This document shows positions 1-36,809 of a stretch of 36,809 nucleotides of DNA, piece by piece; the stretch's first letter is position 1, and each line of letters opens with the position of its first letter. The notes beneath the pieces are model-generated. The model searched no databases. It worked only from the letters and a program-made list of their open reading frames with translations, and had not been told where the DNA came from. The stretch comes from Pseudomonadota bacterium (GTDB taxonomy: Bacteria; Pseudomonadota; Gammaproteobacteria; Xanthomonadales; Rhodanobacteraceae): contig JAGWMU010000007.1 of assembly GCA_028873095.1 (NCBI GenBank), positions 1 through 36,809 of the forward strand, in the 5' to 3' direction. A program made the translations under genes and the position numbers.

Positions 1-528
1 GGCATCTACTTCCCGAAGTTCGTGGGCACCATCTACGAGGTGCATTCGGCGCCGCTGTCGTATATCGAGATCGTGATGGGCTACGTCGGCGCGGCGGCGT
101 CCAAGTCGGTGCTGGTCGGGCTGATCATCCTGGCGACCGCGCGGCTGTTCGTCGACTATCGCATCGCCCATCCGCTGTGGATGCTGGCGTTCCTGCTGAT
201 GACCTCGGTCACCTTCAGCCTGTTCGGTTTCATCATCGGGATATGGGCGGACAATTTCGAGAAACTGCAGGTGATCCCGCTGCTGGTGATCACGCCGCTG
301 ACCTTCCTCGGCGGCAGCTTCTATTCGATCCACATGCTGCCGCCGCTGTGGCAGAAGGTGACGCTGTTCAATCCGGTGGTGTACCTGATCAGCGGTTTTC
401 GCTGGAGTTTCTACGGCCTGGCGGACGTGGGCGTGGGCATCAGCCTGGCCGCGACGCTCGGCTTCCTGGCGGCCTGCCTGGCGGTGGTGTGGTGGATCTT
501 CCGCACCGGCTGGCGGCTGAAGGCATAA
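1..528 (+). CDS. ABC-2 type transporter permease, 3' part (gene begins upstream of window)
   Basis: Frame open from base 1 ([30 protein letters not shown]...); hydrophobic segments and C-terminal '[37 protein letters not shown]' typical of YadH/ABC-2 permeases. Confidence 0.85.
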
Positions 529-555
529 GGCGGCGCACGAGGGCCGAAACAGGGG

Positions 556-699
556 CAATGCTCTCAACTTGGCGAAAATGGCGATGTCGTCATCCCGGCG
601 AAAGCCGGGATCCAGCGTCTTTCATCACGTTTCGAAGGCACTGGATTCCGGCTTTCGCCGGAATGACGAGCTTTGAGATCCGTTAAGTCGAGAGCATTG
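556..699 (+). repeat. MITE/REP-like element copy A (144 bp), terminal inverted repeats plus two internal hairpins
   Basis: CAATGCTCTCAACTT...AAGTCGAGAGCATTG termini; internal TCATCCCGGCGAAAGCCGGGATCCAG and CTGGATTCCGGCTTTCGCCGGAATGACGA; near-identical inverted copy at 2545-2688. Confidence 0.9.
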
Positions 700-1002
700 G
701 GGGCTTCGTGTCGGGGTTTTCTTAAATCCATGTCAACGCATAATGAAAAAATAATGGTATCGGACAGCGATGCATGAAAATGCAGCGCGTAAACCATTTA
801 ACATTATTCATGTGACGAACGATAGATTAAACGTGATGATTTGTTATTGCATTCATTCCTTGGAAATCCGTCTTTATCGTTGATAAAATGTGCGGCGGTC
901 ACGGCCGGATTCCCCATCTCTCGCGCCTCCCGAGTCTCGCACCTCCCGAGCTTGAGCTTTGCCGGCCGCCAGGCCGCAACCGTTCAGTCGGAGGAAATGT
1001 CC

Positions 1003-1275
1003 ATGGCACAGCAAACACAAAATACACACGCAAAGACCAGCAAGTTCACCGAGGTGTCCTGGGAATCCATCCAGGAACCCGGGTGCTACGTGGATGCCTC
1101 GGTAGGCGATCTGTACCGGATCCCGCAGGAAGCCCTGTTGTCCGGCTCGTCGCCGATCATCCACAAGGTGAGCGCCAATCAGAGCCGCTTCGTGCAGTTG
1201 AGCAACGATCCGACGCTGACGACCTTCCAGGCCAGGATGCTGGCCGCGGATCTCGACATCAGGCCGAACTTCTGA
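1003..1275 (+). CDS. Hypothetical protein (MAQQTQNTHAKTSKFTEVSWESIQEPGCYVDASVGDLYRIPQEALL...)
   Basis: Shine-Dalgarno-like cggaggaa at suitable spacing from ATG 1003; AT-rich upstream region; followed by an intrinsic terminator at 1369-1404; non-repetitive protein composition. Confidence 0.7.
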   Translation: MAQQTQNTHAKTSKFTEVSWESIQEPGCYVDASVGDLYRIPQEALLSGSSPIIHKVSANQSRFVQLSNDPTLTTFQARMLAADLDIRPNF

Positions 1276-1368
1276 CGTCGCCAGCCGCGCTGCGCGAGGA
1301 TCCTCGATCGGTTGTCCCGTCTTCCGCCGAGGCCCCATCGAGGGCGTGATACCACATCAAGCAGGTTG

Positions 1369-1404
1369 AAAAAGAGGGTGGTCCTGTCGGCTCGCCCTCT
1401 TTTT
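1369..1404. terminator. Bidirectional intrinsic terminator between convergent genes
   Basis: Perfect 10-bp inverted repeat AAAAAGAGGG ... CCCTCTTTTT with A/T tracts, located between the + gene ending at 1275 and the - gene ending at 1497. Confidence 0.75.
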
Positions 1405-1496
1405 CGTGCCGCGCCGTCCGCTCATGCGCGCCGGTTCCGGGGGCATTCGACGAAGGCCGGCGGAAGCCGCGGCCGCTGGACGCATCGGCGCCCGGA

Positions 1497-1946
1497 TCAG
1501 CGGGACGATGCCGCGCTCCTGGCCACCGCCGCGGCCTCCATCTGCGCCTCCAGCCATGCCACGGACGTCGTGTCCGCGGCGACTTCGGGCGCGGGCGCCT
1601 CCTTGCCGACCCGCACCGCCTGCCGTGCGCGCTCTTCCACCAGCTGCGCGCTGGCGTAATCGAGCATGCGGCGAACCACGAAAGACAGCTTCGTCGCCGA
1701 GGAGTCGCAGCCCAGGCGCCGGGCCATGGCGGCGATGGCCTGCTTCTGCTGCGGACTGTGCGGCTGCCCGGCAGAACATGCCGCCAGGATGGCGGGATCG
1801 TCCAGCGGCACCGCCATGCCATCGTTAAGGCCGACGGCCAGGGTCGCCGGCGTGGCCGGCTGGCTGATGTCGCCGAGGTAGATGATGGATCGGACGCCGA
1901 CTGCGACTTCCATCACTTCATCGGGCGCTTCGATGATCTTGATCAT
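1497..1946 (-). CDS. Hypothetical protein (MIKIIEAPDEVMEVAVGVRSIIYLGDISQPATPATLAVGLNDGMAVPLDDPAIL...)
   Basis: 149-aa ORF with balanced composition, unlike overlapping Arg/Pro/Ala-rich ORFs; faces the terminator at 1369-1404. Confidence 0.6.
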   Translation of the reverse strand: MIKIIEAPDEVMEVAVGVRSIIYLGDISQPATPATLAVGLNDGMAVPLDDPAILAACSAGQPHSPQQKQAIAAMARRLGCDSSATKLSFVVRRMLDYASAQLVEERARQAVRVGKEAPAPEVAADTTSVAWLEAQMEAAAVARSAASSR

Positions 1947-2298
1947 GAGGGCTTGCCTGCAAGGTCTTCGACGGTGGGCGGTGCCGGCCCTGCGCGACTA
2001 CGGACAGGGTCCTCAGCACCCTTATCGGCGGGGCCGCGGACAACTTGAAGCCGCGGGTGGCGATCGCCGCTGGCGGGGCCGGTGGATGCGTTGCCCGCGC
2101 TGCGCTTTGCGGTGCGCCGCGCACAGCGAATCCCGTGTCGGCGATGCCATCGCTCCAGTCTTCGCGGGCATGTGGCGATGCGGCATTACGTCATGTTGTG
2201 CAATGCAATACGGAGCGTAATCTTCGCCCCGGCGGGGCCGGCATGACAGCGCATCGGGCCACCGGGAAGATTTCATCAATGGAAAGGCGAAGGACGAT

Positions 2299-2508
2299 AT
2301 GCAGAACCAAGAAGGCACCTCACGCTACGTTTTCCGTGACGGCGACTGCTACTGGGTGAAACCGCAGGACATCAAGCCGACGGACGTCGACTGCACGGAC
2401 ATGGACAGCGCCGAGTTCATGGCGTTTTTCTTCAGCCAGCGCAAGGCCGGGAACCCCGGCCAGCGCAACGCTGCCCCGGCCCGGCCCGAGCCGCAGGCGG
2501 CGGCGTAG
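2299..2508 (+). CDS. Hypothetical small protein (MQNQEGTSRYVFRDGDCYWVKPQDIKPTDVDCTDMDSAEFMAFFFSQRK...)
   Basis: SD-like gaagga 4 nt before ATG; balanced composition; no recognised domain. Confidence 0.6.
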   Translation: MQNQEGTSRYVFRDGDCYWVKPQDIKPTDVDCTDMDSAEFMAFFFSQRKAGNPGQRNAAPARPEPQAAA

Positions 2509-2544
2509 CGGTTTCCGTCACGGACCGGCAGGGCGGTCGTCCGC

Positions 2545-2688
2545 CAATGCTCTCAACTTAACGGATCTCAAAGCTCGTCATTCCGGCGAAAGCCGGAATC
2601 CAGTGCCTTCGAGACGTGATGAAAGACGCTGGATCCCGGCTTTCGCCGGGATGACGACATCGCTATTTTCGCTAAGTTGAGAGCATTG
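2545..2688 (-). repeat. MITE/REP-like element copy B (144 bp), inverted relative to copy A, with flanking target-site duplication
   Basis: Reverse complement matches 556-699 with about 4 differences by eye; direct repeat GGTCGTCCGCC at 2535-2545 and 2689-2699. Confidence 0.9.
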
Positions 2689-3040
2689 GGTCGTCCGCCC
2701 TGCCGCGGCGCACAAAAAAACCCGACTTGCGCGTCGGGCTCGCGGCGGAATCACGGTCGGAGAGGTACCGCTTCCACTGCCGGTGTGTTGCTGTCGGGTA
2801 CGAACCGGCGAACCCCGTGTTGCCTGGCAACATTGTAAGCGAGGTTGCCAGCCGACAGAACGGCGAAAAGTGCGGCATAACGCCCATTTGCAGCGTTCCA
2901 GGCGGGATGCGCAGGGGCATTTCGCCGCAGTTGCCGGCGGCGCGGCCGACCCCCACTATGGGCCGTCGCGGTGGCGGTCCCCGCGATCCGCGCCCGCACG
3001 GCGCCGGATCTCGCCGGCCGCCATCCGCCCCGGCCGGCGC

Positions 3041-5482
3041 TCAACCGCCCGCGCCCGCCTTCACCGGCTTCACGTACGTGTTGAACAGCTCGTCGATGCG
3101 GCGGTACTCGTCGTACCAGGAGTCGGCATGGACGAAGTCGTGGCGTTCCAGCGGGTACAGCGAGATCCAGAAGTTCTTCTTGTGCAGCTCGATGAAGCGC
3201 TGGTACAGGCGGATCGAGTCGCCGGTCATCACGTTGTCGTCGATCAGGCCGTGTTCGATCAGCAGCGGGTCGCGCAGGTTGGCCGCGTACTCGATCGGCG
3301 AGCTGGTCTGGTACGCCTCGGGGTCGAGCTGCGGGTCGTTGAGGATGTTGGAGGTGTATTCGTCGTTGTAGCTGGTCCAGTCCGACGGCGCGCGCAGCGC
3401 GGCGCCGGCGGCGAATTGGCCCGGCGCGCGCAGCAGCGCCATCTCGGTCATGAAGCCGCCGTAGCTGCCGCCGTAGATGCCCACGCGCTTCGGGTCGACG
3501 CCGTGGTTCTTCACCAGCCACGCCTTGCCGTCGAGCAGGTCCTCCAGCTCGGGGTGGCCCATCTGCCGGTAGATCGCGGTGCGCCAGGCGCGGCCGTAGC
3601 CTTCGGAGGCGCGGTAGTCCATGTCCAGCACCACGTAGCCCTGCTGCACCAGCAGGTTGTCGAACATCTGCTCGCGGAAGTAGAACGTCGACGACAGCGT
3701 GACGTCCTGCAGGTAGCCGGCGCCGTGCACGAACAGCACGCCCGGACGCTTCACCGCATCGTTCTCGTCGGCCGGGCCGTAGTACTTCGCGTAGATCACC
3801 CCGGCGCCGTGCGACGACGGCACCTGCACGATCTTCGGTTCGATCCAGTGGCGCGCGGTGTAGGCCGGCTTCATGGTGTCGGTCAGCTCCTTCGCGCTGC
3901 CGCCGGCCGCCGGCTGCACCGCGAGCTGCGGGAGCGTGTACGGCCCGGAATGCAGCACCGCGAGCTGGTTGCCGTCGGGCGACAGCTTGAAGTCGTCCAT
4001 CCCCTGGTAGTGCGTGATGCGGGTCAGCGCGCCGCCACCGACCGGCAGCCGGTAGACATCGTAGCTGTACGGCGCGAGCAGGTTGGTGCGCACGTAGAAC
4101 CACCGGCCGTCTGCGCTGAGCAGCGGGTGGCTGACCTCGAAGCGTCCGCTGGTGAGCGCCCGAGCCTTGCCGCCGAGCGGCTTGGTATACAGCTGCGACC
4201 AGCCGCTCTGTTCGCTGAGGTACCACAGCGTGCGGTTGTCCCTGAGCCAGCCGAAATCGTTGAAGTTCCAGTTGATCCAGGCCGGGTCGGTGAGCCGCTG
4301 CTGCTCGACCAGCACGTGGCGGCGGAAGTCGACGCTGGCGATCCAGCGGTCCTTGTTGTCGATTGCGCGCAGCTGGATCGCCAGCTCGCTGCCGTCGTCG
4401 CTCCACGCGATGCCGCCGCCGCCGTCCTCGGCGCCGGCGACGATCCGCACCGGGCGCACCCTGGGCGCCTTCAGCGCCTTGGCCTCGTCGCCCTTGCCGG
4501 CCTTCTCCAGCTTGGCGATGGCCTCGGCGCGCAGGGCCTTGAGCGGATCGTCCTTGATCCCCGGCAGCACGTCGGTGCGCAAGGGGTAGGCCCGGTGGCT
4601 GGCCAGGTCCAGCAGCAGCAGCGACTGCGGCGCCGGGTCCGCGCGGCCGACGTAGGTGCGCGCGTTCTGCGGCTCGGTGTAGCCGCTGTCGGTGACGTAG
4701 TGATTGACCAGCGGCGCCTTGCCGGCCGGGTAGTCCTTCGGCTCGGTGACCAGCAGCATCCAGCGGCCGTCCGGCGACAGTTCGGTGTCCACCGGCTTGA
4801 TCTTGTCGCCGAGCCAGAACGGCGCCGGCGCACGGCCGGGGTCGGCCGCCTGCAGCGCCTTGTGCTCGTCGCGCAGGGCCTGCTGGCCGGCCTTGATCTC
4901 GCGCAGCGTCTTGAACAGCTTCAGCTGCAGTTCGCCCAGTTGATCGGGCTGTTTCGATTGCGGGTCGTCGGCGAACTTCAGCACCGCCGCCGGCGCGGTG
5001 ACGCCGCTGGCGAGGTCGTAGCTGTACCAGTCGTTGCCGTCGCGGAACTGCAGCGCACGCCCGTCGGCGGAGAACTGCGGCGCCGATTCGGCCTGCGGCG
5101 TGCGCGTCACCTGCACGCGCCGGCCGCTGGCCAGATCCACCAGAAACACATCGCCGTGCAGGATGAAGGCCGCATGCCGGTGCGCGCGGTCGAACACCGC
5201 CGGGCCCTCGGCCTGCGCCATCGCGGCCGGGTCGAGCTTCACGCTGCGGCCGCTGGCCGGATCGACTTTGTACAGGTCGCGCACCGGGCTGCCGTCGCGC
5301 TTCAGCGAGTAATAGAGACTGCGCCCGTCCACGCTCCAGTACGGCGATTCCACCGCCTGCCCGATCCAGTCGGGGTTGGCCATGATGGTTTCCAGGTCGA
5401 GCGGACGGGTGGCCGGCGGCGTGGCCGCCATCGTCGGCAGGACCAGGCAGGCAGCGAGAGCGGCAAGCGGAAGTCGGCGCAT
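3041..5482 (-). CDS. S9 family peptidase (prolyl oligopeptidase / dipeptidyl peptidase IV-like), secreted
   Basis: Signal peptide MRRLPLAALAACLVLPTMAA; TolB/WD-like beta-propeller repeats; catalytic motif VGIYGGSYGGFMTEMALLRAP; C-terminal DDNV and RHDF motifs. Confidence 0.9.
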   Translation of the reverse strand: MRRLPLAALAACLVLPTMAATPPATRPLDLETIMANPDWIGQAVESPYWSVDGRSLYYSLKRDGSPVRDLYKVDPASGRSVKLDPAAMAQAEGPAVFDRAHRHAAFILHGDVFLVDLASGRRVQVTRTPQAESAPQFSADGRALQFRDGNDWYSYDLASGVTAPAAVLKFADDPQSKQPDQLGELQLKLFKTLREIKAGQQALRDEHKALQAADPGRAPAPFWLGDKIKPVDTELSPDGRWMLLVTEPKDYPAGKAPLVNHYVTDSGYTEPQNARTYVGRADPAPQSLLLLDLASHRAYPLRTDVLPGIKDDPLKALRAEAIAKLEKAGKGDEAKALKAPRVRPVRIVAGAEDGGGGIAWSDDGSELAIQLRAIDNKDRWIASVDFRRHVLVEQQRLTDPAWINWNFNDFGWLRDNRTLWYLSEQSGWSQLYTKPLGGKARALTSGRFEVSHPLLSADGRWFYVRTNLLAPYSYDVYRLPVGGGALTRITHYQGMDDFKLSPDGNQLAVLHSGPYTLPQLAVQPAAGGSAKELTDTMKPAYTARHWIEPKIVQVPSSHGAGVIYAKYYGPADENDAVKRPGVLFVHGAGYLQDVTLSSTFYFREQMFDNLLVQQGYVVLDMDYRASEGYGRAWRTAIYRQMGHPELEDLLDGKAWLVKNHGVDPKRVGIYGGSYGGFMTEMALLRAPGQFAAGAALRAPSDWTSYNDEYTSNILNDPQLDPEAYQTSSPIEYAANLRDPLLIEHGLIDDNVMTGDSIRLYQRFIELHKKNFWISLYPLERHDFVHADSWYDEYRRIDELFNTYVKPVKAGAGG

Positions 5483-5638
5483 GGGTCGGATCCCCGGACA
5501 AAAAAACAGCATAACCGAGCAGGGCGGCAGCGCACGGCGACCCGTGCCGAAAGTCAGGGGCGGCGGCGCCCCGCAAGATCGCGGGCACGCCCGGCGACGC
5601 GCTAAGCTGTCGGGACTTCCCATCGTTCCGAGTGCTGC

Positions 5639-6304
5639 ATGACGCTGCCCACTGTCGAACACGAAACCGCCGCCCACCCCACCCACAGCGTGATCTGGCT
5701 GCACGGCCTGGGTGCCGACGGCAACGACTTCGCGCCGATCGTGCCCGAACTGGTGGCGCCGGGCTGGCCGGCATTGCGCTTCGTGTTCCCGCATGCGCCG
5801 GTGCGGCCGGTGACGATCAACAACGGCATGTCGATGCGCGCCTGGTACGACATCGCCGGATTCGATCCGCATGCTCGCCAGGATGAGGCCGGCATCCGCG
5901 CCTCGATGCGCGAGGTGGAAACCCTGATCGCCCGCGAGCATGCCCGCGGCGTGCCCGGCGAACGGATCGTGCTGGCCGGCTTCTCGCAGGGCGGCGCGAT
6001 CGCCCTGGCGGCGGGCCTGTGCCACGGCGGGAAGCTCGCCGGCATCATCGCGCTGTCGACCTATCTGCCGATGTCCGCCACGCTGGTCGCCGAACGCGGC
6101 ACGGCCAACGCCGCCACGCCGATTTTCTGGGGGCACGGCACGGCCGATCCGGTGGTGGTGCTGCAGCGCGGCGTCGATTCGCGCGACCGGCTGCGGTCGC
6201 TGGGCTACCCGCTGGACTGGCATACCTACCCGATGGCGCACGCGGTCTGCGTCGAGGAAATCGCCGACCTGCGCGCGTGGCTGGGCCAGCGCCTGCTCCC
6301 GTAG
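5639..6304 (+). CDS. Carboxylesterase / phospholipase (alpha/beta hydrolase, acyl-protein thioesterase-like)
   Basis: VIWLHGLGADGNDFAPIVPEL, GFSQGGAIAL nucleophile elbow, WGHGTADPVV, YPMAHAVCVEEI. Confidence 0.9.
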   Translation: MTLPTVEHETAAHPTHSVIWLHGLGADGNDFAPIVPELVAPGWPALRFVFPHAPVRPVTINNGMSMRAWYDIAGFDPHARQDEAGIRASMREVETLIAREHARGVPGERIVLAGFSQGGAIALAAGLCHGGKLAGIIALSTYLPMSATLVAERGTANAATPIFWGHGTADPVVVLQRGVDSRDRLRSLGYPLDWHTYPMAHAVCVEEIADLRAWLGQRLLP

Positions 6305-6375
6305 GAGCCCACTCTGCGGGCGAATGTTTTTTGCCGCATTCGAGAAGAGCATTCGCGCACAAGGTGCGCTCCTAC
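6301..6375. repeat. Palindromic repeat, GTAGGAGC...GCTCCTAC family, copy 1
   Basis: gtaggagcccactctgcgggcgaatg...cattcgcgcacaaggtgcgctcctac; its TAG is the stop codon of the esterase gene. Confidence 0.8.
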
Positions 6376-6440
6376 CCACACAAGCCTGCCTCGGAGCGCG
6401 ATCCTACGGCGCTCCCCGCGCATGCGGCATACTTGCCGGC

Positions 6441-7511
6441 ATGCCCGAATCCATCCCCGCCAGCCGCGGCCCGCGCGACCGCATCGACTACAGCCCGCTG
6501 CCGGATTTCTGCCAGCTGCCGGCGCTGTTCGCGCTGTTCGTGGTGGGCGCGCTGACGGTGACGGTGATGTGGCTGGCGCGGGACAACCAGCGCGACTGGC
6601 CCGCCTACAGCGTCAGCATGCTGTTCGTCACGTGGCTGACCCTGGTGATCGCGGTGACCGTGTGCAAGCTGCGGGCGTCGCTGCAGCGGCTGCCCGGCCA
6701 CACCCCGTACTTCGGCGTGTGGCTGCTGATCGTGCTGATCGTGGCCGTCGCCAGCGCGCTGGCGCACTGGTTCGACGGCGCGCTGCAGATGCAGATGATC
6801 GGCAGCGGCGCGTTGGTCTTCGTGCGCGACAACGTGCTGATCGCGGCCCTGCTCGGCGCCGCGATGCTGCGCTACTTCTACGTGCTGACGCAGTGGCAGA
6901 CGCGGCTGGCCGCGGCCACCCGGGCGCAGGTCGAGGCGTTGCAGGCGCGCATCCGGCCGCACTTCCTGTTCAACAGCATGAACACGGTGGCCGCCCTGAT
7001 CCGGGTCGATCCGGTGGCCGCCGAGCGCACGGTGGAGGATCTGTCCGAACTGTTCCGCGCCGCCCTGGGCCAGCACGACACCGACGACGGCACGCTGGGC
7101 GAGGAGCTGGCGCTGATCGAGCGTTACCTGGCGATCGAGCAGCTGCGGCTGGGCGAGCGCCTGCGCGTGCGCCGCGAGCTGGACGGGCTGCCGGCGGATT
7201 TCCCGCTGCCGCGCCTGCTGCTGCAGCCGCTGGTGGAGAACGCGGTGCGCCACGGCATCCAGCCGCTGCGCGACGGCGGCGAGGTGGTGCTTCGCGGCCG
7301 GCGCGACGGCGCCGGCATCCGCATCGAGATCGTCAACCCGCTGCCGGCCACGCCCGCCGAACCGGGCAGCGGCCACGGGCTGGACAGCGTGCGCCAGCGC
7401 GTCGCCTTTCGCTACGGGCCGCGCTCCAGGATGACCGCCGCCGCGCAGGGCGACCGCTTCGTGGTGCTGCTGCAGTTGCCGGGATCGTCCGCGGCGGGGC
7501 CGTCCGCATGA
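6441..7511 (+). CDS. algZ: Sensor histidine kinase, AlgZ/FimS (LytS/YehU-type) family
   Basis: N-terminal transmembrane helices; HisKA_7TM/His_kinase box RPHFLFNSMNTVAALIR; PLVENAVRHGIQP N-box; overlaps the downstream response regulator start. Confidence 0.85.
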   Translation: MPESIPASRGPRDRIDYSPLPDFCQLPALFALFVVGALTVTVMWLARDNQRDWPAYSVSMLFVTWLTLVIAVTVCKLRASLQRLPGHTPYFGVWLLIVLIVAVASALAHWFDGALQMQMIGSGALVFVRDNVLIAALLGAAMLRYFYVLTQWQTRLAAATRAQVEALQARIRPHFLFNSMNTVAALIRVDPVAAERTVEDLSELFRAALGQHDTDDGTLGEELALIERYLAIEQLRLGERLRVRRELDGLPADFPLPRLLLQPLVENAVRHGIQPLRDGGEVVLRGRRDGAGIRIEIVNPLPATPAEPGSGHGLDSVRQRVAFRYGPRSRMTAAAQGDRFVVLLQLPGSSAAGPSA

Positions 7512-8215
7512 TGCGCGTGCTGATCGTCGACGACGAACCGCTGGCGCGGGCGCGGCTGGCCGCGCTGCTCGGCGAGTGCGATGCGGTGGAGGTCGTCGGC
7601 AGCGTCGGCGACGGCGAAAGCGCGCTCGCCGCGATCAACCGGCTGCAACCGGATCTGCTGCTGCTGGACGTCAACATGCCCGGCCTCGACGGCACCGCGC
7701 TGGCGCAGCGGCTGGGCGACCGCGCACGGCCGCAGGTGGTTTTCTGCACCGCCTACGAAGCGCACGCGCTCAAGGCGTTCGAGCTGGGCGCGGTCGACTA
7801 CCTGCTCAAGCCGGTGCGCCTGGAGCGGCTGCGGGAGGCCTTGCAGCGCGCCCGCCAGCGGCTCGCCGAGGTGCCGCGCGAAGCGGTCGCCTGGCTGCAC
7901 GGCCGGCTGCGCGGCGAGGAGATCCGCATCGCGCTGGACGAGGTGATCTGCCTGCTCGCCGAGGAAAAATACGTGGTCGTGCAGCATCGCCGCGGCGAAC
8001 TGCTGATCGAGGAATCGCTGCGCCAGCTGGAAGAGGCCTACCCCGACCAGCTGATCCGCCTGCACCGCAACTGCCTGGTGCCGCCGGCGCGCCTGCTCGG
8101 CATCAGGACTCTCGCCGACGGCCGCGTGCTGGCGCGCCTGGACGGCACCGAACTCGGCCCGGAAATCAGCCGGCGCAACCTGCCGGCGGTGCGCAAGCTG
8201 TTGCGGCTGGGCTGA
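7508..8215 (+). CDS. algR: LytTR family response regulator, AlgR-like
   Basis: MMRVLIVDDEPLARARLAALL receiver; LLLLDVNMPGLDG phosphoacceptor; LLKPVRLERL; C-terminal LytTR domain (EKYVVVQHRRGELLIEESLRQLE...LHRNCLV). Confidence 0.88.
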   Translation: MMRVLIVDDEPLARARLAALLGECDAVEVVGSVGDGESALAAINRLQPDLLLLDVNMPGLDGTALAQRLGDRARPQVVFCTAYEAHALKAFELGAVDYLLKPVRLERLREALQRARQRLAEVPREAVAWLHGRLRGEEIRIALDEVICLLAEEKYVVVQHRRGELLIEESLRQLEEAYPDQLIRLHRNCLVPPARLLGIRTLADGRVLARLDGTELGPEISRRNLPAVRKLLRLG

Positions 8216-8228
8216 GCGGCGCTGCCGG

Positions 8229-9092
8229 TCAAGCCGGCGTCGCGGGGTTCGCCTCGGCGGCTTCCAGCGTGTTTTCCATCAGCGTGGCCACGGTCATCGG
8301 GCCGACGCCGCCGGGCACCGGGGTGATCCAGCTGGCGTGCACGGCCGCCGCGTCGAAATCCACGTCGCCGACCAGCCGGCCGTCGTCGAGCCGGTTGATG
8401 CCGACGTCGATCACCACCGCGCCCGGCTTGATCCATTCGCCGCTGACCAGGCCCGGCTTGCCGACCGCCACGATCAGGATGTCGGCCTGCCGCACGTAGT
8501 GCTCCAGGTCTTGCGTGAAGCGATGGCAGCAGGTGGTGGTGCAGCCGGCGATCATCAGCTCCAGCACCAGCGGGCGCCCCACGTGGTTGGACACTCCCAC
8601 CACCACCGCATGCTGGCCGCGCACCGGCCGGTCGGTGTGGCCGAGCAGGGTCATCACGCCCCGGGGCGTGCACGGGCGCAGGCCGAAGCGGCGCAGCGCG
8701 AGGCGGCCCACGTTCACCGCCTGGAAGCCGTCCACGTCCTTGTCCGGATCGATGCGGTCGACCAGCGCATCCTCGTCGATGTGGGCGGGCAGCGGCGACT
8801 GCACCAGGATGCCATGCACCTGCGGGTCGGCATTGAGCCGGTCGATCAGCGCGAACAGTTCGTCCTGGCGGGCGTCGGACGGGAAGTCGTAATCGAACGA
8901 GCGGAAGCCGACCTGGTGGCAGGCCTTGCGCTTGTTGCGCACGTATACCGACGAGGCGGCATCGTCGCCCACCAGGATCACCGCCAGCCCGGGCGCCGCC
9001 AGCCCCTGCGCCCGCCGGTCGGCGACGCGCCGGCCGACACGCTCCAGCACCTCCTGCGCGATGCGTTTGCCGTCGAGGATGCGTGCGCTCAT
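8229..9092 (-). CDS. folD: Bifunctional methylenetetrahydrofolate dehydrogenase / methenyltetrahydrofolate cyclohydrolase
   Basis: [55 protein letters not shown]. Confidence 0.97.
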
Positions 9093-9238
9093 GCCGGTGC
9101 CTGATCGTAAAGACCCGCATTATCGCGGCTCCGCCGGATGCATACAAACGGCGCGCCGCCCGCCACGGTCGGGCAGGGGGCTGCAGGCGGGCGCGGTTCT
9201 CTGTATGTTGGCGCATCCCATTCGGCGAAGGTGTGCGC

Positions 9239-10615
9239 ATGACTGACCTCCAGGAGCATCCGGACCACCTCCGGCGCAGCCTGTCCAACCGGCACCTGCA
9301 GCTGATCGCCATCGGCGGCGCGATCGGCACCGGCCTGTTCATGGGTTCGGGCAAGACGATCAGCCTGGCCGGGCCGTCGATCGTGCTGGTCTACCTGATC
9401 ATCGGCGTGATGCTGTTCTTCGTGATGCGGGCGATGGGCGAGCTGCTGCTGTCCAACCTCTCGTACAAGTCGTTCATCGATTTCTCCACCGACCTGCTCG
9501 GGCCGTGGGCGGGTTTCTTCTGCGGCTGGACCTACTGGTTCTGCTGGATCATCACCGCGATCGCCGACGTGATCGCGATCGCCTCCTACGCGCAGTTCTG
9601 GTTTCCGGGACTGGCGCCGTGGATACCGGCGCTGCTGTGCGTGCTGTTGCTGCTCAGCCTCAACCTGGTCACGGTGAAGCTGTTCGGCGAGATGGAGTTC
9701 TGGTTCGCGCTGATCAAGATCGTCGCCATCTGCGCGCTGGTCGTGACCGGCTTCGCCCTGGTCGCCTGGGGTTTTCGTTCGCCCGCGGGGCATGCGGCCT
9801 CGTTCGCCAACCTGTGGAACGACGGCGGTTTCTTCCCCAAGGGCCTGGGCGGCTTCTTCGCCGGCTTCCAGATCGCGGTGTTCGCCTTCGTCGGCATCGA
9901 GCTGGTCGGCACCACCGCCGCCGAGACGGCCGACCCGGAGCGCAACCTGCCGAAGGCGGTCAATTCGATTCCGGTGCGCATCATCATCTTCTACGTGCTG
10001 GCGCTGGTCGCGATCATGGTCGTGACGCCGTGGCGCATGGTGGCGCCGGGCAAGAGCCCGTTCGTGCAGCTGTTCGTGCTGGCCGGCATCCCGGCCGCCG
10101 CCAGCCTGATCAATTTCGTGGTGCTGACCTCGGCCACCTCCTCGGCGAACAGCGGCATCTTCTCCACCAGCCGCATGCTCTACGGCCTGGCCGACGAGGG
10201 CCACGCGCCGAAGACGTTCGCGCGGTTGTCGCGCGCCGCGGTGCCGTCGCTGGGGCTGCTGTTCTCCTGCTTCTGCCTGCTGCTGGGGGCGGCGCTGATC
10301 TACCTGATCCCCAACCTGGTCACCGCCTTCACCCTGGTCACCACGCTGGCCGCGGTGCTTTTCATGTTCGTGTGGTCGCTGATCCTGTGCGCCTACATCG
10401 CCTACCGCCGCCAGCGCCCGCAGCTGCACCTGGCGTCGAAGTACAGGATGCCCGGCGGCGTCTTCATGTGCTGGGTGTGCCTGGCCTTCTTCGTGTTCGT
10501 GCTTGGCCTGCTGGCGCTGCAGCCCGATACCCGCGAGGCGCTGCTGGCCAGCCCCGCGTGGTTCGTGCTGCTGGCGCTGGGCTATGCCTGGAAGGGGCGC
10601 CGGGGCCGGCGCTGA
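9239..10615 (+). CDS. APC family amino acid permease (CycA/AroP-like)
   Basis: RRSLSNRHLQLIAIGGAIGTGLFMGSGKTISLAGPS; FVGIELVGTTAAETADPERNLPKAVNSIPVRI; about 12 hydrophobic segments. Confidence 0.93.
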   Translation: MTDLQEHPDHLRRSLSNRHLQLIAIGGAIGTGLFMGSGKTISLAGPSIVLVYLIIGVMLFFVMRAMGELLLSNLSYKSFIDFSTDLLGPWAGFFCGWTYWFCWIITAIADVIAIASYAQFWFPGLAPWIPALLCVLLLLSLNLVTVKLFGEMEFWFALIKIVAICALVVTGFALVAWGFRSPAGHAASFANLWNDGGFFPKGLGGFFAGFQIAVFAFVGIELVGTTAAETADPERNLPKAVNSIPVRIIIFYVLALVAIMVVTPWRMVAPGKSPFVQLFVLAGIPAAASLINFVVLTSATSSANSGIFSTSRMLYGLADEGHAPKTFARLSRAAVPSLGLLFSCFCLLLGAALIYLIPNLVTAFTLVTTLAAVLFMFVWSLILCAYIAYRRQRPQLHLASKYRMPGGVFMCWVCLAFFVFVLGLLALQPDTREALLASPAWFVLLALGYAWKGRRGRR

Positions 10616-10638
10616 CCGAACGACACGCGCCTGCCCGC

Positions 10639-10715
10639 GCAGGAGCGCACCCTGTGCGCGCAAGCATTTGTCACGGTTGCCGGAAAGAGCTTTCGCGCAC
10701 AGGGTGCGCTCCTAC
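10639..10715. repeat. Palindromic repeat, GTAGGAGCGCACCCTGTGCGCG family, copy 2 (intergenic)
   Basis: gcaggagcgcaccctgtgcgcgcaag...ctttcgcgcacagggtgcgctcctac; long hairpin between permease and zinc-finger gene. Confidence 0.85.
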
Positions 10716-10878
10716 AGAGCCGGGTCGTTCGGGCGCACGGCATCGGGCGCGGGCAATCCGCCGCCCGGGCAACGGGCCGGCCGCGCCGGGGAGGCGTGAG
10801 GGCGCGAGGTCGCCGCGGGTTCAGCGCGGCGGCGTTATGCTTGCGGGCAACTTCCGATCGGCACGTGCGGAGACTTCC

Positions 10879-11145
10879 ATGGCAACCGGTTGGGCCGGCG
10901 ACGGCGCGGTGCAGGACCAGATCGACGCCACCGTCAGCGATGCGGTCACCCGGGCCCGGCGGCAACTGCGGCAGGGGCCGGGCCTGACCCGTTGCGAGGA
11001 ATGCGATGCGGCGATCCCCGCGGCGCGGCGCAAGGCGGTGCCGGGCGTGCGCCTGTGCGTGACCTGCCAGCAGGCGCACGACGAGCGCCAGCGCGGCGCC
11101 GGCATCTACAACCGGCGCGGCAGCAAGGACAGCCAACTGCGCTGA
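10879..11145 (+). CDS. DksA/TraR family C4-type zinc-finger protein (YbiI-like)
   Basis: CEECDAAIPAARRKAVPGVRLCVTCQQAHDER: C4 zinc finger of short DksA/TraR proteins. Confidence 0.85.
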   Translation: MATGWAGDGAVQDQIDATVSDAVTRARRQLRQGPGLTRCEECDAAIPAARRKAVPGVRLCVTCQQAHDERQRGAGIYNRRGSKDSQLR

Positions 11146-11595
11146 GCGGCGACGCGGATCTCGCGCGCCGGTCGAGCGCGCGACCGGCGGCTGTTTCGCC
11201 GGCTCGGCCGCTAGGCCGGGCAGGCAAACTTTCCCGTTCTCCATGACGGGCCGGCCCGGCGGCTGCCGCGTCTCCCGCCGCGGCCGATCGCGCCGGCCGG
11301 GGGATCCGCCGGCCACCGCGCGGGGTTCGCTGCGGCTTGCGGCCGGGCATTTCGGCAAAAAAAGGCCCTTCAGAAATCCCGCCGGCGGCCGAAGTAATGA
11401 GCAGATCCCCCAGAACCGGAGAGTCCCAACGGCATCCAGCGCACCCACTTTCCCCTCCGCGGCCGTATGCCAGCCGGTTTTGAGGGATCTGCCCAAGCGC
11501 ATTCCGGTGCGCGCGAGCATCGGCGGCGTCGACCCCGGGGGTCGGCCCGAGGTTCGCGCGACGCCGGATCGCACTGGCTCCAAGGAAACACGCAT

Positions 11596-11973
11596 ATGAA
11601 ACCTGACCAGCATCAGCAGTGGAGGGTACCGACCAACCAGGTCGACTGGGACGATCCGCACCTGGGGTCGCTGCTGCAGAAGACCGAAGGCTGGCAGCTC
11701 GACAATCGCGGCTGCTACCCGCCGCAGCGCGTCCAGATTCACCTCGGCTGGGGGGCCGGCATCTGCCGGTCGGCCGTGCTGGTGTGGGAGCACGAGGACG
11801 TGATGGTCTTCAAGACCGATTTCCCGATCAGTCCCGGCGAGCATGTGCGTGTGGACAAGCCTTGCGGCAACGGTTTCCGCACCCTGTGGGGCGTGGTCGC
11901 CGAGAGCCGGGCCGGCCATCGCGCCGGCGATGTGGAAAACAGCGTCCACCTGCATTGGCTGAGCATGGTCTGA
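11596..11973 (+). CDS. Hypothetical protein (MKPDQHQQWRVPTNQVDWDDPHLGSLLQKTEGWQLDNRGCYPPQRVQIHLGW...)
   Basis: SD-like aaggaa before ATG 11596; balanced composition; possible small beta-barrel but no firm family. Confidence 0.6.
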   Translation: MKPDQHQQWRVPTNQVDWDDPHLGSLLQKTEGWQLDNRGCYPPQRVQIHLGWGAGICRSAVLVWEHEDVMVFKTDFPISPGEHVRVDKPCGNGFRTLWGVVAESRAGHRAGDVENSVHLHWLSMV

Positions 11974-12194
11974 TTCCGCCTGCCTATGCGCGCCGATGTC
12001 CGGCGGGTTCCCGGAACGTTCACTCCGACTCGCTCCCGGCGGGAGGGGGCTTCAAGCATGTCGCGCGGGAACGCAGGGTCCGCGTTTGCGCTGCCGGCGC
12101 CCCTCTTTTGGCCGGCGCCGGTTTGGCGTAACGTGTGCGGCATCGGGTGGGGCTGCCTGATCCATCGTCAGGCAGACCAGGGAAGGGGGCGTCC

Positions 12195-12794
12195 ATGGGG
12201 TCGTACATCGGTTCAATGCCATCGACCGGAAACGGGCTTGCCGGCGGTAGCGCCTTCTTTTTCGCGGTATTGCCGGACGAACCGGCAAGAGCCGCGATCG
12301 TGCATGCCGGCGAGCGCTTTCGCGAGTTGCTGCGGCTGTCCCGGTCCCCGCTCGAGACCGATCGGCTGCACCTGATGCTCAGCCCGCCGGGCCAGCCGCA
12401 AAAGCTGTGGCAATCGCTGGAAAGCACCTTGGTGGAGGCCGCCGACAGCGTCCGCGCACCGTGTTTCGAGTTCGCACTGGATTCGGTGATGCGGCTCAGC
12501 GCCAGGGAAGGTCAGCACCCGCTGGTGCTGTGCGCCGACGATCCCAGCGCCGCAGCGGCATTGAAGCTGCGCAAGGCGATCGCGGAAGCCCAGCGGCGCG
12601 TCGGCCTGGTCGTTCCGGCGGTTTCCCTCTACCTGCCGCACATCGTGCTGCTGCACGGCCAGTCGATCGACGCGATCCACGAATCCATCCCGCCGATCAG
12701 CTGGACGGTGCGCGAGTTCGCCCTGATCCGCTGCTTCTTCGGCCGGTCCCGCTACGAGGTTGCCCGGCGCTGGGCGCTCGACATGCCGTGCTGA
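12195..12794 (+). CDS. 2'-5' RNA ligase / ThpR-like 2H phosphoesterase family protein with altered HxT motifs
   Basis: FFFAVLPDEPARAAI..., DRLHLMLSPPGQ, YLPHIVLLHG, VREFALIRCFFGRSRYEVARRWAL matches LigT/ThpR layout. Confidence 0.75.
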   Translation: MGSYIGSMPSTGNGLAGGSAFFFAVLPDEPARAAIVHAGERFRELLRLSRSPLETDRLHLMLSPPGQPQKLWQSLESTLVEAADSVRAPCFEFALDSVMRLSAREGQHPLVLCADDPSAAAALKLRKAIAEAQRRVGLVVPAVSLYLPHIVLLHGQSIDAIHESIPPISWTVREFALIRCFFGRSRYEVARRWALDMPC

Positions 12795-12934
12795 TCGCCG
12801 GCGCCGCGCACGGGCGGCAAGGGGTCGACGCAGTGGCGCGAATGTCCGATCCTTGGCTGGCGCCCGCCGGTCGCGGCAACGGCGCGGCCGGCCATCCGGC
12901 GGGCGCATGGCGGTTCAAGCGAGGAACGTGACGG

Positions 12935-13870
12935 ATGCGGATTCTGGTACTGGGTGCCGGCGGCACCGGCGGTTATTTCGGTGGCCGGCTGGCACAGGCG
13001 GCGGTCGACGTGACGTTTCTGGTGCGGCCGGCGCGGGCTGCGCAACTGGCGGCCGAAGGCCTGGTGCTCCGCAGCCCGCTGGGCGATGCGCGGCTGCCGG
13101 TGCGCCATCTGGTCGCCGCCCAACTGGCCGCGGCGGCGGCCGCCGAACCGTTCGATCTGGTGCTGCTGAGCTGCAAGGCCTACGACCTGGACAGCTCGAT
13201 CGAGGCGATCGCGCCGGCGGTGGGCGGGCACACCGCGGTGTTGCCGATCCTCAACGGGCTGCGCCATTTCGAGGCGCTCGACCGGCGCTTCGGCGCGGAG
13301 CGGGTGCTCGGCGGGCTGTGTTTCATCAGCGCCGCCAAGAGCGCCGGGGGCGAGGTGCTGCACATGGGCCGGCCGGCCTCGATCACGTTCGGCGAGCGCG
13401 ACGGCGAAGTGCACAGCGCGCGGTGCCGGGCGATCGCCGCCGACTTCGCCCGGGCCGGCGTGGAGCACAAACATTCCGCGCGGATCCTCGAGGATCTGTG
13501 GATCAAGTACAGCTACCTCACCGTGCTGGCCGCGGCCACCTGCCTGATGCGCGCCAGCGTGGGCACGATCGTGGCCGCCGACGGGCGCGACTTCATCGGG
13601 CGGCTGTATGCCGAATGCGTGGCCGTGGCGGCCGCCGCCGGCTGGCCGGTTCCCGCGCCGGCGCAGGACGATGCGCTGGGCATGCTGACCCGGGAGGGTT
13701 CGCCGGTGACCGCATCGATGCTGCGCGACCTCGAGTCGGGCCAGCGCATCGAAGGCCAGCACATCGTGGGCGACATGCTGCGGCGCGCGCGCGCCGCCGG
13801 CCAGGATGCCCCGCTGCTGTCGATCGCCCTGTGCCATCTGCAGGCGTACGAGCTGCGGCGCCTGGGCTGA
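12935..13870 (+). CDS. panE: 2-dehydropantoate 2-reductase (ketopantoate reductase)
   Basis: MRILVLGAGGTGGYFGGRLAQAAVDVTFLVRP; VLLSCKAYDL; NGLRHFEAL; LEDLWIKYSYL; EGQHIVGDMLRRAR. Confidence 0.92.
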   Translation: MRILVLGAGGTGGYFGGRLAQAAVDVTFLVRPARAAQLAAEGLVLRSPLGDARLPVRHLVAAQLAAAAAAEPFDLVLLSCKAYDLDSSIEAIAPAVGGHTAVLPILNGLRHFEALDRRFGAERVLGGLCFISAAKSAGGEVLHMGRPASITFGERDGEVHSARCRAIAADFARAGVEHKHSARILEDLWIKYSYLTVLAAATCLMRASVGTIVAADGRDFIGRLYAECVAVAAAAGWPVPAPAQDDALGMLTREGSPVTASMLRDLESGQRIEGQHIVGDMLRRARAAGQDAPLLSIALCHLQAYELRRLG

Positions 13871-13954
13871 GCGCGGGCGCCTCGCGTTCGGAGGCGGCAT
13901 GTGACCGCGGTCAACTTCGCCGCGCGCGAATCGGCCGCTGATCGGGGAAATCCT

Positions 13955-13964
13955 ACCGTTTGTC
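13955..13964 (+). promoter_or_regulatory. Candidate AlgR-type binding site upstream of fimT
   Basis: ACCGTTTGTC, one mismatch from the Pseudomonas AlgR core ACCGTTCGTC, 66 bp before the fimT start codon. Confidence 0.35.
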
Positions 13965-14029
13965 GGCCGGGTGCTGGCGGGCGGGGGGCGAATGGGTACA
14001 GTGCGCACAGGGGTATCAGGGAGAATTCC

Positions 14030-14704
14030 ATGCAGGTCATGTCGTGTCGGCGGGGCGCTCCGCTGATGGAAGCGCCGAACTCCGCGGAGCTGAGCGATCG
14101 ATCGCCTGGCCGCGGTGCCCGCCTGCCACGGTCCGGGGCGGCGACCGCAAGGCGTCGCGGGCGAGGCTTCACCCTGGTCGAGCTGATGATCACCATGGCG
14201 GTGGCGCTGGTGCTGATCATGATCGCCGTGCCCAGCTTCAAGACCATGACCCTTTCCAACAAGCTCACCACCACCGCCAACGACCTGGTCGGCGCGATCA
14301 ACGTCGCGCGGATGGAGGCGATCAAGACCAACTCCAATACCCAGCTGTGCAGCGATTCGTCCGCCAGCAACACCACCGGCACGAGCGACACGCTGGGCAA
14401 CGCATGCAATGCCAGCACGCAGGTCGGGGCGGTGTATGCGCTGATCGGCGGCACCACGCCCACAGCCCAGCTGGTGCGGGCTCCCGTCGTCGGCATCGTG
14501 ACGCCGCTGCAGCTCAGCGGCAGCATCACGGCGCTGCGCTACAACGGGCAGGGGCTGGCAGAGGCTGTCGGCACGACGACCCCCTATACCGGTCTGGTTG
14601 CCGACATCTATACCAGTTCGATCAGCACCGACAATCATCGCTGCATCCGCATGACCGCCGGCTCGATCATCGTCACCAGCACCAGCACGGGAACGTGCCC
14701 ATGA
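14030..14704 (+). CDS. fimT: Type IV pilus minor pilin, FimT/FimU/GspH-like
   Basis: RRRGRGFTLVELMITMAVALVLIMIAVPSFKTM class III prepilin motif; first gene of minor pilin operon; SD agggag before ATG. Confidence 0.88.
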   Translation: MQVMSCRRGAPLMEAPNSAELSDRSPGRGARLPRSGAATARRRGRGFTLVELMITMAVALVLIMIAVPSFKTMTLSNKLTTTANDLVGAINVARMEAIKTNSNTQLCSDSSASNTTGTSDTLGNACNASTQVGAVYALIGGTTPTAQLVRAPVVGIVTPLQLSGSITALRYNGQGLAEAVGTTTPYTGLVADIYTSSISTDNHRCIRMTAGSIIVTSTSTGTCP

Positions 14705-15294
14705 TGAACACTCTCTTCTCCGCCATCACCGCCGTTCCGGCAGGCACGGTCAGAACCTCGCCGAAGTCGGCCGAACAGACGCATGCGGCGTCGGCAATGC
14801 ATGTGTCGATAGTGCCCGGTCCATCGTCACGGCCCATGCGCAACCGGCGCAAGGCGCAGTCCGGCGTCGGCCTGATCGAGGTGCTGGTGGCGGTGCTGGT
14901 GCTGTCGATCGGCTTTCTGGGCGTCGCCGCGCTGCAGGCCATGTCGCTGTCCACCAACAACGGCGCGATGGAGCGCAGCATGGCCACGATTGCCAGTTAT
15001 TCGATCATGGACGCGATGCGGGCCGACATCGCCAATGCCGGGACCACAGCCTACAACACCACGGTCAAGGGCAACGCGTGCCCGACGACGACGACGACCC
15101 TGGCCGAGACCCAGCTCAACCTGTGGTGCAACCAGCTGGCCAAGACCCTTGGTGCGTCGGCGACCACCCAGGGCACGATTGACTGCCAGGGTGCGAACCC
15201 CGTCAACTGCAAAGTCACCATCGCCTTCGACGACAGCCGGTCCGGCATGGGCGGCAGCAGCAACCAGAAGATCGTCACCCAGGGCATGCTATGA
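14701..15294 (+). CDS. pilV: Type IV pilus modification protein PilV
   Basis: KAQSGVGLIEVLVAVLVLSIGFLGVAALQAMSL; ATGA overlap with fimT; alternative internal start at MRNRRKAQSG. Confidence 0.88.
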   Translation: MMNTLFSAITAVPAGTVRTSPKSAEQTHAASAMHVSIVPGPSSRPMRNRRKAQSGVGLIEVLVAVLVLSIGFLGVAALQAMSLSTNNGAMERSMATIASYSIMDAMRADIANAGTTAYNTTVKGNACPTTTTTLAETQLNLWCNQLAKTLGASATTQGTIDCQGANPVNCKVTIAFDDSRSGMGGSSNQKIVTQGML

Positions 15295-16346
15295 GCGACC
15301 ATCCCGTGAATCGCAGCGGTTCGGCCCGGCGCCGGTGTCGGCGCGCGCATGGCTTCACCCTGATCGAGCTGATGGTGGCCATGCTGCTGGGCCTGATCGT
15401 GATTGCCGGCGTGGTCAGCGTATTCCTGGCCGGCCAGCAGTCCTACCGCACCAACCAGGCGCTGGGCGACGTGCAGGACGGTTCGCGCATCGCCTTCGAG
15501 ATGATGGCGCGCGACATCCGCAATGCCGGGCTCACCGGTTGCAACAACAACGGGCGCATCGCCAATGTGCTCAACCCGGTGGCGGGCAGCGGCTGGTGGA
15601 CCAACCTGGGCGTGGCCGTGCAGGGCTACGATAATACGCAGATCGATCCGGCGATCGCCTTCGGCACCACGTCGTCGCCGGTGACGCGGGTGACCAATAC
15701 CGACTCGCTACAGCTCATCGGCGCGGCCGATTCGGGTTTGAGCGTGGCCCCTTCTCCTGCCGTGACCGCCGCCAATTTCAAGCTCAACGATCCGACGACG
15801 GACCTGGTGAAGGGCGACATCATCATCATATGCGATCCCGACCACGCCGCCATCGCCCAGATCACCGATTACAAGAGTACCAACGTCACGGTCGTGCACA
15901 ATACGGGGTCCCTTACGCCGGGCAACTGCTCCAAGGGTCTGGGCTACCCCACCGACTGCACCAGCACCAACGGCAACACTTATCAGTTCGGGGCCAACTC
16001 GCAGGTTTTCAAACTGGCCGCAACCGACTGGTTCATCGGCAACAGCGCCAATGCCGCCAGCGGCAGATCGCTGTATCGCATGTATCTGGTCAACAATGCC
16101 GGCACGCCCACGGCCACCGTGCAGGAAATGGTGCCCGACGTGACCGACATGCAGATCCTGTACCACCAGAGTGGAGGTACAGGATTCGTGACCGCGACGA
16201 CGATCGGCGCTGCGAACTGGACCAAGGTCGATGCCGCACAGGTCACCTTGACCGTGCAGAGCGACTTCCAGCGCGCCGGCACCGACACCAAGCCGCTGTC
16301 GCGCACGTTTACCGCCACCACCACGATTCGCAACCGGGTGAACTGA
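15291..16346 (+). CDS. pilW: Type IV pilus assembly protein PilW
   Basis: AHGFTLIELMVAMLLGLIVIAGVVSVFLAGQQSYRTNQALGDVQDGSRIAFEMMARDIRNAG; ATGA overlap with pilV. Confidence 0.93.
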   Translation: MSDHPVNRSGSARRRCRRAHGFTLIELMVAMLLGLIVIAGVVSVFLAGQQSYRTNQALGDVQDGSRIAFEMMARDIRNAGLTGCNNNGRIANVLNPVAGSGWWTNLGVAVQGYDNTQIDPAIAFGTTSSPVTRVTNTDSLQLIGAADSGLSVAPSPAVTAANFKLNDPTTDLVKGDIIIICDPDHAAIAQITDYKSTNVTVVHNTGSLTPGNCSKGLGYPTDCTSTNGNTYQFGANSQVFKLAATDWFIGNSANAASGRSLYRMYLVNNAGTPTATVQEMVPDVTDMQILYHQSGGTGFVTATTIGAANWTKVDAAQVTLTVQSDFQRAGTDTKPLSRTFTATTTIRNRVN

Positions 16347-16347
16347 G

Positions 16348-16989
16348 ATGAGCCACGAACCCGTACTCCAATGGCCGCACGCTGCAGGCCGGGACATCAC
16401 TGCCGCCGCGGCATCCGGCATCCCGCGCGCAGCGCTGCATTCCGCCCGTGCGCACCGCCAGCGTGGCGTGGCGCTGGTAGTGGCGCTGATCCTGCTGGTG
16501 GTGATCACCCTGGTCGGCCTGGCCGCCGTGCGCGGCACCATCATGCAGCAGAAGATGGCCTCCAACCTGTTCGACCAGCAGATCGCTTTCCAGAGCGCCG
16601 AGGCCGCGATGCGCGTGGCGGCGGCGCAGGTCGCCACCAACCCCGGCATCGTGGCGCGCAATTGCGCGGCCGGCGGCGTGATCTGCCTGGTCAATCCGTT
16701 CACCGATTCGAAGCTGCCGGCCGGCAGCATTCAAACGGTTACGTCAGGCCAGTTCACGACCAGCACGGTCGCCGCCAGCTCACCGCAATTCGTGGTGGAG
16801 AACATGGGCAATTTTGCCGACCCCAGTTCCAGCACGGGCTTCAACCAGAGCGCCAACGCCAAGCAGTACCAGGCCCCGGGCGCCTCGACCACGGCGATTT
16901 TTTACCGGATCACGGCCCGCAGCGGCGATCCCGCCGTGGTGGGCGACCGCGCGGTGGTCACGCTGCAGGCGATGATCAAGCAGGGTTGA
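16348..16989 (+). CDS. pilX: Type IV pilus assembly protein PilX
   Basis: RQRGVALVVALILLVVITLVGLAAVRGTIMQQKMASNLFDQQIAFQSAEAAMR: PilX N-terminal signature. Confidence 0.92.
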   Translation: MSHEPVLQWPHAAGRDITAAAASGIPRAALHSARAHRQRGVALVVALILLVVITLVGLAAVRGTIMQQKMASNLFDQQIAFQSAEAAMRVAAAQVATNPGIVARNCAAGGVICLVNPFTDSKLPAGSIQTVTSGQFTTSTVAASSPQFVVENMGNFADPSSSTGFNQSANAKQYQAPGASTTAIFYRITARSGDPAVVGDRAVVTLQAMIKQG

Positions 16990-17058
16990 GCAGCAGGCTT
17001 CGACAGTCTCGGGTGCATGGGCCTTCCCATGCCGCAGCATCTCAAGAGCGGAACCGTC

Positions 17059-20000
17059 ATGAACATCATCTTCCGTCCACGCAGCAAGGCCGCCCGCTTC
17101 CTCGGCAGGCTGCTGTACTGCAGCCTGTCCGTGTGGATGCTGGGCGCCGTCGGCGCACCGGCCCGGGCAGTCACGGTCGACCAGCAGCCGCTGACCGTCC
17201 AGAAGCCGCTGCCGCCGAACATCACCCTGATGCTGGACGACTCCGGCTCGATGGCATGGGATTTCATGCCGGATGCGGGTTATCTGGCCGGCAACATCAC
17301 GGCCACCGACGAATATGGGTATGGCGATACCTATCTGAGCGCGGATGCGTTGCGCAACGCGGCCGTCAACGGCACCTACTACAACCCGTCAGTCACCTAC
17401 ACGCCGGCGGTGCAGGCGAACGGGACGATTTACAATGCGACTGCACAGCCCAGCTTGACCAGCGCCTATACCGACGGGATTCAAAGTACCGGTAGCACGG
17501 ATGTGACGCAATTCACATCGGCCAGCCTGTGCGATTATAACGGCTGGAGTATGAGTCCGAGTGGTTGCCCCAGCTCCCTCTATTACTCTTTTCCGTACTA
17601 CACGGCATTTCCGTCCAGCGGCACGACCTATGCGCCGACGCTTTCTTGCAATTGGGGCGACAAGTCGACATTGATCAACGGCCTGCAGATGTGCCTGGTC
17701 AAATCGTCTTCGCCCGCGCAGTATTATGTGCCGACATACAACTGCACCAAGAGCAATGGTGACAAGTACAACTACGCCACCGGTTATTGCGAGTCGGGCA
17801 ACCCACGTTACAACTACCTTTTCACGTATACCAAAGGTCCGGCTGGCGGCACGTATACCCGCTATTATGTGGGTTCCTCCAGTTGCGCGGGGCAGACCAA
17901 TTGCGTGCTGGCCACCGATACATCGGGTGCCGCCGCGCCGAAAGGCGTGGCAGCGGGGCAGAACATCGCCAACTGGTTCTCGTATTACCACACCCGCATC
18001 CTGATGGCCAAGACCGGTCTGATGACCGCGTTTTCGGGCATCAATCCCACCTTCCGGATCGGTTTCGGTTCGATCGACGGCAACAACAAGAGCGGACTGC
18101 CATCTTCCAAATATTCTTATTCCGATACGTACAACGGGGGCACGAATTACATTGCGAATGTCCAGCCTTTCGGCGATGGTTCTTCCGGTACGCAGAAAAG
18201 CAATTTCTGGTCCTGGCTGGCCGGCGAGTCCGCCGGCAACGGTACGCCTTTGCGTCAGGCGCTGAACGCCGTCGGCCAGTATTATGAGACATCGCAACCC
18301 TGGCAGACTTCGGAAGACGATACGACCGAGCTGGCCTGCCGCCAGTCGTATACCATCCTGACCACCGACGGGTTCTGGAATGGCAATAACCTCGGCAATC
18401 CCAATATCGACGGCACCGCCGGCCCGACGAATACCAGTCCCAATGGCCAGAGTTACACCTACAACAACGTTGCGCCCTATGCGGACAGCTACAGCGATAC
18501 GCTGGCCGATGTCGCGATGAAGTACTGGAAAACGGATCTGCGCAGCACGGTGGCCAACGAGGTTCCGCCCAGCACGGACGATCCCGCCTTCTGGCAGCAC
18601 ATGACGACCTTCACCATGGGCCTTGGATTTGCGCCCCTGTACGCCGACCAGGCAACACCGATACCGATGGACCAGGTTTTCAGCTGGGCCAACGGCGGCA
18701 CGCCGATCAGCGGCTTCAGCTGGCCCCAGCCGGCTCCCAACTCGATCAACAATATCGCCGATCTGGCGCATGCCGCCGTCAACGGGCATGGCGGGTTTTT
18801 CTCCGCCACCAGCCCACAGTCGTTTCTCAGCGGCATTCAGGATGCGCTGAAGCGCGCCACCGCGCGCGTGGGCGCCGGCGCCAGCCTGGCGGCCAACTCC
18901 ACCCAGCTGAAGACCGGCACGGTCGCGTACCAGGCCAACTATATAACCTCGAAGTGGAAGGGCGACCTGGAGGCGTTCGCGGTGGACCCCAATACCGGCG
19001 CGATCGCCACCACTACCACCTGGACCGCGGTGACTGCGCTGCCGGCGGCCGCCAGCCGGAATATCTGGTCCTACAACCCGGCAGCGTCGACCAGCAAGCA
19101 GTTCGTGGCATTCCAGAATTCGACCTCCGGGTCCGGTTCCCCGCCCGCGCTTTCTTCCGCCGAGTTGTCCGCGCTCGGCAGCGGCGCCACCGCACAGGAG
19201 AACATGGTCAATTACCTGCGCGGCGACTCATCGCTGGAGCAGAAGAATATCGGCGGCATCTACCGCAACCGCGATACGCCGTTCGGCGACGTGGTCGATT
19301 CGCAGCCGATTTTTGTCGGTGCGCCCGATCCGAACGAGTTTTCCAATGAAACGTTCACCGGAGCCAGCAGTTACCTCGCGTTCGCAAGCAACACCGCCTT
19401 GCGCGCGCCGCTGATCTTCGTGGCGGCGAACGACGGCATGCTGCATGCACTGGATGCGACGACCGGGGCGGAAACCTTCGCCTACATTCCTGCCGCGGTC
19501 ATCACCAGCGGGCTGAGCCAGCTGTCGGATCCCAACTACGGCGGCACGGTGCCGCACCAGTACTTCAACGACGGCGAGCTGACGGTGGCCGACGCCTATT
19601 TCTCCAGCGCCTGGCACACCGTGGCCGTGGGCACCACCGGCCGCGGCACCGCCGAGGCGGTCTATGCCTTCGACGTCACCGATCCGACCAATATCCAGTT
19701 TCTGTGGGAACGCTCCGCCGGCGACGGCCTGACCAACAGCGCCTATATCGGCCAGATGACCGGCAAGCCGATCATTGCCCAGACCGCGGACAGCAGCTGG
19801 TCGGTGCTGATCGGCAACGGCTACAACAGCGCGAAAGGGGTGGCGGCCTTGTTGCAGTTCAATCTTGCCACCGGCGCGCTCACCGTGCATACCACGACCG
19901 ACACCAGCACCAGCAACGGCCTGGCCGCCCCGGCCGTGTGGCTGGACAATCCCACCAATGGCGTCAGCACCGAGGCCTATGCCGGCGACCTGGACGGCCA

Positions 20001-20823
20001 CGTGTGGTCGTTCATCCTCAACAACGGCACCACCGGCACGCCCAGCAGCACGGGCAGCCTGTTGTTCACCGCCACAGATGCCAGCGGCAACGTGCAGCCG
20101 ATCACCGCGGGCATGCTGGCAGGCAAGGACCCCGCGACCGGCAACGTCTGGGTGTTCTTCGGTACCGGCGAATACCTGAGCTCCGCCGATCTCACCAACC
20201 TGGCGACCCAGAGCTGGTACGGATTGATCGTGCAGTCGAGCGACAGCACCCTGGTCAGCAATCTCTCCACGGGCCGTGCCGCGCTGGTGCAGCGCGCGAT
20301 CGTGGCGGAAACCGCCGGTAACACCACCACCAATCCGCCGGTGCTGCCGGCACGGGCCGTGACGCCACCCTCGACCCCTTCGGACATGACCGGCAAATCC
20401 GGCTGGTACATGGACCTCACCTCGCCGGTCAACGGCGCCGAAGGCGAACGGATCGTCACCCCCAACCAGTTCCAGGGCAATCTGCTGCTGGGTACCACGC
20501 GGATTCCCCAGGCCGTCGATCTGTGCAACCCCTCCGGGCGCGGCTGGATCATGGCGATCGACCCGTTCACCGGCACCAATCCTGTTTCGAACTTCTTCGA
20601 CCTCAATGGCGACGGCCTGATCAACAGTTCGGACACGATCACGGTGAACGGAAAGCAGGTCGCTGCCGCGGGCATGGGCTTCGACTCGCTGCCCAACAAC
20701 CCGATCTTCGTGGGCAGCAGCATGCTGGTGAGCTTCGACAACGACACCAGACGCACTGTGAACACGTCCGGTTCGAGCGGCAGCATCCAACGGGTATCCT
20801 GGCGCGAGTTGATCAACCAGTGA
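17059..20823 (+). CDS. pilY1: Type IV pilus tip/biogenesis factor PilY1
   Basis: Signal-peptide-like N-terminus; LMLDDSGSM vWA-type MIDAS; C-terminal beta-propeller (FVAANDGMLHALDATTGAETFAYIPAA); EF-hand-like DLNGDGLINSSD; NYLRGD motif. Confidence 0.95.
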   Translation: MNIIFRPRSKAARFLGRLLYCSLSVWMLGAVGAPARAVTVDQQPLTVQKPLPPNITLMLDDSGSMAWDFMPDAGYLAGNITATDEYGYGDTYLSADALRNAAVNGTYYNPSVTYTPAVQANGTIYNATAQPSLTSAYTDGIQSTGSTDVTQFTSASLCDYNGWSMSPSGCPSSLYYSFPYYTAFPSSGTTYAPTLSCNWGDKSTLINGLQMCLVKSSSPAQYYVPTYNCTKSNGDKYNYATGYCESGNPRYNYLFTYTKGPAGGTYTRYYVGSSSCAGQTNCVLATDTSGAAAPKGVAAGQNIANWFSYYHTRILMAKTGLMTAFSGINPTFRIGFGSIDGNNKSGLPSSKYSYSDTYNGGTNYIANVQPFGDGSSGTQKSNFWSWLAGESAGNGTPLRQALNAVGQYYETSQPWQTSEDDTTELACRQSYTILTTDGFWNGNNLGNPNIDGTAGPTNTSPNGQSYTYNNVAPYADSYSDTLADVAMKYWKTDLRSTVANEVPPSTDDPAFWQHMTTFTMGLGFAPLYADQATPIPMDQVFSWANGGTPISGFSWPQPAPNSINNIADLAHAAVNGHGGFFSATSPQSFLSGIQDALKRATARVGAGASLAANSTQLKTGTVAYQANYITSKWKGDLEAFAVDPNTGAIATTTTWTAVTALPAAASRNIWSYNPAASTSKQFVAFQNSTSGSGSPPALSSAELSALGSGATAQENMVNYLRGDSSLEQKNIGGIYRNRDTPFGDVVDSQPIFVGAPDPNEFSNETFTGASSYLAFASNTALRAPLIFVAANDGMLHALDATTGAETFAYIPAAVITSGLSQLSDPNYGGTVPHQYFNDGELTVADAYFSSAWHTVAVGTTGRGTAEAVYAFDVTDPTNIQFLWERSAGDGLTNSAYIGQMTGKPIIAQTADSSWSVLIGNGYNSAKGVAALLQFNLATGALTVHTTTDTSTSNGLAAPAVWLDNPTNGVSTEAYAGDLDGHVWSFILNNGTTGTPSSTGSLLFTATDASGNVQPITAGMLAGKDPATGNVWVFFGTGEYLSSADLTNLATQSWYGLIVQSSDSTLVSNLSTGRAALVQRAIVAETAGNTTTNPPVLPARAVTPPSTPSDMTGKSGWYMDLTSPVNGAEGERIVTPNQFQGNLLLGTTRIPQAVDLCNPSGRGWIMAIDPFTGTNPVSNFFDLNGDGLINSSDTITVNGKQVAAAGMGFDSLPNNPIFVGSSMLVSFDNDTRRTVNTSGSSGSIQRVSWRELINQ

Positions 20824-20834
20824 AGGAATCGGCG

Positions 20835-21509
20835 ATGGAATGGCTCATGTCAATCGGCAGCAGGTCGGTGTCCGGCTTCGGCGAGTGCGAGGCGCCGACC
20901 TCGGCAGGGTTCGATCAGGATCGTCTTCGGGCATCCCGGACAACCCCGGTACGTAGGAGCGCACCCTGTGCGCGAAAGGACATTGCAATGCGAGACCGGA
21001 AGGTTCGCGCACAGGGTGCGCTCCAACGACGGGTGCCGGGAACACGGGGGTCCGGGATTTCCCGGCGCGGCAGCGCGGGCTTCACCCTGATCGAACTGAT
21101 GATCGTGGTGGCGATCATCGCCGTGCTGACCGCGATCGCGTATCCGGCGTACACCAGCTATCTCCTCAAGACCCGCCGCGCGGCGGCCGAGGGTTGCCTG
21201 TCGGAATACGCCAATTACATGGAGCGGTACTACACCACCAATCTGCGCTACGACAAGGACGGTTCCCCGACACCGGTGACCAACCCGTTGGGGGTAACGC
21301 TGACCCTGGACTGCGCCTCGCCCCAGCAGACCGGGGACAACTACGGCTACACCGTGCCGACAGAGAGCGCTACTGCCTACACCGTTCAGGCCGCGCCCGT
21401 GGCGGGCTCGCCGCAGGCCAAGGACACCTTGTGCGGCACGCTTACGCTGGACCAGAAGGGCACGCGCAACATAGTGGGCGGCACGGGCACCGTGGACCAG
21501 TGCTGGTAG
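20835..21509 (+). CDS. pilE: Type IV pilin PilE (start uncertain: 20835 has a good SD; 20988 ATG lies within a repeat)
   Basis: GFTLIELMIVVAIIAVLTAIAYPAYTSYLLKTRRAAAEGCLSEYANYMERYYTTNLRYD; SD aagga 7 nt before ATG 20835; frame open from 20835 through the repeat at 20953-21027. Confidence 0.8.
   Translation: MEWLMSIGSRSVSGFGECEAPTSAGFDQDRLRASRTTPVRRSAPCARKDIAMRDRKVRAQGALQRRVPGTRGSGISRRGSAGFTLIELMIVVAIIAVLTAIAYPAYTSYLLKTRRAAAEGCLSEYANYMERYYTTNLRYDKDGSPTPVTNPLGVTLTLDCASPQQTGDNYGYTVPTESATAYTVQAAPVAGSPQAKDTLCGTLTLDQKGTRNIVGGTGTVDQCW
20953..21027. repeat. Palindromic repeat, GTAGGAGCGCACCCTGTGCGCG family, copy 3 (in pilE leader coding region)
   Basis: gtaggagcgcaccctgtgcgcgaaagg...ttcgcgcacagggtgcgctccaac; 75 bp; read in frame as RRSAPCARKDIAMRDRKVRAQGALQ. 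Confidence 0.88.
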
Positions 21510-21543
21510 CGCGGCGCGAACAGCCGCTCCACAGGAAAGCTGC

Positions 21544-23427
21544 TCACACACCCAGGCGTTCGCGCAGGCCGCCCTGGCGCTGCACCGGGCGGCTCAGCGC
21601 CGACCGCAGCGCGGCGTCGGTACACCAGATTTCGGCGTGGCTTTGGGCGCGCGAGACCGCGGTGTAGACCAGTTCGCGGTTGAGCACGCGGTTGTCCGCA
21701 TCCGGCGGCAGCAGCACCGCCACGTCGCGGTATTCCGAGCCCTGGCTGCGGTGGACGGTGATCGCCCAGGCGCTGTCGTGGGCGGGCAGCGCGCGCGGCG
21801 AAAAGCTGCGCAGGCCGGCGCTGCCGTCGCGGTCGCTCAGCTCGAACCACACGCGCAGCCCCTCGCTGCCTTCCAGCGCGATGCCGACGTCGCCGTTGAA
21901 CAGGCCGCGCGCGTAGTCGTTGCGGGTGACGATCACCGGCCGGCCGTGATACCAGGCGCGGCCGGCGTCGATGCCGCAACGGGCGCCGAGCCGCCGCGCG
22001 ACCAGCGCATTGACCCCGTGCGCGCCGAACGGCCCGTCGCGCAGCGCGCACAGGATCTGCAGCTGGCGCAGGTTCCGCAATGACGCGCCGGCGTCGCCGG
22101 GCGCGGTCAGCAGCGACTGCAGCAGCGCGCCATGGCGTTCGATCCAGCCGTCGACGCAGGCGCGCAGGCCGTCGGGATCGGCGCAGCGGCGCAGTTCCAG
22201 GTCGCCGTCGGCCCGCGTGCTCAGCAGCCGGTCCAGCCAGGCCGGGTCGGGGGCCTGGCGCAGCGCCTCGATGCCGCGCTGCAGGCCGCTGCCGGCGCGC
22301 CAGGAATGGGTCAGCGTGAGCACCTGGCCGGCCAGCGCGGCGTGCTCCGTCACCCTGGCCGGCGCGTGCTGCAGCAGCGGCGCGAGCAGACCGGCCAGCG
22401 CCGGCGGCAGCTGCTCCGGCGGCGCGCTGGCGACGATGTCGGCAAGCACCGAGCCGGCCTCGACCGAGGCGAGCTGGCCCGGGTCGCCGAGCAGGATCAG
22501 CAGCGCCTCGGGACGCATCGCCTCCAGCAGCTGGCGCATCATCGCCAGATCGACCATCGATGCCTCGTCGACCACCACGATGTCCTCGGCCAGCGGATCG
22601 TGCGGCCCGCGGCTGCAGGCGTTGTCCATCGGCCGGTAGCCGAGCAGGCGGTGCAGCGTGCGCGCGTCGGCATGCGGTATCTGCTGTAGGAGCGCACCCT
22701 GTGCGCGAAAGAAGTCGCCATGCGGCAACGTGTTTTCGCGCACAGGGTACGCTCCTGCGGGGTCGAGTGCGGCTTGCAGCTCGGCCTTGCCCCTGGCGAT
22801 GGCCTGCACCAGGCGCTGGGCGGCCTTGCCGGTGGGCGCGGCCAGCGCGATCGACGGCCGTGCCGGCAGGCCGCAGGCCCTGGCGTGGCGCAGCAGCATC
22901 AGCAGCATGCGCACGACGGTGGTGGTCTTGCCGGTGCCGGGGCCGCCGGTGAGCACGAACAGGCGCGCGCCGGGCACCGCGGCCACGGCGGCGCGCTGCC
23001 CATCGGTGCTGCCGCGCGGCATGCCGGCGAACAGCGCCTCCAGGTCGGCGGCCAGCGCGTCGGCGGGAATCGGCAGCGAGCGCTGCGCGCAGCGCCGCAG
23101 GATCGCCGCGGCGAGCTGCGCCTCGTGCCGCCAGTTGCGCCAGAGGAAGAAGCGGTTCTGCGCGTCGAGCACGAACGGCGTGAACGCCGATCCGTCGCCG
23201 ACCCAGGCGTGCGCGCGCAGCGCGTCCAGCGCAGCGGCATCGAAGCCGGCATCGGTGTGCGGGTCGGCGAGCCACGCGCAGGAATGGCCTTGGCCCTCGG
23301 CGCGGCCGGCGGCCCGCACGGCCGCGGCCAGCGGCGCCGAGCCGGTGCGCCGGAACACCCATTGCGCCAGGGTCTGGTCGATCGCGCGTTCGTCGGCGGC
23401 GTCGGCGTCGATCATGGGGCGATTCAT
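21544..23427 (-). CDS. recD: Exodeoxyribonuclease V subunit alpha (RecD)
   Basis: LTGGPGTGKTTTVVRML Walker A; APTGKAAQRL; ARTLHRLLGYRP; VVDEASMVDL; AITVHRSQGSEY; ELVYTAVSRAQ; ATGA overlap with recB. Confidence 0.96.
   Translation of the reverse strand: MNRPMIDADAADERAIDQTLAQWVFRRTGSAPLAAAVRAAGRAEGQGHSCAWLADPHTDAGFDAAALDALRAHAWVGDGSAFTPFVLDAQNRFFLWRNWRHEAQLAAAILRRCAQRSLPIPADALAADLEALFAGMPRGSTDGQRAAVAAVPGARLFVLTGGPGTGKTTTVVRMLLMLLRHARACGLPARPSIALAAPTGKAAQRLVQAIARGKAELQAALDPAGAYPVRENTLPHGDFFRAQGALLQQIPHADARTLHRLLGYRPMDNACSRGPHDPLAEDIVVVDEASMVDLAMMRQLLEAMRPEALLILLGDPGQLASVEAGSVLADIVASAPPEQLPPALAGLLAPLLQHAPARVTEHAALAGQVLTLTHSWRAGSGLQRGIEALRQAPDPAWLDRLLSTRADGDLELRRCADPDGLRACVDGWIERHGALLQSLLTAPGDAGASLRNLRQLQILCALRDGPFGAHGVNALVARRLGARCGIDAGRAWYHGRPVIVTRNDYARGLFNGDVGIALEGSEGLRVWFELSDRDGSAGLRSFSPRALPAHDSAWAITVHRSQGSEYRDVAVLLPPDADNRVLNRELVYTAVSRAQSHAEIWCTDAALRSALSRPVQRQGGLRERLGV
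22686..22758. repeat. Palindromic repeat, GTAGGAGCGCACCCTGTGCGCG family, copy 4 (inside recD, in frame)
   Basis: gtaggagcgcaccctgtgcgcgaaaga...ttttcgcgcacagggtacgctcctgc; translated on the recD strand as AGAYPVRENTLPHGDFFRAQGALLQ. Confidence 0.92.
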
Positions 23428-26400
23428 GCGGCAGCCTCCTGCGCGCCGGCGAAGGCGTCGTCCAGCGCCTCGATCAGCGCGGCCGGCCAGCGCCGGCGCC
23501 ACACGCCGGCCCCTGGCGCCAGGCCCAGCGCGCGGACGAACAGGTACCAGCTTTCGCCAAGTTGGCGTTCGGCCGTATAGCCGTCCAGTCGCTGGCGCAG
23601 GTAGCGGTGCAGCGCCACGGTGTAGAGCAGGGCCTGCAGCGGGTAGTGGTGTCCGGCCATCGCCGCGTCGAGCGCTTCGCCGCGGTAGTCGCGCAGGTGC
23701 GCGCCCAGCCAGTTGGTCTTGTAGTCGAGTACGTGGAAGCGGCCGTCCCATTCCAGGATCAGGTCGGCGAAGCCGGTCAGCATGCCGTTGAGCGTGGTCG
23801 CGTCGAGGCTGGCCGGTACCGCGTCGGCCTGGCCGTGCGCGATGCACAGCGCCCGCAGCCGCGCCAGCGGCATCTGCCGCACCGGGAACTGGAATTCGAA
23901 TTCCACGATGCGCCGTTCGGCGGGGACGTCGATCAGCCGGAGGCCGTCGCCGAGGTCGGCCTGGCGCACGCGGTCGATCAGCCGGCCGACCCGTTCCAGC
24001 GCCTCGTCCGGCGGCAGGTTGCCGGCCTTGACCGCCTGCGCGGTGAGCTGGACCTGCAGCAGCGGGCGCTGTCCGGGCCAGACCGGACCGGGCCGGGCCA
24101 GTTCCAGCACGCGATGCACGGCATCACCGAAGCGCGGGCCGCGCAGCGGATACAGGGCCAGCAGGCGGCTGTCTTCGGCGGCGCTTTCGGTTTTCTCCGC
24201 CGCGAGCGCCGGCTCCGCCGTGCCGGTTTCGTCGGTGGTGTCGTCGTCGATCACTGCCAGCGCCGCCGCGTAGCGGGTCAGGCCGCTGAAGCTGTGCAGC
24301 CACTGGAACGGGCGCAAATCCGGCAGGGGGGCCTGCGTGGCGCGTGGCGAAGCGCTGTCGGCCGGCACCCGGCAACGCGTGAAGGCGTCGCCAGTGGGTG
24401 CCGACACGCGCATGCCGCCGAGCGCCTTGGTCATCGCGGCGAGCGAGGCCTCGCCCCGGACCAGGCCGAGTTCGCGCTGCGCCTGCGCGATCAGCTGATC
24501 GATCGCCGCCCACTCCCACGCATGGTCGTCCCCGCTCGGGCGGACGCCGCGATCGACCCAGTACACGTGCACCGCGTGCACCGCACGGGTCAGCGCGACG
24601 TAGAGCAGGCGCAGGCGCTCTTCGAGTTCTTCGCGGAAATGCCGGCCGCGGCGGCCGACGAAATCCGCCGAACCCAGGTCCACGCAGCGCCGGCCCGCAT
24701 CGTCGTGATAGCGCAGCAGCTTCGGCGAATGCGGGCCGGCGCGGTCGCTGATGCGCCACGCCAGCGGCAGGAACACGATCGGAAATTCCAGCCCCTTGCT
24801 GGCGTGGATGGTCAACAGCTGCACGCGGCGGGCATCGCTTTCGATGCGCAGCTGGCGCTCGTCGGCGGCGTCGCTGTCGCCGTCGCCGCCGTCGCGGCGC
24901 ATCTGCTGCAGCCAGGCGTGCAGTCCGTCCAGCCCCTGCCGCGCGCTTTCCTGCGCCGCCAGCAGCTCGCCCAGGTGACGCAGGTCGGTGAGCACGCGCT
25001 CGCCGTCGGGCAGCGCCAGCAGGGCGGTGGCGCGTGCGGCCAGCAGGTCGTCGACCAGCGCCAGCACGCCGCGGCCGCGCACCAGCGCGCGCCATGCCTC
25101 GAAGCGTTCCAGTTCGAGCTCGAACGCCGCGGGCCGGGCCTGCCAGGCGCTGAATTGATCCAGCGTCGCGCCGAGCAGGCGGGTGGCCAGCGCGCCGCGC
25201 ACGGCCTGGTCGTCGTCGGGGTGCAGCACGGCGCCGAGGATCAGTTCCAGCTCGCGCGCGACCTCGCCGGCAAACACGCTGCCGCGCCCGCTGCCGACGC
25301 AGGGCACGCCGCGCGCGATCAGCCGCGTGCGCAGCGCCACGATCTGCCGGTTGGTCGTCAGCAGCACCGCGACGTCGCCCGGCGTCACGCGCTTGCCGCC
25401 GATCCGCCGGCGCGGATCGTCGAGCAGTTCGGCGATGCGGTTGGCGCAGTCGTCCAGCGCCAGCGACTCCAGTTCGCGCAGTGCCTGCAGCGGCTTGCCG
25501 TCCGGCGCATCGCCGCGGAACGGATGGATCACCAGCGGCTGCGCGACGACCGCGCCATCGACGGTGTAGGGCTTCCGGTCCGCCTTGGCGGCGGGTTCCA
25601 CCGGCCGGTAGCGGATCTGCGGATGGCCGAAGCCGCCCTCGGTATGGCCGTACCAGGCGTTCAGCGCCTCGACCAGCGCGCGGCTGGAGCGGTGGTTGCT
25701 GCCCAGCGAGTAGCGCCGGTCGGCCTGCTCGGCGGCGCGCAGATAGGCGGCGATGTCGCCGCCGCGGAAGCTGTAGATCGCCTGCTTGGGGTCGCCGATC
25801 ATCACCAGCGTGCCGCGCTCGCGGTAGATCCGGTCGAAGATCGCGAACTGGCGCTGGTCGGTGTCCTGGAATTCGTCGATCAGGGCGACCGGAAAGGCTT
25901 CGAACAGCCGTCCGGCCAGCGTCTCGTCGCCCTGCTCGCCGCACAGGCGCCGGTGGACCGTGTCGATCAGCATGCCGTAGGTGAACACGCGGCGCTGGCG
26001 CGCGCGGCGCGGCATTTCCTCGCGGCAGGTCTGCGCGGCCTCGGCCAGCACGGCGCCGCGGGTGAACAGGGTGCGCAGCCCGATCAGCGGGCGCAGCGCC
26101 TGCAGCGACTGGATCAGCGGATGCCCGGCCAGCGAGCCGGCGCGGGCGGCCGCCTCCTGGGCGGGCAATTTTTCCGGCTCGAAGACATCGCTGAGCGATC
26201 TGGCCAGCTGCGCCTCGTCGTTGTCGCGCAACGCCGGCACGATTTCGCGCAACCGGCTGCGCAATGCGGCGTTGGCCCGCTTGTAGAGCGTTGCGTCGTC
26301 GGCCAGCCGCTGCAGTTCGGCGATGTTTTCGTCGGTGCGCAGCATCGCGATCCGGCGTTCGAGCTCGGCCAGGCCGCCGGCCTCGATCCGCGCATCGCTG

Positions 26401-27017
26401 TTGTTGGCCAGGGCGCCCAGGTCGCGCAGCAGGCCTTCGGGGCCGTCGTCGAGCAGCAACGCGGCCTCGCGCGGGTCGACGTGGCCGCCCAGGTAGCGTC
26501 GCCGCCAGAAGTCCTCCACGCATTCGCGCTGCAGTTGCTGTTCGTCGAGGAGCTTGTCGCCGGCGAACGCGGCGCCGCTTTCCAGCGGGTAGTCGCGCTG
26601 GATGCGCTGGCACAGCGCGTGGATGGTCGAGACCGGCGCGCGATCCAGGTCGGTGCGCGCCAGCTGGATCTTGCGCAGCGCGTGGCGGGCACCGTCCGCG
26701 TCGGGGCACAGCGCGGCCAGGTAGTCTTGCAGCGAGTTCTCCGCGTCGGCCGGCGCGCAGGCGGCCGGCGCGAGCAGCCAGCGTTCGGCCTCGAGCAGGC
26801 GCCGGCGCAGGCGTTCGCGCAGTTCCTGGGCGGCGGCATCGGTGAAGGTGGTCACCAGGATCTGCTCCACCCGCAGCCCGCGCTCCAGCAGCAGGCGCAG
26901 GTAGATCAGGCCGATGTTCCAGGTCTTGCCGGTGCCGGCGCTGGCCTCGATCAGGATGCGGCCGTCCAGCGGCATGCGGCGCCAGTCGAGCGGCGGCAGG
27001 GCGGACGGGGTGTTCAT
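23424..27017 (-). CDS. recB: Exodeoxyribonuclease V subunit beta (RecB)
   Basis: LIEASAGTGKTWNIGLIYLRLLLE; VTTFTDAAAQELRERL; LIDEFQDTDQRQFAIFD; GDPKQAIYSFRGGD; nuclease motif GFADLILEWDGRFHVLDYKTNWLG. Confidence 0.97.
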   Translation of the reverse strand: MNTPSALPPLDWRRMPLDGRILIEASAGTGKTWNIGLIYLRLLLERGLRVEQILVTTFTDAAAQELRERLRRRLLEAERWLLAPAACAPADAENSLQDYLAALCPDADGARHALRKIQLARTDLDRAPVSTIHALCQRIQRDYPLESGAAFAGDKLLDEQQLQRECVEDFWRRRYLGGHVDPREAALLLDDGPEGLLRDLGALANNSDARIEAGGLAELERRIAMLRTDENIAELQRLADDATLYKRANAALRSRLREIVPALRDNDEAQLARSLSDVFEPEKLPAQEAAARAGSLAGHPLIQSLQALRPLIGLRTLFTRGAVLAEAAQTCREEMPRRARQRRVFTYGMLIDTVHRRLCGEQGDETLAGRLFEAFPVALIDEFQDTDQRQFAIFDRIYRERGTLVMIGDPKQAIYSFRGGDIAAYLRAAEQADRRYSLGSNHRSSRALVEALNAWYGHTEGGFGHPQIRYRPVEPAAKADRKPYTVDGAVVAQPLVIHPFRGDAPDGKPLQALRELESLALDDCANRIAELLDDPRRRIGGKRVTPGDVAVLLTTNRQIVALRTRLIARGVPCVGSGRGSVFAGEVARELELILGAVLHPDDDQAVRGALATRLLGATLDQFSAWQARPAAFELELERFEAWRALVRGRGVLALVDDLLAARATALLALPDGERVLTDLRHLGELLAAQESARQGLDGLHAWLQQMRRDGGDGDSDAADERQLRIESDARRVQLLTIHASKGLEFPIVFLPLAWRISDRAGPHSPKLLRYHDDAGRRCVDLGSADFVGRRGRHFREELEERLRLLYVALTRAVHAVHVYWVDRGVRPSGDDHAWEWAAIDQLIAQAQRELGLVRGEASLAAMTKALGGMRVSAPTGDAFTRCRVPADSASPRATQAPLPDLRPFQWLHSFSGLTRYAAALAVIDDDTTDETGTAEPALAAEKTESAAEDSRLLALYPLRGPRFGDAVHRVLELARPGPVWPGQRPLLQVQLTAQAVKAGNLPPDEALERVGRLIDRVRQADLGDGLRLIDVPAERRIVEFEFQFPVRQMPLARLRALCIAHGQADAVPASLDATTLNGMLTGFADLILEWDGRFHVLDYKTNWLGAHLRDYRGEALDAAMAGHHYPLQALLYTVALHRYLRQRLDGYTAERQLGESWYLFVRALGLAPGAGVWRRRWPAALIEALDDAFAGAQEAAA

Positions 27018-30000
27018 GGGCGGAATTCCTCGGGCAGCTTCAGCAGCATCGTGCGCTGCGGGTCGAGCACGTCGCAGACCAGTCCGGTGGCGGCCACGAA
27101 GGCGTGGTGCGCGGGGCTGGCGAGGTCGAACAGGTCCAGCCCGCGGCTGAGCAGCGCCGCATAGCCGGGGGCGTAATCGCGCTCGCCGACGTGGCTGGCG
27201 CCGTCGCCATTCCATGCGGCGGCGGCCCTCGCAAGGCGCTGGTCCGGAGCGGCCGTGGCATAGGCCTGCGCGGTGCGCGCAAAGAACAGCAGCGGCTGCT
27301 GCACGGCGGCCTGGTACGCCGCGATCAGGCGGCGCAGCCCGCGGCGCAGTTGCGCGGCGTCCTGCGCCCGCACGGGATCGAGCAGGCCGGCGCCGCGGGC
27401 CGGGCCGGCGTTGGGCGCCGGCTCCAGACAGGCGACGTGCACGGCGTCGTCCCGGGTCAAGCGCAAGGCGGCCCAGTCGATGTAGAGCGCCAGGATTTCC
27501 TTGAGCCCGGCGGCGCGCGCGGGCTGGGCGTCGAACAGCAGCAGGCCGCCGTCGGCGGCGCGGAACACCCGGTCGACCACGCCGCCCAGGCGCAGGCCGT
27601 CGCCGAGATCCAGCTCGATCGCCTGCGCCAGCGGTTGCGCGATGCCGTCGGCGAACAGCGGTCGCGCGCCGGCGAGCAGGCCTTGCAGCGAGTCGCGCAG
27701 CTGCGCATAGGCCTCGGCGCCGATCGCGCCGCCGGCCAGCATGCCCGAGCGCGCCAGCCACGCCGGCGGTTCGGCGGGCAGCTCGTCGATGCCGGCGGCG
27801 AGCGCGTCGCCGAGCAGCCGGCGATCGATGCGATCGATCCGTTCGAGCCGGGCCTCCAGCGGTTCGCGATCGGGCGGGATGGCCTGGTCCAGCGCCTGCA
27901 GGCTGATGCCATGGCCGTGCAGCAAGGCAGCCCTGGCCGGGTCGCGCCAGTAGCGCCTGAGTGCGCCGAGCGGGATTTCGCCGCTCGCCACGGGCATGGC
28001 TTTCGGCGTGCCGGCCGAGCCGAGGAAACAGGGAGCGTCGACGCCGGACGGCGCGGCGAGGAACGCCGGGTCGTACGAGAACAGGCGCGGATCGTGCCGC
28101 GGCTGGCCGTGCGCGTCGCGCTCGTAATAGCGCGCGTCGAAGGGTTGCAGCGGATGGCGGACGCACCACGGCCGGTCGATTTTGTCGTCGTCGGCCCGGT
28201 CGTCGTCGGCGATGCCGTGCTGCTCGTCGAGGAACTGCAGCAGCTCGGCCAGCGGCGCGGCCGGGTTGCGCCGCTGGCCGTCGCGCACGCCTTCGCCGAC
28301 GTAGCTGATGTGCAGCGTGTCGCGCGCCGACATCATCGCCTCCAGGAACAGGTAGCGGTCCTCGCTGCGGGTGTCGCGGTCGCCGTGGCGCGGCTGGCCG
28401 AGGATGCGGTTGAGGCCGGCGTCGTTGCCGGGGCGCGGAAACTCGCCCTCGTTCATGCCGAGCAGGGCGACCACGCGGAACGGGATCGAGCGCTGCGGCA
28501 CCAGTCCGCAGAAGGTCACCCCGCCGAGCAGGAACGGTTGCCGCTCCGGCACCGCGTCGAGCGCGCCGCGCACCGCTTCGCGCACCACGCTCCACGGCAG
28601 CGGCATCGCGATGCCGGCCTCGGCGGCCTGGCCGCCGAGGCCGGCGGCGAGCCGGCGCAGCGCGTCGAGCGCCTGGTTCTCGGCATCGTCGCGCGGGTCG
28701 GCGAGGAACAGCGCGTCGATCAGCGCCAGCAGCCATTCGCTCCATGCGGCGAGCGGTCGCGCGGTGGCGAATTCGCCGCGCGCCCGGCGCAGTTCGCCGA
28801 GCAGGCGGTCGAGCTGGCCCAGCGCCTCGACCGCGCCGCCGGAAACCCCGTCCAGCGGCAGGATGCCGTCGAGCAAGGGATCGCCGCTCTCGCCGCCGGC
28901 GATCAGCCCGGCGTAGATGCGGTCGAAACCGAATTGCCAGGAATTCGCGTCGATCGCCGCCGCGCCGACCGCGGCCTTCATGTCGGCATCCAGCCCCCAG
29001 GCCACGCGGGCGCGGCGCAGCCAGCGTTCCAGCGCGTCGCGGCCGTCGGGGTCGATCGCGAAGCGGCGCGCCACCGCGGGCACGTCGAGGAAATCCAGCA
29101 CCTCGCTGACGGTGAAGCGGCTTTCGGCCAGATCCGGCACCTGCGCGAACGCGCTGATCAGCGGATGCGCGCGCGACAGCCCGACGTCGGCCAGATGCCA
29201 GGGGATGTGCCGCGGGTCGGCGCGGTAGTGCGCCGGTTCGCCGAACACGGCCGCCAGGTACGGCGCATAGGCGCCGATGTCCGGCGCCATCACCACGATG
29301 TCGCGATGCTGCAGCGCGGGGTCGTCGGCGAGGCAGCGCAGCAGGCTGTTCTTCAACACCTCCAGTTCGCGCAGGCGGGTGTGGCAGGCGTGCACGCGCA
29401 GGCTGGCGTCGCCGCGCAGGGCGGGCAGCAGGTCTTCGATGCGCGCGCCTTTTTCGCATCGTTCGCGGGTCGCCGCGCCGACCAGCGCCGGTTGCAGGCA
29501 GCGGATGCTCGATTGCAGCCGGGCCAGCAGCGAGGCGGCGTCCGTCGACGGTTCGGCTTCGTCGAGCGGATCGCGCTCGTCGGTGGTGTCGCATTCGTCG
29601 AGGGTGATGCAGAAGTCCTGCGCGATGCGCCCCAGCGCCACCAGCAGCGGGTGGCCGATCTCGTAGTACAGCGCCTGCGGGTCGTCGGTCTGCGCCAGCT
29701 GGGCGCGCCGGCTGCGCAGGTCCGACCAGTATTCGCGGCAGGGATCGGGAAAATACAGATGCACCGGCGTGTGCCGCACGGTGGCCTGCAGTGCTAGCAG
29801 CACGTCGGGCGGCAGGTGGCTGACGCCGAACACATGCAGCGGCGCCCCGGCGGGCTCGCCCTGCGCGACCAGCGCGTCGAGCATCGCGGCGCTGCGCTGC
29901 GCGCGGTGCGGACGATCGACGGCGGCCTGCACCCGCTGCCACAGCGTGGCCTGCCAGTCGTGCCGGTGGCGGCCGGGGTGCTGTTCCCAGTCGAGGATCC

Positions 30001-30460
30001 AGTCCGGCCGATAGATCAGGTACTGGGTATACACGGCGGCCAGGTGCCCGGCCAGCTGAAAGCTGCGCCGCGGCGCGTCGTCGCCGGCCAGGTAGCGGCC
30101 GATCTGCGGCGCGTCCAGCGTGGGCAGCGCCTGCAGCAGGCGCCAGCGCAGCACTTCTTGCCGCCAGACGCCGCCGACCAGCGCCTGGTCGCCGAGCACG
30201 CAGCGGGCGGTGCGCTCGAACCACTGCCACGGCAGGATCATCTCGACGTTGGCGGCGATGCCGTGGCCGCCGCGCGGGCCGCTGCGCTGCGCGAGACGGC
30301 CGAGCAGCCAGCGCTGCAGGCCCGGATGCGCCACCACCACGGTTTGCGCCGCCAGCGGGTTGGCCGGCCGCCGTGTCTGCAGTTGCAGCGCCAGCGCATC
30401 GGCCAGCCACTCGGTGCGGCTGGCGCGATGGACGATCAGTCCGCCTGGGGTTTCCTTCAT
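27014..30460 (-). CDS. recC: Exodeoxyribonuclease V subunit gamma (RecC)
   Basis: VVVAHPGLQRWLLGRLAQRSG..GIAANVEMILPWQWF; YLIYRPDWILDWE; VFGVSHLPPDVL; VVALLGMNEGEFPR; overlaps recB start. Confidence 0.95.
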   Translation of the reverse strand: MKETPGGLIVHRASRTEWLADALALQLQTRRPANPLAAQTVVVAHPGLQRWLLGRLAQRSGPRGGHGIAANVEMILPWQWFERTARCVLGDQALVGGVWRQEVLRWRLLQALPTLDAPQIGRYLAGDDAPRRSFQLAGHLAAVYTQYLIYRPDWILDWEQHPGRHRHDWQATLWQRVQAAVDRPHRAQRSAAMLDALVAQGEPAGAPLHVFGVSHLPPDVLLALQATVRHTPVHLYFPDPCREYWSDLRSRRAQLAQTDDPQALYYEIGHPLLVALGRIAQDFCITLDECDTTDERDPLDEAEPSTDAASLLARLQSSIRCLQPALVGAATRERCEKGARIEDLLPALRGDASLRVHACHTRLRELEVLKNSLLRCLADDPALQHRDIVVMAPDIGAYAPYLAAVFGEPAHYRADPRHIPWHLADVGLSRAHPLISAFAQVPDLAESRFTVSEVLDFLDVPAVARRFAIDPDGRDALERWLRRARVAWGLDADMKAAVGAAAIDANSWQFGFDRIYAGLIAGGESGDPLLDGILPLDGVSGGAVEALGQLDRLLGELRRARGEFATARPLAAWSEWLLALIDALFLADPRDDAENQALDALRRLAAGLGGQAAEAGIAMPLPWSVVREAVRGALDAVPERQPFLLGGVTFCGLVPQRSIPFRVVALLGMNEGEFPRPGNDAGLNRILGQPRHGDRDTRSEDRYLFLEAMMSARDTLHISYVGEGVRDGQRRNPAAPLAELLQFLDEQHGIADDDRADDDKIDRPWCVRHPLQPFDARYYERDAHGQPRHDPRLFSYDPAFLAAPSGVDAPCFLGSAGTPKAMPVASGEIPLGALRRYWRDPARAALLHGHGISLQALDQAIPPDREPLEARLERIDRIDRRLLGDALAAGIDELPAEPPAWLARSGMLAGGAIGAEAYAQLRDSLQGLLAGARPLFADGIAQPLAQAIELDLGDGLRLGGVVDRVFRAADGGLLLFDAQPARAAGLKEILALYIDWAALRLTRDDAVHVACLEPAPNAGPARGAGLLDPVRAQDAAQLRRGLRRLIAAYQAAVQQPLLFFARTAQAYATAAPDQRLARAAAAWNGDGASHVGERDYAPGYAALLSRGLDLFDLASPAHHAFVAATGLVCDVLDPQRTMLLKLPEEFRP

Positions 30461-30849
30461 TCGTTGCCGCCCTGGATAGCTCGATGCCACATGCCGTACA
30501 GCATACCGAGGCACCGTCGCGCGGCCTGAGATTATCGGCGGAAGGCATGCCGGACGGTGCTGCGGCGATGGTCCGGACTGGCAAAAAAAGCGCAGGTTTC
30601 GACGGTGGCGGCCGATAACCGGGACGAGACGGCGGCGGCAAGGACCCGCCGCGGCAGGACCGGCCCCGGGCGTGCCTGCTGGCTCGTTTCTTGCTGTCTT
30701 GATCAGTGTCAGGGGACTTGCCAAAAGCAGGGCTTCGTGCGCTGATTGCAGCCGCCTGCTTGTCGCGGCCGCGCGTGCGGGCTGCGCAACTCGAATCACG
30801 GCCGCGCTTGGCGGGGCCGGTCCATCTGGGGAGCAAACCTGGAGTAGGG

Positions 30850-33800
30850 ATGGAAAGTCGGGAACAGGCACGAGGTGAGTTCCGCGAACGCTTCTACCAG
30901 AGCGTGGCGGAGACCTTGACGCTGCTTCACGCGGAGCCCGGCCACGACTGTCGACAGGCGCTGCACCGGGTCGCCCGGATTCTTGCCGTCACCATGGATC
31001 TGCCGCTGGTCTGGGTCGGGCGGCGCGAGTCGGGCCGTTCGGCGCTGGAGATCATGGCGGCTGGCCCCGCCGCCGAATACATGGCGTCGTTGCAGCTCAG
31101 CAACGATGAGCGCGAGGAAGGCGGGTGCGGTCCGGCGGGAATCGTGCTGCGCCAGGGAACCGCCCGGTTGACGCCGGTCGACGCGCCGGAGTTCGCGCCA
31201 TGGCGGGAGGCCGCCCGGCGTTACGGCTTCGGCGCCATCATCGTGGCGGCGTCGAACACCGCCGATGGCGGCCAGCTGGAGCTGGCCGCCTATTCGCGCG
31301 ATGGCGGTCCGGCCCTGGGCGACGAGTTGCTCGACTGGGCGCAGCGGCTGGTCGACGAACTTGCCCGGTTCTGGGACGACCAGGCGCTGCTCGATCGCGA
31401 TCTGCGGCTGAGCCGTTATCGCGACGCACAGCGGGCGATCCAGCGGGCGCTGCTGGAGCAGCCCGACCCGGAGGCGGTTTGCCGCACGCTGGCCCATGCG
31501 CTGGTGGGCGTGGCCGGCGCGGCTGCGGTCGATGTGTTCGTCGTCGATGGCGAGCGGCTGCGCCGCGTCGCCCTGGTCGGCACCATGGCCGAGGCGATGG
31601 GCGTGCTGCCCGATCCCCCGCTGCACTGCGACGGGCCGTCGATCCCGGCGCCCACGCTGTGCTTCATGCAGGGAACGCCGATCATCCGCAGCCACCCGGC
31701 GGCGCATCCGGAGGTGGTCAGTGCCTGGCGCACGGCGCCCCTGGCGCAGATGGGCGCCATCGGCTGCTGGCCGGTCTTTTCGTCGTTGCCCGGCGCGATC
31801 GCGTCGACGCGCGTGCCGGCCGCGGTGTTCGTGGTCGTCACCGCCGAAGCGGATGCCTTCGACGCGGAAATGTGCCGGCTGCTGGACGAGATCGCGGACG
31901 CCGCCGGCCTCGCCCTGAGACAGCACAGCGACCGTCGCGCCCTGCTCGAGGAACAGGCGCGCCAGACCCATCTCGCGTTGCATGATGCGCTGACCAACCT
32001 GCCCAATCGCCGGGCGCTGGACAAGCACCTCGAAGGCGCCCTCGCCAGGGCGCAGCGGCACCAGCGCATGGTCGCCGTCGGCATGCTGTATCTGGATGAC
32101 CTCAAGCCGATCAACGATCGCTATGGCCATGCCGGGGGCGATCGCATCCTGGTGCAGGTGGCGGCACGTTTGCGCGACGCGCTGCGCTCGGACGACTACG
32201 TGGCCCGGCTGGGCGGCGACGAGTTCGTGCTGGTGCTGGAGGATCTCGAGTCCACGGAAGACCTGGACGTCCTGCTGGCGCGCGTCTGGCAGGGCTTGCG
32301 GCAGCCGCTGCTGGTCGACGAAGCGAAGCTGCAGATATCGGCAAGCCTGGGCGTGGCCCTGTTCCCGATCCATGCCCAGGCGAACGGCGAGCAGTTGCTC
32401 CGGCGCGCCGACCAGGCGATGTACCTGGTCAAGGCGCAAAAGCGGCATCGCGCCCGGTGGTGGTCGCTGCCGTCGTCGCCGGGCGACGCGGCGGGGACCG
32501 CGGATGCGCATGGCGGGTACGAACATCCGCCGTATGGCGAGGCGGCCGCGGAGCTGCTCCGGCCCTGGAGCAGGGCGCTGGAAAGCCAGCTGCCGAGCCT
32601 GGTGGAAGGCTACTACGTCGATCTGCTGACCCACGAAGGCGCCGCGAATCTTCTCCGCGCGCTGACCGTCGACGACGTGGCCGCGGTCAAGCGCCGCCTG
32701 TCGTGGCACCTGCGGTTGCTGCTGAGTCCCGATCTCGATGCGGACACCCATCATGCCCGCGCCCTCCAGTCCGGTTTTTTCTACGCGGCGTGCGGCCTGG
32801 AAGAGGTGTGGCTGCTGGAGGGGGTCGAGCGGCTGCGCGACCTGTTCAGCGTGGTGCTGGCTTCCGATGCGCACCGCGACCTGCGGCCGTTGAACATCGT
32901 GCTGCAGCGCATTGCGCTGGAGCGGCAATGGCAGCTCGAGAGCATGCGCAAATTGCAGCGCCAGCGTGTCGCGCTGCTGGCCCGGCTCAACGCGCTGGCC
33001 TGGTCGGCGGAAGGCTATCTGGAGCTGATCCAGGGCGTGGTCGACATCCTGGCCTCGCACGACGAGATCATGGCCTGCGCGGTGGGGCGTCCCGAAACGT
33101 CGGGCCGCTTCACCTACGAGGCGGTCGCCGGCAAGCCCTTCACGGATTACCTGCGGGCGATGGAACTCGGCGAGACGGCGCCGGTCGGCGTCAAGGCGGA
33201 GGACCCGGAGGGCGGCGGTCCCAGCGGCCGCGCCTGGCGCACCGCGACGATCCAGCGGTGCGCCCACTTCGGCAGCGATCCGGCGATGCTGGGTTGGCGC
33301 GAGCTGGCCTTGCGGCTGGGGGTCGTTTCCGCCACCGCCATCCCGCTGTGCCCGTTGCCGCGCACGCCGGCCGTGGTGCTCAGCCTCTACAGCCGTTATG
33401 CGGGAGGATTCCAAAGCGAGGATCAGCAGGCGTTCGTCGAGCAGATCAAGGCGGTGCTGGATCTGGCGCTGGCGCGCATTGCGCCGCCCCGGCCGGGCAC
33501 CGAGCTGCTGCCGTTCTTCGTGCGCGAGCGCTGGCGCGCGATGGTCGCCACCGCCGCGGTCGAGATGCACTATCAGCCGGTGGTCAGGCTCGCCGACGGC
33601 CGCGTTGCCGAGCTGGAGGCGCTGGCGCGCCTGCGCGACCTGGACGGCAGCCTGCTGCCGCCGGGCCGGTTCCTGCCGGCGTTGAGCGAGGACGACCTGA
33701 TCGTGCTGTTCCGCGAAGGGCTCCTGCAGGCCGCGGCATGCCGCCAGACGCTGGAACAGGCGGGCTGCAAGCTGGACGTGTCGGTCAATGCGTCCGCCGG

Positions 33801-34608
33801 GGCCTTGACCGACCCCCGCTATGCCGGGGTCGTGGCAGCCGTGCTGGCGACCAGCGATTGCCCGCCGGGCGCCCTGCTGCTGGAGATCCTGGAGTCGCCG
33901 ATCGGCACAGAGCATTCCACGCCCGCCGGCGAGAGCGGCATGCAGGCGCTCAAGGCGCTGGGCGTGCGGCTGGTCGAGGACGATCTGGGTGCCGGCTACA
34001 GCTCGCTGATCCGGCTTCGGCAGTGGCCGTTCGACCGGGTCAAGATCGATCAGACGATCGTCCTGCAGGTCGCCGACGAGGCGCTGCGCACCCTGCGCTT
34101 CATCCGCCAGCTGGTCCGCCTGGGGCACGACCTGGGGCTGGAGGTCGTGGTGGAAGGGCTGGAGACGCCCGGCCTGATCGAGGCTGCGCAGATCCTCGGC
34201 GCGGACCTGGGGCAGGGCTATGCGCTCGCGCGTCCGATGCCGGCAACGGCGCTGCGTGGCTGGCTGGCCGGTTTCGATTCGAAGTGGGACGTGGCGCAGC
34301 CGTTGACCGCGCTGGGGACCCTGGCGGCCACCCTGCTGTGGGAGGAGCGCTTCGACGCGCTGCCCGGCGATCCGGTTTTCTGGCGGCGGCATGCCGAGAC
34401 CAGCGACGCTCCCAGTGCCTACCTGCATCACGGCAACTTCGCGTCCGCGGTACTGATCGAAAGCCACGCCCGGATGCATGCGGCGTCCATCGGCGGGCCG
34501 CGGGACCCGGTTTACCGCCAGGCGCGCGAGGCCTACATCGCGCAACTGATCGAATGCGTGAAGGCCGAAGAACGTCGCGACGGGCGGATCCTTCCCGACG
34601 CTGCCTGA
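30850..34608 (+). CDS. Bifunctional-type diguanylate cyclase/phosphodiesterase: GAF-GAF-GGDEF-globin-like-GAF-EAL plus C-terminal extension
   Basis: HDALTNLPNRRALDKHL and RSDDYVARLGGDEFVLVLED (I-site RxxD plus GGDEF); ELEALARL, LLEILES, VEDDLGAGYSSL, VKIDQTIV, VVVEGLET (EAL residues); globin-sensor-like segment about 32538-32970. Confidence 0.92.
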   Translation: MESREQARGEFRERFYQSVAETLTLLHAEPGHDCRQALHRVARILAVTMDLPLVWVGRRESGRSALEIMAAGPAAEYMASLQLSNDEREEGGCGPAGIVLRQGTARLTPVDAPEFAPWREAARRYGFGAIIVAASNTADGGQLELAAYSRDGGPALGDELLDWAQRLVDELARFWDDQALLDRDLRLSRYRDAQRAIQRALLEQPDPEAVCRTLAHALVGVAGAAAVDVFVVDGERLRRVALVGTMAEAMGVLPDPPLHCDGPSIPAPTLCFMQGTPIIRSHPAAHPEVVSAWRTAPLAQMGAIGCWPVFSSLPGAIASTRVPAAVFVVVTAEADAFDAEMCRLLDEIADAAGLALRQHSDRRALLEEQARQTHLALHDALTNLPNRRALDKHLEGALARAQRHQRMVAVGMLYLDDLKPINDRYGHAGGDRILVQVAARLRDALRSDDYVARLGGDEFVLVLEDLESTEDLDVLLARVWQGLRQPLLVDEAKLQISASLGVALFPIHAQANGEQLLRRADQAMYLVKAQKRHRARWWSLPSSPGDAAGTADAHGGYEHPPYGEAAAELLRPWSRALESQLPSLVEGYYVDLLTHEGAANLLRALTVDDVAAVKRRLSWHLRLLLSPDLDADTHHARALQSGFFYAACGLEEVWLLEGVERLRDLFSVVLASDAHRDLRPLNIVLQRIALERQWQLESMRKLQRQRVALLARLNALAWSAEGYLELIQGVVDILASHDEIMACAVGRPETSGRFTYEAVAGKPFTDYLRAMELGETAPVGVKAEDPEGGGPSGRAWRTATIQRCAHFGSDPAMLGWRELALRLGVVSATAIPLCPLPRTPAVVLSLYSRYAGGFQSEDQQAFVEQIKAVLDLALARIAPPRPGTELLPFFVRERWRAMVATAAVEMHYQPVVRLADGRVAELEALARLRDLDGSLLPPGRFLPALSEDDLIVLFREGLLQAAACRQTLEQAGCKLDVSVNASAGALTDPRYAGVVAAVLATSDCPPGALLLEILESPIGTEHSTPAGESGMQALKALGVRLVEDDLGAGYSSLIRLRQWPFDRVKIDQTIVLQVADEALRTLRFIRQLVRLGHDLGLEVVVEGLETPGLIEAAQILGADLGQGYALARPMPATALRGWLAGFDSKWDVAQPLTALGTLAATLLWEERFDALPGDPVFWRRHAETSDAPSAYLHHGNFASAVLIESHARMHAASIGGPRDPVYRQAREAYIAQLIECVKAEERRDGRILPDAA

Positions 34609-34625
34609 AAACGGCGTCGCTGCAC

Positions 34626-34664
34626 GGTGGGCGGTGCAGGGATGAACCTGCGACGCCTGCCGTG
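34626..34664 (-). other. Degenerate 3'-half tRNA-Val fragment
   Basis: ggtgggcggtgcagggatgaacctgcgacgcctgccgtg closely matches the tRNA at 34988 onward (ggtgggcggtgcagggatcgaacctgcgacacctgccgtg): one deletion and one substitution over this stretch. Confidence 0.75.
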
Positions 34665-34923
34665 CGGAGCCGGTGGGGCCGACCTTGAGCGTGGGGGATA
34701 TTCCGCAGACCCTTGCGCCGGTGGAGCCGGCGCAGCTGAGCGCCGACATCCTGCCGTCGAGCGATGTGCCAGGCAGTGCTGTGCCGGCTACGGATGCCTT
34801 GATCGGCCCGAACAGCCTGTCGAAACACAGCACTATGACGCATTCGGGCGGCGCTTGGCGGTGGCGCAGGATTGGACAGGGGGGGGGACGCGGAACGCCT
34901 ACGGAACACTCGATGCGCAAAAA

Positions 34924-34962
34924 GCGAAAAAGCCCGATTCGGCGGGAATCGGGCTTTTTCGC
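34924..34962. terminator. Intrinsic terminator
   Basis: GCGAAAAAGCCCGATTcggcgggAATCGGGCTTTTTCGC: 16-bp inverted repeat with A/T tracts. Confidence 0.85.
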
Positions 34963-34986
34963 AACTGCTTGTTTTTCTGGAACTGT

Positions 34987-35061
34987 TGGTGGGCGGTGCA
35001 GGGATCGAACCTGCGACACCTGCCGTGTGAAGGCAGTGCTCTACCGCTGAGCTAACCGCCC
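34987..35061 (-). tRNA. tRNA-Val (anticodon CAC), CCA encoded
   Basis: Reverse complement GGGCGGTTAGCTCAGCGGTAGAGCACTGCCTTCACACGGCAGGTGTCGCAGGTTCGATCCCTGCACCGCCCACCA folds as a cloverleaf; anticodon loop TTCACAC. Confidence 0.95.
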
Positions 35062-35191
35062 GCCGGAAGCGCGCAAATATACGGGTTGTCGGCATCCGGG
35101 TCAATCTCGCCGGGTCGGGCTGGGCGGCATCGATGGGGTTGGCGCATGCGGGTTGCTAAACTTTCCCGCTTGATGGCCCGAGGTTACCGCG

Positions 35192-35536
35192 ATGGATTTT
35201 CTGCAGCACGAGTTCAGCCACATTCTTGCCGCCCTGCACGGATTCGAGCTGACGCCGTGGAAGGCGATCGGCTTGACGGGCTCGCTGATGTTCACCAGCC
35301 GCTGGTTCGTGCAGATCTACTACACCCGCAAGCTCAAGCGGGTGGTGATGCCGCTGGCGTTCTGGTGGCTGTCGGTGTGCGGCAGCGCGCTGTTGCTGGC
35401 GTATTTCATCATCGGCAAGAACGATTCGGTCGGCATCCTCTCGAACTTCTTCCCGGCCTTCGTCTCGATCTACAACCTGATCGTGCACATGCGCGACGTG
35501 AAGCGCCGCCGCGTGGTGGTCGAGAGCGAGGTCTGA
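35192..35536 (+). CDS. Lipid-A-disaccharide synthase N-terminal-domain-like (LAB_N) membrane protein
   Basis: PWKAIGLTGSLMFTSRWFVQIYYTRKLKRVVMPLAFWWLSVCGSALLLAYFIIGKNDSVGILSNFFPAFVSIYNL matches the LAB_N pattern. Confidence 0.75.
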   Translation: MDFLQHEFSHILAALHGFELTPWKAIGLTGSLMFTSRWFVQIYYTRKLKRVVMPLAFWWLSVCGSALLLAYFIIGKNDSVGILSNFFPAFVSIYNLIVHMRDVKRRRVVVESEV

Positions 35537-35573
35537 CCGCGCCGCCCGCGCCCGCCACGCGCGCCGCGTGCGT

Positions 35574-36809
35574 TCAGTCGGGGTCGTAGTCGAGGTTGGG
35601 CGCCAGCCACCGCTCGGCTTCCGCGCGGGTCCAGCCCTTGCGTGCGGCGTAGTCCTCGACCTGCTCCCTGCCGATCCGGCCGACCACGAAGTACTGGCTG
35701 TCGGGGTGCGAGTAGTACCAGCCGGAGACGGCGGCGGTGGGATACATCGCGAAGCCTTCGGTCAGCTCGATGCCGGCGTTCCCGGTGGCGTCGAGCAGGG
35801 CGAACAGGGTGGTCTTCTCGGTATGGTCGGGGCAGGCCGGGTAGCCGGGCGCGGGGCGGATGCCGCGGTATTGCTCGGCGACGAGCTGCTCGTTGTCGAG
35901 CGATTCGTCCGCTGCGAAGCCCCAGAATTCGCGCCGCACGCGTTCGTGCATGTGCTCGGCGAAGGCTTCGGCGAGGCGGTCGGCCAGCGCCTTGAGGGTG
36001 ATCGCGGCGTAGTCGTCGTGGTCGGCCTCGAAGCGCGCCAGGTGCGGCTCGATGCCGATGCCGGCGGTGACCGCGAAGCCGCCGATCCAGTCGCGCTTGC
36101 CGAATTCCTTCGGCGCGATGAAATCGGCCAGGCAGAAGTCGGGGCGCTCGGCCGGCTTGTCGGCCTGCTGGCGCAGGTGGTGCAGCACGACTTTCCCCGC
36201 TCCCCCCGGGAGAGGGTGTCCCGAGGGGGTGGGTGAGGGTCCGGGCGGAGCGAGGTGGCCCGCCGCGGCCGCACCCGCGCCTCCGGCCCCTTGCCCGGCG
36301 GGAGACGGGTGCAGTTCGATGTCGTCGCCGATGCTCGCGGCGGGCCACAGGCCGATCACGGCGCGGGCGGTCAGCCATTTTTCGGCGACGATCCTGTCCA
36401 GCATCGCCTGCGCGTCGCGGAACAGCTCGCTGGCCTGCTTGCCGACCACGGCGTCGGTGAGGATGGCCGGGTAGTGGCCGGCCAGTTCCCACGCCTGGAA
36501 GAACGGCGTCCAGTCGATGTAGCGGCGGAGGGTGGCGAGGTCGTAATCGTCGAACACGGTGATGCCGGGCTGCTTCGGCTGCGGCGGCTGGTACGCGGCC
36601 CAGTCGCAGCGGAAGCGCTGCGCGCGGGCTTTCTCCAGCGGCACCAGCTGCTTGCCGGGGCCGCGGTTGCGGTGGCGTTCGCGCACGTCGGCGTAGTCGG
36701 CGCGCACTTTCGCCAGGAAGTCGTCGACCAGCTCCTTGCTGACCAGCGACTGCGCCACGCCGACCGCGCGCGAGGCGTCCTTCACCCACACCGTGCCGGC
36801 CTTGTAGTG
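35574..36809 (-). CDS. metH: Cobalamin-dependent methionine synthase, C-terminal (AdoMet-binding activation domain) part; 5' end outside window
   Basis: VKDASRAVGVAQSL; VLHHLRQQADKP; KALADRLAEAFAEHMHERVRREFWGFA; YRGIRPAPGYPACPDHTEK; SGWYYSHPDSQYFVVGRIGREQVEDYAARKG. Confidence 0.96.
   Translation of the reverse strand, partial: HYKAGTVWVKDASRAVGVAQSLVSKELVDDFLAKVRADYADVRERHRNRGPGKQLVPLEKARAQRFRCDWAAYQPPQPKQPGITVFDDYDLATLRRYIDWTPFFQAWELAGHYPAILTDAVVGKQASELFRDAQAMLDRIVAEKWLTARAVIGLWPAASIGDDIELHPSPAGQGAGGAGAAAAGHLAPPGPSPTPSGHPLPGGAGKVVLHHLRQQADKPAERPDFCLADFIAPKEFGKRDWIGGFAVTAGIGIEPHLARFEADHDDYAAITLKALADRLAEAFAEHMHERVRREFWGFAADESLDNEQLVAEQYRGIRPAPGYPACPDHTEKTTLFALLDATGNAGIELTEGFAMYPTAAVSGWYYSHPDSQYFVVGRIGREQVEDYAARKGWTRAEAERWLAPNLDYDPD
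36192..36311. repeat. GC-rich CCCTCACCC...CACCCTCTCCC-type repeat inserted in frame in metH
   Basis: ctttccccgctccccccgggagagggtgtcccgagggggtgggtgagggtccgg...; translated as HPSPAGQGAGGAGAAAAGHLAPPGPSPTPSGHPLPGGAGK, absent from canonical MetH layout. Confidence 0.65.

Follow-up and report, generated by a model that had tools for sequence, protein, structure and literature searches.

A MITE with IS4-type ends and a CGTC REP dimer core in a genome of the Rhodanobacteraceae

REPs of the CGTC class have no dedicated transposase according to the 2013 survey that defined the class, in which their movement was tentatively attributed to an enzyme now extinct or else to "a broad spectrum of transposases" (PMC3733652). 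The IS4 subgroup of the IS4 family is characterised by ends of the form -AATR--------WTW and direct repeats (DR) of 10-13 bp (PMC2266710). Our search of the literature on the REP sequence described below, and on MITEs in Rhodanobacter, found nothing relevant. Here we analyse a short element, copy B, located in a window (the whole stretch of DNA analysed, 36,809 nucleotides of contig JAGWMU010000007.1 from a Rhodanobacteraceae draft genome, G000), and conclude that it is almost certainly a non-autonomous MITE of the IS4 family, showing the end features of the IS4 subgroup and having a REP dimer as its core. That copy B is a MITE is well supported, while the general claim about how CGTC REPs spread is one that we infer.

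Copy B, its target and its sister copies

The features of the copy B locus, in window positions, are the following.

2526..2536, no strand: left arm of a perfect 11-bp target palindrome, CGGCAGGGCGG, loop TCGT, the insertion target of copy B
2535..2544, no strand: left target-site duplication (TSD) of copy B, GGTCGTCCGC, present as a single copy in the empty sites of genomes G021 and G037
2545..2688, + strand: MITE copy B, 144 bp, with no coding capacity of its own
2545..2560, + strand: left terminal inverted repeat (TIR), CAATGCTCTCAACTTA, an IS4-type end identical to the ends of the L075 and G032 ISs
2576..2602, + strand: CGTC-1 type REP, tag CGTC, stem ATTCCGGC/GCCGGAAT, loop GAAA, tail CCA
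2630..2656, - strand: second CGTC-1 type REP, tag outward, stem ATCCCGGC/GCCGGGAT, forming a head-to-head dimer with the first
2673..2688, - strand: right TIR, a perfect inverted copy of the left TIR
2689..2698, no strand: right TSD, GGTCGTCCGC
2695..2705, no strand: right arm of the target palindrome, CCGCCCTGCCG

The original prediction had placed copy B at 2545-2688 with two internal REP-like hairpins, and both the coordinates and the hairpins (2576-2602 and 2630-2656) proved correct, while the lengths of its repeats needed revision. Its TIRs, put at about 15 bp, do exist and are 16 bp long and perfect, with CAATGCTCTCAACTTA at the left and the complement at the right. An 11-bp flanking direct repeat is likewise present, from which a TSD of 8-11 bp had been proposed; since the left TIR begins with the 11th base of that repeat (C), the duplication proper is exactly 10 bp on both sides. 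Copy B lies within the 70-300 bp expected of a MITE, has no transposase gene, and has a predicted folding energy of -70.9 kcal/mol, against a mean of -35.5 kcal/mol for shuffled sequences (z = -9.5). The element had also been described as a MITE rather than a REP palindrome; transposition is indeed supported, and only the contrast fails, because the core of the MITE is a REP dimer and copy B is therefore both.

When the flanks of copy B were joined at one copy of the TSD they matched contig C46 of G021 and contig C92 of G037 without interruption (87% and 85% identity, respectively); the element is absent from both contigs, and the empty sites lack the TIRs as well. The joined flanks of another host copy, D, matched contig C20 of G037 and many other congeneric genomes from which the element is absent, the junction region being poorly conserved in the more distant ones, and for a further copy, C, part of one flank only was matched, in G037. 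The search for empty sites in related genomes that had been suggested as a check thus succeeded for B in G021 and G037 and for D in G037, giving the combination of TSD and empty sites that is expected of a MITE, and the opposite outcome, with other copies devoid of a TSD and all relatives occupied, did not materialise.

Removal of copy B together with one TSD restores CGGCAGGGCGG-TCGT-CCGCCCTGCCG, a perfect 11-bp hairpin, and the empty site of G021 contains a shorter palindrome, GGGGCGG-TCGT-CCGCCCC. Copy B lies near the centre of the target hairpin, so that the hairpin of the MITE is nested within that of its target. We considered a general preference for palindromes and rejected it: by eye, no clear palindrome is recognisable at the targets of C and D or at two of the three G032 targets, and the insertion of copy B into one is a single case. 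The neighbourhood of the B site in G021 has been hit independently by another type of MITE, an IS5-type element containing the same REP dimer (G021:C46:5934-6056, L303), a few hundred bp past the empty site.

Collecting further copies, another of the suggested checks, revealed four full MITE copies and one hybrid in the host genome, the dispersal expected of a MITE. Copy C (G000:C53) has the same geometry as copy B and a perfect 10-bp TSD, GCGGGAAACG on both sides; the flanks of copy D (G000:C22), (G/A)CCCCGACCC, match at 9 of 10 positions; and copy A, for which no TSD was found, lies in the window.

556..699, - strand: MITE copy A, inverted relative to copy B, with no 10-bp TSD and only GGGG on each side
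588..614, + strand: REP of copy A, CGTCATCCCGGCGAAAGCCGGGATCCA
642..668, - strand: second REP of copy A

The inverted copies A and B share 97% identity over 148 nt. Where the host has copy A, G021 and G037 have a glutathione S-transferase (GST) gene following the ABC-2 transporter gene; in the host the GST gene is gone, and copy A separates the transporter gene from the sequence further on. The corresponding region of G021:C46 is at approximately 1929-2883, and the gene is missing from the host at the edge of copy A (556-699). Copy A probably lacks a TSD because the GST gene was lost in an event at its right edge, which may have been, for example, a deletion next to it or recombination with a second copy of the MITE. 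The possibility that A and B form the ends of a composite unit or of an invertible segment was rejected, since the intervening DNA is colinear in G021 even without the MITEs. Between the two copies the window contains small ORFs of 90 and 69 aa (1003-1275 and 2299-2508) that have no Pfam match.

IS4-family relatives of the ends

When genome contigs were scanned with the TIR, identical ends turned up in several MAGs of the Rhodocyclaceae and related groups, and an exact scan of viral contigs gave 19 matches. At one locus (L075) both 16-bp ends lie 1346 bp apart around a 398-aa ORF, whose product reaches 136.9 bits with NF033592, the IS4 model of NCBIfam (cut-off 115 bits), has a DDE_Tnp_1 domain and, as read from its sequence, contains the motif Y-HQ-R-WRI-E-EAFKRI-K, the YREK motif expected of an autonomous relative from the IS4 subgroup. 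G032, a congeneric genome, contains 16 occurrences of the TIR; almost all are close to the ends of contigs, and several lie next to the C-terminus of a transposase, a pattern typical of an IS present in multiple copies and left unresolved by the assembly. The IS is seen there solely as ends on broken contigs, never whole. Comparison of the DNA outside its 7 left and 9 right ends gave three left/right pairs that match for exactly 10 bp, and no pair with a match of 8, 9, 11 or 12 bp, which indicates that the TSD of the G032 IS is the same as that of the MITE. The search for a transposase with matching TIRs, also suggested with the original prediction, has therefore led to IS4-family ISs that share the TIR of copy B, as a MITE would share it with an autonomous element. 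The sequence CAATGCTCTCAACTTA fits the end signature of the IS4 subgroup (PMC2266710, Table 1), and the 10 bp duplicated by the MITE copies and by the G032 IS fall within its DR range. The IS231 subgroup, with ends that begin CAT, was rejected, since the ends found here begin with CAATG as in the IS4 subgroup.

No match to the transposase was found in the host genome itself, an 82%-complete draft MAG; multi-copy ISs often fail to assemble in draft genomes. Intact relatives of 1349 bp, in which one end is the same and the opposite end has a single difference, were observed on an Aeromonas and an Enterobacter plasmid (L262 and L263); the two are the same IS4-family IS, with the same transposase accession, and no matching TSD was found around either. 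The sequence common to the MITE and the ISs seen is limited to about 20-24 bp at each end, and given that they have no further internal sequence in common, the MITE did not arise from one of those ISs by internal deletion alone.

The REP dimer inside and outside MITEs

The core of copy B has all the features that define a CGTC-1 REP dimer (PMC3733652), namely CGTC tags facing outward, 8-bp stems, 4-nt loops and CCA tails. Rfam gave sub-threshold matches only, the best being to Wolbachia sRNA 46. In the same window we also observed four inverted pairs of TAGGAGCGCACCCTGTGCGCGAA-type repeats (6303-6375, 10641-10715, 20952-21028 and 22684-22759); they resemble REP dimers with GTAG tags, and would represent another class of REP.

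The same dimer is found in Rhodanobacter inside MITEs with at least three unrelated types of TIR, two of them IS4-type (TSDs of 10 and 11 bp) and one IS5-type (TSD of 4 bp). The type-2 TIR, GAATGGCACTTACTTAAG, is present in 28 of the 45 genomes, often paired around the REP dimer, and several of the resulting elements have exact 11-bp TSDs; type-2 ends also bound IS4-family transposase genes, in elements of about 1.5 kb, one of which has an 11-bp TSD. Four loci (L197, L204, L206 and L214) combine type-2 ends with a different palindromic core, of the CTGAGCGTAG...GAAGTCGAAGG type, so that these ends carry more than one kind of palindrome. At ten of the sampled loci the dimer lies within type-3 TIRs, GGAAYGTCTGAAYAAGC, and six of these loci have an exact 4-bp TSD, mostly CTAR-like. 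In G043 a type-3 end is found next to an incomplete IS5-family transposase, a 124-aa fragment that scores 81.7 bits, below the cut-off of 140 for the whole protein. TIRs of types 4 and 5 are limited to a few of the loci seen. A hybrid MITE that combines an IS4 type-1 end with a type-2 end at the opposite side occurs in the host (G000:C28:5254-5395, L005) and at the same genomic place in a second species (G021:C114:4069-4202, L106).

TIR-like ends were observed at 17 of 40 loci (one-sided in one case and degenerate in another), in a non-random sample picked by similarity to the core of copy B, in which counts are not independent and TIR types were assigned partly by inspection. A dimer was present at the same place in another sampled species for 14 of the 23 TIR-less loci (five positions) and for none of the 17 TIR-bearing ones; TIR-less dimers occupy older, shared positions. 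In 1.2 Mb (three 400-kb samples, from G021, G016 and G008) there are 27 head-to-head dimers, of which 10 are flanked on either side by TIRs of one type. This fraction may be biased upward, as the samples were partly drawn from contigs or regions already known to contain dimers or TIRs; among random 60-mers, a TIR label of whatever type is present in about 1%.

One may consider explanations for copy B other than transposition of a MITE. The REP dimer could itself be the mobile unit, having inserted by its own REP/RAYT-like route into a pre-existing palindrome, the "TIRs" being merely the two halves of the target. The palindromes around the CGTC-1 dimers of H. neapolitanus were read as target palindromes in this way (PMC3733652), and PF01797 tyrosine transposases score above the family cut-off in 35 of the 45 genomes of the genus. 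However, the 10-bp TSD lies outside the TIRs, which must therefore have moved together with the dimer; the empty sites of B and D, having no TIRs, contradict this explanation for both copies; the same TIRs bound transposase genes; and a REP pattern scan of 20 PF01797 loci of the genus gave few matches, of which the five inspected are not CGTC REPs, so that the REPs flanking a tyrosine transposase gene that typify the RAYT/REPIN arrangement were not seen there. We therefore regard it as very unlikely. Such dimers are common in the genus, many of them without TIRs, and copy B might accordingly be an ordinary REP/BIME palindrome with a chance repeat on its flanks; yet an exact 10-bp match at a fixed position has a probability of about 1e-6 per copy, two copies have one and a third matches at 9 of 10 positions, and identical ends are found on ISs, so that this explanation is scarcely credible.

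A more serious alternative concerns only the origin of the core: an IS4-type MITE and a REP dimer may have met once by chance, the dimer having inserted or recombined into a small IS4 relic, in which case copy B would reveal no general rule by which CGTC REPs spread in MITEs. Most TIR-less dimers cannot be shown ever to have had TIRs, and the type-1/type-2 hybrids are consistent with exchange across a shared core. The variety of TIR types and TSD lengths around the same dimer, together with the share of dimers that have matching TIRs on both sides in the three genomes, argues against a single meeting, which we consider quite possible without favouring it. The reading of copy B as an IS4-type MITE is common to this alternative and to our own, broader proposal, that CGTC REP dimers are an interchangeable core of MITEs, with ends derived from different DDE families (IS4 and IS5), and that bare dimers are largely fossil MITEs; this we put forward tentatively, as a proposition just short of even.

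Proposed mechanism and comparison with known systems

Judging from the shared ends and TSD length, an IS4-type transposase probably moves the MITE in trans. The DDE transposase of a related IS4-subgroup IS would recognise the 16-bp ends CAATGCTCTCAACTTA, cut out the 144-bp element and paste it elsewhere with 10-bp staggered joins, generating the 10-bp TSD; the cut-and-paste chemistry is assumed by analogy with other IS4-family members, for which it is established. The REP dimer would be carried along as cargo, a role suggested by the presence of the same dimer within the ends of another IS4-type and of an IS5-type element in the genus. Over time the ends would decay while the hairpins persist, a hypothesis consistent with the age pattern described above, and copy A would later have lost one flank in the event that removed the GST gene.

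CGTC REPs may therefore spread as MITE cargo, and copy B is a clean case of the second option of the 2013 survey, combining a single REP dimer with the ends of a named transposase family and having both an exact TSD and empty sites. With the same dimer found in the ends of several ISs, the question of how CGTC REPs move becomes directly testable. Copy B also points to one route by which a MITE can be built, a self-complementary REP pair being set between borrowed ends.

Of the known systems, the IS4 subgroup (De Palmenaer et al. 2008, PMC2266710) has the same end signature, a TSD range that includes that of the MITE, and a single-ORF transposase with Y-2-R-3-E-6-K, as in the autonomous relative, whereas the MITE has no transposase; the subgroup is stated to span 1400-1650 bp, and L075, at 1346 bp, is slightly shorter and is placed in it by ends, TSD and motif. 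Other bacterial MITEs (RUP, Correia/NEMIS, ERIC and Nezha) are likewise short, non-coding, bounded by TIRs, able to fold into hairpins and thought to be moved in trans; what sets the present element apart is its core, a REP dimer that belongs to a recognised class and is also found in MITEs with unrelated ends. CGTC-1 head-to-head dimers, which include dRS3 of Neisseria (Di Nocera et al. 2013, PMC3733652), share the outer CGTC tag, 8-bp stem, 4-nt loop and CCA tail, and likewise consist of two opposite units whose stems differ, but they were described without a dedicated transposase, whereas the dimer analysed here sits in a MITE with a TSD; a palindrome of H. neapolitanus from the same survey (GGGaaGCTT-GAAAaACC...) resembles, by eye only, TIR type 5. 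Finally, REPINs and RAYT-mobilised BIMEs (PMC2817692) also consist of an inverted REP pair that forms one long hairpin, but they are of the GTAG type, are tied to IS200/IS605-like tyrosine transposases and have neither the TIRs of a DDE element nor a larger TSD.
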